64,000 nucleotides of DNA from Ceratobasidium sp. AG-K (taxonomy: Eukaryota; Basidiomycota; Agaricomycetes; Cantharellales; Ceratobasidiaceae), in the NCBI GenBank assembly GCA_037039685.1, contig JAWNGF010000001.1, forward strand, positions 3,658,001-3,722,000, in the 5' to 3' direction. The notes under the pieces were generated by a model, which saw nothing but the letters and a program-made list of their open reading frames with translations, was not told the origin of the DNA and did no database searches. This document shows positions 1-64,000 of the stretch, in pieces. Within the stretch, counting starts at the first letter, position 1, and every line of letters begins with the position of its first letter. The position numbers were made by a program, and so were the translations under genes.

Positions 1-2420
1 TGAGAAAACGGTATGTGGGTTTAATTAGTGAATGCAGTCACTTACTGTGCGCCTCATTGCGCATCTAGGTCAACGGCCACATCCAAAAGCGCGACGTCAA
101 GTACCTCGAAGAATGCAAACAAAATCGGGAAGACTGGGCCGCTGAAGTGGGCAGGTTGCAAGTACTACTACCCGTAGAGGACGCACGAGATAAATTGCGG
201 GATGAGGAACTACCCATGATGAGGCAACGAGTTGGCGAACTCGGTGAGAAGTCGGCCAGGGCTACTACCGAGGCCGAGGAGGTCAGTAAGCTTTTTGTTT
301 CTGACCCAAGTTTGGGCCTACTGAGCATGCTCTAGGCCGAAGCTGCACTGAAAACCGCCAAAGCGGGACAGAAAGAACTCCAGTCGCTGAAAAGCCATGC
401 AGGAGTAGTTACACGAACCCAACATGAAGTGAAATCTCTGCAACGAGAAATTCAACAACATGAGCGCGACTTGGCAGCCACAGGATCCACGCAGACAGCT
501 GACGAGGTGCAGGCGGAAATCGATCAATGCGGGGCACACATGTGAGTGTGTCAATTGCGCATATGCTCGGCTGAAATTGAAATTCTTGGGATGCACAGCA
601 AGACTCTAGACCGTGAACGGACATCCTTGATGACTGAGCGAGACAGACAAAACCAAAAACTACGTGGCCTCGAAAACGAGTATGCTGCGAGGCAACTCGA
701 GGAGAGCGAGATGAAGAATAGAATGAGGGACCGAGATTTGTTGATAAAGGAGATTGAGACGCTGACAGGCGATAACGTGGAAAGCGGCAGTAGACTTAAG
801 GTTCGTCTGGTCTTCAGCGGCCTCGACTGAGTATGAAGGTTCACCTCCGAATATTCTGTGACTAGGCGATCGAGGGGAAGCTTGCGGTGGCACAGCAACC
901 GCTACAAAAACTTGAGCAGGAGCAGAAGCAGTTTCAGGCTGAGCACAACTCCAAGATCTCTCTCGCTTCTCGAAAGGTTCAAGAACTTAATTCGGCCATC
1001 GATCGCTTGGAAAATATTTCCGCGCCAATTGAAAAGTGAGTAGTTCCGGGTTTGGTTGGGGGATTCTCATGATTAACAATACATCGGATCCTAGGTATAT
1101 CCGCGAACGAAGGGACCGCGCATTAAGGCAGTGCGAGACACGCGTCTCTGAAGCAGCCACTAGTATTGCCGAGCTCGAACAATCGGTCCAGGGACTTCGA
1201 GCTGAAGTCGCAGAGATAGATCGGGAAATTCACGAGTCTGGCGCCACGCTTGCCAAGTTCCGGGACAACTTGAACCTGAGGAAGATGAAACAAGAAATCG
1301 AGGGCTTGCAAGCGGAAATTGACGAACACGACTTGGAGCAGGCCGGGTCCGCCAAGGCACAGTTTGAGGAACGATATCAAATCGAGAAAGAGAAGGAGAA
1401 CAAGTTGCGATCGAAGGTGCGCATTGGGCCACGAAGACTTGGCACCGCTAACAAGCCTAGCCCATTTTAGCAAGCGCGCTTGGCGGGGGAATTAGGCATT
1501 CTTAAAAGTCAACTCAAGACGTCCAGGCAAGAACTAACAAGTCAGTTCCAAGGAATTCATGAGAAATATACCAAACAACTCGCCAGGTCAAGGTTAGTAA
1601 GTCCACCGTATTAGGATTAACCTTCCCCAAACCAGCAAGTGTATCCAGATGGACCGATATGGTGAACAACGACCTTGAAATAATACGCCAAGGCATTGGA
1701 CGATGAAATCTATTTAAACTGATTACTGAATCACGCATTAAGTAAAACATGAAACCAGCGCCAATGTGCGCTTGGAGGAAGTGAACGATACGATGCGCGT
1801 CATCTTTGGAATAAGGACATACAAGGAACCTGGTCCGTTTCTCGATGTGGGCTGGATGTGTGGGGGGTGGGGGCGTATCATGAGCTAACTATTGTTACTA
1901 CACAGATATTGACGTATTAAAATTGTATCAGACCCAGACGGCGGTGGCACTGGGACTAAAAAGGCTGTCCTAACAATTATCGAGTAAGCCCAAACTCTCA
2001 GCACAAGATGTCCCACGGTTCTAACGACCGTAGAAAAGGTTGTGATGATGAAAAAGATCGGGGTCGAAATTGGGACATGCGTGGGCGCTGCAGCGCAGGC
2101 CAGAAAATGCTGGCTTCGATCATTATCCGGCTCGCGCTTATCAGACTCTTTTGGACAAAACTGTGAATCCTCGCTCTCGACGAGCCAACAAGATGCGCTC
2201 GACACGGAAAACATCGACGCCTTGGCTGGAAGTTTAGTAGATATAATCAACGAAAGGCGTGCATATGAGGCAACTTCCCGCTGATCATTATCACCCACCC
2301 ATGAACGAAAGTTTTTCTGCGAATACTGTGGCCAGGCCTGAAGTTAATGGAGTAGTTATTGGTGAAGCTATTTCTCAGATTCATCATTGAGTATATGCTT
2401 ACCAGCCTCCACATGCAGGC
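1..2420 (+). pseudogene. RAD50: RAD50 DNA-repair ATPase, 3' half, C-terminal lobe frameshifted
   Basis: RAD50 is the SMC-like ATPase of the Mre11 complex, which binds and tethers DNA breaks. The window starts inside its distal coiled coil. Open exons separated by short GT-AG introns run from about 69-281, 335-540, 597-800, 866-1035, 1096-1417 and 1471-1592, and encode heptad-rich coil. Recognisable family motifs include EQAGSAKAQFEERY near 1340 and the return-coil to C-lobe passage near 1640-1720. The C-terminal lobe follows: the signature region reads WDMRGRCSAGQKMLAS near 2075, then Walker B (LALDEPT) near 2170 and the D-loop region near 2200. From about 1680 onward the frame is lost at least six times by single-base indels (near 1682, 1810, 1929, 2132, 2165 and 2186), while the upstream exons stay open. 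I infer a decaying gene or 3' fragment. Uncorrected sequencing indels are the alternative. The start lies outside the window. Confidence 0.8.
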
Positions 2421-2824
2421 GAGTACCGTGCGGGATAGTCCGACAGAAATCCGATATCCGGAGGAGACAGCGCTTCAACTAAGGTCGAAATTGCGAGCCA
2501 GACAACGTTGTATATATATATGTTTACAAACTGCCAGTATATCAATCCACCCTGGGCACTATTCGACATTCATGTTATCGGTCCATGCCAGGGACTGCTA
2601 TCCGATTGCTTCAGCCGCTTGGGCTTTGACCGCCTCCCATGAAAGATGAATTCCTAAAACTCTGTCTTTTCGATGGGATTCCTAGATTTGACAACTAGCC
2701 CTCCCAGAGTGTCCCTGTTGATAACGCCTGATCGAGTGAACGAACCGATGCACGGAAAGGCGCGGAAGTGACAGTCTAGCCTTAGCAATTTCCCTGTACA
2801 CTGGCATATCCGAGTGCGGAAAGT
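2421..2824. other. Intergenic, no gene seen
   Basis: No recognisable coding similarity. The single 96-codon open frame here has no domain, no intron signals and no codon pattern like that of the neighbouring exons. Confidence 0.5.
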
Positions 2825-2904
2825 CTAACCTAACCTAACCTAACCTAACCTAACCTAACCTAACCTAACCTAACCTAACCTAACCTAACCTAACCTAACC
2901 TAAC
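2825..2904. repeat. (CCTAA)n tandem repeat, about 16 copies
   Basis: An uninterrupted run of the 5-bp unit CCTAA (TTAGG on the other strand) over about 80 bp. It resembles a telomeric motif but lacks the third C of the usual fungal CCCTAA. It lies between the broken RAD50 and a transposon nest. A shorter run of the same unit occurs at about 17006-17024, beside another rearranged element. Confidence 0.95.
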
Positions 2905-3855
2905 TATGTATCTACACGTTTCTCCCACATAATCCATTTTTCACTCTGTCAGTCACGTTGGCAGAGCACAAAGTGCACTCTGTTGATTATCAATGAACTA
3001 TCCCGCCTTTGACGGTCCTTTTTTGGGCGCATATATGCGTGAATTCCTGCCACTTCAGTGAAATACCCTGTGCTTATTGACCATTGTTTCAATTCTATTT
3101 GCTGTATATTTTTCTTGACCAAGCAACTAGATTGTCATGGAAGGGTCCTGCTCCTATTACAGGATGCGTATGAGTTGCTGAGTAAGCCGGTGAAGTGGAG
3201 TTTGATCATGACTTCTCTGGGTGTGCTGCAGTGCGCAACCTGAGTACGCAAGCAGCAAGTGTGTCGGTTTTGCGTGGCACAGATGACTGACTCTGTATGA
3301 CCAAAGTCGTGTAGCAGTGATTGTACTCCGGTCGCAAGGTGGCACTGAGTGGGGTGCAGTAGGACACTGAAGAGTGCGTGTCATAGCTTGCAAGCGCAGT
3401 ACGCATGCCACACCAGCAGCAAACTGGCCGATGGGTATGCGCGGACGCAAGTGTATACAAGTCTTACATGTATGTAGCAGTTAGGGTAGGGCATACGATT
3501 GTCACAGCCATTGTAAGACACTCTATGTGTGTGACAGGAACCAGTGTGTCCGTGGCCTGTCCGGGTCTGCAAACTCCAGTGGTAGACAGCAGCTGGGTAC
3601 AAAACCAGCACGCGGCACGCACATGAGTGCTCCGCAACACGAGTTGTGAGGTCAGCAGCACAAGGTTTACATTGGACTTGCCCTGTCTCTGCTATGCTGC
3701 AGCATGGGACTGGAGTTTGTGAGCCAAGGCTGGGGGGGAAGTGGTCAGTTTTGCACAGTTCTGAGGACTGAGTGGGCATGCCAGCAGTTGTGCCGCAGTC
3801 TGCGTACTCCAGTCGCAAGCTGCCACAGGGCAAAGGAGGGCTATGCAACAGCCTT
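2905..3855. other. Repeat-derived spacer with a dispersed short motif
   Basis: No gene recognised. The motif TACTCCGGTCGCAAG and variants of it recur here (about 3325, 3800) and further right (about 3880 inverted, 5330, 5565, 6215). The stretch is therefore probably built from decayed relatives of the foldback elements next to it. Confidence 0.4.
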
Positions 3856-3984
3856 GCGTCATGCTGCAGCCCGCGACCGGAGTATGCTAATCAGTCAAGC
3901 GCCTCTTGGCTAATGGATATCCGCAAACACATGCACACATACAGTACCTTGTATGCATATAGCAAATAGATGCATGTTGATGTA

Positions 3985-5254
3985 CTAGGCCTCCCCTAAA
4001 GAGCGTGACCAAATGCACGTGACCAGGTTGAAACCCAACCTTTTTGCTCCAAATGACTTGTGCTTGCAACACTACTATTTCTGCTGTTAATCGGGGTCGT
4101 ATCCTTGCCCTGAGGGAGGAAGGCTACAAACACCATGAAATTGCCACTCGTCTGGGCATTTCCCGTAGTGTTGTGTCCAAGATTCTGAAGTACAACAGAA
4201 AATACAATACCCCTCTTCCTTGCCCCCGCTCTGGTCGCCCATCTGCAGTTGATGCCCGTACTAAGCACAGGATTATCCAGACAATCCGCAAGCATTGTTT
4301 TGAGCCCTACGCAGCCATTGCTGAGCGCATTGGCTTTGTCAGTGGCCACATGGTTCAGAAGGTTGCCAAAGAAGCCGGATACAATTGCCGTGTTGCCGTC
4401 ACCAAGCCACTCCTCAAGCCCGTTACAATTGACAAACAGGTCGCATGGGCCCAGAATAACGACAGGCGGGACTGGGCAGAAGTTATGTGGACTGATGAGG
4501 TGCATATCAACACTGGGGAAAAGCCAGGGCGCCTGATGGTCACCCGTTGGGCAGATGAGGCCTACCTGCCCAAATGTGTGGCTTCCAGTTACTACAGTGG
4601 TTGGCAATCACTTATGCTTTGGGGGGCAATTGTGCAGGGCAGAAAGGGTCTGATCATCCGCATCGAAACCTCACCGTATTTGACGAACAAATATGGGCGT
4701 CAAACTGGTGGGGGCCTCAAGTCTCAAGGCTACACTGACCAAGTCCTCTCGGGACCTCTGTGCGACTTTTGGAACCAGCTGAAGGAAGAGAGGGGTTGCA
4801 AAATTTTAATTGTAGAAGATGGCACCCCATGTCATAAGGGACCGGCTGCCAAACGGGTACAAGAAGCTCTGGGTATCAAGCAACTCCCTCATCCCCCCAG
4901 TTCTCCTGACCTAAACCCGATTGAGCCAATATGGCGTCTCCTCAAATCGCGTGTTTTCAAGATCCCAGGAGCTCGACAAAACCCTCAAGCTCTTTGGGAG
5001 GCTGTGCAACAGGCTTGGGAGTCCATAACTCCCAAAGATATTGATAAACATACTGGGAAGATGGATGCTTGAGTACAAGCCGTTAAACGTGCCAAAGGGT
5101 CCCACACCAGGTTCTGATCATGTAATGGTCTTGTTTAAATGTATTATACACAGAAAATTGCACCTGGATTGCTGTGTAATGAAGTACAAGCAAATCTTTG
5201 CATGTACAGGGGGGCAGAGTGATCACGTGGTCACGCTCTTTAGGGGAGGCCTAG
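3985..5254 (+). mobile_element. Tc1/mariner DNA transposon, apparently intact
   Basis: A 1270-bp element with perfect 27-bp terminal inverted repeats (3985-4011 and 5228-5254) beginning CTAGGCCTCCCC. It is flanked by the TA target duplication at 3983-3984 and 5255-5256. It carries one full-length DD34E transposase. Perfect ends and an open frame indicate a recent, possibly active copy. Confidence 0.93.
4053..5072 (+). CDS. Tc1/mariner family transposase (DD34E)
   Basis: A 339-residue nuclear DNA transposase expected to cut out and paste its own element at TA sites. The N-terminal third has a helix-turn-helix of the paired type (EIATRLGISRSVVSKI, about residues 30-45). The catalytic RNase-H-like domain shows the DDE triad: D in MWTDEVHINTG, D in LIVEDGTPCH, and E in SPDLNPIEPIWRLLK. 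Exactly 34 residues lie between the second D and the E. An in-frame TTG lies 9 bases upstream, but the ATG at 4053 is the natural start. There is no intron, frameshift or stop. Both terminal inverted repeats are intact, so the copy looks complete. Codon use and sequence freshness contrast with the decayed repeats around it. Confidence 0.93.
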   Translation: MTCACNTTISAVNRGRILALREEGYKHHEIATRLGISRSVVSKILKYNRKYNTPLPCPRSGRPSAVDARTKHRIIQTIRKHCFEPYAAIAERIGFVSGHMVQKVAKEAGYNCRVAVTKPLLKPVTIDKQVAWAQNNDRRDWAEVMWTDEVHINTGEKPGRLMVTRWADEAYLPKCVASSYYSGWQSLMLWGAIVQGRKGLIIRIETSPYLTNKYGRQTGGGLKSQGYTDQVLSGPLCDFWNQLKEERGCKILIVEDGTPCHKGPAAKRVQEALGIKQLPHPPSSPDLNPIEPIWRLLKSRVFKIPGARQNPQALWEAVQQAWESITPKDIDKHTGKMDA

Positions 5255-5256
5255 TA

Positions 5257-5456
5257 CATAATATATTCAACATACGTGCAAGATGCAAGGTTGTTTGAGC
5301 CTTGCACCAGTCTGGGTCCTCCGTGTGCAAGCTGCAGCAGGGCACTAAGAGCTTATGTTGTTGGCTCCGGCCCTTTTGCAGCTTGCATACGGAGGACACA
5401 GACTGGTGCAAGGCTCAAACAACCTTGCATCTCACACGCATGTTGAATATATTATG
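5257..5456. mobile_element. Inner foldback MITE, 200 bp
   Basis: A near-perfect hairpin starting CATAATATATTCAAC and ending with its reverse complement. The arms are about 95 bp around a GC-rich loop, flanked by TA at 5255-5256 and 5457-5458. It directly abuts the Tc1/mariner element and shares its right-hand TA. Confidence 0.88.
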
Positions 5457-5579
5457 TACATCAACATGCATCTATTTGCTATATGCATACAAGGTACTGT
5501 ATGCATGCGTGTGTTTGCGGATATCCATTAGCCAAGAGGCGCTAGACTGATTAGCATACTCTGGTTGCATGCTGCAGCA

Positions 5580-5689
5580 TGGCAGGGACAAGGTGGGGAG
5601 ATGTGGCTTGCTCAGTGTTGTTGTTAATAGCATGATAGTGGGGTGGGTCTCAGCACATACCACACAACCTGACACTGTAATCATACCGG
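5580..5689. other. Spacer, no gene
   Basis: Short non-coding stretch between the foldback arm and the duplicated block. Confidence 0.4.
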
Positions 5690-6740
5690 CTATGTTGCAG
5701 GTACTTAGCTGCTAGGGCCACAGCAATAATGATTAAATACCTGTATGTTATGTTTAATACTTGTCTGTTAGTGTAGGTAGAATAGAATAGGCACTAAAAT
5801 AGAGATTTTGAAGAGAGTATAGTACAGACAAGAGAATGGGTAGGATAAAATATGAGACATAGATAGAAAACTATGCTATGCCCAAAAGACTCTCCTACCC
5901 ATGTTGGTGGGGATTTTTGTGGTATGAAGTGATATGGCTGAGACAAATTATGGACTCCTTGGTATTATGGCTCCTACACTCTGCAGATATGTTGGGCTTT
6001 TGGAGATTTCATACATGCTTGTCTAAGTGCATGGTTGAATGCTGTATTTCAGGGTTATGTGTGTCAACCATCTGTATGTATTGGCTGTGATTTCCCATTG
6101 CCATTGAGCCAAAACCTGGGACCTAGTAGGGCTTATACACCTGGTCACTGAGCAGGTACAAGGGCACAAAGCGCTGATGCAATTCTCTCCTGGTAATGAT
6201 GAGCCTTTCCCCTGTCTGCGTACTCTGTATGCAAGCTTCAGTGGGGCAGCAGACACAAACACATCTGCCTCATGGTTATGTGCTTTGGTAATTTTGCAGA
6301 GGATCAGGGCCGGGGTAGGACTTGGGGCACAGCACACCTGACCCAGCAATCATACTGATTATGTATTGGGCACTCAGCTGTTGGTACTGAAGCAAGGATC
6401 ATTGAGTATATATACTTAATAATTGTCTGTTAGTGTATATAGAATAGAATAGGACTAAATGACTGACCTACCCCTGTTGGTGATGAGTGTCATGGTATTA
6501 AGTCATCTGGCTGAGACAAACTGTGGGCTTCTTGGTGTTCTGCCTGTTACGTTGTGCATATATGCAGTGATTTTTAAGGTTGTATACATCTGTGTCTAAG
6601 TACATGATTGTATGCTGTGTTTCCATGCTATGTGTGTCATCTACCCATATGTGTAGACTTTGGTATCCTGGTGCCAGTGTTTCCAACCTGGACTTGAGTG
6701 TGTAACCTAGGACCTAGGTTGGACTACCTGGAGCTCAACC
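5690..6740. repeat. Diverged direct duplication, about 0.67-kb unit
   Basis: About 5690-6110 and 6350-6740 align as direct repeats. Both hold TGTCTGTTAGTGTA followed by AGAATAGAATAGG, then GGCTGAGACAAA, then a block ending in ACCTGGGACCTAG or its variant. They are about 670 bp apart and clearly diverged. No reading frame is shared between the copies, so this is an old non-coding tandem duplication. Confidence 0.7.
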
Positions 6741-8001
6741 TAGCACAACCTAGAAGGCCTTATAACAAGGGGATGAGCACTGATGAGGTGTCATACCAAA
6801 AGCGCTAGTATACATTGTGTGCTAGCTCTTTGCTTTCATCCCCACTTCGCTTGTGCTTGCTGCGCTTTGCACTCGCTCCGTTCCATCCCGTGTCTAGCCT
6901 AACTAAAGCTGAGAGTGAAGGCAAAGGCAGGCATGGGAGCAAGGATGAGGGTGGAACTGAGGGTGGAACTGAAGATGGAAGTGAGTGTGAAGGCAAGGGT
7001 GGAGACAACCAGGGCAAATACCAGGGGGAAGGTGATGGTGACAAGTATGAGTATGAGGAAACGGAAGCCAATTGAATGGCAAGGTGGAGTAAGAGATGCA
7101 GTGGGTACAGAGGCCTGGCAGTTCCGCCATTATGGGTTTGTCTATGTGCATGTTATGTATCCTTGACAAGTGGGCAATGTGGGTGTGTGTGTGGGTGTGG
7201 GTGTGTGTGCATAGGAGGAAATTCCAAAAGATCAGATAGTGCTGAGAGATGAGCGTGACCAGGTTGTGTATGTTGCAAGGAAATGGGTTGTGAGCTACAT
7301 AAGGTATTGGTGGTGGGAGCTAGAGTTTCAGATCTTACAATGGGAGGGGGGGGGAATTCATAGCAAGCAAACCTCACCTAGGCATTGAACAACTCAAAGG
7401 CACCTAGACATTGACCAACTCAAAGGCCAATCTCTTGGTCAAAAACTCAGGAATATCATGGTGCCTTGGGTGTCCCATGGAAAAACTAGTGGCCATGCAT
7501 CATGGTGGCTCCAGAGCGCAGAGGATATGGTGATAGGTCTTTGGATGGAACAGACCCTGGAGGTGCTCCGATGTAGATGTGGAGGGCAAATTTTGAGCCA
7601 GCAACCAGAATCAGCAGTATATGTAAGTTAATGTAGTGGTGTCCACTACTCGGCCCTTCTGTTGCAACTCTTGTGAACTGCTGTAACAGGATTTGAATTG
7701 GGTGAGCTGGGGCACCTACTCAGAATATCTTACCAAAGAGGACTGTGACTGTAGTGCCAACGGTGCAAAGAGGTGAGACACATGTAGAATGTTGAGAAAT
7801 CTTAGTCGTTATAGGTAGCTTACACTGTGATTGGGAGGTGTGCCAGAAGTTGGGCCATGTACAAGTGGCCTGATAATGGCAGAAGATGAACCTTGTGGTA
7901 ACATCAGGTCAGGGCTCTTGATGCTCATGGATCCGACTGGGTCTAGTAAACCTGCCCAATGGTCTGTACACTTTTGCTATTGGTATGTGAATCTTCCCTG
8001 T
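6741..8001. other. Non-coding spacer with low-complexity patches
   Basis: No gene recognised. 6900-6990 is a degenerate GAGGGTGGAACT-type minisatellite that creates spurious open frames on both strands. 7178-7210 is a GT-rich microsatellite. 7374-7425 contains two copies of a 26-bp unit ending in AACTCAAAGG. The last five bases, CCTGT at 7997-8001, are the target duplication of element A. Confidence 0.5.
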
Positions 8002-8417
8002 TGTCATGAGCTGACTAAGCTCAGACATTTTATTCTGATTTTATATCTTTTTTTCCGAACACTTTCCTTTTATGGTACAAATGTCCTCTGGCGCTTAACT
8101 TGTATCATGTGATGTATTTGTCTTTCCATTTGATATTGGTGATGCTTCCGGAACTTCCAGAATGTCGAGTCATACCTCTTATCTCACTTATCATCGGTTG
8201 TACTCGGCTTTCCCACACTGATAGATGATGACGTGGCATTGATCCCTCATGTATATAAACCCAGAGGTCAAGCCGGTTAACGACAAGGCTTGACCTCCTC
8301 TCCACTAGGACTTGCTCAATCAAATCCTCTAAACTATCACTATTCCTTGGGTTCTAAGACTTGTCTAAGTCGAACCCCTTAACCTTTATATATACCTAAT
8401 TTACCCAAGTCGGGACA
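8002..8417 (+). repeat. Element A 5' LTR
   Basis: 416 bp, starting TGTCATGAG and ending GTCGGGACA. It matches the 3' LTR except for one extra T in a run near 8048-8054. It contains a TATA box and a 10-bp inverted pair (8265-8274 with 8287-8296). Confidence 0.95.
8252..8259 (+). promoter_or_regulatory. LTR TATA box
   Basis: TATATAAA in the LTR. A start site about 25-35 bp downstream would fall near 8280-8287, just where the primer-site complement begins. That would make U3 about 280 bp and R-U5 about 135 bp. Confidence 0.7.
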
Positions 8418-8419
8418 TT

Positions 8420-8431
8420 AGGTCAAGCCTT
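8420..8431 (+). promoter_or_regulatory. Putative self-priming primer-binding site
   Basis: AGGTCAAGCCTT lies 2 nt after the LTR. It is the exact reverse complement of AAGGCTTGACCT at 8285-8296, which is at or next to the predicted 5' end of the mRNA. This is the arrangement known for Tf1-type elements, where the folded mRNA 5' end primes minus-strand synthesis instead of a tRNA. Confidence 0.7.
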
Positions 8432-8695
8432 TTAAAGCATCAGCCTCAAAGCTCCTGCTTTTTCCACCAAGTAGATAGAACGTACACGGGAAAACGGGCA
8501 TAGTACAACGGACGAAGAGCTATACTTGATATAGACCAGTAGTCCCACGTCGCTATACGCTGTCAGTGAACCCAATCGTTATCCTCTTTTGGGTCATAGC
8601 GGCTTTAGTCAGCTAAATACACCCTCACTCTGTTATACACTGTCGCTATCACGCCCGCCCAAGGCTGTTGATAACTGATAAGATCAGAAAAGGAG

Positions 8696-8703
8696 TATAT
8701 AAA
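8696..8703 (+). promoter_or_regulatory. Internal TATA-like box in leader
   Basis: A second TATATAAA about 200 bp upstream of the first leader ORF. It could give a shorter transcript, or be chance in AT-rich sequence. No other promoter evidence. Confidence 0.3.
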
Positions 8704-8889
8704 GCAAAAGCTTAGCGTCTAGCACCCTTCACATCCAAATCAACATCTTGAGGAAGCCAGATCCTCTCAAGCGAAACTGGAAAGTGGTCGGAGCACCACC
8801 CAAGTTAACACTCTTATCCATCAAGAACCACATCAACCCGTCGTTTCCATCAGTACGCACTAAAAAGGAACTAATTAGTAACTAACTAA

Positions 8890-9516
8890 TTAACCTTAAA
8901 AGTGTTCCCCGCATTTTTTAGCCTCTGCGAAGCAGTCTTTAGACTAAAGGACTTCGTACTTGATCTAGACACCAAAGTCGACGAATTAAACAGTCGAATC
9001 GAAGTGCTAGAAGAAGATCAAGTTGAACAAGCAGAGGATCTAAGGGTTGAACGTACCAGAAACGACGAAAACCACAATCAACTCGAAGCCGATTATCAAT
9101 CCCTCCATTCAAGGCTCGAGTTCATCGAAATTAACCTCGACAATACAAATAAGCAACAAGCCGATCAAGATCGTGTCCAAAGCATAAATCTAGCGGACAC
9201 TAATATCGAAGTCGAGCGATTGCAAGAACAAACCCGTGTCTTGATCGAAAACTGCGACCAACTTATAAAAATCCAAGAAAAACACACTCGAAAGGTCGAA
9301 AATCTCATCAGCAACAACAAACGTCAGTGGCGTACTATCGAAACCCTTAAAGACAAAATCAAGGGCAAATACTGTCATCAAGCAGCAGAAGTGCGTATTC
9401 CTATCAATCAGGATTACCGCCTTCTAAATCACCTTAATACTATCGCACCCAACCCTTTCCAGTGGGACCAAGACCTCGACTCACACAGGAACAACACAGG
9501 GAACAACTTAGACTAG
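8890..9516 (+). CDS. Leader ORFa: coiled-coil protein with no methionine codon
   Basis: Open frame of 208 codons, or 204 from the GTG at 8902 (A at -3), with no ATG anywhere in it. The product is strongly charged and heptad-rich over about residues 15-165 (for example VDELNSRIEVLEEDQVEQAE and RLQEQTRVLIENC), so it is predicted to be a long coiled coil. The amino-acid pattern is that of a real protein. The frame begins just after a branch-point-like CTAAC (8882-8886) and a T-rich AG (8913-8921), so a spliced start is possible, but no ATG exists upstream in the leader either. The next ORF overlaps its end in the -1 frame. No similarity to known gag or pol domains recognised. Initiation must be non-AUG or by an unusual route. 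Function unknown. Confidence 0.55.
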   Translation, partial: LTLKVFPAFFSLCEAVFRLKDFVLDLDTKVDELNSRIEVLEEDQVEQAEDLRVERTRNDENHNQLEADYQSLHSRLEFIEINLDNTNKQQADQDRVQSINLADTNIEVERLQEQTRVLIENCDQLIKIQEKHTRKVENLISNNKRQWRTIETLKDKIKGKYCHQAAEVRIPINQDYRLLNHLNTIAPNPFQWDQDLDSHRNNTGNNLD

Positions 9517-9713
9517 AGTCCCTAAGACTTTTTATTGAAGACGTTCATCGTAACTACATATACGAACAGTACGACGAACTAGGTCAAATCAACGCGTTGT
9601 TCCTGGAAGACGAAAACCTTGAATTGATATTTTTGAGAAGCTTGCGCATCATTAAAGACAGAAGGGTTCGAAGAAGAATCCGTGATATTTTGTACGGTCT
9701 GGGATCCCAATAA
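9438..9713 (+). CDS. Leader ORFb: short basic/acidic ORF without ATG
   Basis: Open frame of about 91 codons in the -1 frame relative to ORFa, overlapping it by 79 nt. It again has no ATG (the first GTG is at 9462). The product is rich in Arg, Glu and Leu and ends in a basic stretch (RRVRRRIRD). In the overlap, CCCTTTC at 9453-9459 fits the X XXY YYZ slippery pattern in the ORFa frame, so ORFa-ORFb fusion by -1 frameshifting is possible. The stop is 25 nt before the gag ATG, a distance compatible with leaky scanning or reinitiation. Function unknown. Confidence 0.45.
   Translation, partial: YYRTQPFPVGPRPRLTQEQHREQLRLESLRLFIEDVHRNYIYEQYDELGQINALFLEDENLELIFLRSLRIIKDRRVRRRIRDILYGLGSQ
9453..9459 (+). 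promoter_or_regulatory. Possible -1 slippery heptamer ORFa/ORFb
   Basis: C CCT TTC in the ORFa frame, near the beginning of the ORFb open frame. Only the heptamer supports it; I identified no clear downstream stem. Confidence 0.3.
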
Positions 9714-9738
9714 ATCTACCTCTTTTCCCCACTCCGAT

Positions 9739-11091
9739 ATGTCAAGAGCCCCATCACCTAGTCAAGGGGGATTTACCCAAATCTCAGCAACATCCGGACC
9801 CGAGGTAGTTGCACATGCAATCAATGCCTTAATAGACAAAGTGCGAAAAATTAACGGTCACATTAATGCCTTAAATGGTATCACTTCTACCCTAGAACAG
9901 GGAATCGACAATAATATTGCAGATATCCACGCAATTCAAAATCAAACTGCACAAATTGCACCCCTTCACCAATTAATGAATGCAGTATCTCAGTCACTTG
10001 CAAACCTAGGGGCAACACCCTCCACCACCGCGTCAACAACCACCCCAGGATATAAACTCAAAATGCATCCCCCAGAAGAATTTTCTGGAGATGTAGATAA
10101 ATTTGACGAGTTTAAGTCGCAATGTACCTTGTACATAAATCATACGTCGCCACAAGCAACCACAGAACAAAAAATCACTTATATCATGGGTTATTGCAAG
10201 GGGCCTGCCTATGTATGGATGCAACCTGGAATTGATGTAGACACAGCAAGAAGGGGAGCAACAAATTGGCTACACGACATGGATGAATTCTGGAACGAAA
10301 TGCAAGCTAGGTTTGGCGATGTTCACAAGATCGACCGATATAGACAATTATACAAGAAATTGATCCAGAAGAACTCTGTCCAAGATTATCTACGAGACTT
10401 CGTCACTTATTCATTGGTACTTGGGTACACTGATCGAGTACTTCGCGATGATTTCTATGATGGTCTTAAGGATGAAATCAAGATGGCCATGGTGTCACAG
10501 AACTTTAAACCCCACGAAGTGACAAGGACATTCAACCAAGTTCGCGAAAGAGCCCTGGAAATTGACTCCACAATGAATGCTATTAACGCACCAAAGAAGT
10601 TGCAAAGCCCACAAAGCACCACTTCGAAACAAAGTACTTCCAAGACAATCACAAGTACTCCAAACGCCTCATTAGGTCAAAGATTCAATGTAAATGACCG
10701 AGTCTTTATGTCAAAACCTACAGGAGGGGTGCAATACGGCAAAATCTCAAGCATTACCCGAAACGCCAAGGGCCGTCCAGTTCCACAGATCTCCTGGGAT
10801 GATGGGACAAAAGGAAATGTCCCTTTTGGAGCAATTCAAAGAGACACCCGAACCAGTAACCTCAACGCTCCTACCATCCAAACACCCAAACCGTCCACTC
10901 CTGCTAAAGACCCTAATGCAATGGACCTTGATGGAAAAGGAAAAGGACCAATGATCTGCTTCACCTGCGGCGGTAAGGGACACTCAGCAAGAGTCTGTCC
11001 TTCCAAGAACACAGCGTCAGGATTTGAAGCTCAGATTGAAGAAATCTCTTCAGACATCGAATCGGGAAAAGACGTCACCGAGGCTTATTAA
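9739..11091 (+). CDS. gag: Gag polyprotein of element A
   Basis: A 450-residue capsid/nucleocapsid protein that packages the element RNA into cytoplasmic particles. The first ATG of the predicted mRNA (9739) starts MSRAPSPSQGG; the open frame extends upstream without an ATG. About residues 120-260 match the retrotransposon gag capsid domain (QARFGDVHKIDRYRQLYKKL, then VLRDDFYDGLKDEIKMAM). About residues 320-380 look like a small SH3/Tudor-like barrel (FNVNDRVFMSKPTGG to ISWDDGTKG), which is an inference. A CCHC zinc knuckle CFTCGGKGHSARVC lies near the C terminus. The frame ends just before pol, which lies in the -1 frame. No stop or frameshift interrupts it. Confidence 0.93.
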   Translation: MSRAPSPSQGGFTQISATSGPEVVAHAINALIDKVRKINGHINALNGITSTLEQGIDNNIADIHAIQNQTAQIAPLHQLMNAVSQSLANLGATPSTTASTTTPGYKLKMHPPEEFSGDVDKFDEFKSQCTLYINHTSPQATTEQKITYIMGYCKGPAYVWMQPGIDVDTARRGATNWLHDMDEFWNEMQARFGDVHKIDRYRQLYKKLIQKNSVQDYLRDFVTYSLVLGYTDRVLRDDFYDGLKDEIKMAMVSQNFKPHEVTRTFNQVRERALEIDSTMNAINAPKKLQSPQSTTSKQSTSKTITSTPNASLGQRFNVNDRVFMSKPTGGVQYGKISSITRNAKGRPVPQISWDDGTKGNVPFGAIQRDTRTSNLNAPTIQTPKPSTPAKDPNAMDLDGKGKGPMICFTCGGKGHSARVCPSKNTASGFEAQIEEISSDIESGKDVTEAY

Positions 11092-11110
11092 GGAGCCAAG
11101 TACTTGGTGA
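11064..11110 (+). promoter_or_regulatory. gag-pol -1 frameshift signal
   Basis: In the gag frame, G GGA AAA (11064-11070) is a canonical X XXY YYZ heptamer. Pol lies in the -1 frame, which is open from 11028, so the overlap is 64 nt. Four nt after the heptamer, TCACCGAG (11075-11082) can pair with CTTGGTGA (11103-11110) as an 8-bp stem with one G-U pair. A short inner stem (GCT/AGC) and the gag stop codon lie in the loop. Confidence 0.65.
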
Positions 11111-11126
11111 TATATTAGCTAGTAAT

Positions 11127-14100
11127 ATGGATGAACTAGAAATCATGTCAATATCAAATGAAAACCAATTATACCTTGATTTCACCGCTCATCCACTAGC
11201 TACGGCTCCTGGTTCTAAGTCAGTCAACAGATCAAAAAGATTTTCTGGACAAGCACTCCTTGACTGCGGCGCAACCTCCTGTTTCATCAACCCTTCCCTA
11301 GCAAAAGAAGCAAATCTCCCCCTCTTCCAACACGAAAAACCCAAGACTCTGCGAGTTATAGATGGACGAGAAGTGTCGTCCGGAAAAGTCACCCACTATA
11401 CCAAATTTAAACTTGTCATGGGAACACATTCCAGTGAAATAGAATGTCATGTTACAAACATTGGAAGGCACCCTATCGTACTCGGGATGTCATGGCTCAA
11501 GAAACATAACCCACAAATTAATTGGAAAAATAGGACAATTGCATACACAAGCGAATTCTGCTCAAAAAACTGCCTAGAAGTCCCATCTACGCTCCAAATC
11601 GCAGCAGAAACCACATTACCAGAGGAATACAAAGAGTTCGCAGATGTGTTCGACGAGTCCAGATTAGAGGAACTCCCACCTCACAGGCCAACTGACATTA
11701 CGCTCGACCTCCTACCAGAAGCTAAACTAAAGCATGGTCCTATTTACAAAACATCCCCAGCTGAAGACAAAGAAATGAAGAAAGTACTAGAAACCCTTAT
11801 CCGAAGGGGACACATTCAGATTTCTAAGTCTCCTTTGGCTTCCCCGGTTCTGTTTGTCAAAAAACCACATCCAGAAGATCCAAACAACCCAGAATTACGC
11901 TTTTGCGTTGACTACAGATATGTGAATTCGCTATGCAAATTCAACGCAAGTGGAATACCTCTATTGGATCAATGGTTAAGGGCTCTAGAAGGATTTGTCA
12001 TTGGCACCACTCTAGATTTGGCACAAGGATTCCATCAAACCCGAATAGCAGCAGGCCATGAATGGAAAACAGCATTCAAAACTCAATACGGCATGTACGA
12101 ATGGAAAGTCATGCCCTTCGGTCTCAAAAACGCCCCATCAAGCTTCCAGTCCCTAATGAACTCCATATTCAGGGACATTATGGGGGTTTTTGTACTCGTA
12201 TACATTGATGATATCTTTGTTTTTTCCAAACGAGTCGAAGATCATCCAGGACACGTGAAAGAGGTGCTAAGAAGACTAAGGGAACACAAACTGGTCGCGA
12301 AATTGAGGAAATGCAAGTTCCACCAAACCAAACTGGAATGGGTAGGATTGGTCATTTCCAATAAAGGAATCGAAACGGATCAGGAAAAGGTCACGGCAGC
12401 TATGAATTGGAAAGCTCCCAAAAATGTCAAACAAGTTCAAGAATTCCTGGGATTCGTCAATTTCTATCGAAGATTCATTCAAGACTTTGCCGGCAAAGCC
12501 AGACCTCTGTACAACCTACTTAAGAAGGATCAAAAGTGGCAGTGGACAAGCAAAGAACAAGAGGCCATGAATGAGCTAAAAGAAGCTCTGAAAGTAGCAC
12601 CTGTAATGATGCAGCCCGATCAGAATAAGGAATTTTTCCTCGAGACAGATGCGTCGGGATTTGCCACAGGAGCAGTCTTATCTCAGAAGGATGAAGAAGG
12701 GAAATTACACCCTGTAGCCTTTCTTTCTAAATCACTAAATCCGGCTGAGCGAAACTATGACATTTTCGACAAAGAACTATTGGCAATAATTAGAGCTTTC
12801 AAAGAATGGTGGCATTTACTTCAAGGCACAGAAAAAGCCATTCAAGTGATAACAGATCACAAAAATTTGGAATACTTCTCATCATCCAAACAATTGAATC
12901 AACGCCAAATCCGCTGGATGAATTTCTTGGTAGACTTCAACTTCCAAATCTTGTACAGGCCAGGAAGCCAAAACAAAAAGGCAGACATTCTCTCGAGGCG
13001 ATATGACCTGGAACCTTTGGGGGGGGTAGAGAACCAAGTCCTCCTCAAACCAGACATTTTCATTTCGGCTATTACCCCAGACCAGGAGATCAACGATCTA
13101 ATCAGAGAAGCAATCCTCGAAGATCCCAGATTAGAAGAAGCCCACAATAAGCTGAGAAACGGAGAAAAAGTCAAAGATTGGGAATACAGAGAAGGACTCC
13201 TAATGTTCAAAGGAAAGATCTTTGTCCCCAAGGATGAAACCATCAGAAACCTGATATTGGAATCGCGCCATGACAATATTACAGCTGGGCATCCTGGACA
13301 AGCAAGAACATTAGAATTGGTCTCAAGAACTTACTACTGGCCAACCATGAAGAAATTTGTCAACTCCTATGTGTCACACTGCGAAACATGCATTCGAACT
13401 AAACCATCGAATCAACTCCCCACAGGACTACTGCGTCCTTTACATATCCCTGAGAGACCCTGGGAAGAGATCTCCTATGACATGATTGTAGGGCTCCCAG
13501 AATCAGAAGGATATGACGCAATCTTGACAGTGGTAGATCGGTTCTCCAAAATGGCACACTATCTCCCTTGCAAATCAACGGCCACAGCAGTAGACATAGC
13601 CAATATCTTCATTGCAAACATTTGGAAACTTCACGGCACCCCAAAAGCAACAGTCTCGGATAGAGGATCCACTTTCAACTCAAAGTTCATTAGGCATCTG
13701 TACAAACGATTGGACGTAAAACCTACCTTCAGCACAGCCTACCATCCAAGGACAGACGGACAGTCAGAACGAGCAAACCAAGTCGTTGAAATCTTTATCA
13801 GAGCTTTTGTCAACCATAGGCAAAACGACTGGGTGGCCCTACTCCCTATGGCAGAATTTGCTTACAACAACGGAATTCAAGCATCCACTGGCAAAACCCC
13901 TTTCCAAATCTGCCAGGGTTTCAACCCTAGAATGAACATCGGGGAAGAATCAGACTATACTGTCCCTGAAGCTGATGCCCATGCGGAATTCCTGTTGAAA
14001 GGATACGACGAAGTCAAAGCTGCCCTCATCCTAGCAAATCAGTCCTATAAATACTACTTTGATAAAGGAGCCAAAGAACCAGAAGAGATAAACCCGGGGG

Positions 14101-14525
14101 ATAAAGTCTGGCTTAATCATCAGAATATTTCAACAGACAGACCCTCAGTAAAACTCTCCCACAAAGTTTTAGGCCCTTACAAAGTAATGGAAAAAGTAGG
14201 AACTCATGCCTTTAGACTGGAATTACCAAAATCAATGAAAGTTCACCCTGTCTTCCATGTCATGCTGCTCAAGAAATTCCACTCTGATCCCCACGGCCGC
14301 GAACCCGCTCAACCACCCCCTATTGCCACACAAGATGGAGAGGAAGAATGGGAAGTCGAAGAGGTCCTTAATTCCAAGAAAATCCGCCGTCAACTCTACT
14401 ATTACGTTAAGTGGAAAGGATACTCTCATGCAGACAATTCTTGGCAGTCAAAGGAAGATCTCAAGAACGCTCCTGAATTGGTTGATAAATTTCACAAACT
14501 CCACCCCACCGCGCCAGGCCCTTAA
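11127..14525 (+). CDS. pol: Pol polyprotein of element A (PR-RT-RH-IN-chromodomain)
   Basis: 1132 codons from the ATG at 11127; the frame is open back to 11028, so it may be made as a Gag-Pol frameshift product. Domains in order: aspartic protease with active site LLDCGATSC (residues about 46-55; the usual S/T after the catalytic D is C); reverse transcriptase about 215-400 with VYIDDIFVFS; RNase H about 505-630 with ETDASGFATGAVLSQ and TDHKNLEYF; integrase zinc finger HHCC about 710-760; and the integrase core, whose D, D and E lie in YDMIVGLPE, TVSDRGSTF and QSERANQVV. A GPY/F module (VLGPYKVMEKVG) and a C-terminal chromodomain (WEVEEVLNSKKIRR to YYVKWKGYSHADNSW) follow. Gene order and chromodomain place it in the chromoviruses. 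All catalytic motifs are intact. Confidence 0.96.
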   Translation: MDELEIMSISNENQLYLDFTAHPLATAPGSKSVNRSKRFSGQALLDCGATSCFINPSLAKEANLPLFQHEKPKTLRVIDGREVSSGKVTHYTKFKLVMGTHSSEIECHVTNIGRHPIVLGMSWLKKHNPQINWKNRTIAYTSEFCSKNCLEVPSTLQIAAETTLPEEYKEFADVFDESRLEELPPHRPTDITLDLLPEAKLKHGPIYKTSPAEDKEMKKVLETLIRRGHIQISKSPLASPVLFVKKPHPEDPNNPELRFCVDYRYVNSLCKFNASGIPLLDQWLRALEGFVIGTTLDLAQGFHQTRIAAGHEWKTAFKTQYGMYEWKVMPFGLKNAPSSFQSLMNSIFRDIMGVFVLVYIDDIFVFSKRVEDHPGHVKEVLRRLREHKLVAKLRKCKFHQTKLEWVGLVISNKGIETDQEKVTAAMNWKAPKNVKQVQEFLGFVNFYRRFIQDFAGKARPLYNLLKKDQKWQWTSKEQEAMNELKEALKVAPVMMQPDQNKEFFLETDASGFATGAVLSQKDEEGKLHPVAFLSKSLNPAERNYDIFDKELLAIIRAFKEWWHLLQGTEKAIQVITDHKNLEYFSSSKQLNQRQIRWMNFLVDFNFQILYRPGSQNKKADILSRRYDLEPLGGVENQVLLKPDIFISAITPDQEINDLIREAILEDPRLEEAHNKLRNGEKVKDWEYREGLLMFKGKIFVPKDETIRNLILESRHDNITAGHPGQARTLELVSRTYYWPTMKKFVNSYVSHCETCIRTKPSNQLPTGLLRPLHIPERPWEEISYDMIVGLPESEGYDAILTVVDRFSKMAHYLPCKSTATAVDIANIFIANIWKLHGTPKATVSDRGSTFNSKFIRHLYKRLDVKPTFSTAYHPRTDGQSERANQVVEIFIRAFVNHRQNDWVALLPMAEFAYNNGIQASTGKTPFQICQGFNPRMNIGEESDYTVPEADAHAEFLLKGYDEVKAALILANQSYKYYFDKGAKEPEEINPGDKVWLNHQNISTDRPSVKLSHKVLGPYKVMEKVGTHAFRLELPKSMKVHPVFHVMLLKKFHSDPHGREPAQPPPIATQDGEEEWEVEEVLNSKKIRRQLYYYVKWKGYSHADNSWQSKEDLKNAPELVDKFHKLHPTAPGP

Positions 14526-14535
14526 GGGGGGGTAA
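14524..14535 (+). promoter_or_regulatory. Polypurine tract of element A
   Basis: AAGGGGGGGTAA directly before the 3' LTR; expected plus-strand primer. Confidence 0.85.
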
Positions 14536-14950
14536 TGTCATGAGCTGACTAAGCTCAGACATTTTATTCTGATTTTATATCTTTTTTCCGAACACTTTCC
14601 TTTTATGGTACAAATGTCCTCTGGCGCTTAACTTGTATCATGTGATGTATTTGTCTTTCCATTTGATATTGGTGATGCTTCCGGAACTTCCAGAATGTCG
14701 AGTCATACCTCTTATCTCACTTATCATCGGTTGTACTCGGCTTTCCCACACTGATAGATGATGACGTGGCATTGATCCCTCATGTATATAAACCCAGAGG
14801 TCAAGCCGGTTAACGACAAGGCTTGACCTCCTCTCCACTAGGACTTGCTCAATCAAATCCTCTAAACTATCACTATTCCTTGGGTTCTAAGACTTGTCTA
14901 AGTCGAACCCCTTAACCTTTATATATACCTAATTTACCCAAGTCGGGACA
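14536..14950 (+). repeat. Element A 3' LTR
   Basis: 415 bp, one T shorter than the 5' LTR in a T-run and otherwise apparently identical. It is followed by the CCTGT target duplication. Confidence 0.95.
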
Positions 14951-14955
14951 CCTGT

Positions 14956-16560
14956 GCAATTCAGACTTCTGCATCTAGATGGTCTGGGACGGCTGCACAT
15001 GGAGCTTGGTGTAGAAAACAGGATATCATATCTCAATGAATACTGCTGATCTCAGGCTGAAAGAAGCATTATAGTAGTCTGTAAACTTTGTTTTATTGGT
15101 TTGTGTGGTCTGTTCAATGTATTTCAGACTTTGCACTTGGGCAGTCTGGGACTACTGGACCCTGAGCACAGTGTGAACAAAAACAGATCACATCTCAGTT
15201 AATACTGCACATCTGAGTATATAGCTAGGATAGTGGTACTCTGAACATCAAAGGCTATTGGACCATGTGCTTTGTGTGATGTATTTGGACATTTGCATCT
15301 GGGGCGGTCTTGGACTGCTGGACCCTGAGGACAGTGTAAAGAAGAATTTGTTATATCTCAATGAATACTGCATATCCAGAGCTGAGAGTAGTACCAGAGT
15401 GAATTGAACACCATCTAGCAGCAGTGCATATGTGTTATGCTATATAATTGCAAGTTATGTGTTGGAGTGGTCCCAGACCACTGGACCCTGAGGATGGTGT
15501 AAGAAAGAATTCGTTATATCTCAATGAATACTGCATATCCAGAGCTGGGAGTAGTACCAGAGTGGATCAAACACTATCTAGCATTGTTATATGTGTGTTG
15601 TGCTATATAATTGCGAGTTATGTGTTGGAGTGGTCCCAGACCGCTGGACCCTGAGGATGGTGTAAAAAAGAATTTGTTATATCTCAATGAATACTGCACA
15701 TCCAGAGCTGAGAGTAGTACCAGAGTGAATTGAACACCATCTAGCAGCGGTGCATATGTGTTATGCTATATAATTGCGAGTTATGTGTTGGAGCAGTCCC
15801 AGACCACTGGACCCTGAGGATGGTGTAAGGAAGAATTTGTTATATCTCAATGAATACTGCATATCCAGAGCTGGGAGTAGTACCAGAGTGGATCAGACAC
15901 TATCTAGCATTGTTATATGTGTGTTATGCTATATAATTGCAAGTTATGTGTTGGAGTGGTCCCAGACTGCTGGACCCTGAGGATGGTGTACAAAAGAATT
16001 TGTTATATCTCAATGAATACTGAATATCCAGAGCTGAGAGTAGTACCAGAGTGAATCAAACACCATCTAGCAGTGGTGCATATGTGTTATGCTATATAAT
16101 TGAAAGTTATGTGTTGGAGCAGTCCCAGACCGCTGGACCCTGAGGATGGTGTAAGAAAGAATTTGTTATATCTCAATGAATACAGCATATCCAGAGCTGG
16201 GAGCAGTACCAAAGTGGATCAAACACCATCTAGCATCAGTACATGTGTGTTATGGTACATAATTGCAAGTTATGTGTTTGAGCAGTCCCAACCCATTGGA
16301 CCCTGAGGATGGTGGAGAAAGAAATTCATTATATTTCAATGTATACTGCACATCTAGCACTGGGGATACTACCACAGTGCATCAAAAATTATCTAGTATC
16401 TGTGCAAGTCTTGCCTTGTGCATTTCAGACCTTTGAATTTGCGCAAATTGGACAGCAAGGCCCTAAGCAGGGTTTTAATGCAGATTACAAAAGATATCAG
16501 TGCATATTTCACATTGGGCCCTGTAAGCTTCATAGCAGGAATTTGGTTCTAGCTGGTCTG
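14956..16560. repeat. 163-bp satellite array with 326-bp higher-order unit
   Basis: The marker TGGACCCTGAG recurs at about 15155, 15318, 15481, 15643, 15807, 15970, 16132 and 16296, giving a period of about 163 bp. Alternate monomers resemble each other more (GGGAGTAGTACC... versus GAGAGTAGTACC... types), giving a 326-bp dimer. The monomers at both ends (about 14990 and 16460) are more diverged than the centre. Short open frames repeated every 326 bp are by-products of the array. Confidence 0.9.
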
Positions 16561-17041
16561 TGACCACGTTGCTCAGAGTACCACATGAAGAAGGTCCTGT
16601 CAGATTCCCTGACTGACCTCCCTCCAGGTGATGAGTCCTTGTTTGCTGTGTCTGTGAGCTGAGGGACTAGGACATTCATGCAGTTTAATCTGATAAGCTT
16701 GGTTTCTACCTTAGCGCATTAATCTGGACAACACATGTGGATTAGTAATGTATGGATGTAGTATTCTAGGGTCTGAGGGTTCCACCATGAGGTACACTGC
16801 CACATGGATTGTGTTCTTTTAATTTGAAATTCTGCAGCTGAGTAACAGCAGTGACAAACCCATAGAATTATTTTTGGGTGCTGCTGGCCTACATCTGTAG
16901 CTGCATGCATTCCAAGGCTGTCAGAGAAGTTTGGGGCAGAACTAATCATCAGATCTTGAGATAAACAGTTGGTTATAGTTTAATTATCATATGTGCACCC
17001 CTAAAACCTAACCTAACCTAACCTGAAAGTTTCTCTGAATC
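16561..17041. other. Spacer, no gene; short CCTAA run at its end
   Basis: No coding similarity seen. About 17006-17024 holds three to four CCTAA units, immediately before the truncated end of a family F retrotransposon. Confidence 0.45.
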
Positions 17042-18379
17042 TAGAACCCACTGGAACACCAGTTGCTGATGACGGGGCTGCAGAACTCAAGGCTGTCATC
17101 AAGGAAGTCCAGGCCATGTTGAAATGTACTCAGGAACACCACAAAGCAGTGGATCACTGAGTTTCTTTGCCGGAATTTGCTGTTGGAGATAAAGTTTGGT
17201 TTCTAGGCATGCATGTCAAATCCCAGCGCCCTGCAAGAAGCTAGACCACAAGCAATATGGCCCCTTCCATGTGTGGGAATGCATAGGTTCTCATGCTTAT
17301 TGCTTGGAGCTGCCTGACACTATGAAGATCCATGATGTTTTCCATGTTGCTCTGCTGTCTGAGGGAAGGAGGACACTGATTTCAAGTGAACCTTCCAACA
17401 ACTGCCCCCTGTGATCACAGAATATGGAGAGGAAGTCTACAAGGTAGACAAGCTGATTGATTGGAAGCTGGAGGATGGAATGTGGAAGTACAGGGTTTGT
17501 TGGCAAGGGTATGGGCTGCTTGATGACATGTTTGTACCTGCCTCTGCGCTGGCACACTTGGAGGACAAATTTTGGGACTTCTACCCTAATTTCCCTGATG
17601 CTCCTTGGCCACATACTCTGGTTCCATGTGTTCCACCCAAGTTTAAAAGGACAGCCAGCAATTGCAAGTCCAACAGCTCCAAATCCTGTCCTTTTGCATA
17701 GCTTGCCTCAATAAAGTGTTCCAAGCTCCTAAATCACCTTCTCTCCACTGCTCACCCTGCACATCCCTTGCCCCTTCAACAACACTCCCTTCAACAGCCG
17801 GGGCAGTCTAGACACCAACCTGCACTACATGCCAGAGGACTCCAAGAGCAAGCTGGATTCAGGTGTCCCCTACCTTTGCTTTGTGCTCATTCCTCCTGCT
17901 ACCAAGTGTACCTGCTTGCGCAAAGGCCCAAACCTCTTCCACCATGTGTGCTATGGCTATTTGTACTACCTCAGCAGCAACAATCCCACTTCCCTGTGCA
18001 GTGGTCCCTTCGGTTGCTGGCACCATTGTATTGCATGTAATTTCTGCAAGTTCCATGAGGTAATTGCTTGGCATTGCTATGAAAACTGCCCCCTGGAGAT
18101 TGAAGTATCCCTATCTCAGTACATAGATCACTTCTTCATCAGAAACAACAAGGAATTGTACGTTTCTTTTGAACATCTCAAGCTCAGAGAAGCCCTAGTG
18201 TCCAATCCACCCCTGCTCCAATACCCAGAGCACGAACCACTTCCAGAGGAGCCTGCGGCAAGTTGCAGATGCTTTCCAGAGCCTCCAGTTTCTTTGATTG
18301 GCACAGCAATTTCCAAGTGGGCAGGGCAAGCGGCAATGGTCCAATGAATCCACCAATGGCCCATTTTAGGGGGAGGCAA
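17042..18379 (+). pseudogene. Family F chromovirus copy 1: 3' fragment of pol plus ORF3
   Basis: A 5'-truncated remnant. Similarity to the other family F copies starts near 17045, in the integrase C-terminal region. It runs through the GPY/F module (17196-17400, with stops) and the chromodomain (17411-17600: VDKLIDWKLEDG, YRVCWQGYG). Pol is broken by stops and frame changes. The downstream ORF3 (17829-18347) remains open. It ends in a purine tract (18367-18378) and an LTR. Confidence 0.85.
17829..18347 (+). CDS. Family F ORF3, copy 1 (Cys/His-rich, unknown)
   Basis: 172 codons after MPEDSKSKLDSG; the same frame is open upstream and reads like the start of the copies at 19546-19965 (-) and 34894-35451 (+). 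Features shared by the three copies are KLDSG-P-YL, PATK, CLRKGPN, YGYLYYLSS-NPTSLC, a W-H-based Cys/His stretch, EVSLS-YIDH and a C-terminal acidic/proline tail with LPEEP. There is no recognised domain, no signal peptide and no clear membrane segment. It lies between the chromodomain and the polypurine tract, where most gypsy elements have nothing. Function unknown. Confidence 0.5.
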   Translation: MPEDSKSKLDSGVPYLCFVLIPPATKCTCLRKGPNLFHHVCYGYLYYLSSNNPTSLCSGPFGCWHHCIACNFCKFHEVIAWHCYENCPLEIEVSLSQYIDHFFIRNNKELYVSFEHLKLREALVSNPPLLQYPEHEPLPEEPAASCRCFPEPPVSLIGTAISKWAGQAAMVQ

Positions 18380-18788
18380 TGTCACAAGCCTTGCTCCTGA
18401 CAAATGGTCTGTGTGCTGCACCTTCATTGCTTGTTGGCTGCCTTTGTTGTTGTGTTTGTTGTTTTCCCCCTGTTGTATGCTTGTGGGCTGCCATGTAGAT
18501 TGTGTTGTTGTTTACTCCTTTGTTGTTGCTCCTCTTGCTTAGGCTTTTGTACATGTGGATTATTGGCATGTATTCTCCAGTCTGTGATTGATCTGGAGTG
18601 CTGCGCATTGATGCCCATGTGCTACATGCTCTTCTTGTTCTGATGTTCCTTTCTTGCTCCTTTTGGACTGTTGCACTTTCCCCATGTAGATAGTGCTTCC
18701 TTTCTTCTGCATGCTTTAAAAGATGCATGGGACATTGACTTGGCACCCCAAGAACAATTTACCTTGTCATTTATCCACCCTACTTCAC
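18380..18788 (+). repeat. Family F LTR of copy 1, 3'-truncated
   Basis: Starts TGTCACAAGCCTTGCTCC after the purine tract and stops at CTACTTCAC. There the oppositely oriented LTR of copy 2 begins. The last roughly 100 bp of the LTR are missing. Confidence 0.85.
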
Positions 18789-19299
18789 TGTCACAACCTA
18801 CTCAGAGAAGGGTTGTTTGAGACTGATGAGTGGCTGTTAGGGCCTGAGAATCACTGAGAGGTTCCAAAAGATGTTGGATAACCTCCTCAGGGCAAATTAG
18901 AGTGGGTAAACAACAAGGTAAATTGTTCTTGGGATTCCAAGACAATTTCCCTTGCATTTTTTATAGCAAACAGAAGAAAGGAAGTGCTACCTACATGGGG
19001 AAAGCACAATGGTCCAAAAGGAGTAAGAAAGGAACATCAGAACAAGAAGAGCATGTAGCACATGGGCATCAATGTGCAGCACGCCAGATCAATCACAGAC
19101 TGGAGAATACATGCCAATAATCCACATGTACAAAAGCCTAAGCAAGAGAAGCAACAACAAAGTAGTAAACAAGAAAACAAACTATGTGGCAGCCAACAAG
19201 CACAGGACAGGGGGAAAACCACAAACAGAACAACAAAGGCAGCCAGCAAGCGCTGAAGGCGCAGCACACAGACCCTGGTCAGGAGCAAGGCTCGTGACA
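18789..19299 (-). repeat. Copy 2 3' LTR
   Basis: 511 bp in minus orientation, preceded on the minus strand by a G-rich purine tract (19300-19312). Confidence 0.88.
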
Positions 19300-19545
19300 A
19301 TGCCCCCCCCTAAAATGGACCATTGGTGGAGCATTGGCCCCCCCCCCCTAAATGGACCATTGGCAGAGCGTTGGACCATTGCCGCTTGCCCCAACCTACT
19401 TGGAAATTGCTGCCCCAATCAGAAGCAACTGGAGGCTCTGGAAACCATCCACAACTTGCCACAGGCTCCTCTGGAAGTGATTCAGGCTCTGGTCCAGGTA
19501 CTTCAGGAGAGGTGGATTGGGCTCTTGATTGTCTCTGAGTGCATG

Positions 19546-19965
19546 TCAATTGAAAGAAATGTGCAATTCCTTGTTGTTTCTGATGTAGCAGTGGTCTATG
19601 TACTTGGATAGGGAGACTTCAACCTCCAGTGGGTGGTTTTTGTAGCAATGCCAAGCAATGACCTTGTGGAAATTGTGGAAATCACGTGCAAGAAAATGGT
19701 CCCAGTGATAGAAGGGACCGCCACACAGGGAAGTGGGATTGTTGCTGCTGAGGTAGTAAAGATAGCCATAGCACGCATGGTAGACAATATTGGGCCCCTT
19801 GCGCAAGCAGGCACACTTGGTAGCAGCAGGAATGAGCCCAAAGCGCAGGTAGGGGATGCCTGAGTCCAGTTTGCTTTTGAAGCCTTCTGGCATGTAGTGG
19901 AGGTAGGTATCCAAGCTGCCCCAGCTGTTGAAAGGGGTGTTGTTGTGGGGGCAATGAATGGGCAT
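19546..19965 (-). CDS. Family F ORF3, copy 2 (truncated)
   Basis: 139 codons from the ATG at 19965 (MPIHCPHNNTPFNSWGSLD) to a stop after NNKELHISFN. Compared with copy 3, the tail beyond this stop is out of frame. The core motifs KLDSGIPYL, ATKCACLRKGPN, YGYLYYLSSNNPTSLC, FHNFHKVIAWHC and EVSLSKYIDH are preserved. The first ATG corresponds in position to that of copy 3, which supports it as the true start. Function unknown. Confidence 0.5.
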   Translation of the reverse strand: MPIHCPHNNTPFNSWGSLDTYLHYMPEGFKSKLDSGIPYLRFGLIPAATKCACLRKGPNIVYHACYGYLYYLSSNNPTSLCGGPFYHWDHFLARDFHNFHKVIAWHCYKNHPLEVEVSLSKYIDHCYIRNNKELHISFN

Positions 19966-20578
19966 GATGGACAGCAGTAGAGGAGTTTTCACAGAGCTTG
20001 GGGTGCTGGAGTGAGGCAATGGCTGCAAGAAGGCGGGTTTTGGTGGCCATGGACTTGCTTTTGCTGGCTGCCCTTTTAGCTGGAGGTAGGACACGTGGAA
20101 CTGGATCATCAGGCTGTTGGGCATCAGGAAAATTAGCGTAGAAGTCCTGCAGTTTGTCCTCCAACTGCACAAGATTGGAAGCCAGCTCAAAAGTGTTGTC
20201 CAGCGGTCCATACCCTTGCCAACAAACCCTGTACTTCCATATTCCATATTCCAACTTCCAATCAATCAGTTTGTCCACCTCATAAATCTCTTCCCCATCT
20301 TCTGTGATCAAAGGGGGTGGTTGTTGGAAGGTGCGCTTGAAATCAGTGTCCTGCTTTACTTTAGAGAGTAGAGCAACATGGAAAATATCATGGATCTTCA
20401 TTGTCTCAGGGAGCTCTAAGCGGTAAGTGTGGGAGCCTATGTGCTTCAGAACAGGAAAGGGACCATATTGCTTGTGATCCAGCTTCTTGTTGGGGCGTTG
20501 GGACTTGATATGTGTGCCTAGCAACCAAACTTTATCTCCAACTTCAAATTCTGGCATAGAAACTAGGTGATCTGCCAC
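19966..20578 (-). pseudogene. Copy 2 pol C-terminus: GPY/F and chromodomain
   Basis: An open stretch beginning in the integrase tail: FEVGDKVWLLGTHIKSQRP, GPFPVLKHIGSHTYRLELP, then a chromodomain (YEVDKLIDWKLEYG, KYRVCWQGYG). The frame runs past the point where copy 3 has its pol stop, because TGA there reads TCA here. Confidence 0.8.
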
Positions 20579-22664
20579 TCTGTAGTGCTCCTGAGTCTAT
20601 TTCAGTGTTGCTTGGACCTCCTCTATCACTGCCCTGAGTTCTGCAGCCCTACTCCCTTGCTTAGAGTGTAATCTTTGAACTTTTGAGCAATGGAATGCAG
20701 CAGGCTAGCAGGTCATCAGGGAAGCGCCTCTTTGAGTTTCTCAAGGAAAGAAACACTGATCATGGCAGAGAAGCCAGAACATTGATCCTCCCTGATCATC
20801 ATTTGAGGAAGAGGCTCTTCTGCCGTGTGATCTGCACATCTGGACAAGGCATCTGGTTTCTGGGACTGTTTACCTGGCCTGTAAGCAATGACAAATTTGT
20901 AAGAAGCAAGTAGCAGATACCAGTGCACATGTTGACAATTGAATGTCCTAGCATTTTTCCAATACTCCAAGTTCTTGTGATCAGTGAAGACAGTGATTGG
21001 CTGCTCACTTCCTTCCAGGAAAATGTGCCAGTGTTCAAAAGACTGAATAATAGCCAATAATTCCTTCACATGAGTGTCATAGTTCACCTCAGCAGGGGAG
21101 AAGCTTGCAGACATGAAGGCAACAGGATGCAAGCAACTATCAGCCTGTCTCTGTGACAGCACAGCACCCAGGGTGGTTCCAGAAGCATACATCTCCAGGA
21201 AATAGAGCAGCTTCTCATCTGGATGCGCAAGAGTCTATTCCATGCAAATTGCTTCCTTGATGGCATCAAATGAGTGCTGCTCAGCCTCTGTCCATTACCA
21301 GGCACCCTCCTTGGTGAGATCATTCAGAGGGCGTGCTATGCGGCTGAAATCAGGCACAAAGCGGCAATAAAAGTTGGCAAAGCCCAGGAATGCTTGAACT
21401 TGTTTCACAGTGAGAGGAGCAGGCCATTCCTTGACTGCTTGAACCTTGTCCTTTTCCATGGAGATGCCTTCAGGAGTGATCACAAGGCCAATATAGTTGA
21501 CTGATGTGACAAAGAAGTGGCATTTGGCAGGGTTGCAGAAGAGCTGATTGTCCCTGAGTCACTTAAGCACTTCTTTGACATGTTCCTCATGCTCAGCAAT
21601 GGAATTACAGAAGATCAGGATGTTGTCAAGGTAAACAATGACAGTGATGTCCAGCAGGTCATGGAAAATGTTGTTCATGAAGCATTGGAAAACAGCAGGA
21701 GCATTGCAAAGACCAAAAGGCATAACCAAATGCTCAAACAAGCAATATTATGTTTTGAAAGCAGTTTTCCATTCATCTTCTTCTTTGATTTGCAAATTGT
21801 TGTATCCAGAGCGCAAATCCAGCTTGGTAAATATCTTAGCATGCTTTAGTTTCTACACAAGGTCTTCTCGGCATGGCAGGGGGTAGCAATCTTTGATGGT
21901 GTTGTTGTTAAGGTGACAATAATCATTCACCAGTCTCAGGTCATCAAGTCCCTTGGGAACAAACATCACTGGAGCGCCTCCAGGTGAAGTACTTGGCCTA
22001 ATCTTCCCCACAGCCAGCTAAGTGTCAATATACTGCTTGAGAACAGGAGTCTCCTTGGGTGTCATGGATAAATGGGCCCCCAGGGGACTTCTTTTCCAGG
22101 CTCCAAGTTGATTTCACAGTCATAGGGGCAATGAGGCAGCGGTTTGACAAAGAATTCATTGCCAAAGACACTTAGGAAGTCATGAAATATTGGGGGAACA
22201 ATCTTGTGAAGGGGGGACACTTATGCCAATCTAGACTCCATGAATTTGTGTGGAAGAACCACAAGAGTAGACCAATTGATGTCAGGGTTAGCTTCTTGTA
22301 ACCAGGGCATGCCTAGAATCATGTCTCTGTCTCCAAGCGGCAAGCAGTAGAAGGTTTGAACAAAAGAATGTGAGAGGGCAGTGAATTCAAAGCGGCATTT
22401 GAATCTGATGGAGTCCCTGACTTCTTTGCCATTGATTCCAACAACTTGGCGTGCTGCTGGTAGCTCAGTGAGAGTCAGGGTGTGGCAACAAGCAAATTGG
22501 GGGTCAATAAGGTTGGCAGATGAACCAGAGTCAAGTACAGCGGAATAGGAGTCTGTGATTCCCTCAATATCAATAGGTAGAATGGGGGCTGTATTTTTGT
22601 GAAGAGCAGCACGGTACAGGGGTTCTGAAGACAAAGGAGGATTATTGGTGCATGTAGACACCAT
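20579..22664 (-). pseudogene. Copy 2 pol: protease, RT, RNase H (broken)
   Basis: The protease at 22221-22664 has VLDSGSSANLIDP. RT fragments at 21559-21741 carry the catalytic box as VYLDNILIF: the second Asp of YxDD is Asn, so polymerase activity would be lost. The RT thumb is at 21295-21483 and RNase H at 20716-21192 (ITVFTDHKNLEYW, VIAYRPGKQSQKPDALSR). At about 20600-20700 the RNase H tail joins directly to the integrase C-terminal linker, so the zinc finger and catalytic core are deleted. Several stops and frameshifts are present. Confidence 0.85.
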
Positions 22665-22675
22665 ACAACAGCACC

Positions 22676-24483
22676 CTAGACTTTTCCTGACTGCTGAGAG
22701 GCTTCCACAACTTCCTCAATGGTTCCAGCTTTTCCAAACTCCTTTTTGGGAGTTTCCACATGCCATCCAGTTTTGCAGTCTTCAAACTTGTGATTTTCAC
22801 TGCACTTGATGCATTGCCCAGCAGTGCAATGCTTGTCCTTGATTTCCTCGGTAACAAAGCCTGCAGACTTGCCCTGAGTGGGTCTAGATGTGGTGGGGAT
22901 GGTCTCTGAGGCACAGCAAGCTTCAAACAGCATGTTATCAATGAGGGAAGCAGTGGAAATGAGCTGATCAAGGGTGTTGATTTTTTGAGTGAGTGTGAAC
23001 TCAATCAACTTCTGGCAGACTTCTGGCTTGAGTCCTTGGTGGAATGCAGCCATCAGGGCTTTGTCTTGCCACTCCAGATCACCCATAATAATGCAGAAGT
23101 CAGTGGAATAATTGCCGTCTGAGAGGATTTGAGTTAAAGCATGAATCTTGCATTCTGCCACTTGTTTTGCATCAGGGTCTGACCACTGGGAGATGAATCC
23201 TGATTCAAAAGCAGTCCAGCTGATGAGGAGGGCATCTGCATCTCCATTGACAACTTTGTTGAGGTAGAACTGCCCCCAATTATGCAGCTGGCCTTCTTTC
23301 AGGTTCATCAGGACATAGGTGATCTTGGAATGATCAGAGGGAAAGGAAGATTGGTTGGCAAGGAAGTAGGCCTTGCATTCCAGCATAAACAATTTTCCTC
23401 CAGGGCCCTTCTTGCCATGATACTTCTCAGGTCTGGGGATCTTGGATTTGGGAATAGAAGCACCAGGGGTCTGGCTTAATCCTTGGATCAAAGTGCTCAA
23501 AGGAGCAGTTAAAGAGCAACCCAGAGCCTCTTCCATCATCTCCATGGCCTCATGCTTCTCCTGGGCTTCTGGAGAGCATCTGATGGTTGGGAAACATGGC
23601 TGATGTGGGTCTGGAGTAGGATAGGGATCTGGGGTCTCCCCACAGGAGCCAATAGAGTGGTTTGATTGATTGTCATCCTCCAAAGCCTTGTTCTTTCCTT
23701 TTCCCTGTCCAAATATGGATGGCAGAGGTTTCAGGGTTGCTTTGGGTGTTCACAAAGCGGATGGTGGAGGAAGAGGGGACTGCAGACGCTTGCAAAGGTG
23801 CAGGGGATTCACTTTTGATGGTAGGGCGATGAGGGATGCTTCCTGAGGGATCTTCTGACCCAAAAGGTGTGGGGACTTGGTAATTGTGCATAGTGGAGCT
23901 CCCAATTGCCTGAGGGCCTGGGGGTGTCCTCCACTGAGATGGAGGAGATCTCTCCTGACCTGGGGGGTGTTGCTGGCTTGGGTGCTTCTGTATTGCATGC
24001 CTGGTTGACAGCCCTGTCGACATCCTGTTCTATGTGGGCCTTCAGTGTTTTTTCTAGCTCCTGGATGCATTTCAGGAGTGTTAGTGTGCGACTTTCCATC
24101 ATTTGAGAAATTTTGATGGGTTCTTTGATTGATTGGTTGTAAATTGCACTGTAGATGCGCTCTAGTTTTCTCTGATCTTTGTCCATAAACAGGTGCATTC
24201 CTCCTGAGGTACTTTTGCTTTCTGGGCATTGGGGGCGCTTTATGCCTGGTGCTGGAGAGTTTCCCCTTGTTCCTGAGGTGGAAACTGATCGTCCCATGGC
24301 TGATTTGCGCTCTATAGAGGCACCGGAAGAAGATGACATGCTTGGCAAAGATGGGATTGAGAATGGGACTAGTTTTGCTGCTGAGGATGGCCCTAGGAAT
24401 GTGCTGGTTGATGGCTTGGACAATATGCAGCTGGTGAGAGCAATAGAAAGCCAGTTTGGGGCAATGTGGATGGCTACAGCCAA
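22676..24483 (-). pseudogene. Copy 2 gag, one frameshift
   Basis: The N-terminal part at 23809-24483 carries a short coiled coil (MESRTLTLLKCIQELEKTL). A frame change near 23905 and another near 23680 lead into the capsid part 22676-23683 (335 codons). This ends in the knuckle CIKCSENHKFEDC, a CX2CX3HX4C variant one residue shorter than usual. Capsid-like passages include FESGFISQWSDPDAKQVAE and MAAFHQGLKPEVCQKLIEF. Confidence 0.8.
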
Positions 24484-24500
24484 GTAAGAATGATTTACAA

Positions 24501-25010
24501 TGTCACAACCTGCTCAGAGATGGGTTGTTTGAGACTGATGAGTGGCTCTTAGGCCTGAGAATCATTGAGAGGTTCCAAAAGATGTTGGATAACCTCCTCA
24601 GGGCAAAGTAGAGTGGGTAAACAACAAGGTAAATTGTTCTTGGGATTCCAAGACAATTTCCCTTGCATCTTTAATAGCAAAAAGAACAAAGGAAGTGCTA
24701 TCTACATGGGAAAAGCACAACAGTCCAAAAGGAGCATGAAAGGAACATCAGAACAAGAAGAACGTGTAGCACATCAGGATCAATGCGCAGCGCTCCAGAA
24801 AAATCACAGACCAGAGAATACACGCCCATGATCCACTTATACAAAGGGCTAAGTGAGAGAAGCAACAACAAAGTGGTAAACAAGAAAACAAACTACATGG
24901 CAGCCAACAAGCACAGAACAGGGGGAAAACCACAAACAGAACAACAAAGACAGCCAGCAAGCACTGAAGGCCCAGGACACAGACCCTTGTCAGGAGCAAG
25001 GCTCATGACA
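24501..25010 (-). repeat. Copy 2 5' LTR
   Basis: 510 bp in minus orientation. The primer-site region next to it reads GTAAATCATTCTT on the minus strand, two mismatches from the complement of AAGAACAATTTAC in the LTR (self-priming pattern, decayed). Confidence 0.88.
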
Positions 25011-27099
25011 AGATACCATCATTGCCTGGACTTAACCTCCTGCCAACATTGAGCTGTGTCCCCAGTGCACCAAGTGTGGTGAACCAACCAGCACACCAAG
25101 TACACACCCACCACACATCAGCAAAAACAAGCTCACCTCAGGAGTAGTATGAACTGTATAAATTCTCAAATCACTTACATGAAAGTCCAAAAATCAAAGG
25201 TCTTCAAAGACCTGTAGGCCTTGGGGCCAAGTTTCAAAGCACTCCAAATCACCTGGGTTGCTCCAATTCACCCCAAATCAGCCCAGTAGGTTGCAAATCA
25301 CCTCAGATCAATTGGTCAAATCAGTGATGAAACCCTGTATATTGATCAGAAGGGATTCTAACTGAACAAGCAATTGCAAATTTACCATTTCAGGCAGTTT
25401 TTCATCAAAAAGACACGCATCTGGGCAAGTATTTTGCAAATATTGCGCTCATTTCTTGTCCAAATACAGTTCAGTTACCATATTTGAAAATCCTGAGGCT
25501 GTGCAAATCTGCTGACAAATTTTGATGAATTTGAAATTCCAACAATGGAAGGTGATTTAGCTCCACTTGACTGTTGGCACCTGACTTTGAGTTGAAGTCC
25601 CACCTCCACTCTTCAAGTTGCTCTTTCCCCCTGTTCCATTTGCTGGCATGTCACCCCCTCATGTACCTGGGGTACTTTGTAGCATTTAGTCACATTGATG
25701 CACAGGGGCAGGCAATCCAATGGCTGGATCAAAAGATAGCTTGTATTTGAAATGTGACCAATCAAATCAAATTTACCTAAAATGGCAATTTACACATTGA
25801 CTAATTGAGCCAATGAGTGGTTGTATTATTTGGCCTGATTTGAAATCTGAGGGTGGATTTGAAGTGATTTGAAGCAACCAAGGGTGATTTGAAGTGTTTG
25901 GTCTGCTCCGGACCAACACCAGGTGATTTAGAGCATTCCAAATCCACTGCAGTGATTCAAACTACTCTGGAGAGCCCCAAAATGTTCCAAACTGCTCCAG
26001 ATTAAGTGCTCAGATATATACTACTATTCCTGCAAGTCCCTGTATTTATAGTGCTCCCAGCCTTGGTGGGTGTTGGGTTTTTGCTGATGCAAGAGCCCAT
26101 GCACCCTGTGCACAGGAACACTGTCTACCTCAGCAAAACTTATATGTCACTGTAATCAGTGCACAGTGGCCAACTCATCTGTGCATCAAGAACCCACACC
26201 AGCCAGACTGGGTATACATGTTTTGCATTATGTCAGCAGATACCATGATTGGCTGAACTACACCCCCTTCCAACATTGAGCTGTGTCCCCACTGCAATGG
26301 GCTGCACACTGGGTGCACAGCACCACCACTGGTCTTTGCTATGTGGGTGGCTGTGCTATGCCAGAGTCATCAACCAATCACCGCATCAGGTATGCTGACC
26401 AAACACACTGCATGTACACATTGTCTCCACAGCTTGTGCCATGCCCTCTTGCATTCTACTCACCTCCATTAGCCAGCTACACACTCACCACAACAACAAC
26501 AGTCCATGCACTGGGTGCGCTGTAGCATCACTAGCCATATTGGCTGTGCACCTACAGCACTGGCAAACCTAATATCCAATAGCTTATGTCACCCTTGGTC
26601 AGGTTAGGTTGGGGTGGGTGGCACCAGCCACCAGACACCTTTGCAAGTGTGCTGTGCACCCAGTATGCACAGCAACCAACCAACCAGGCAAGACCAATAG
26701 ACAAATGCATTAGTGCCCTCAATAGAGATGCCACCTCCAGCACCCATGCAGAACTATGCCCTTGAACTGCATTCAAATTGCACTTGTTCAAGGTGCACCA
26801 TACCCCATTCAATAGCATTTGTTGAGCCAGTCAGAACAAGTTACTGAGCATCCAGAATGGCTGACATGTGATGGCAGTAGAGTGGACACAGGTCCTGCAC
26901 AGGTACCTGTGTGCCATCTCTGGTGTAGTATGTCTTCAGCTCCTCTACCTTTCTCTCTATTGCCTTGAATCAAGTATTCTACATTCCACATGTATGATCT
27001 CCTCTATGCTTCTCTGCAACTATGGGGCCACCACTCATGGGTCTTCTAATTCAGGATCTGTTTAACACCATCAGTGAGTTGGATTGTATTGGACCTGAG
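25011..27099. other. Non-coding, old dispersed repeats
   Basis: No gene. CCAACATTGAGCTGTGTCCCC occurs at about 25045 and again at about 26272 as a direct repeat. 25200-25960 is rich in CAAATCACC and its complement GGTGATTTG in opposite arms, suggesting a decayed foldback. 25650-25750 resembles 38575-38650, with TTTGTAGCAYTTAGYCACATTG and CAGGGG in common, so it is a dispersed family. Confidence 0.5.
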
Positions 27100-28600
27100 A
27101 ATGAGGGGCAGCAATTCTCAGATTGCAAAAATACACAGAGGTCAAAAATTGCTAAATCTGAGCATATCTGACTACAGAACAGGTCCAGAACGGGTCTAAA
27201 TACATCTCAGAACAGTTCAATGGGTTCTTGCACATCTTAGGATGGTTTGATGGGTGCTTGCACAACTAGACCACTTCCTCATCAATCATGAGTGATGTAT
27301 GTCAATTGAACCCAGTGTGAGCATCTTGCCCAAGGTACCTAGCCAATGTGTTTGACTCATCATCATGCACACAGATGTTTCAGTATGAGTGTGACTACCT
27401 GTGAACCAGTTTGTTTTGTATGACAGTCACACATTGCACAGTGTGTATCCCAGCAATCTGTAATGGTATGCTTAATGTAATGATTAGCTAACCTGTATGT
27501 ACATAAGCCCTGCAGGTGCTGTGTGTGGCTGTCTTGCTGGTGTATGTGCATGTATGGACCTGGTGCCTTTCTAGGCCCTGGTCTCCAGATTCTGTTCCCT
27601 CTGTCTTCAATACTACTGATCAATTATTGGTGTTAAGGCTTGTCATTATCACACCAGTGACATAGTTGCTGCTTAAGTCTATATACATTGGTTGGATTGC
27701 CAAGGACCTTACACAATCCCCACTCCCCATAACCATAGACAATTTCCTTGTCACACACATAAAGCCTGCCCTATTGTCCATGTGTTCAGACTGCATCATG
27801 TGCTGTTCCCAATGTAAAGTAGCCTGTGCCTATCCATGTGTAATTGAAATTATTTATGAAAACTAAGTGGCTAGCCCAACTAACTCCAATTTGATGTTGT
27901 CTCAACAGTGTGAAGGAGCAATGTCATCCTACTGCTTGAGGAGGCACCAAATTGAAGTTTGGTGCTCCACTGCACACTGAGGAATACATTGCTGAATATT
28001 CTGGAGTAAGGTGAACTTGTTTTGTTCATTGGCCTGTACATCTAACACCTCCTGAAGAAGGAGTGCAAGTGGGCTTTGACTGGCTTGAATTGGTTGCTGA
28101 CTGCTACATATACAAGTATATGCACACACTACTCAACAGTGGTAGAAGTGGCAATGGAGCTGGGGGGGGGGAGGAATAGCATAGGTTATGCTGTGAGGAG
28201 GGCCATTTGCTTGGGGTATGGGATCCAATGTGAGTGTGAACATAGGTCCCAGCTGAGTAAATAGTGTTTATGTCTGCAAGAAGCTGCAAGCACATGGAGA
28301 GTACATGTCCCACAAAACAAGAAGGTTCACACATAGTCAGACTTGTACTGAAACAACCAATTGTGTGATGGCAAGTCACATGCATCAGCCTGGTGCCTCA
28401 GGCTAGATGCTTGCACCCAGTTCAATTGATGCACATCACTCATAATTGATGAAGAAGTAGTCAAGTTGGGCAAGAACCCATTGAACCATCCTAAGTTGTA
28501 TGCAAACATGTTCTGGACCTGTTCTGGTGGCAGGCACAGTCAGATTTAGCAATTTTTGACCTCTGTGTATTTTTGCAATCTGAGAATTACAGCCCCTCAA
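27100..28600. mobile_element. Large foldback element 1 (about 1.5 kb)
   Basis: The left end near 27102 (TGAGGGGC...AATTCTCAGATTGCAAAA) is repeated in reverse complement at 28566-28599. Similarity continues inward: 27220-27410 pairs with 28320-28480 (TTCTTGC, CATCAATCATGAGTGATGT, CAGTAYRAGTSTGACTA, GTGAACC). Arms of several hundred bp, diverged by many substitutions and small indels, meet near 27850. No transposase. Confidence 0.75.
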
Positions 28601-28949
28601 TGGAAAGCAATGGAAATCAAAGATGCATAACGTTCAATCAGATATATACAGTCCAAAAGATTAAGCCTGCTCAAACCAAATTGTGTATGTTCCCACATCT
28701 CCTCCTACTGGTCCCCAGAAAATACACTCTTCCTTTGCACTCAGGGGGACTACAGGGCCCATCACTGGTTTAGGTTAATGGGGAAAAGTAGGCAGAACTC
28801 CAGGCATAACCCAGGTTCAAATAGGCGGGTTGAACCTGGAGCTGTTGTAGGGTGAGCCCTTGCATCCACTGGTACATGCACAAAACTTCCATACATAAAT
28901 ATAGCAGGGTGTTACAGGTAATAATGACAAGAGAATTCACAAAGTTTAA
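28601..28949. other. Spacer, no gene
   Basis: Nothing recognisable between the foldback element and the minisatellite. Confidence 0.4.
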
Positions 28950-29560
28950 CTGTAGTGGGACTTGGGCTGAGGTTTGCATAAAGGTTGTGCACACAGAAGT
29001 GCAAGCCAAGATAAAGAATAATGAACTACAGTGCCACAACAGGACATGGACTAAAAGTTGCACACAAGTTGTGCACACAGAAGTACAAGCCATGTTTGAA
29101 GATGAGGTATTACAGTGGCACAACTGGACTTGGACTCAAAGTTGCACAGCATCTGCACACACAGAAGTTTAAACCATGGAATAACACAATACATTATAGT
29201 GCAACAACAGGACATGGACTAAAAGTTGCACAAAAATTGTGCACACAGAAGTGAAAGCCTTCATTGGAAATAGCATGTCACATGACTCACCTGGGCTTGG
29301 ACTCAAAGTTGCGCAAAAGTTGTGCACACAGAAGTGCAAGCCATTGTGTGAAATAATGTCTTACAGTGCCACAACTGGACTTGGACTAGCAGTTGTGCAA
29401 AATTTGTGCACACAAAAGTGCAAGCCATGGAATTACATAATACACCATAGTGACATAACAGGACATGGACTAAAAGGTGTGCAAAAGTTGCACACACAGA
29501 AGTGCAAGCCTTGATTGGAAATAGCATGTCACATGACTCACCAGGACTTGGACTCAAACT
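28950..29560. repeat. 83-bp minisatellite, about seven units
   Basis: The motif GGACWTGGACT recurs at about 29041, 29124, 29209, 29293, 29374, 29459 and 29543 (period about 83 bp). Each unit includes AAAGTTGCACA and CACACAGAAGTGCAAGCC. Units alternate between 'ACAGGACATGGACTAAAAG' and 'ACTGGACTTGGACTCAAAG' types. Frames open across several units are by-products. Confidence 0.85.
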
Positions 29561-29682
29561 CAGTATTCTATATACACCCCCTTCTGTCTGGTATGTATAG
29601 CCTATGGCCTGTGAGTTCCAGGACATGCACAAAATACTGCCCAAAGTGGTCACATGTTTCCCAAGTTTTGGAACAGCCTAGT

Positions 29683-30170
29683 TGTCACGAGCCATGCTCC
29701 TGACAATGGTCTAGTGTTGGGTGTCTCTGTGCTGTGTGCCTCTCCCTCTCCCTCTTGCACTCATCCTGTGCCACATAGTTTGTTTTGATTGTTGCTCCTT
29801 TGTCACAACTTCCATTGCTTAGCTCTTGATACACATGGTTGATCAGCATGTAGACTCTGTCTTCCCTTTTTCCCATGTTACTGAACTTAGATATCCATGT
29901 GCTACACACCCTTCTTCCTTGGATCTTCTTATCCCACTCCATTTGAGCTTGCTGTACTTTCCCCATGTAGATAATTCTTCTGTGTGTACTTGCTATAAGA
30001 GATGCAAGGGAAATTGTCTTAGAACCCCAAGAACAATTTACCTTGTTGTTTACCCAGTCTACCTCACCCTGAGGAGGTTATCCAACTCCTTTTGGAGCCT
30101 CTCAGTGATATCCAGGCCTTAGAGGCCGCTCGTTGGTCATGAATAACCCTTCTCTGAACAGGTTGTGACA
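29683..30170 (+). repeat. Copy 3 5' LTR
   Basis: 488 bp, TGTCACGAGCC to GGTTGTGACA. A TATAA-like box near 29993 is followed by GAACAATTTAC. Confidence 0.9.
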
Positions 30171-30172
30171 TT

Positions 30173-30185
30173 GTAAATTGTCCTT
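30173..30185 (+). promoter_or_regulatory. Putative self-priming site, family F
   Basis: GTAAATTGTCCTT, 2 nt after the LTR, is the exact complement of AAGGACAATTTAC in the copy 3 3' LTR (35869-35881), about 30-40 bp after its TATAAAA (35833-35839). The 5' LTR has one mismatch. Confidence 0.6.
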
Positions 30186-30523
30186 ACTTGGCTGTAGACA
30201 CCCACATCGCCCCCAAACTGGCTGTATATTGCCCTCATCAGCTGCACATCATCCAAGCCATCACCAGGCACATTCCTTGGCTCATCCTCAGTGCCCAAGC
30301 TAGCCCCCTTCTCAACTGCATCTTTGCCAAGCACATCATCTTCTTCAGGCACCTCTATGGAGTGCAAATCTGCCGCGGGATGATTGGTTTCCACCTCAGG
30401 AACAAGCAAAAACTCTCCAGCACCAGGAATGTAGCTCTCTCAATGCCCAGAAAGCAATAGTATGTCAGGAGGCATGCACCTGTTCATGGATAAAGATTGG
30501 TGAAAATTTGAGTGCATCTACAG

Positions 30524-30995
30524 TGTTGTGACCCAAGGCCCCTCCAATGGACTTGTCTCCTGGTTGCTTGTCTTATGTCTTCTTTGTGCTGCTTTCCTTT
30601 GTGTGTGCTTCCTTTGTGTCTGTTTTCTTTGTTCTTGCACAGCCTTAAGCTGCTTCCTTTTTCTTTTGTCTTACAACTTCCTTTCTTGACAAGTCATGTT
30701 CCTTTATAGGACATGACTCATAGAGCTTTCTGATTGGTTAGTTTTGTATGACTCATGCCTTTTCTGAATATATAATGAGGCCACAACAAGCATGGTATCC
30801 CCATCTTGTTTTGCCTTGTCATTTCCCCAACAAACAGTACTTCACTGGGTTTCCCTCAGGGTTACCTTGGATCCTCAGGTCTTAGTGCCATTCACAGTCT
30901 ACAGTTCACAGCTCTTCAGGTGACAAGTCTCTCTAATTCTTGACTTGAGCATGTACAGTTACAGTTGGCAACCACCATAGTGTTGGGTTGCAACA
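30524..30995 (+). mobile_element. Solo LTR of a third family (family G)
   Basis: 472 bp, TGTTGTGACCC to GGGTTGCAACA, flanked by the target duplication TACAG (30519-30523, 30996-31000). It interrupts copy 3 exactly where copy 2 continues without a break, so it inserted after copy 3. Confidence 0.88.
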
Positions 30996-31000
30996 TACAG

Positions 31001-32740
31001 TCTAATTTACAATCAATCAATTGAAGAACCCATCCATATCTCCCAAATGATGGAAAATCACACACAAACACTCTTGAAATGCATCCAGCACTGGAAGACA
31101 CCCTAAAAGCACACATAGAAGAGGAGGTCAATCAGGCTGTCAATCAGGCAATCAATACAGAGGCCTCCAAGCCAGCAACACCCCCCAGGACAGGAGGGAT
31201 TTCCCATATCTCAGCAGAAGACACCCTCAGGCCCTCTCAGGCAATTGGAAGCTCCACTTTGCGTGATTACCAAGTCCCCACACATGTTGGGTCAGAAGAT
31301 CCCTCAGGAAGCATCCCTCATTGCCCTACCATCAAAAGTGAATCCCCTGTGCCTTTGCAAGTGTCTGCATTCCCCTCTTCCTCCACCATTTGCTTTGTGA
31401 ACACCTGAAGCAGCCCTGAACCCTCTGCCATTCATATTGAACAAGGAAAAGGAACAAACAAGGCTCTAGAGGACAACAATCAATCAGTCCACTCTCTTGG
31501 CTCCTATGGGGAGACCCCAGATCCCAATCGCACTCCAGACCCACATCAGCCATGTTTCCCAGCCTTGAGATGCTCTCCAGAAGCCCAGGAGAAGCATGAG
31601 GCCATGGAGATGATGGGAGAGGCTCTGGGTTGCTCTGTAACTGCCCCTTTGAGCAATTTGATCCAAGGATTAAGCCAGACCTCCAGCGCTTTGATCCCCA
31701 AATCCAAGTTCCCCAGCCCTGAGAAGTATGATGGCAAGAAGGGGCCTGGAGCGAAATAGTTTGTGTGGAAATGCAAGGCCTATTTCCTTGCCAACTAGTC
31801 TTCATTTCCTTCTGATCATTCCAAGGTCACCTATGTTCTCATGAACCTGAAAGATGGTCAACCTTGGCTCTGGGGTCAGTTATACCTCAGCAAACTTGTC
31901 CTTGGCAGTGCTGACCATCTCATGGCCAGCTGGACTGGTTTTGAGTTGGGATTCATCTCTCAGTGGTCTGATCCTGCAGCAAAGCAAGTTGCACAGTGCA
32001 ACATCCACTCTCCAACTTGAACCTGCTTGGCTAGCAATTATTCCACTAACTCCCACATCATCATGAGCAACCTAGAGTGGCAGGACAAGGCCCTGATGGC
32101 AGCATTCTGCCAAGTACTGAAACCAGAAGTCCACCAGAAGCTGATTGAGTTCACCATCACTCAAAACATCACATCCCTGGATCAGCTTATTTCTACTGCT
32201 TGTTTGATTGACAACACACTCTTTGAAGCTCACTGCACCTTAAGGACCATCCCAGCTACTTCTAAACCCACTCAGGGCAAGTCTGTGGGCTTCATTACCT
32301 GGGAGATCAAGACAAGCATTGCACTGCTGGGCAATGCATCAAATATGGTGGAAAGCACAGTTGGAAGATTGCAAGACTGGATGGCGTGCAAACCCCCAAG
32401 GAGTTTGGAACAGCTGGGAAACCATTGAGGAAGTTGTGGAAGCCTCTCAGCAGCTGGGAAAAGTCTTGGGCGCTCTTGTACTGTGTCTACATGTGCCAAG
32501 AAACCTCCTCTGTCCTTAGAACCTCTGTATTGTGCAGCTCTTCACAAAAATACAGCCCACATTCTACCTATTGACATTGATGGAATCACTGACTCTTATT
32601 CCACTTTGCTTGACTCCAGTTCATCCACCAACTTCATTGACCCCCAATTTGCTTGTCACCACTCCCTGACTCTCACTGAGCTGCCAGCAGCACACCTGTC
32701 AGAGCCCAACAACAATGGAAGGATAATACTCAACACCTGA
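31001..32740 (+). pseudogene. Copy 3 gag and protease remnants
   Basis: Gag pieces are at 31079-31408, 31565-31759 and 32027-32428 (MAAFCQVLKPEVHQKLIEF), with stops between them. The protease region 32483-32740 (LLDSSSSTNFIDP) has its DSG changed to DSS. The zinc knuckle is disrupted. Confidence 0.8.
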
Positions 32741-32925
32741 AGGGATGAGCAATGCCTCAAGGATGGTTTAGAGGTGGGTTGCAATGATACACAGGATTGG
32801 GAGTAAGGTGCACTTGGCTAAAGAGCCTGGGCAATGACTAACTGCTAACCACAAAGGGTCTTTGGCTAGGTAGAGTTGGAACGGTACTTGCATTGAGACA
32901 AATGGTCAAGTTCTGACATGAAGAT
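32741..32925. other. Filler at the RT deletion of copy 3
   Basis: Sequence unlike the other family F copies separates the protease from the RNase H. The whole reverse transcriptase palm is absent. Confidence 0.5.
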
Positions 32926-34904
32926 GGACACTTGCACCCTGTTGCATTCATGTCTGCAAGCTTCTCCCCTGCTGAGCTGAACTTCGACACTCATGACAAG
33001 GAGCTACTGACACTTATTAGGTCCTTTGAGCACTGGTGCATTTTCCTGGAACCTATCACAGTTTTTACTGATCATAAGAACTTGGAGTACTGACAATCAG
33101 CTAGGACATTCAATAGGTGTCATGCACACTGGTACCTGCTTCTTGCAGTTTATAACTTTGTCATAGCTTACAGACCAGGGAAACAATCCCAGAAACTGGA
33201 TGCCTTGCCCTGGCATGCAGATCACACAACAGATGAACCACTTCCTCAACTGGTGCTCAAGGAGGACCAATTTGCTGGCTTCTCTGCTATGATCAGTGCT
33301 TCCTTTCTGGAGAAACTCAAGGAGGTGCTTCTTGATGACCCTAGCCTTGACACAATGATATCAGCTGCATCTGAACCTTCCAAATTGCCACATTCCATTG
33401 CTCAGAAGTTCAAGGATTACACTCTAAGCAAAGAAGTTTTGTTCTACCAAGGCAGAACTGTTGTTCCAGATGAACCTGAGCTCCAACAGGAGTAGCTATC
33501 TCATTTCCACCATACGCCAGCTGCTGGTCACCAGGGATGTGCAAGAACTCTAGAACTAATATCTAGGCACTACTATGGGCCAGCCATGAACTTTCAAGTC
33601 AATTGCTATGTGGACTGTTATGCAATCTGCCAGAGGAGTAAAGGCACTGAAAAGCATGCTCCCCTACAGCCACTACTGACTCCAGCTGGCCCTTGGGAGG
33701 ATGTCTCTATGATTTCATTGTCAAACTTCCCATGAGCAAGGGCTTTGATAGCATCCTGGTTGTTGTTGACTGCATATCAAAAATGGCACATTTCATCCCC
33801 TGCAAAGAATCATCAACAGCAGAAGACATGGCAGATCTCTTCCTCACAAATGTTTGGTATCTCCATGGCACTCCTAAGCAAACAGTTTCAGGTAGAGGCT
33901 CAAATTTCAACAGCAAATTCCTCAAGGCACTGTACAAGGCATTGCAAATTGACCCTGCATTTTCTGCTGCTTATCATCCACAAACAAATGGCCAAACTGA
34001 GCAACTGAACCAATGGCTTGAGGCTTATTTGTGCACTTTCATCAACCACAGGCAGACAGACTGCATGGATTTCCTATTTCTGGCTGAGTTCTGTCAAAAC
34101 AACTCCAAGAGTGACACCACTGGAGTATCTCCCTTTGATCTTGTGTATGGCCGTTCTCCTGCCATTTTGCAAAGCCTGGGACCCACTAGAACGCCTGTTT
34201 TTGATGACAGGGCTGCAGAACTCAGGGCTGTAATTGAGGAGGTGCAGGCAACACTGAAATGGACTCAAAAATGCTACAAAGCAACAGATCACAGAGTTCC
34301 TGTGCCAGAATTTGAAGTTGGAGATAAGGTTTGGTTGTTAGGCACTCATATCAAGTCCCAACAGCCCAACACACAGCTGGATTACAAGCAACATGGTCCC
34401 TTCCCTGTTCTGGAACACATAGGCTCCCACACTTATTGATTAGAGCTACCTGAGATAATGAAGATCCATGATGTTTTCCATGTTGCTCTGCTCTCTGAAG
34501 TAAAGCAGGACACTGATTTCAAGTGCACCTTCCAACAATCACCCCCTGTGATCACAGACAATGGGAAAGAGGTGTGTGAGGTTGACAAACTTATTGATTG
34601 GAAGCTGGAAGATGGAATCTGAAAGTACAGGGTCTGTTGGCAGGGCTATGGGCTGCTTGACCACACCTTTGAACCTGCTTCTGGCCTTTTGCACTTGGAG
34701 GACAAACTGCAGGACTTCTATGCTAATTTTCATGATGCCCCACAGCCAGATGATCCAGTTCCACATGCCCTACCTCAGGTTAAGAGGGCACCCAGCAAAT
34801 GCAAGTCCATTACCTCCAAAACTTGCCTTCTTGGAGCCATTGCCCCACTCAAGCACTCCATGCTCTCTCAAAACTGCTATACTGCTGTCAATCATGTCCA
34901 TTGA
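32926..34904 (+). pseudogene. Copy 3 pol: RNase H, integrase, chromodomain
   Basis: RNase H pieces at 32940-33250 (ITVFTDHKNLEY). The integrase zinc region is at 33500-33640 with stops. The integrase core at 33693-34439 keeps VVVDCISKMAHF, TVSGRGSNFNS (usual SD changed to SG) and TNGQTEQLNQWLE. GPF module 34400-34490; chromodomain 34575-34720 with an internal TGA at 34618. The pol frame ends with TGA at 34902-34904, overlapping the ORF3 ATG. Confidence 0.85.
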
Positions 34905-35451
34905 TTGCCCCCACAATAACACCCCATACAATAGCTGGGGCAGCTTGGATCCCTACCTCCGCTATATGCCAGAAGGCTCCAAGAACAAACTAGACTCAGG
35001 CATCCCCTACCTGCACTTTGGGCTCATTCCTCCTGCTACCAAGCATGCCTGCTTGCACAAGTGGCCAAATCTCTTCTGCCATGTGCACTATGGCTATCTT
35101 TACTACCTCAGCAGTGACAATCCCACTTCCCTGTGCAGCAGTCCCTTCTGTCACTGGCACCATTTTATTGCACATGATTTCCACAATTTCCACAAGGTCA
35201 TTCCTTGGCAATGCTTGGAAAACTGCCCACTGCATGTTGAAGTGTCCCTATCTGAGTACGTAGACCACTTCTACAGCAGAAACAGCCAGGATTTGCATGT
35301 TTCTTTTGATCAACTTGCACTCAGAGAAGGCCCAGAGCCCAAACCGCCCCTTCTCCAGTACCCAGAGCCCAAAACACTTCCTGAGGAGCCTATTGCTGGT
35401 TGTGGATGGATCCCAGAATCTCCAGTTGCTTCTGATTGGGGCAGTCAGTGA
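34894..35451 (+). CDS. Family F ORF3, copy 3 (full-length, unknown)
   Basis: 185 codons from the ATG at 34894, which overlaps the pol stop codon by 11 nt in the +1 frame, so translation could be coupled to pol termination. The product starts MSIDCPHNNTPYNSWG and carries KLDSGIPYLHFGLIPPATK, GYLYYLSSDNPTSLC, a His/Cys/Trp-rich stretch (FCHWHHFIAHDFHNFHKV), EVSLSEYVDHFY and an acidic, proline-rich tail. All the invariant-looking Cys and His positions agree with copies 1 and 2 apart from scattered changes. It remains open while gag and pol of this copy are full of stops. No known domain recognised. It could be an accessory protein of the element. Confidence 0.6.
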   Translation: MSIDCPHNNTPYNSWGSLDPYLRYMPEGSKNKLDSGIPYLHFGLIPPATKHACLHKWPNLFCHVHYGYLYYLSSDNPTSLCSSPFCHWHHFIAHDFHNFHKVIPWQCLENCPLHVEVSLSEYVDHFYSRNSQDLHVSFDQLALREGPEPKPPLLQYPEPKTLPEEPIAGCGWIPESPVASDWGSQ

Positions 35452-35508
35452 TTTTCAAGTAGGCTGGGGCCAATGCCAATGGTCCAATGACTCTGCCATT
35501 GGTTCATT

Positions 35509-35520
35509 TTAGGGGGGGGT
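35509..35520 (+). promoter_or_regulatory. Polypurine tract, copy 3
   Basis: TTAGGGGGGGGT directly before the 3' LTR. Confidence 0.7.
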
Positions 35521-35522
35521 AA

Positions 35523-36009
35523 TCTTGCAAGCCATGCTCTTGACAATGGTCTAGTGTTGGGTGTCTCTGTGCTGCATGCCTTTCCCTCTCCCTCTTGCAC
35601 TCATCCAGTGCCACATAGTTTGTTTTGCTTGTTACTCCTTTGCCACAACTTCCATTGCTTAGCTCTCAATAAATATGGTTGATCGGCATGTAGACTCTGT
35701 CTTTGCTTTTTCCCATGTTGCTGCACTCAGATCTCCATGTGCTACACACCCTTCTTCTTTGGATCTTCTTATCCCACTTCATTTGGGCTTGCTGTGCTTT
35801 CCCCATGTAGATAATTCTTCTTTGTGTACTTGCTATAAAAGATGCAAGGGAAATTGTCTTAGAACCCCAAGGACAATTTACCTTGTTGTTTACCCACTCT
35901 ACTTTGCCCTGAGGAGGTTATCCAACATATTTTGGAGCCTCTCAGTGATTTTAAGGCCTTAGAGCAGCTCATTAGTCTTGAATAACCCTTCTCTGAACAG
36001 GTTGTGACA
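35523..36009 (+). repeat. Copy 3 3' LTR
   Basis: About 487 bp. The first bases are mutated (TCTTGCAAGCC for TGTCACAAGCC); it ends GGTTGTGACA. TATAAAA at 35833-35839. Confidence 0.88.
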
Positions 36010-36176
36010 CTAGTACATTATTGTTGTGCCCACCAGCTCATGTCTTCCTGCCTCAATTTCATCACTGCAGTAACATCAAAGCTGCATGTAAGTAGGGATG
36101 TCCATTGCCTAGACACATCTCCAGAAACACACCAGTGATTGGAGTCTAGTAGAATGTGCATACATCAATCCTATAT

Positions 36177-38281
36177 TATTGTGACCCATCCACAACGCCG
36201 ATGGACTCTGTCTGCTGTCTTGGACTCTTTGCACCTTAAGCGCCCAATGTACATAGATGTGGCCTTCTCCCTCATTTTGTAATGTGTATGGATGATGTGT
36301 CACTGTAGCCCATGTGGCTACACTGTCTTCTGGATCTTTCCTTTAGAAAGATCAACCTTCTAGAACTTCTCTCTAGAAGGTCTTTGTGATTTGCTGACGG
36401 AGTGTGGCACCTGATTGGCCACAATATGTATTGTACCACTTTGAGGCATTTATGCGTCTGACTACAGTTAGTTACATTACTATATGCAGAAATCATGTGC
36501 AAAGAGGATTTGGCTTGGATCCAAGTAAATTGACATACAGAAAATGTGCGTAAATACAATAAGATAGAGCAGTGTCAGGGCTACATACCGTATAAACTGG
36601 CATGTCTGTAGCACCAAAAACAACGGAGTTAAAAAATTACTAAACGTGAGGCTGTGCCCATACTGTTTTGTAATACACACTTGAGCTTGAGCACCCCTGT
36701 TGGTGCTCATCAACTCAGGCAGTATACTACTGGTGGTTAGAGTATTATACTAAAACTGGTGTATCACTATCTCAGGGTAGCTTTCTTAGATGATAAGAGA
36801 TCCTGGGTTGCTAAATAGATGTGAAACAAGGCACAGAGCAGGGGGCTCAAGGCTCAATGGGTGTCATACATTTTTGAGAGGCCTTGGACATGAATTGACG
36901 TTTTCATTGGGTAGAATAGTTCATTAAATCAATCAGAAGGGTTTTTTTTGTGTACTTTACATTTGTTTTCCCATTGGAAACACATTTTGTTTGCACATAC
37001 ATGTGGCCCAGGCAGCAGTATTATTGCATTTTGGGGCACTTAAACATTGTTTTCTTGCTCAATGATAACTATAGACATGCATAAATAACAAGAGCTGCTG
37101 TAGGACTGAGTATTGCATTGCTCCAAAGCTGTTGATGGGCCATGAAGAGGCAACCATACAAAGGGAAAACAACCCTGGCACCCTATCTTGGCAAACCTAA
37201 ATTGTTTCTCTATGAGCTCATCAGAACAAGGACACCCTCATTCAGGGATTAGCCATAGATCTTATCTCGTTACTGCTGCCCTGTTTTTTGATTATCCATT
37301 CAAATGCTTGGGGTGACCAAGATTTGCTGGAGTAAGGCAACAGGGTTGTTTTACTCTCATAAGTTTGCCTCTTGACAACCCATTGGCGGTGCTGGAGCAA
37401 GGCAATTCTCAGTGCAGCAAAATTTCCTGTCACTTATACATGTGTATAGGCAGTATCAAGCCAATTCACTGTGAGTAAGCATCCCAAAATGCAGTAATAT
37501 TACTGTGTGGGCCTCATGTGTGCGCATATGAAACTTGATTTCAATGGGAAAGCAAATGTAAAATCACCCCAAGACCTGTGCTAGTAACTCTACAGCAATC
37601 TTTTACCCAAATAGCATCTTAGATGGCATTTAGAGTTGCTCAAAAACGTAACACACCCATTGAGCCTTAAATCCCTTGCTCAGTGCTTTTTTTGTGGATC
37701 TTTAGCAATTCTAGTTCTCTCATCAGTGAATAAAGCCATCCTACAATGATAGTAGCCCAAATGTGTCATAATTGTTTAATAGCAGGTACCATAACTGTCT
37801 GGTTGACAAGTGCCAACAGGGAGTGTTCAAGCACAACCATGTGTTACAAAACGGTATGGACACAGCCTTGTGTTTAGTAATTTTTTAACTCAGTCATTTT
37901 TGGTACTACAGACACTCCAGTTTATATGGTATGTAGCCCTGACACTGCTCTATCTTATTGTATTTACGCACATTTTCTGTATGTCAATTTACTTGGATCC
38001 AAGCCAAATCCTCTTTGCACATGATTTCTGCATATAGTAATGTAACTAACTGTATATATACCAGCTTGCTTTGCCTCATCATCTCTTCCCTTGAGTGCAA
38101 CTAAGTCACTAGGCCTTTAGGCCATCATCTCAACACTAAGTGGGCCCAAGGCCATTGTCATAAGGTTGCTAAGGTTGCACTAGCAACTTAGCATACAGTA
38201 CAGAGCCTCTAAGCCAGCTCAAGGCCTATAAGGTGTGAACAGACATGGACGTCAGTCAACTGGCATAGAAGGGTTGCAACA
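36177..38281 (+). mobile_element. Solo LTR of family G, split by a foldback element
   Basis: It starts TATTGTGACCC (TG mutated to TA) and ends GGGTTGCAACA, like the LTR at 30524-30995. The target duplication TATAT is at 36172-36176 and 38282-38286. With the 1.6-kb insertion removed, the LTR is about 515 bp. Confidence 0.75.
36465..38052. mobile_element. Large foldback element 2 (about 1.6 kb)
   Basis: Ends CAGTTAGTTACATTAC and its exact complement, flanked by TA at 36463-36464 and 38053-38054. The outer arms (36465-36715 and 37805-38052) are closely similar. Inner parts also pair (36835-36900 with 37620-37690, 37005-37050 with 37475-37520, 37140-37180 with 37335-37380), so nearly the whole element is one diverged palindrome centred near 37260. 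Mirror-image short ORFs in the two arms are not genes. Confidence 0.88.
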
Positions 38282-38286
38282 TATAT

Positions 38287-39106
38287 TTATGACCAGAATA
38301 TGCATCTACATATGCTAATAAACAAATTACAAAGAGATAAAAATGCACACCAGATAAGATGGATGCTACAATACAATTGCTAACCTGTACACAGCAAGAG
38401 AGAAAAATCTGGAACAGGGCCTCCATCCCAATACAGCAGCAAACCTCTCTATTACTAGGAAATCTAGTTGAAATGCACCCTTAGCTTCAACTCCTGTGCT
38501 CTCAGCCCTTGAGTGAGCACAGCACTGACCACACCCCCTGTTCCCCACCCCCTGCATCACCCCCTTGACTCACCTGGGGGTATTTTGTAGCACTTAGCCA
38601 CATTGGTGCACAGGGGACAGAGAACCCATGGCTGGTTCAAAAGCATGATCAAAATTGCCAATGTGAGTAAGCATTTGCAACATATTTCATTTAGCCAATT
38701 TGCACAGCAACTGCTTAATCAGTGCTTAGTCATGTCCAAAATTGTTCTGTCCATTACCATATTTGTCTCCCCAGACCAGAGCAGTATCTAGCACCAGATA
38801 CACTCAGCTCACCACAGTTATTGCTACATAGTGCTATAAATACAGGGCCTTTCCATTTCAGCAAGGGGACCTGTATATGCTAGCTAGTGATATATATCCC
38901 TATCTAGGTATTTACAGGTTTCCAGATGTATTGCACATTGGCTCACAACTCCTTGTGTAATCAGGGCTTCAAGTATTGAATTAGACTAAATTTATTCCAT
39001 CTGTCCAAATCACATGCTAATTGCAAGCACAGGCATACAACTAGCATTGGTTTGCATGATTAGGATTTCCCATGCTAATTAGCCCTGTCTTCTTTGCTGA
39101 CAGTTC
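38287..39106. other. Non-coding, old dispersed repeat
   Basis: No gene. 38575-38900 resembles 25650-26050 (shared TTTGTAGCAYTTAG, GTGCTATAAATACAGGG or its complement). Confidence 0.45.
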
Positions 39107-39111
39107 CCTCT

Positions 39112-39821
39112 TGTCACAAGCCTTGCTCCTGACAATGGTCTGTGTGCTGTGCCTTCATTTCTTGTTGGCTGCCTTGTTGTTGTGTTTGTTGTTTTCCCCC
39201 TGTTGTGTGCTTGTTGGCTGCCACATGGTTTGTTTTGTTGTTTACTCCTTTGTTGTTGCTTCTCTCACATAGCCCTTTGTCCAGGTGGATTATCAGCATG
39301 TATTCTCTGGTCTGTGATTTTTCCAGAGCACTGTGCATTGATTCCCATGTGCTACATCATCTATAAAACTGGGTTTTCCTACCTGGAAGGGGGATGTGGA
39401 GGGAGCGCTCCCGAGTCCTCCCAAGCCCTCCCTGATTCACGTGACTTCTCCCAAGGAGCTCGGGAGATGTTATGTAAACTTGGGAGGAGTTGGGAGGACT
39501 CGGGAGCGCTCCGTCCACTTCCCTCTTCCCAGTAGAAAAATCCAGTTTTATAGATGATGCTCTTCTTGTTCTGATGTTCCTTTCATGCTCCTTTTGGACT
39601 GTTTTGCTTTCCCCATGTAGATAGCACTTCCTTTCTTCTGTTTGCTATAAAAGATGCAAGGGAAATTGTCTTGGAATCCCAAGAACAATTTACCTTGTTG
39701 TTTATCCACTCTACTTCACCCTGCAGAGGTTATCCAACGTCTTTTGGAGCCTCTCAGTGAATTTCAGGCCTATGAGCCACTCATTAGTCTCAAACAACCC
39801 CTCTCTGAGCAGGTTGTGACA
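39112..39821 (+). mobile_element. Solo LTR of family F, carrying a MITE
   Basis: TGTCACAAGCC to GGTTGTGACA, flanked by the target duplication CCTCT (39107-39111, 39822-39826). About 510 bp without the 199-bp MITE inside. CTATAAAAGATGCAAGGG marks the promoter region. Confidence 0.93.
39358..39556. mobile_element. Foldback MITE, 199 bp
   Basis: Terminal inverted repeats CATCTATAAAACTGG and complement. Strongly palindromic inside (GGGAGCGCTCCCGAGTCCTCCC-type arms; GC-rich, unlike the LTR around it). Flanked by AT at 39356-39357 and 39557-39558; the uninterrupted LTRs read CTACATGCTC here. Confidence 0.88.
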
Positions 39822-39826
39822 CCTCT

Positions 39827-40181
39827 TGCCATCCCACCTGCAGCAAGGTCACTTGCCTGTGTTCTCAGCCTGGGCATACATCACACCCATGAGAAAAATG
39901 TAGCATTTGATTGGGCTTGTACACAGGGAAAGATAAAATAATGGATGGATGTAAAGTGGAGCTACTCCTGGCTATAGTTTGGCTCATAGATTCCCAAAGA
40001 CCTGCATAATCAAAATTGATTCATTCTTGTCTACCTAGATCACCTAATGTTCCACGTAGGACATTACTCTGTTCCTGATGTTTGCAGTTTGTTGTATTTC
40101 ACAAACCATACAGAAGTGACAATATTGCCAAATACACTGGGTCTGGTTACAGGGGGGGACCAATTGCGTGCTGCTCCTCCT
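39827..40181. other. Border between repeats and host genes, no gene
   Basis: Nothing recognised. The 3' UTR of the acyl-CoA dehydrogenase presumably lies here. Confidence 0.5.
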
Positions 40182-42072
40182 CTACGCAGCAGGGTAGAGC
40201 AATGGTAAAGACCTGGAGATGATTAGTCGTTGAATTTGACTCGTTCCTATCATTGGATCAGTGTACCGTCCCAATAGCAAGGATATTGCGTACCTTCATA
40301 TAGCTCGAAGATCTTGCTGTCTCGGAACAACTTTTCAACCGGATATTCAGTGTTAAATCCAGCACCACCGAAAACCTGTACCGCAAGATTTGCATTTTCT
40401 ACCGCCGTACGAGAAGCTAGTGTCTTGGCCATTGATGCATAAAAGGCTGGCAAAACGAGGTCCATGATGAGCGCATTACAAAGCAAACTTGAGATCGACG
40501 CGCAGAACTAAATGAATGGAAAGGAAGTGGGATTCTTACTGTTTCTCTGCCCGGCGTCCTTGCTCCAGGCGGCCTTCCACACAAGTGCCCTAGCTGCCTC
40601 CGTCTGAATCGCCATGTCGGCTAGCATAAAAGCGACCGCTTGATGTTGGATTATGGGAACACCCATTGTCTAGGCGACACGAAGTGTTGGAAAACCCATC
40701 GCACAAACATTCTACGCTCAACCTCACCTTGCGGGTCTGTGCATACTGGGTGGCCTCCTCCAGAGCTCGCTGGGCCAGGCCCACGGCCGCCGAAGCTACC
40801 AGAGGTCGTGTAATATCGAAAGCCTCTGTTTGAATCGGGTTGATTCCATGACCAACGAAATGAGAGTTGAGCGTGGGATCGCATCTAGCAAGCACACTCA
40901 CTCATCGCAATTTTGAAACCTTCGCCGGGCGCGCCAATTACTTGCTATCGAATGGTGGCAACGTAGGTCAAGATCCGCACTGTATAATCACTGCAAGACT
41001 TGCCTCCTCTGGGACCTCGACGTCCTCAAACGTCACCATCCGCGTATCTGAGCAGCGCTGCCCCATGTTGACTTCCTTCTTTCCCAGAACGATTCCAGGA
41101 GAGTTTGCCTCCACGACGAATCCGGTCATCCCGCGAGCTGCGGGCTGCGAACTGTCCGTCCGAGCGAGTACGAAGAACCAGTTCGCGTGCCCAGCATTTG
41201 TAATCCTGCCCAACTCACTAAGAGACGTAGATGATGCGCGAGATAAAGACGTACCACATCTTTGTACCATTAAGTATCCACTTATCCCCCTTCTTCACCG
41301 CACGAGTCGATATATTAGCAACATCGGAGCCCGCCCCGGGCTCAGTCTATGGCAAAAGTCCACATGTAGACCAGTTGTGTCAGATATTCTGGTGTTAACA
41401 GGCGAGAGTAAACGTACGACACCATACGCAGCGACCAAAGGCTCCTCTGTCATTCGGCCCAGAAACTTTTGCTTGATCTCTTCGCTCGCGGCCACAATGA
41501 GGGGTGCCTGAGCGAGGCCGTTTGCCTCGATTGCGGTCTGAATACCGGTGCATCCATATGCAAGCTCTACGATGATGTTCGTGAAGAGTCCGGAAGGGTA
41601 GTGTAGCATACCTACCTTCTGAAATAAGCGCGCATTCCATCAAGCCAAGTCCCGGGCCACCATACTGGGCAAATAAGTTTAAACTACGGTGACGTTCGCA
41701 CGGACCTACCTGCTCGGGGATATGAGTGTTGAGCAGCCCTACGCTATGTGCCTTTTTGATAATCGGCCAGGGATATTCCTGGCAAGCGAACCAAGTTAGA
41801 CGATATACCACCGGCTCGATACAGCGACCGACCATGGAGCGATCATACTGGGCCGCGACGGGTAGGATGTTCTCTCGAGTGAATTTGCGAGCTAGGTCTA
41901 CACGAAGTCAGCGGGATTTATATCACCGCAAACAATTGAACAACCGACCTTGAATACCCGCCTGGTCCTCGGACAATCCGAAACTTACTCCTGGCGCCTG
42001 GGTGGCCATCGACCTCGAAGAAACACAAGGCACTCGCTTCAAAACTCTGGGCGCAGCGCGAAGGACATTCAT
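40182..42072 (-). CDS. Acyl-CoA dehydrogenase, mitochondrial, medium-chain-like
   Basis: A FAD enzyme that puts a 2,3 double bond into acyl-CoA thioesters, the first step of mitochondrial beta-oxidation; electrons go to ETF. The start at 42072 gives [21 protein letters not shown], an arginine/serine-rich mitochondrial targeting peptide. The gene has several short introns, for example about 41897-41948. Family sequences in order: [73 protein letters not shown] and, at the C-terminal end, [37 protein letters not shown]. The Glu of YEGT is the catalytic base in MCAD-type enzymes; an intron (about 40236-40285) follows it. The stop at 40182 gives the tail [10 protein letters not shown]. Reading frames look intact across exons. 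Confidence 0.9.
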
Positions 42073-42312
42073 GGTGTACTGGTGGTTGCTAGAATTAGGA
42101 GCAGGCCGCTTTAGGTGTATTCACATGTGCTTCGAACCGGCTCTGATGGGTATTCACATGCCGATCCAGGGGATGGCACGTGCATAGTCCTCGGGCACTA
42201 TCTCATCACTACCAGAAACACAAATATCTCCAGGCGGGTCCAAGCTAGACAACGGGACATGCAATAAATTAGGAGTTCGGACAAAGTTCATGGAACTAGA
42301 CATTAGGACGAA

Positions 42313-42915
42313 TTATTCCTCGTCGTCGTGAGACTGATGCTCCTCATCTGTGTGCTGCACGCCTTGGGCTGCTGCAGCCTGGTGCTATCAGTCAAGTTAG
42401 ACGTCGACTTGGTGTGAAGCAACCACGGAAAAGCAACACACCTGTCTGAGCTTGGCCAAGTATATTTTGAGTGTTGCCTCGTAATCATCAAACCCCAGAC
42501 TCGTCATTGCGTACAGAATATCCTCGCCGCCAATGGTCTTGCGCTTCTCCATAAAGCACTTTTCTGCAGCTTCGCTAGTGATAAAGCTTATGAGTTCGGA
42601 AACGCACTCTTGAAGGCACTCTTTTGCGTCCTTTGCGATTTTGGCATTTTCGGGGATCGCAGCCTTCATGATTCGGGCGACATTGGCAATCTACGCGAGA
42701 TGGAGTCAGATCTTGGTAATCTACCTGGGCAACGTGTGACGGCAGCAACGCACTGGCAAGAATCGGTCCTGTTCACGATATTCCCCGACCTCCTGCTCGG
42801 TGATGTTGTGGGGTTCCTCGGGCGGGGCAAGGGGGTTGTGGGGGTCGATGAGCATAATACCGCCAGAAGTTTCAGAGTTCGACGGCTGCGACGGACCCGC
42901 ACCGGATAATGACAT
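42313..42915 (-). CDS. HAP3: CCAAT-binding factor subunit HAP3 / NF-YB
   Basis: Histone-fold subunit of the heterotrimeric CCAAT-binding complex, a nuclear transcription factor that binds promoter CCAAT boxes. Three exons: 42915-42754, 42690-42442 and 42384-42313; introns GTGCGT...GTAG and GTGTGT...ATAG. Spliced product 160 residues. The conserved core begins [14 protein letters not shown] (the first intron falls after FLP) and runs through [32 protein letters not shown] and [14 protein letters not shown] to [11 protein letters not shown]. The N-terminus is a Ser/Pro-rich tail and the C-terminus is acidic and His-rich ([11 protein letters not shown]). In fungi this complex acts on many metabolic genes, including nitrogen and respiratory genes. 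It lies close to the nitrate cluster, but the link is only positional. Confidence 0.95.
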
Positions 42916-43394
42916 TGCTGCGTTATAGGGATTGAACGTTCGTGTCAGGCTGCCACGTGACCTGAGCTTGATTGAGCAAGCGCCCGATGGATCGGTCTCT
43001 ATGATCGACGATATCCGACAAAAATAAACTGGCTCCCCGCTGAGGTTCGTTAGTCGAGGCGATCCAAAATCGGCCTCAACCATTTTGCGAGGCTGCGTGT
43101 TTCGGAATGCTCCCGGCACATCCAGGCACCCGCTCAATGAATCATGTCTCCGCCCAGATGACCGTCGGCAAATCGCGTCGGAGCGGTTCAGGCCCAAGCA
43201 GTAATCGGTGGCTCCTCAGATTCCCACCCCATTCCGAGGCGTTCGCTTGGTCCAATTAACCGCGAGGCGGAAGCTGCCTTTTCGGAAGCATACATATGAC
43301 TTCGATATATCGAGGACCAGGCACTGGTACCATATAAATGTCGGGTACAGATGCCCCAATCCTCTAGATCCCTCGCTTTTGTTTCTCTTGAATC
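42916..43394. promoter_or_regulatory. Divergent promoter region HAP3 / RGS-protein gene
   Basis: 479 bp between divergent start codons. TATAAA at 43333-43338, 57 bp before the RGS-protein ATG. No other element recognised. Confidence 0.6.
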
Positions 43395-45178
43395 ATGTCT
43401 CGTCCATCTCTTACAATCAAGCTCAAAGATTCTCCTGCTTGTCTTGATAACAAGCAAATCCACGCATCGGTCTCTCCCGTCGAGGGTCATCTCATTGGCT
43501 ACGTCCCCCCCGCCGTCGTTCCCCAAGGCCATATGTATCCTTCGCACAGCAGCATGCCCCCCAAGCCTCTCCCACTCGTCTTTTCTGCTTCTGCTCTTCT
43601 TGAAATCCCGTCTCGCCTAGCCCACCCGCCGAGCGTCGGGAGCGTAGGAAAACGTTGGACATGTAAGCCCGGTTTTCGGTCGTGGCTCACCTGGCTGTAT
43701 CCCATCGTCCACTCGCCGTCTTTTTTGCTGTCCATTCGTATGCTAATTTACCTCGCAGTGGTCCCAGAAATGGCAGTCACTCTGGAAGATATCCTGACCA
43801 TGCGGCACATATCTCCCCTCAGCCTCAAGGACTTCGAGCAGTATCTTCTGTTTGAGGAATACGGCGCCGAGAACCTGTAAGCGAGCATTTGATTACTAGC
43901 GTTGCTCCGTCCGCCTGTCATCTGACAAGGTCCTGCCACACAGCTACTTTGTCCTCTGGCTCAACGACTACACGGCCAAGTACCTCTCGAGCGTTTCTAA
44001 CCTCCAGCTCTCCCACTCAATTGCCCGCGCAAAGGCAACTTTCTTCTCCTCGGATTCTCAATATGAATTGAACCTTGCTGCTGGACGTGTGGCCGAGTTT
44101 TACAATATCGTCGGAGCCTCGGGCGCTCCCTCTAACGGCCCATCTCATCCCAACGCTCTCGCAGCCGTTCGTGCTGATGTCGAGGTTATGCTCCGTACCT
44201 CCGTCCGCCGTTTTGTGCGCTCTCGTAGTCGCAATGCCGGGAAGCAACGTGCACTATGTGTCGTCTTCGGCGGGCTATTCACTATAGCTATTTCACTCGC
44301 CCCCATCATGGTCAGTTGGTTCTCTGACCGCAGCCGTTGGGTTCGCTTCGGGGTTATACCACCACTCTGGCTTGGGCTCACAGTCTTTCTCTGCTCTGCA
44401 AATGGCCTGTGCCTGATCTTGGTAAGCTTTGTTATTTTTCTTGACTCGATTTGTCGCTGACTGTATGCAGTACCTAATGGGTGGTTCACGTCAGCTGTAT
44501 CCTTTCGAGCTCGCCCGCCCCGCCATTTCTACTCCTGTCAATTGGGAACCCCAGTCCCCATATCAGTCCTCGTTTGCCATGATGGAAAATGTGCACGATG
44601 TCAAATGCCCTCAATCGACACTTCCGACATCGCCAAGTGCTTCGAGTTTCACTCAGTACCCTGAGCCTGTCCACAGCCCGTACGGAGCCTTGCCGCGTAG
44701 CACCACCCACCTGCAGACCTGCCCCCCCGAAGCGTATGTCTTGCCCTATATTCGCCCTTCAACCCCCCTTGGCGACACTTTTCAGTTCGAGACTGCGGGG
44801 TTCATTCCTATTCAAAATGAAGAAACAATGACGGACAGCGGCCACTCGAGCGCCCCTGCCGATTCAACCATCATCCGAACCTCCATCTATACGCCCACTC
44901 TGACCGATTCGACCGCGGGGCAGACGGTTTCGACCTCTACCAAACTCGTATTTGACTTTGATTCTTTACCCGCAAAGACCTTGAATCGGGCATCCGGACC
45001 CTACACCCTTCAAACAGCGAACACGAAGGGATTCTTGGCCGTCGTTTTCGGTCCCATCACTCAAATTCGTAGCCAGGTGATAAGTAGGGCTCAATGGGAA
45101 GTGGTTATTCGTTCAATGGTGGTTGCCGCACTGGTAGCGTTTGCCGTTTCCGGCATTCTCGTTGCTGTTCCTGTCTGA
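43395..45178 (+). CDS. RGS-domain membrane protein, Rax1-like
   Basis: Four exons (43395-43662, 43759-43876, 43944-44421, 44471-45178) with clean GT-AG introns give 523 residues. After a Ser/Pro-rich N-terminus comes an RGS-type helical domain (EDILTMRHISPLSLKDFEQYL and, across an intron, GAENLYFVLWLNDYTAKY). Two or three hydrophobic segments follow (ALCVVFGGLFTIAISLAPIM, VIPPLWLGLTVFLCSANGLC), then a long Ser/Thr/Pro-rich region and a last hydrophobic stretch at the C-terminus (VVAALVAFAVSGILVAVPV). RGS domain plus membrane segments resembles fungal Rax1-type proteins, which act in polarity; this is an assignment by architecture only. The 3' end converges on nitrite reductase with 124 bp between them. 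Confidence 0.75.
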
Positions 45179-45302
45179 ACGTGTAGAGTAAACTTGTGCG
45201 TGTTTCTTGCGGTCATTACTATTTAGTTTGAATGGTTTGATAAAAGGTAGTTTAACTATGCTATAATACAAAATCATGCCACAAGGATAAAACTCTACGA
45301 GA

Positions 45303-48300
45303 TCACCACTCGAGTTTGCTATCACCACATCCCGACCCCTCACCACAGGATGCCTTGGCAATCTCGGGTGCAACACGGCCGTCAGGTCCAATGATTTCGA
45401 TCATTCCTGCTGACCCTTTGCCATAAATCTCTGCGGTGGCTTGACGAACCATCCACTTGCTCGTCCCAATGACGGCATCGAGCGCATCTGACTCAGGGAG
45501 TAGAACGGAGATGACCCCATTTTCTTCCTTTGCGTCGAAAGTCAGAATTTTCATTTCAGGGTCATTGCTGCAGTTCCCGCCTTGCAGTCCGTAGTTCCTT
45601 TTGTGTAGTGGACCTAAGCACATTGGTCAGCAAAATCCCAGGGAGCTCAAAAGGGATCTCACATGATACGTAGAGATTGCCATTGGCGTCCTAATTACGA
45701 GCCTCAATCCAATGTTACCTACTAGTTCAAGGAATTACTTACGTCGCCCACAATGCCATGATCCAATACAAACGCTCTGCGGTGGGGGCACATCTGTGTA
45801 TGGCCGTAGGAAACCAATCTTTCCATGAATCGTGGAATCTTACCTGCTGGGTGGCGAAATACCCTCGGTCCGGAACGTTAAAAATTGCAAGCTGCGTATC
45901 GCCATACTTTGCCACAGCAGACCTATAGTAATCAATATGTTGGGTCACACCATCAGAAACGAAGTCATGATATAACTTACGTGGTACCCGCAGAAGTAGG
46001 TTTCAAATCGGTCGTCTTGGCCAGCGGCTTCCAAGTCCATTCCGCTCTAGGCTGGCCAATGTCGGTCTCCTCAAATTTGATTGGAGGAAAGGCTTTAGGC
46101 CAGTCTGCTGGGCGTGTTTGTCCGCGCTCCACAATCGGCTCGATTTGGGGTTGACGGTCATCCTAAACTCCCACCAGTGAGCTGATTAGCTTCAGGATTT
46201 GGCTGAAACATTCTCACCGAATTGACAAACTGACGGAACTGCTTTCGGCGCTCGGGATCGTTCACAACCGAGGTCCATTCGCACTGATACGTGCCAACCA
46301 GCGCGTCCATCTCACGGTCCAAGTCGGAGCATATCCCTAGTTCGTCGTCAAGAATAATTTTTTTGAGTTTCTGCAGCATACACGGTGAGCACATCTAATT
46401 GTTGTAATTTAAAGACACGTACCTCGATACCGCCCTCGAATTGCTCGATCCAACGAGCACTGGGTGTGATTACGTTAGTTTGTTTTATTACTCCATGCTT
46501 GTCGCACTTACGTGCGCATTAACTTGTCCGCTGTCCGAATATAAAACATCAAAAAACGGTCGATTATACGGACGACTTTGGAGGGGGGGACATCGGTCGC
46601 GAATAAGGTCGCATGGCGAGGATTCGAGCCGCCGTTCCCGGCGAGGTATACTATCGCGCAATCAATGTCAGAAAGTAGGATAGTGCGCCTTGCCTGCCGA
46701 CTTACTATTCCAACCCTTGTCCGTGGCTACCCCGGGTCGGTCAACGTTCTTGTTTACAGCTCAGCGCGTGTTTCACTTACCAATCAGACCAAAGTCCTAT
46801 AAAAATCACGAGATTTTTTAATGGGAGATGTTATGAAAATGCCGGAGTCCTCACCTTGGATTGGGCCTCCGCACACTCACGAATGCACCCGCTCACACCT
46901 CCTTTGATCTTGTGCGGCGAACGAACGCCCTTGTACCGCTCTTCCAACTGGATTGCCATACCAACACTGTCTCCAACGCCGTACCGGCACCACGTTGTCC
47001 CAACCTTCAGGCACTCATCAGTCGCCGCTTGTAACTGGGCCTAAAACACTCACGCATGATTTAACAGTTCGCAATGATTTGCCGTATGCGTGACCGCTCT
47101 CAAATCCAGCCTCCACGAGTGCCTCCTATTAACGGAATGAGCATCTCTCACAATTTTTTGTACACGAACGTACCCAAATATCGGGAAGGTCCTGCTTTTG
47201 GGCGCCGAACATGTCTATCCGTTGACTAAACGCCGAAAGTTAATTTAATCGAAAACCTTATCGTGGGAATGACTAACCCTCCTGTGATTTTCGTGTATAA
47301 CCCATCTAAGCCCTTTGTGTTAGACGTCGTTCTCATGCTTTGCTCCGAACTCACATTTCTTCGCAATCTGGCCAATCACAATCAGGCCGTCTGGTGTAAT
47401 CTGTTCACGGATGATCAGCGTCAAGGAACCAACACCCTGGCCGGTATCGCTCACCTCGCCACCCGCCACTCGTGGAATGACAGAGAATGTGCCGTTCCTC
47501 TGGATGTTTGCCAGATACCTATCGTTTGTATCCTGTAGCTGGTGATGTGGTGGGTCCATCACATGCTCATTGTAGAGCGAACTAAGGATACTGCCAATCG
47601 CAGGTTTGCATGTTTCGCATCCTACGCATTTGGGAAGTGGCGAGATAACGGCAGCAATTTCCTTGAAGGTCTTCAACTGTTTAATCCTGAGGCAACATAA
47701 GTTCACTTTCGGAGGCGGAAATAGATCTAGACTCACTTGACGACGTTGAACAAATCAGTTCGAGACATGGGGAAGTGAATACAAAGGTGGTTATTGGTTT
47801 CCTTGCCCGCTTTTTTCATCTCAGCCTAGATGTAGATTGAGCCATCCGTATCAGCGTCTCAAGGTAAATAACCCACCTTGAAAATATTCGTTACGAGCGG
47901 GATGCAACCACCACAACCTAGCAAAGTATTGGAATACCAGCAGTGAACTTGTTTAATAGGTACGTACCAGTTCCGGCCTTGGTCTTGAGTTTGATATCAC
48001 CAATGTTATCGATACCATTCTTGACAGCGTCGACCACCTGTCCCTTGGTCACGTTCTGAGCCCAATGTGGTGAGTTATCTGCATGAATTCCCAACAACAA
48101 TTGGAACTCACGTGACAGCTGCATATCTGGGTATCATCGTCCAAGTCCGCGCCATCGTCGTCTCCGCCGCTCTTGGCGGAACCGACGATAAACTGAGATG
48201 GGGGTACGTCGAGCGCTTTCTGGAAGCTACAGTTCAGATGTGTCCTCACTCGTGCGCGCAACGAGCTTACCTTTTTCTTGACTATGGCCACAAGCTTAAC

Positions 48301-50409
48301 ATAGTCGCCTGTATCTCCAATCATCATTCCTAGACGCATGCAGTGATTTAGCCCCAACCAGAAAGCGAAAGCATCCTAGCACACCTCCGAGAAGATATTT
48401 TCCGTCCGCGCTGAAGATATATCTGGATGATTGTCAGGAGGCATACCCAACCGAAACACCCCTGCATACTTTTTGTAGACGCTGGAGAACGGATCTTTGT
48501 ACGTCAAACACTTGATGGGCTCGTCGCGTAAGTTCCTGTGCCTATGGAGTCTCCTGCCATTCGCAGGCGGCTTCCTGTGTTTGATTAGAATTTATCCAAG
48601 TGGCATGAACGCATACACCGTACTTTTCACCATTTGAAGCTAGTGGGACCCGGTTCTCATGTTCGACTTTGAGCGATGGGGCTGCCGAGGTGTTGACCTC
48701 CCACACGGGCGGCTTCGGCTCCTGTCCCGCTCGCGCCTTCTCCTTTTCTGCTTCCTCGGCCTTCATCCGCTCTTGCATGCGCTTATCGGCAAAGAAATCG
48801 CCGAAGGACGCGACCTAGAGTAACCAATTAATGCGTATCTGATGGGGAGGCTGGATTGAACCCACGTCTACTCCCATCAGCTTCAACTTGGTTGACAAAT
48901 CGGGGTCGTTCATCTTCCGCGGCTTGTGGGCGCCACCTTCAGTCTGGGTCAAGTTGAAACTCAATATATCCGCCATCTCCACTACTCTCAAGTTAACGCC
49001 TCTCCCGGATGAAAAAAATGCAAATACCTACCTCCAGGCGCAATCAACCCATACGTATTTCCCTTCCAGCTCGTACATTCTCCGATGGCATATACGTTGG
49101 GAGCCGACGTGCTGAGGTCATCATTGACGATCACCCCACCACGCACATGGCACTCGATACCGGCGGAACGAGCTAGATCGTCACGCGACTTGATCCCGAT
49201 CGCTATCCAGGGATGAGTCGGGCTAACAGATAAGCTACAAGGTTTGACGTACCGAAAACTGCCATGTCGCATTCAACGTGGGTTCCATCTGTGAGATCAA
49301 ATCCAGTGATAACCTCTTCCTTGCCGTCGGCCTCCGTCTCATTCTCGGGCTATATCAATCAATAATGAGACCAATCCTATAGGAATCCCACTCACAATGG
49401 CTTCGGTGGTAATCGTCGCAACGTTGACTTTGGTCAGGACTTTGACACCCATGCCTTCGATCTTGCGGAGGACCATCTCTCCTGCCTCGCCGTCGAGCTG
49501 CCGTGAGAGAGGGTACGCTTGACGGTTAATGATGGCTACATCAGGGATAGCGGGTCTTGAAGAAAGCGATTAATATCAGACCCAGACGAAAACGTATACT
49601 TACAAGTCGTAGAGAGCCTTGGCAGCCTCAAGTCCAAGAAGGCCTCCCCCGATAACGACGGCCTTGTTGACACTGGGCCGTTCGGAATAGGCCAACATGG
49701 AGTCGAGATCCGCGATGGAACGGTAAACAAAGAGGCCCTAGAGATAGCCATTAGATTATTCACGCGGCATCGGGGAGATAAGCATACTCGGGTGCGAGGA
49801 TAAATATCCGAGGAGATGTAAGGAGGGAGGCTGGCCTCCGACCCCGTTGCCAGCACGCAAATATCATACTGCGAATTGGTAAGTATAGCGCCGACCTTGA
49901 TACCGGTACGTACGTGGATAGTGCGGCCCTTGCTAGTCTTGACGCAGCGCGCTTCTTGGTCTAGGGCTGTGACTTGCTCGCCGACGTGAAACACAAAGCG
50001 CTCGGGGTCTTGTTCAGCGTACCACGCCGGTGAATTGAGGTACAACTGCTCGACAGAACGGTGTTGGCTATATTTGGACTTATCAGAACCACCAACGACA
50101 CCTCGGCTTCGACTTACAAGTACTCGGTCAAGGCCACCTAATCGGAAGTGGAGATTAGAGAGCGTCTTGCTATCAAGCCTCAGTTACGTACTCGATTGTA
50201 GGCGAGGTGGGTTTCCTCTCCACAAGTAACAATGCGATAGCGCTTGGCCTCATCCAGGGCCAGCATCTTCTCGATAAAGGCTGCCGCGGGTATAAGTACA
50301 AGGTGTCGAACAGTCGAGTGCACTCACCAATGCCAACCATGCCGAGGCCGACGACCATAATCGTCTTGCGGTCCATCGAGGGAGATTGGTTGACGGCTAC
50401 AGGCGCCAT
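45303..50409 (-). CDS. niiA: Assimilatory NAD(P)H nitrite reductase
   Basis: Cytosolic enzyme reducing nitrite to ammonium with six electrons from NAD(P)H. The start at 50409 gives MAPVAVNQSPSMDRKTIMVV, then the FAD-binding GLGMVG. Many short introns split the gene. FAD/NAD domain 50400-48900 (LYLNSPAWYAEQDPERFVFH, HVRGGVIVNDDLSTSAPNVYAIGEC). A BFD-type [2Fe-2S] domain, CVGCETCKPAIGS, is near 47610-47640. Siroheme/[4Fe-4S] half-domains follow: CVGTTWCRYGVGDS, whose first Cys and following Val are separated by an intron near 46999-47053; SGCIRECAEAQ near 46870; GNGGSNPRHATLFATDVPP near 46600. The C-terminal Rieske domain has CPHRRAF near 45785 and CPLHKRN near 45610, the latter's Cys codon split by an intron. 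The stop is at 45303. All cofactor cysteines are present. It diverges from the nitrate transporter. Confidence 0.95.
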
Positions 50410-51001
50410 GGTGGGTGTTGGAGAAAGCCAGAGATGGGCTCTGGCAAAGACAAGAGGGTCTATTAGACCGACTTCGTCAGGCCATTTCGTCACGACATTA
50501 TCCGGCCGTTTTGATAGGCTCCCACGACGGAGATCTTTCGAATCTATTCTGGCGAGCGAAGACGTTCGACCGCTCGGTGTTGGCGGCAAAAGCATCAGAA
50601 GCGGACCCTGAAACCGCTTCCGGCCGGATGCAATCGTCCCCACCGGCGCTTCCTCACTCTTATCTCTGCGCGTACTCTGAATATGACAAGGTGCCCAGGC
50701 GTTATCGCGGTGGATACAGGTTATCGTCGTACTCTATCTGCCTTTTGCTGCTCCGCCATGCTCGGCCGAAAAGATAACACTAGTTTACTCGCCTCTGGGC
50801 ATTGTTATCGACCAACTTCTTTCAGGACCAGGCGCACATTGTCCATCCGCTTGACACAGCGTCTCGCCGCTCGTGCCTTGGCCAACTCGCAAACTTCGGC
50901 CGTCTGGTACTATATCTTGCGGGCGCGCAGTATCCGCACTCCTCAGCGTGATCTCCTCTCGCCACTTGCATTTTCCGCTCCCTCTGGCTCGAACCCACGC
51001 C
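50410..51001. promoter_or_regulatory. Shared promoter of nitrite reductase and nitrate transporter
   Basis: 592 bp between divergent ATGs. By eye I count nine GATA cores (either strand): 50499, 50661, 50703, 50713, 50722, 50773, 50806, 50913 and 50931. Fungal AreA/NIT2 factors bind such sites under nitrogen limitation. I found no CCAAT box here. Confidence 0.65.
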
Positions 51002-52971
51002 ATGCGCTCCCATGAGACTCGTTCCGATGGCCCGCCGCCTTTCAAGTGGTCTTCCCTATGGGAAGACCCCGTAGTGAACCCCTTGAACCTGAAGAGCTAC
51101 ACTATTCCTATTTTCAACCTCTCAAACCGGTACAGCGTTAGTTTTCACTTGTCGTGGCTTGGCTTCCTGGTTGCCTTGTGAGTTTATTTTCTTTCCACCC
51201 CTCTTCGCCTTTGAATTAACCTCCTTTAGTCTTTCATGGTTTGCATTCCCCCCGCTGATTCCAGAGGCTATTCGATCTGACCTCAATCTGACAAACTCTC
51301 AAATCGGTATGAGCTGTTTAACCTTTAAGCTTTCCGATATTTATCCCTCCCTTAGCCAACTCCAATATCATCGCGCTCCTTGCCACGCTCTTCGTGCGCA
51401 TTATCGTCGGCCCGCTGGTCGACAGGTTTGGCCCCCGCAAGGTCGGTGTTCTACCCCAGTCTGAGGCCTTCGCTTACCTCCACACAGGTGATGGCAACTC
51501 TTCTCGTCGTTGGCGCGATCCCGTCCGGTCTCGCAGGGACCGCAACTACCGCATCGCATCTATACGCCATCCGCTTCTTCATCGGCATCCTCGGTGGCAC
51601 ATTCGTTCCCTGCCAGGCGTGGACTACAGCCTTCTTTGACAAGAACGTCGTCGGCACGGCTAACGCACTTGTGGGCGGATGGGGTAATATGGGTGGTGGA
51701 ATCACGTTTATTATCATGGTTTCGCTATTCCAACAGCTTGTCCACTCGGGACTCAGTGATCATTTGGCATGGAGGGTCGCCTTTGTGGCGGTTCCAGTCC
51801 CAGTTTTGCTTACTGTCGCTGCCTTGACAATGGTTTTTGGCTGGGATCACCCCGTTGGAAAGTGGGAAGATCGTCACAAGCTCCCAGCGCACATGGCGGT
51901 CCCGCACCATGCTCATGGGGGCGTTGTTACCGAGGTTCCTGTCCCCGAATCTCCCGAATTCAGTGAGAAGGACAAGGATCTCGACAAGGAGAAGAACCAA
52001 GGGGTCACCGTCCAGGTTCAAGAGGTGTCCGAAGCGCCCAACAACAGTACGTTCATCCACCCTCAGTCATACTCGGCTGACCATCTAAAGTTCAATCCGA
52101 ACTCGATGTGGCCATCAACGAGCCTCTTACCTGGAAGACGGCCGTGGAGATTGTTTCTAGTCCACTTACCTGGCTTCCCGCGATCGCATATGTCACGACG
52201 TACGTGCACCTAGCATGTTCGCTTGATTGGCACACTCACGTTGTTTATCCAGTTTCGGATTCGAACTCGCTGTTGACGCAAACCTCGTAAATGTCCTTTA
52301 CGGTCTATACAAGTCACCCTCGTTCGGGCAGCTCAAGGCTGGATACGTAGGTGCTTTACAATATGCTCCTAACTGGAAGCTCATTTTTTTTATAGCTCAC
52401 CGCCATCTATGGCCTTCTTAATATCTGGACCCGACCACTTGGTGGTTATCTCGGAGACGTGGTGTATCGTCGTTGGGGCGTCCCTGGAAAGAAGTGGTTC
52501 ATGCTCTTTTGCGGATTTGTTCAGGGCGCGCTGTCCATTGCACTCGGGTTGTACATTGAGACCCATCATAAAAACGGAAATGTGCCTCAGCGTAAGTTTC
52601 TTTTTCGGTTCTCCAATGAGCTTGCAATGCTGACGACTATTTTAGTGGCCACTGTTATCGGAATCTTCGTCGTAATGGCGATCTTCAACGAGGCTGGGTG
52701 TGGTGCCAACTTTGCGCTCGTACCGCACTGCAACCCATGTACGTTCTCATTTATCACACCTAACTTCGTAAGCTCAACTCTTTTTTTGACTCTAGACTCC
52801 AATGGCTTAATGAGCGGCATTGTTGGAAGCATGGGTAACCTTGGCGGCATCATTTTTGCGCTGGTGTTCAGGTTCCAACCTGCCCCGCTTGGCAAGGCGT
52901 TTTGGATCTGCGGCATAATTATCATGGTGTTGAATGCGTCTTTGGTTTGGATTCGCGTTCCAGCTCGGTAA
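51002..52971 (+). CDS. nrtA: High-affinity nitrate transporter (NNP family, MFS)
   Basis: Plasma-membrane nitrate/nitrite proton symporter. ATG at 51002 ([18 protein letters not shown]); the first intron starts at 51178 (GTGAGT) and several more follow, ending at TAA 52969-52971. Membrane segments include [20 protein letters not shown] and [20 protein letters not shown], with an MFS loop DRFGPRK. The two family signatures are present: [15 protein letters not shown] near 51676-51720 and [16 protein letters not shown] near 52830. Between TM6 and TM7 is a long charged cytosolic loop ([17 protein letters not shown]), typical of fungal members. It sits between nitrite and nitrate reductase, completing the cluster. 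Confidence 0.95.
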
Positions 52972-54426
52972 AGGAGCTAGAGGTAGATGACTAGATGTAA
53001 AATTCCCGAGCTAAACAGCTCCCGCCTTGGACTGAGACTGAGAATAAAAATATGTTTATGACCTCCAACACCTTGTACCACGACGCTGAGATTACCACAT
53101 TACATCCAGTGAAGGAGATCTTAGGTTTCCTTGTGACGAACGAATCAAGTAAAACTAATCCCTAATGTTCGCTTGAATGGGATAACAGCGTGACCGTGCA
53201 TGACCCTGAGGGAGCCAAGATTGGCGCTGGGATGTATGCGCACGCTTCTAGCTCTCTTTCACTGGTATACAATCGGGTATGCATTTGAGGAGTAATTGCT
53301 GTCTCAGTTCACTCATTTACCGATGCCAGCAAACGCATACAAGCGGGTCTCAGAGCTGCCAAGTGTCATCAAACCCTCAGGCTCTCGAACTTGGAAAAAT
53401 CGACAGTGCATCTCGAAACCCCCTTTGCAGCATGGAATTACCGATACAAAACGCACCGATAATGTTCAGTCGATTCAAATTCCTAAAGATATCTTGATTC
53501 GTCACAAACTTTTTGCGGAAGTTGCTGCTCCGATCGACTGAGCCGCCTTTGAAGCCAAGACCTAACAAGTTGGTTGAGTTTTCCCTTGGCATTGATTAGA
53601 TAGGACTTTCGGCAAATCATTGTGAGAGGTCTAGAGCATGCGCTTGCAGCACTACGTGTCAGTGGATTTCCGAACATTGTCCTCCCAATTAGGTTGAGCT
53701 TTAGGATCGAGTCAAGGATACATGGGATCACTCGGCCCCAAAAGTTTGGTTGAGTCGTGTTGCCCGATAGCTATCGCCATGAAATCTCCCAGCTGCATTC
53801 CTAGAATTAAAGTCCCAAACACCTCAGCATCGCTTCTTTTTGTTTGGACTTCTAAATACCAGACCAGCATCTGAACGGCAGAAGCGCCGGCGACATACTA
53901 TTTTTACACACTCGTTCGATTCGCTAATGTTAGTAACTTGAAATTGCTTTACACGTGTTCGCTACACATCTTTGTCGTCTCCCTACAGCACGTCGTTTAT
54001 TGTGCATTTTTCAAGTGGCACCCAATTGGAGCCTTGCGTTTGGACTTCGCGACCACGTGACCGGACTGCTTCCGCTAGCAGCTTTTCTTCGATCATTTGG
54101 AAATGAATTCGGGGTGGGTGTTTCTCGTATCTCAACAAGACCCTGACCAACGGAGGTGGTTCTTTGTGGGGGCGGGAGCAGCGCTGGAACTGCTTGGACG
54201 AGATAAGCGGAAGAGCAAGATGCGACTGACAGTGTGCCGATTAATTGCGAAACAGCTAGATTGTGGGTAGAGTGGTGAGGAGCTGTGGGTGGAAGACTCC
54301 GAACTACTCATAGATAGCGATTTTGAGCCACTAGGACTCAAGCTATTCGTTGTCAGCTGTACTTTCAAACCCCCTCTCCTCTTTCCTTAGACCTCCCCTT
54401 ACCCTGAACCTACTAGCTCGCACAAA
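52972..54426. other. Intergenic region and nitrate reductase promoter
   Basis: No gene recognised in 1.45 kb. Toward the nitrate reductase start there is a CCAAT box (54022-54026, within CCCAATTGG) and a GATA core in GAGATAAGC near 54205. Confidence 0.55.
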
Positions 54427-57400
54427 ATGGAGACCAAGCTCCCAAACGCTCATCTGCCAGTAGATGTATCTGACACGATATCCAACCCGTCTCTGTTCTC
54501 GACGGAGCATTCGGCCTCTAGCACAGTCCCCTCCTCACCTGCTTCCATCGATGGCAAGCTACTTAGCCAACCGTCGATATTCCCAAGCCACTTCCCCGCG
54601 CTTCCGTTGACTACTCCGCCCTCTACCGTGAGCGCTCACGACACTCAGACGCCTGATCACTGGGTTATGAGAGATGACCGTCTTGTGCGCCTGACGGGCA
54701 AACATCCGTTCAACTGCGAAGCGAAGCTTAATGACTTGTTTACGGCGGTGAGTGGTCCCGCTCTGTAAATGCACGTATTTCTGACACAATTCACTCAGGG
54801 ATTCCTCACGCCAACTGAGCTTTTTTATGTACGCAACCACGGCGCCGTCCCGCGTGTCGATGACAGCGCTGCCAGTGCTTGGACAGTCCGGGTGCACGGG
54901 CTAGTTAAGAATGAGTGTACTTTCAGCCTGGACGACCTCAAGACCAAGTTTCCTGTAGTAACCTTGCCAGTCACATTGGTCTGCGCCGGCAATCGCCGCA
55001 AAGAGCAAAATATGGTACTTAAAGGACTCGGGTTCAACTGGGGCGCTGCAGGAGGTGGGTTATCGTGATTTCAGCACCAATTAAGACGTCTAAGCAGTGC
55101 CGCCTAGTTTCAACCGCCCTCTTTACTGGCGTCTATCTTGCTGATGTCCTTCAGCATGTCCAGCCGATCCATCCGACCGCCAAGCACGTCGTTTTTGAAG
55201 GGACCGACTCGTTGCCCAACGGGCCCTATGGGACTTCGCAGCGCCTTTCTTGGGCAGCGAGTCGGGAAAAGGGAATGCTGCTTGCGTGGGCAATGAACGG
55301 GTTGCCCTTGACACCGGACCACGGGTTCCCCCTGCGTGTCGTCGTGCGTCTAAAAAAGTTTATCCTTTCCATAGAGATTGATCTTCGTCACGTAGATTCC
55401 TGGTCAGATTGGTGGACGATCAGTAAAGTGGCTGAATCGTATCGAAGTGAGCGATCTTGAGAGTCAGCATTACGTAAGTTGACGCGCCCACAGCCGAGGG
55501 TCCCAGTTCAAGTGCTGATATATTCTGTAGCTTCACTTCTTTGACAATAAAGTCCTACCCACTCAATTGTCCCCCGAGCAAGGTTCGTACCAGCGACCGT
55601 ATTTTATGCCACCGTTCTGACATCAGTTTTAGCACGGGACGAGAAAAAGTGGTGGTACGACCCAAAGTAAGTAGTGGTTCGTTGGAAGAGCACACAAAAA
55701 TGCTTACTGCGTCCCCTAGCTACATAATCAAGTGAGCCAGCACACTTCCAACCACCAGAGCGTTTGTTTATTGGCATTTGTGGTAGCGACTTGAATGTCA
55801 ATAGCGCCATTGCGAAACCCGATCATGAGGAGATTGTGCGAGTTCCCACTAGCGACGAAGCCGATGCGTTATACCCAATTCGTGGTTATGCCTATGCAGG
55901 AGGCGGCCGTCGCATCACCCGCGTAGAGATATCACTCGACGAAGGCAAGACTTGGGCTTTGGCTGAAATGTGAGCGATTGCTTTCCACCGCGGCACAGGA
56001 ATTAATCTTTGCCGGTAGAACTTATCCCGAAGACCTGTATCGATCGGTATGCTTCCAAGATGAGTCCTATGGAACCCTGGACCTAACCGAGCGAGATACC
56101 TGCTTGTAAGCCCTATCGTCTCGTTATTCAGTTTTCCACTGCTGAATACGTGCCAGCTGCTGGTGTTTCTGGACCTTTCCTGTCACCCTCGGGGACCTCA
56201 GCAAGTGTAACGCGATTATATGCCGTGCAATGGATGAGAGTCTCGCATTACAACAGCGAGACATGTATTGGAAGTGAGTTTTCTATCCTCCATCACCGGC
56301 ACCAACTAATTACCACTGACAACTCCAGTCCGACGGGGATGATGAAGTAAGTGAACTCCAAATTAAAGCTTTGAATCGGTGCTGACTTCGTTTTCAACAG
56401 CAATTGGTAACAAAATTAATTCCCCGCGGCGTAATCCCATGCTAACATTTCACAAGGTGGTTCCGGATTGCCATTCACCGTGTTGAGACCGATGGTCAAA
56501 CGATCTTGAGGTTCGAGCACCCCACTCTTGCGGGTACGGCTGCGGGGGGATGGATGCAAGTGAGGATCAATAATTCCCGTTTGACTGGCTGGTACTTATC
56601 GCAAATATAGCGCATGAAGGACATTGGCCAAAGCATCACCAGTCCGTCGTTCGGGCCAGCCGATGTGCATCCCATTCAAGAAACTCAAACGCGAGCGCTG
56701 CCTGATGTGATTTCGATGAAGAACTCCGCTGTCAAGCGGATGATCACCATCGAAGAGCTCAAGGCCCAGCCCAAGGATAAACCTTGGTTTGTAGTCGATG
56801 GAGAAGGTGAGTAATAGTGTGTATTTCTGCAATTGCATGTGAGTGACTATGATTGATGTAGTTTACGATGGGACTGGCTATCTTGCCGATCATCCTGGAG
56901 GTGCAGATTCCATCCTTCTCGCGGCCGGAGAGGATGCTAGCGAAGACTTCTTTGCCATCCATAGTCCCGACGCGAAGAAGAAAATGCCTGCCGTACGTGC
57001 ATTTGTGCACTCCAGTCGCTAGGGCGATCACTAACATCATTACTGTTCAGTTTCACATAGGAACTCTTGTCCAAGGCGGATCAATCGCTGGGACAGCTTC
57101 AACAGAGCCTGATGAGATATCACCCACGTTCCTGCACAAGGCCAAGTGGAAGTCCGTCAAACTTCAGAATATTACCCCGATTTCTCCCGACACATCAATC
57201 TTCCGATTCGCGCTACAGGCACCAGATCAGGCTTTAGGTCTGCCAGTCGGACAACACGTGTTTGTAAGACTGAGGCGGAAAGATACGGGAGAGATAGTTC
57301 AGCGCGCATATACTCCGGTTTCCCGTGAGAGAGAGGTTGGACACATTGACTTGCTCGTCAAGTAGGTAGATTTTCTTTATGGGATGCTCGTTAACTAAAC

Positions 57401-58070
57401 TTTCGGTAGAATGTACCTACCTACGGATGACTACCCCCAGGGGGGAAAGATGAGCGTTGGGTTCCACCAACTTATAGTTGACGACACGGTCGAGCTCAAA
57501 GGCCCGCTTGGCTCCTTCGTATGGAACGGAAACGGCGTGGCGCTCTGGAGAGGCATAGAACGCCGGGTGAAGAATATTGGGTTGATCTGTGCAGGTAGCG
57601 GTGAGTCGATTGCACGTTTGTCGCTCGTACAACTCCTAACGCATGTTATCAGGGATCACCCCAATTCTTCAGGTCCTCCGTAGTGTCCTGGAAGATGAGA
57701 GCGACTACGACACGACTCTCTGGCTTCTTGATAGCAACCGCACCGAGCAGGATATTTTATGCAGGGATGAACTACTGTCGTTTTCAGAGCGAAAGGGCAG
57801 GATGAAAGCTCATTTTACGCTCAGCAAATCGCCAAGCGATGGGTGGACGTTTAGTACGGGCCGGATCAACGATGAGATGATGAAGGCACACCTTCCACCT
57901 CCTGATGCAGAAGAAACCTTGATATTGATTTGTGGTGCGTGTGGACAAATTATGCTCCAGGATCTTAGCTCACTCCCATTTTAGGCCCAGATGCGCTAAT
58001 CAAACACACCGTGAAGCCAGGACTAGAAAGGCTGGGCTGGGACACTTCGAAGACTCTAGTTGTATTTTAG
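54427..58070 (+). CDS. niaD: Assimilatory NAD(P)H nitrate reductase
   Basis: Cytosolic enzyme reducing nitrate to nitrite with NAD(P)H, using molybdopterin, heme and FAD in series. ATG at 54427 ([17 protein letters not shown]); stop 58068-58070; many short introns. Molybdopterin domain: [11 protein letters not shown], then [11 protein letters not shown] with the Mo-ligand Cys; an intron at about 55346-55399 restores [20 protein letters not shown]. Dimerisation domain to [19 protein letters not shown] and WNVMGMMNNWWFRIA. Cytochrome b5 at 56740-57050 with the heme His pair in DHPGGAD and [15 protein letters not shown](P)H domain: [40 protein letters not shown] and, at the end, [20 protein letters not shown]. 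Spliced frames appear intact throughout. Confidence 0.95.
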
Positions 58071-58707
58071 TATTAGGTTCTTGCTCTCGATTTGGCTGGA
58101 GAGAATGGAATTCGGAGATAAGTCAAGCGAGATGCAAAGACATGGTACACTACAACGACCCTGCAAACATCACCTGATAACTGGTGGTGACACGGAATGA
58201 AGTTCCCGGCCATCTCAAAGCCCATATTTATATGGGTTACCATTAGTGCCTGTGGCCAAGCATATGATAACCGCATCGATATCCATCGAGTAGCTGGAGC
58301 CGTAAGCCTAATGCGCATCAGTCTGGAGCGACGCATGTTGGAATAAAGAACTCGGCGGTTCGGGTGCGGTGATATTTTGTCTAAACGAAATTAGAAATTC
58401 TCATCTACATGAGGATACCAGCCTTTGAACTCGGTCCCATGTTTTAACCATACAACTATCTCCTCCCGTATCCGGGCCATTCCAAATCATTATAAATATC
58501 GAGCTCATCCCCCGTCCCACCCGGTAAGTGAGCATCTTGGCGGCTGTGGTCCATGTTGGTACACCTCAGCCATTCGTGCCACTGGTTATGAAAAGTGGCT
58601 TCAGTTGATCTAAGTTTCCGGCCTGTCGCGAGATCAGACACCACTTGACCACATTTTTGACCAACACTCACTCCAGCACGTATGCAGATTGAATTCCGGT
58701 CTTCGGC
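58071..58707. other. Intergenic, no gene seen
   Basis: No coding similarity recognised; presumably the 3' flanks of the two converging genes. Confidence 0.45.
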
Positions 58708-60602
58708 CTAAGTAAAGGACTCTATCAGCGCATTCGAGGCGGCCTGTCTGACCGCCTTGGCTGCTTCGTGAATTGTTCCCCGCGCCGAATTCCGCATTTC
58801 CTGTTGCACGGAAGCAAACCCCTCATCCCACTGGTCCCATAACGCCTCCCGGACCTGGCCTCATGTTTCGTTTTCTTGGTCACCATTCAAATGACGAATG
58901 AGCCTCCGGGAACTGTCTTTCGATGTATCCTGCGCATTGGTCACATGGTGTTCCAATTAGCATCTCAGGTCTCCTGGGTCGCGAAACGCCTCTCTGTATC
59001 CGTCTCCGCCTCTAAAAACTGTTCGGTGTTGTAAAGCTCTTCAGGATCAATGTTTTGATCTGTTTTGAATCCCCCAGGTGAGACCCCGGCAGACTCGTAA
59101 CATGCGTCAAGAGCAGCTTTGGTAGATCTGTCGATCACGCGGGCCAGGCCATGTACGCATACGGCGTCTATAAATGCGCCCGCTATGAGTTCTGGATGGA
59201 ATATCCTTCAACGAAATAACCATATGGAGTTGCTTGGGTGGAATTTAAGGTGGTTTCTTCGTCATCACAGAGACCAGAAGCGTCGTCCGACGGGTGGTAA
59301 TATGAAGGTATAGTGCCTAGCCCATTGACACCCGCGAAGCCAAGCGCCTACCACACGATGACCCATACTTGGCTCCAGATTGCGTCCCCTGCCACGTCTG
59401 CGCCAATATCAGGTATATGATCTCCCCAGAGCGCAAACTGAAGCTGATGCTGCATAGCTTCACTGCCACCATGGCATATCAATTTCGACAGCAATTGCGA
59501 CATCTGGACAGTGACGCTCGAAGTAGATAAAGCCGATAATAGCCTTGGCTGAAAGCTAGTGTGAAGCTTCCAATTCAATATTCGACGCAGACATTTCCAC
59601 ACAGTGTCTAATGGAAGGAATTCCACTGGGTGCCAATGAGCACGTAGCGCTTCAATGACTTTGGCTCACATCATGGATTCTACCATGGAAAGGATCACTT
59701 CAAGCAATGACCTGATTGCTGTCGCTGCAAGTGGCGCGGAGAACGTAGACAGAAGTCCACCCTCGAGGCTGTCAACGATAGATCCTACCAACGCCATGTC
59801 CCAACGCGTGGAGTAACGCGCAGTGATGCACATAATTGTCCTCGAGAAAAAATAGCAGTTGAATCTTTGAAGTTTATATTGGCAAGAGTGTCGATCGCAC
59901 CCTCTCTCGTAGCATATTCGGAGAATAAATATCAAGTTCACTCGCCCGTAAAGATCCAGTCGAGCCCCGCACTTCGACAATACGTCGTCTGTAAAGTGAG
60001 GAAAGCCAAGGATCGTGTCCATTGCTTTTGAACCATCCGGTAGCATCGCCTCCATCTGCTCGTAGGGGTGAGCCCTCCGATCCAGCCTACATTTTGTACC
60101 ATCGAGGAAGGACACCAGGACATACTCGTGGCTAAAGAAACCTTTCGTTTTCCAGAGTTCAACTTTGGATATCCTTTGACACACCCTTGCGGCGTACCAC
60201 TGGAAAATAGGGCCAGCCCAATCCCACCCGCCTGGTTTGAAGTCAAAACACACCCAGTACAGCGTGTATCGTGTTGTTCAACCGTGGGATCATGCAGCAC
60301 AGGAGAGAGGAGTACGCGCGGGAGCACGACGATTATTTGTGATGTCTGAGGAGCGTTCAAGTCGGCTTATGTGTGGGACAGTAAGCACTCTGGTACCAGA
60401 CAAAGGATTTTCCAACGTCAACGATGGTGGCGAAAGGCCATGACAAATCCGAGGAATGGCCCAACTCAAATTGATTAGCCGTGGCTCGTGGCCGGAAGAG
60501 TTGGTCAGTGCCACTTTGGTTATCCTTGTATTGATCCTGAATGAGTACCAACGAGCGACGGGAAAAAGCTAATCTACGATAATCGTCAGTGCTCCTAAGC
60601 AA
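58708..60602 (-). pseudogene. Unrecognised multi-exon protein, possibly damaged
   Basis: Coding-like segments on the minus strand, in order: 60602-60440 (RRSLVLIQDQYKDNQSG); 60270-59935 (YWVCFDFKPGGWDWAGPIFQ, KVELWKTKGFFSHEYVLVSF); about 59935-59666; 59626-59348 (FLPLDTVWKCLRRILNWKL); 59110-58985 (ESAGVSPGGFKTDQNIDPEE); and 58945-58708, ending QQEMRNSARGTIHEA to NALIESFT. Short introns would join several of them. One in-frame TGA (near 58858-58860, between NET and GQVREALWDQ) falls where a Trp codon (TGG) would fit, and I could not build a clean splice model through 58945-58985. I do not recognise the family. It is either a gene with odd splicing or a recent pseudogene. Confidence 0.4.
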
Positions 60603-61429
60603 ACGAGAACCAACAGGTAAACGGGTACTTACTAGCCCCTACCATCACGTTGTGGAGAAGTCCGCATAATTTGCATTTTTCTCGCCCGGGGAGACAAGGT
60701 AATGACGAATGAGACGGAATACTCAATATATGCACGGTATTCGCGAGGGAGCGATGGACGATTGAGATGTAGTTAGTTTGTACATTTGATGCGCATTGCG
60801 TGATGAAACGTAGATGTTCCTAGCCGAAACAAGGGCCGCTATCACAACGCAAACCCCGCATCCGAGAGTATTTTGAATGACTTGCCACCAACTGCCTCAA
60901 GCCTGCATATCACAAGGTCCAGCGCCTCGTGTCCCTAGTATTTCGGATCAGCCAGCTCGCATCGGGTCTATTTCCCAGATCTGATTTATTATACTAAACG
61001 TTGGCTATGACGATTTTGGGGTCCCTACATCCTACTATCCTCCATACTCGCGGCTTGAAACGAGACTATCATTACATCTGGTCTGATGGCTGTAATTTTC
61101 TATTCGACTCAGTAGATATACAATACTGACGGATTACGCATAGCATAAGTTGGTATACAGCCCTAACCGCTGTCAAAGTGCGTTAATGGGCGCATATACA
61201 GGCATCCACTTGACACGCACACGCCCCCCCCCTCCTCAGCCTACCCTATCATCTTCGAGCTTTATATATTGCACAATTCCGCCTACAATCAACATGTAAA
61301 ATATCCTGTTTCGTAGCCAGATACATGCACCTACCTACGATTATGCGCATTTGAATTTAGAGGAGATCACTCCTATTTCCAGTTCGAAGCTACCAACCCC
61401 TATCTCCCAGCTTCCCAGTTTCACCGACC
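60603..61429. other. Intergenic, no gene seen
   Basis: AT-rich sequence between divergent genes. A C-run at 61224-61233 and TATATA at about 61264 precede the next ATG. Confidence 0.45.
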
Positions 61430-63036
61430 GTGATGCCCAAATATCTCTTCCTTGTCCTCTGTGCCGCATTCGTCGTTGGCCAACACGTTCGACCGTTATT
61501 GAAACCGATTCCACACCGACACGCTCTTCGGGGACTGCCGGACCCCCGATATCCTCAGAACTCTGTCAAATACGACCAAGCCTCTCAAAAGCCCACTGCA
61601 AAACCAGCTCGACTTCGAGCGAACCTTCCTGTCTTTGAGCTTACCTATGGCCATGATGCAGAGTACGAGCTTGGTCGGGCATTGGAAGAGAGGGTGACGG
61701 TCAGGGGTCGTCCTTTGGCGGGGTGGCCACACGAGCTGCAACCTGATTTGACGAATTTCAGTTGGATGGTGTACGATAGGCATGTCCCAAGGAGTTTCTC
61801 CAACCGTGTGTGGCTAACGAAATGTCCGGTAGGAAACGGCAAGTGCTGAGTGGCACCCCTCCTGCAACCCAACCGGCTTTCCTCTACCCATACGCGCTAT
61901 CGTCCTTGGACGTATACATATATATTGGAAACGAGCGGTCTTACAGGTTCAGGACCGTCCTTAGAGTATCCACGGGTCCTCGGATCGCATCAGATTCACC
62001 AGACTCTAGCCCCATGGCGACAAGTATAGCTGGTATCTCGAACCCGTCCAGCGAGACGAACTTGCGCCCGCACGGAATAGTTCTAGGGATGATGGTCGCT
62101 GCATGTGTCTTGCTCTTGCTCTTGGTACTCGGTGGTCTAGGATGGCTCATCGCGACTCGAAGATACTTGAAGAATCCCGAAAACTCGCTAGCCCACGCCC
62201 AACCGCCCCGGAGCTCGCCTCGCACTTCCGAACCGAGAGGACGCTCGGTCATACCCCGCTGGAGACAATCTGAGAGCAACGTTCTTCCACCCGACTCGTC
62301 TGGAATCAGCTCGGCCCGGCGACGCGTTCGGACGGCTGACCCTGGCGCAAGCCCGACTATGCCTTGGTTCCAGCAAGCCCCTGTCCGGTCATTTCAGACC
62401 ACACCTGAAAAATCTCCTCGCTCGGGGACGCGAAAGCGCGCGGCAACGCTGTTGCAGACGACCCACACGCGTGCGATCCGAGGGTCTCCTAAGCTTGGAT
62501 CGAGCAAGGGCACACTTGCATCCCGGCCCGAGACTGCAGGCCCCGAACCCAGGATGTCTTCGCCTAGATTGGGATCCCGACTTGGGATTGCGCTGACGAC
62601 CAGTAATGACGAGGTCAAGGAACGGCATTTTACAAACTCTTGGTGCAGTGCCCTACAGTTGGATCCATTCCAGTCGTCCAGTCTTTCCATCGAGCTGAGC
62701 AAGTTTGATAGCCAGAGGTGGGCTTGTGATCGACCAGCCTCGCCTACGCCAAACAAGGGGATGGGCGCGTCGGGCGATAGGACGATGAGCATGAGCGAGT
62801 TGCAGAGTTCTGGCACGACGATGCAAAATTCGAGTCCGTTTGAACACGAAGGCAATGCGTTTTGCGCGAGTTTGCTTTCTCCGACCGCTCTGGGATCGAA
62901 TAAAGAAGGGACCCCTATGCCAGGGACGAATCGAATCCTCCCCACAAGCTCGAGCCTGGAGCGGTCAAAGTTGGGAAGTTTGAATCGGGACCAGAGTTAT
63001 GCCGAACGGACGAATCTACTGGCATGGCACTACTAG
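61430..63036 (+). CDS. Putative secreted/type I membrane protein with Ser-rich tail
   Basis: From the ATG at 61430 the N-terminus MPKYLFLVLCAAFVVGQHV is a good signal peptide. About 115 residues of ectodomain follow (FELTYGHDAEYELGRALEER). The frame stops at 61849. From an overlapping frame (ATG 61822) a long open stretch continues to 63036 with one transmembrane helix (GIVLGMMVAACVLLLLLVLG, near 62080-62145). After it come the basic residues RRYLK and a Ser/Pro/Arg-rich cytosolic tail. A donor at 61829 (GTAGGA) and an acceptor near 61946 could define an intron, but that join is not in frame, so the exact link is unresolved. The layout (signal peptide, short ectodomain, one TM, long disordered tail) is common among fungal surface proteins. 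No family recognised. Confidence 0.5.
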
Positions 63037-64000
63037 CGCCACCCCCAACTTCCGACTCCACGCAACAGCCATTGGGCCTCTCGTTTGATTCATTTTTCTC
63101 CCCGTCGACAACTGGGCTCAAACATCGGCACTCGAAAGCGAAGCTTGGGGACCTCGATATGGAGACGTGTCGTCGGAGCGGATCGTAAAAATTGGACGTT
63201 CGCAGGAAACACTCGCGACGGTTTACGTCACTGCGTCCGAGGCGGGTGCGTCGCCTGTCAACTTTGGCCCCGCGACGTCGAGCACGGGGCATGGAGCAGC
63301 GGAGAATATCGGGGTCATCGGGAGTCCTTCAACCTTGCATTCTCAGATGGCCGAACTGGATGATATTTCAAGTCCACACTTGGATGCCGAGGGTACGGGA
63401 GTATTGGTTGCAACGACAAGTGTAGGGCAAGATTTGAAAGAGTCGGTGTCGAACCAGTCGCTCAGCGTGGAGTATGGGCGAGGGGACCAATCTCTTCGTA
63501 CGCTCAATAGCTTCCCGACCATCATGCGAGGGAGCCTGTCATGTTTTCCTCGAGACGTGGAGCTGAACACACCGGTAATTCCTTTGGATGGACCAACAGA
63601 GCTGGGTCATTGGGAGCCATCGGATATTGTGCTGCTTCCGGCTGACGATCTGTGCTTGGGATGCATCCGGCTGACCCGAGTGGAAGACGAGTCAGATCCT
63701 GGATCGGAGAGCGAAATAGTGGTGGCTGAAGTGGCTACTAGCATCAGGTCGGCAGAAGACTCGATCATATCTGCTGGTGAGGGGACCAGCCGCTCAGAGG
63801 CGCGAACGGAAGAGGACTCTATCCTGTCGCCCAACCTCAGCCAAAAGACGGGCGAAATTGATGATTCAATCGCGGGAAAAGAGACAAGCGCTGCAGATTC
63901 GATCCTGGTGAGCATCGGTGGTTGTTTGTGGGAGCAAGGCTAACGTGGGTGCAGAGCGAGGAGGTAGACAGAAGTTCGAACGGGCTGAGATACGCGTCGC
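63037..64000 (+). CDS. Acidic Ser-rich open frames, likely 3' continuation, partial
   Basis: Coding-like sequence in changing frames: 63024-63188 (MALLAPPPTSDSTQQPLGLS) and 63167-63943 (EVATSIRSAEDSIISAGEGT, SDPGSESEIVVAE). It has low complexity, is acidic and serine-rich, and contains no recognised domain. It may be the tail of the preceding membrane protein, joined by introns I could not fix, and it may run beyond the window. Confidence 0.35.

Follow-up and report, generated by a model that had tools for sequence, protein, structure and literature searches.

Retrotransposons of the Tf1/sushi type are self-primed, the 5' end of their RNA being complementary to the primer-binding site (PBS), and Tf1 possesses one ORF. 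In gypsy, env is located downstream of pol. For the Drosophila gypsy env, the available part of PMC2585583 describes a start codon made by splicing, with AT supplied by the 5' site and G by the 3' site. According to the accessible portion of PMC5902531, RTBV ORFs I-III are long and without internal AUG, scanning ribosomes reach a downstream start across about 900 nt, ORF I uses AUU as its start codon and ORF II an AUG of moderate context, and ribosomes shunt over the leader. In BARE1 of barley, one transcript gives rise to different coding RNAs because a short intron is only partially spliced, as described in the excerpt of PMC3735527. Searches of open-licence papers listed no case of two ORFs before gag with splice-made starts.

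The element, its copies and its expected RNA 5' end

An LTR retrotransposon occupied positions 8002-14950 of the window (the whole 64-kb stretch of DNA that was analysed), on the + strand like all its features given below, with two LTRs identical over at least 369 bp (8049-8417 and 14582-14950). The alignment of most copies begins at 8002, the first position of the 5' LTR (TG...CA, 416 bp, 8002-8417), and the start of the 3' LTR (14535-14950) was set by offset from it. The gag gene (9739-11091) held the first ATG of the unspliced RNA, and pol (11127-14525) possessed Pfam domains for protease (PR), reverse transcriptase (RT), RNase H, integrase (IN), an SH3-like domain and a chromodomain. Because of these pol domains, including integrase and chromodomain, the element is a Ty3/gypsy chromovirus; it also possessed the LTRs, the order PR-RT-RNaseH-IN and a gag with a CCHC zinc knuckle, the gag matches (DUF4939/Retrotrans_gag and the knuckle) being weak and slightly below the curated cut-offs. 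The open frames of gag and pol overlapped in different frames (11040-11127).

Other repeats were present in the window, including a tandem array with a 163-bp period immediately downstream of the element (15137-16414) and a second direct repeat pair of at least 300 bp, 90% alike and 5.7 kb apart (18841-24851), between which minus-strand ORFs for gag, integrase SH3 and chromodomain represented another Ty3/gypsy element. An ORF with DDE_3 and Tc3-type HTH domains (4044-5072) corresponded to a Tc1/mariner-like transposase.

The element is a young copy of a high-copy family. A fungal host, perhaps a basidiomycete, would be in keeping with its short introns and with this type of element. Genome-wide copy searches covered an assembly of 53.6 Mb in 17 contigs, in which the DNA search returned at least 40 copies with a leader identity of at least 95%. 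Candidate copies of ORFa, the first of two leader ORFs, numbered 273; every one of the 150 scored had at least 90% protein identity, and the ORFa frame was stop-free in 128 of them (rows counted by hand). Leaders were read in 71 copies (41 DNA matches, 20 further copies ranked high on the ORFa list and 10 taken from its diverged end), a non-random set dominated by the best matches. One incomplete leader (L041) was excluded from the ATG distribution, leaving 70 complete leaders (8285-9738). L041 and L026 (G000 C2, 6653.4-6658.9 kb) were directly consecutive leaders of the family, about 1.2 kb apart, as if copies had recombined.

The TATA box (8252-8259, read from the sequence) was free of substitutions at 8252-8257 and 8259 in the copies read, with one substitution at 8258. 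The expected RNA 5' end (8285-8296, AAGGCTTGACCT), 33 nt after the TATA box start, was complementary over 12 bp to the PBS just inside the LTR (8420-8431, AGGTCAAGCCTT), which forms the self-priming arm. All 12 pairs were intact in 61 of 71 copies, three of these by two-sided changes about 144 nt apart; as such copies may be related, the events may be fewer than the copies. The duplex measured 11 bp in eight copies (two with two changed bases, six others), 10 bp in one and 9 bp in one. Because the 12-bp pairing is kept through compensating changes, the RNA start is placed near 8285, as the pairing suggests, and reverse transcription is probably self-primed in a Tf1-like manner.

A copy of another chromovirus family in the same genome (L080, 898-1468) possessed a TATA box and, again 33 nt from it, a 12-bp self-priming duplex. 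Its 537-nt leader contained 0 ATG and 15 CAT, and a comparable leader ORF was not seen. As this leader is also ATG-free, the lack of AUG may be a general trait of leaders in such elements, one L080-type copy having been read; an apparently decayed relative of it (L081) had ATGs downstream of the PBS. Positions 8701-8715 and 8497-8508, in the non-coding predicted exon 1, were among the longest invariant stretches across the 71 copies and are perhaps packaging or other RNA signals. An Rfam search over 8000-9900 returned no match.

Depletion of ATG in the leader

The sequence-only reading had stated that no ATG lies between the TATA box and gag against about 20 expected, that some 18 CAT after the LTR make the depletion strand-specific, and that U3 holds ten ATGs, all of which recounting bore out. 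The region 8252-9738 contained 0 ATG, compared to 20.8 expected from base composition and 11.4 from dinucleotide shuffles, none of 5000 such shuffles being ATG-free, while CAT occurred 19 times vs 22.0 expected, 18 of them after the LTR. Ten ATG starts were present in the U3 part (8002-8251). On the + strand of the window, 8249-9739 (1490 nt) was the longest interval without ATG, the runner-up measuring 466 nt. The depletion spanned 8285-9738, predicted introns and exons alike. The earlier interpretation that it belongs to the transcribed sense strand also stands, and ribosome scanning to gag would be its natural reason.

The comparison of ATG with CAT in other copies, proposed in the same reading, gave a concordant result within this genome (n = 70 complete leaders), with means of 0.9 ATG vs 21.2 CAT per leader. 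No ATG was present in 36 leaders, one in 15, two in 11, three in 6 and four in 2. On the copy tree, the 63 ATG-carrying cases required at least 60 independent changes, and 20 of the 26 ATG alleles (57 of 63 cases) were transitions at CpG. Since these changes are separate and mostly at CpG, the leader ATGs appear to be mostly decay after insertion. In gag, 47 of 121 carrier cases held a new ATG by inheritance. For new ATGs at leader CpG sites this was so in 3 of 57 carrier cases; new CATs there were not inherited either (0/45), so that this class does not discriminate. At non-CpG leader sites, a discriminating but small class, inheritance was seen in 0 of 6 carrier cases for ATG gains vs 26 of 70 for CAT gains, and ATG gains made up 0 of 244 shared alleles vs 6 of 241 singleton alleles (P = 0.015). 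C-to-T changes at CpG recurred in independent copies (71 read; leader and gag), a pattern suggesting that the host methylates the DNA of the element.

Two constrained ORFs and predicted splice sites

Two ORFs were located between the non-coding part of the leader and gag. ORFa (8903-9516), a coiled-coil protein of 204 aa with its predicted spliced ATG, corresponded to an open frame of 204 codons counted from GTG (8902-9516), with frame constraint visible up to 9459. ORFb (9463-9713), a small predicted helical protein of 83 aa with its predicted spliced ATG, was part of an open frame of 91 codons from stop to stop (9438-9713). The sequence-only reading had described two Met-less ORFs of 204 and 91 codons; both lengths stand and both are genes, but the second was constrained in its own frame only from about 9460 on.

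Among shared (at least two copies) non-CpG variants, ORFa (8923-9435) possessed 13 nonsynonymous and 70 synonymous changes, with 65 of 83 at third positions, ORFb (9517-9636) 6 and 15, and gag 51 and 140, respectively. The resulting dN/dS values, rough variant-count ratios and not a codon model, were 0.05 for ORFa, where a low value had been put forward as a check, 0.10 for ORFb and 0.10 for gag. Shared non-CpG changes were synonymous in frame a in 77 of 92 cases over 8902-9459 and in frame b in 34 of 45 cases over 9460-9710, placing the switch of the coding frame at 9459/9460. Judged by these variants, ORFa and ORFb are real genes under purifying selection as strong as that on gag.

The predicted ORFa model consisted mainly of two long helices and that of ORFb was a small helical protein, both of low confidence (mean pLDDT of 65 and 67, respectively). 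No match at E <= 0.001 was obtained for the ORFb model against PDB structures or for the ORFa model against viral structures. ORFb gave nothing of weight against PDB sequences (two at E <= 1, with 0.75 and 0.76) or Pfam, where ORFa had sub-cutoff hits only. An env domain was not found by Pfam, and both ORFs lie upstream of gag and not downstream of pol. In viral contigs, three single-protein queries, with a reach limited to close relatives, found no relatives. In other organisms, only the protein fragments P0001, P0002 (without internal Met) and P0004 (V first, one internal Met) were found, together with a 45% gag (P0003).

The predicted exon 1 (8285-8852) was AUG-free and non-coding, its variants being even across codon positions in all three frames (constraint tested over 8418-8850). 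Its last base A and the following splice donor (8852-8858, cut A/GTACGC, the slash marking the splice site) were conserved, with A8852 in 71/71 copies and a donor reading GTACGC in 67, GTATGC in 2 and GTACAC in 2. This was the only GTRNGY in the leader upstream of ORFa (8853), a second one lying inside ORFa at 9391. The predicted intron 1 (8853-8902, 50 nt), indel-free in the 71 copies, contained the branch point ACTAAC (8881-8886, 71/71 copies), with the sole CTAAC of the leader (8882), and acceptor 1 (AG/TG, 8901-8904, 71/71 copies), 17 nt downstream of the branch A. Its removal would join A8852 to the TG at 8903 in an in-frame ORFa ATG with A at -3. With acceptor 2 (CAG/TG, 9461-9464; AGTG in 71/71 copies), located at the frame switch, the same donor would delimit the predicted intron 2 (8853-9462) and join A8852 to the TG at 9463 in an in-frame ORFb ATG that has both an A at -3 and a G at +4. 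The constraint of each frame began directly after its AG/TG. Because each frame starts at an AG/TG and the donor exon ends in A, splice-made AUGs are proposed for both ORFs, donor and acceptor jointly supplying the in-frame AUG in each case as in gypsy env.

Across the two strands of the 64-kb window, the strict pattern A/GTRNGY-CTAAC-AG/TG (intron of 42-90 nt) had a single match, located at ORFa, and a looser one (any CTRAY) had 11. When the upstream leader was shuffled with AG/TG fixed, a donor and CTRAY fell in range in 40 of 5000 shuffles, and a donor with CTAAC in 14 of 5000. Within intron 1, 2 of 20 signal sites were variable vs 13 of 33 remaining positions, a modest contrast (P = 0.03). 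Among host actin-family introns, two measured 47 nt and had the signals GTGAGT, CTAAT or TTGAT, and CAG; visual reading of a third gave CTAAC, with AAG as the acceptor. The signals fit the published fungal splice consensus as given in the available part of PMC5677156, where RAG/Y acceptors are a rare class (2.2% of Fusarium introns); the ORFa acceptor AAG/T belongs to this class, and the donor is not of the commonest form. An acceptor at 8920-8921 (TTTTTTAG), the first guess for the intron end, was dropped because 8907-8916 look coding, with variants only at ORFa third positions except one CpG singleton at 8911; the second family also lacked such an AG.

Concerning intron-less genome copies, the spliced ORFa junction had one match with two mismatches, which does not exceed the reversed-pattern control (2). 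For the spliced ORFb junction there were 0 matches, the unspliced donor stretch used as a positive control being matched 223 times. This absence is neutral for the splicing model or mildly against it.

A second, old family in the genome (12 matches found) possessed homologues of ORFb (41% identity over 75 columns) and ORFa (about 25% identity, colinear) upstream of gag, with a non-coding leader poorly alignable to that of the first family. Four of the five copies read had A/GTA, CTAAC and CAG/TG in frame with ORFa, with a predicted intron of 46 nt. Their donors were A/GTACGT, A/GTACAT, A/GTATAT and A/GTATGT, two of the four (GTACAT and GTATAT) being without G at +5. CAG/TG was present at the ORFb start in two of three copies. 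In L084, which looks chimeric or broken there, both start sites were absent in this form, and it was counted as a miss. Leader ATGs in this family, such as the 15 in L082 between 440 and 1867, would represent decay in old copies.

Alternative readings and proposed expression scheme

Initiation at non-AUG codons, as the sequence-only reading had proposed, would have some ribosomes begin at GUG 8902 for ORFa and at GUG 9462 for ORFb while others continue to gag by leaky scanning, as in RTBV. It is possible because GUG stands at both starts, invariant in 71/71 copies, each coinciding with an AG/TG acceptor. GUG 8902, with A at -3, was by eye the sole near-cognate codon between the in-frame stop at 8887 and the start of constraint, and the AUG depletion resembles that of RTBV in the accessible text (PMC5902531). 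However, GUG 9462 has a pyrimidine at -3, and such initiation leaves the conserved donor A/GTACGC and the lone CTAAC unexplained and gives no account of AG/TG starts downstream of A/GTA in two families. Initiation at GUG is unlikely, as AG/TG acceptors combined with a donor exon ending in A would give ordinary AUGs.

The frame switch could also reflect a single ORFa-ORFb protein made through a -1 frameshift at C CCU UUY (9453-9459), its ORFa part beginning at a spliced AUG or at GUG, and this slippery-type heptamer does lie in the ORFa frame directly before the switch. Its sequence varied, with another base at 9453 in 9/71 copies and at 9456 in 2/71. This very unlikely reading was dropped because RNA structure at 9450-9560 was not unusually stable (z = -0.09) and the frame overlap was absent in the one informative second-family copy (L085), in which the ORFa frame has closed at 1102, before that of ORFb opens at 1132. 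Splicing of ORFb to its own AUG would account for the switch without frameshifting. Routine removal of the entire leader by splicing, or a transcription start near gag, with the depletion having another cause, is extremely unlikely, since the depletion covers predicted introns and exons alike and the covariation of the self-priming duplex sets the RNA 5' end near 8285; no supporting point was found. A plain long 5' UTR avoiding upstream AUGs, with the ORFs as remnants, has a parallel in the ATG-free L080 leader of a different family, in which no comparable ORF was seen, but the frame-specific purifying selection on ORFa and ORFb contradicts remnants and both have homologues in a diverged family, so that its probability is close to negligible.

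ORFa and ORFb thus probably owe their start codons to splicing within an AUG-free leader, with the unspliced RNA expressing gag. The RNA would begin near 8285 and prime its own reverse transcription, and on this genomic RNA neither accessory ORF would have an AUG. Ribosomes would scan about 1450 AUG-free nt of the unspliced RNA and start at gag (9739), producing Gag and Pol, whereas removal of 8853-8902 would create the ORFa AUG and splicing from the donor at 8853 to 9462 the ORFb AUG. Each protein would then be translated from whichever AUG comes first in its own RNA, the choice among the proteins being set by splicing. Any AUG in exon 1, the introns or the ORFs would halt ribosomes on the genomic RNA, so all of these are AUG-free in the model. 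The sequence itself shows the depletion, the constrained state of ORFa and ORFb, the change of frame between them, conservation of the splice signals and the self-priming pairing, while splicing at these sites, use of the same donor for ORFb and scanning to gag are what the scheme would add. A spliced-out leader had been named earlier as a refutation of the scanning view; the leader would indeed be spliced, but only partially, and partial splicing appears to be part of the mechanism. On balance, the evidence leans towards the fuller scheme, in which one donor ending in A and two TG acceptors assemble two alternative AUGs, splicing alone sorts the transcript into Gag-Pol, ORFa and ORFb, and two diverged families share the arrangement.

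If true, this would be a clear natural case in which the genomic RNA lacks the start codons of two genes and splicing alone supplies both, and in which ordinary scanning explains why the ORFs are without Met codons and the leader without AUG. Fungal LTR elements may hold accessory genes overlooked by gene finders because their DNA is without ATG, and a Met-less constrained ORF starting at AG/TG would be a signature to look for in other genomes.

Comparison with described systems

The sequence-only reading knew of no LTR retrotransposon of this kind, which was too strong a statement, as the start codon of gypsy env is spliced; gypsy is likewise a Ty3/gypsy-group LTR element with a start codon at a splice junction, according to the available part of PMC2585583. 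However, the spliced gene in gypsy is env, whereas two small ORFs upstream of gag are concerned here, and, unlike in gypsy env, one donor would serve two acceptors (A/TG) within a leader that is AUG-free throughout. As in Tf1/sushi-type elements, the expected RNA 5' end pairs with the PBS, over 12 nt and with compensating changes, but two extra ORFs are present in the leader, in contrast to the one ORF of Tf1. The partial splicing proposed here would, like that of BARE1, split one transcript into different coding RNAs; in the excerpt of PMC3735527, the stop created by BARE splicing follows directly on gag, whereas the start codons proposed here would precede gag. AUG-free ORFs precede the main ORF here as in RTBV; for RTBV ORFs I-III, the accessible portion of PMC5902531 names no splice-made AUG, the feature proposed here for both ORFs. 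The splice-made AUG itself is already known; what would be new is the gypsy-type splice-made AUG in doubled form, before gag, and combined with a leader purged of AUG.
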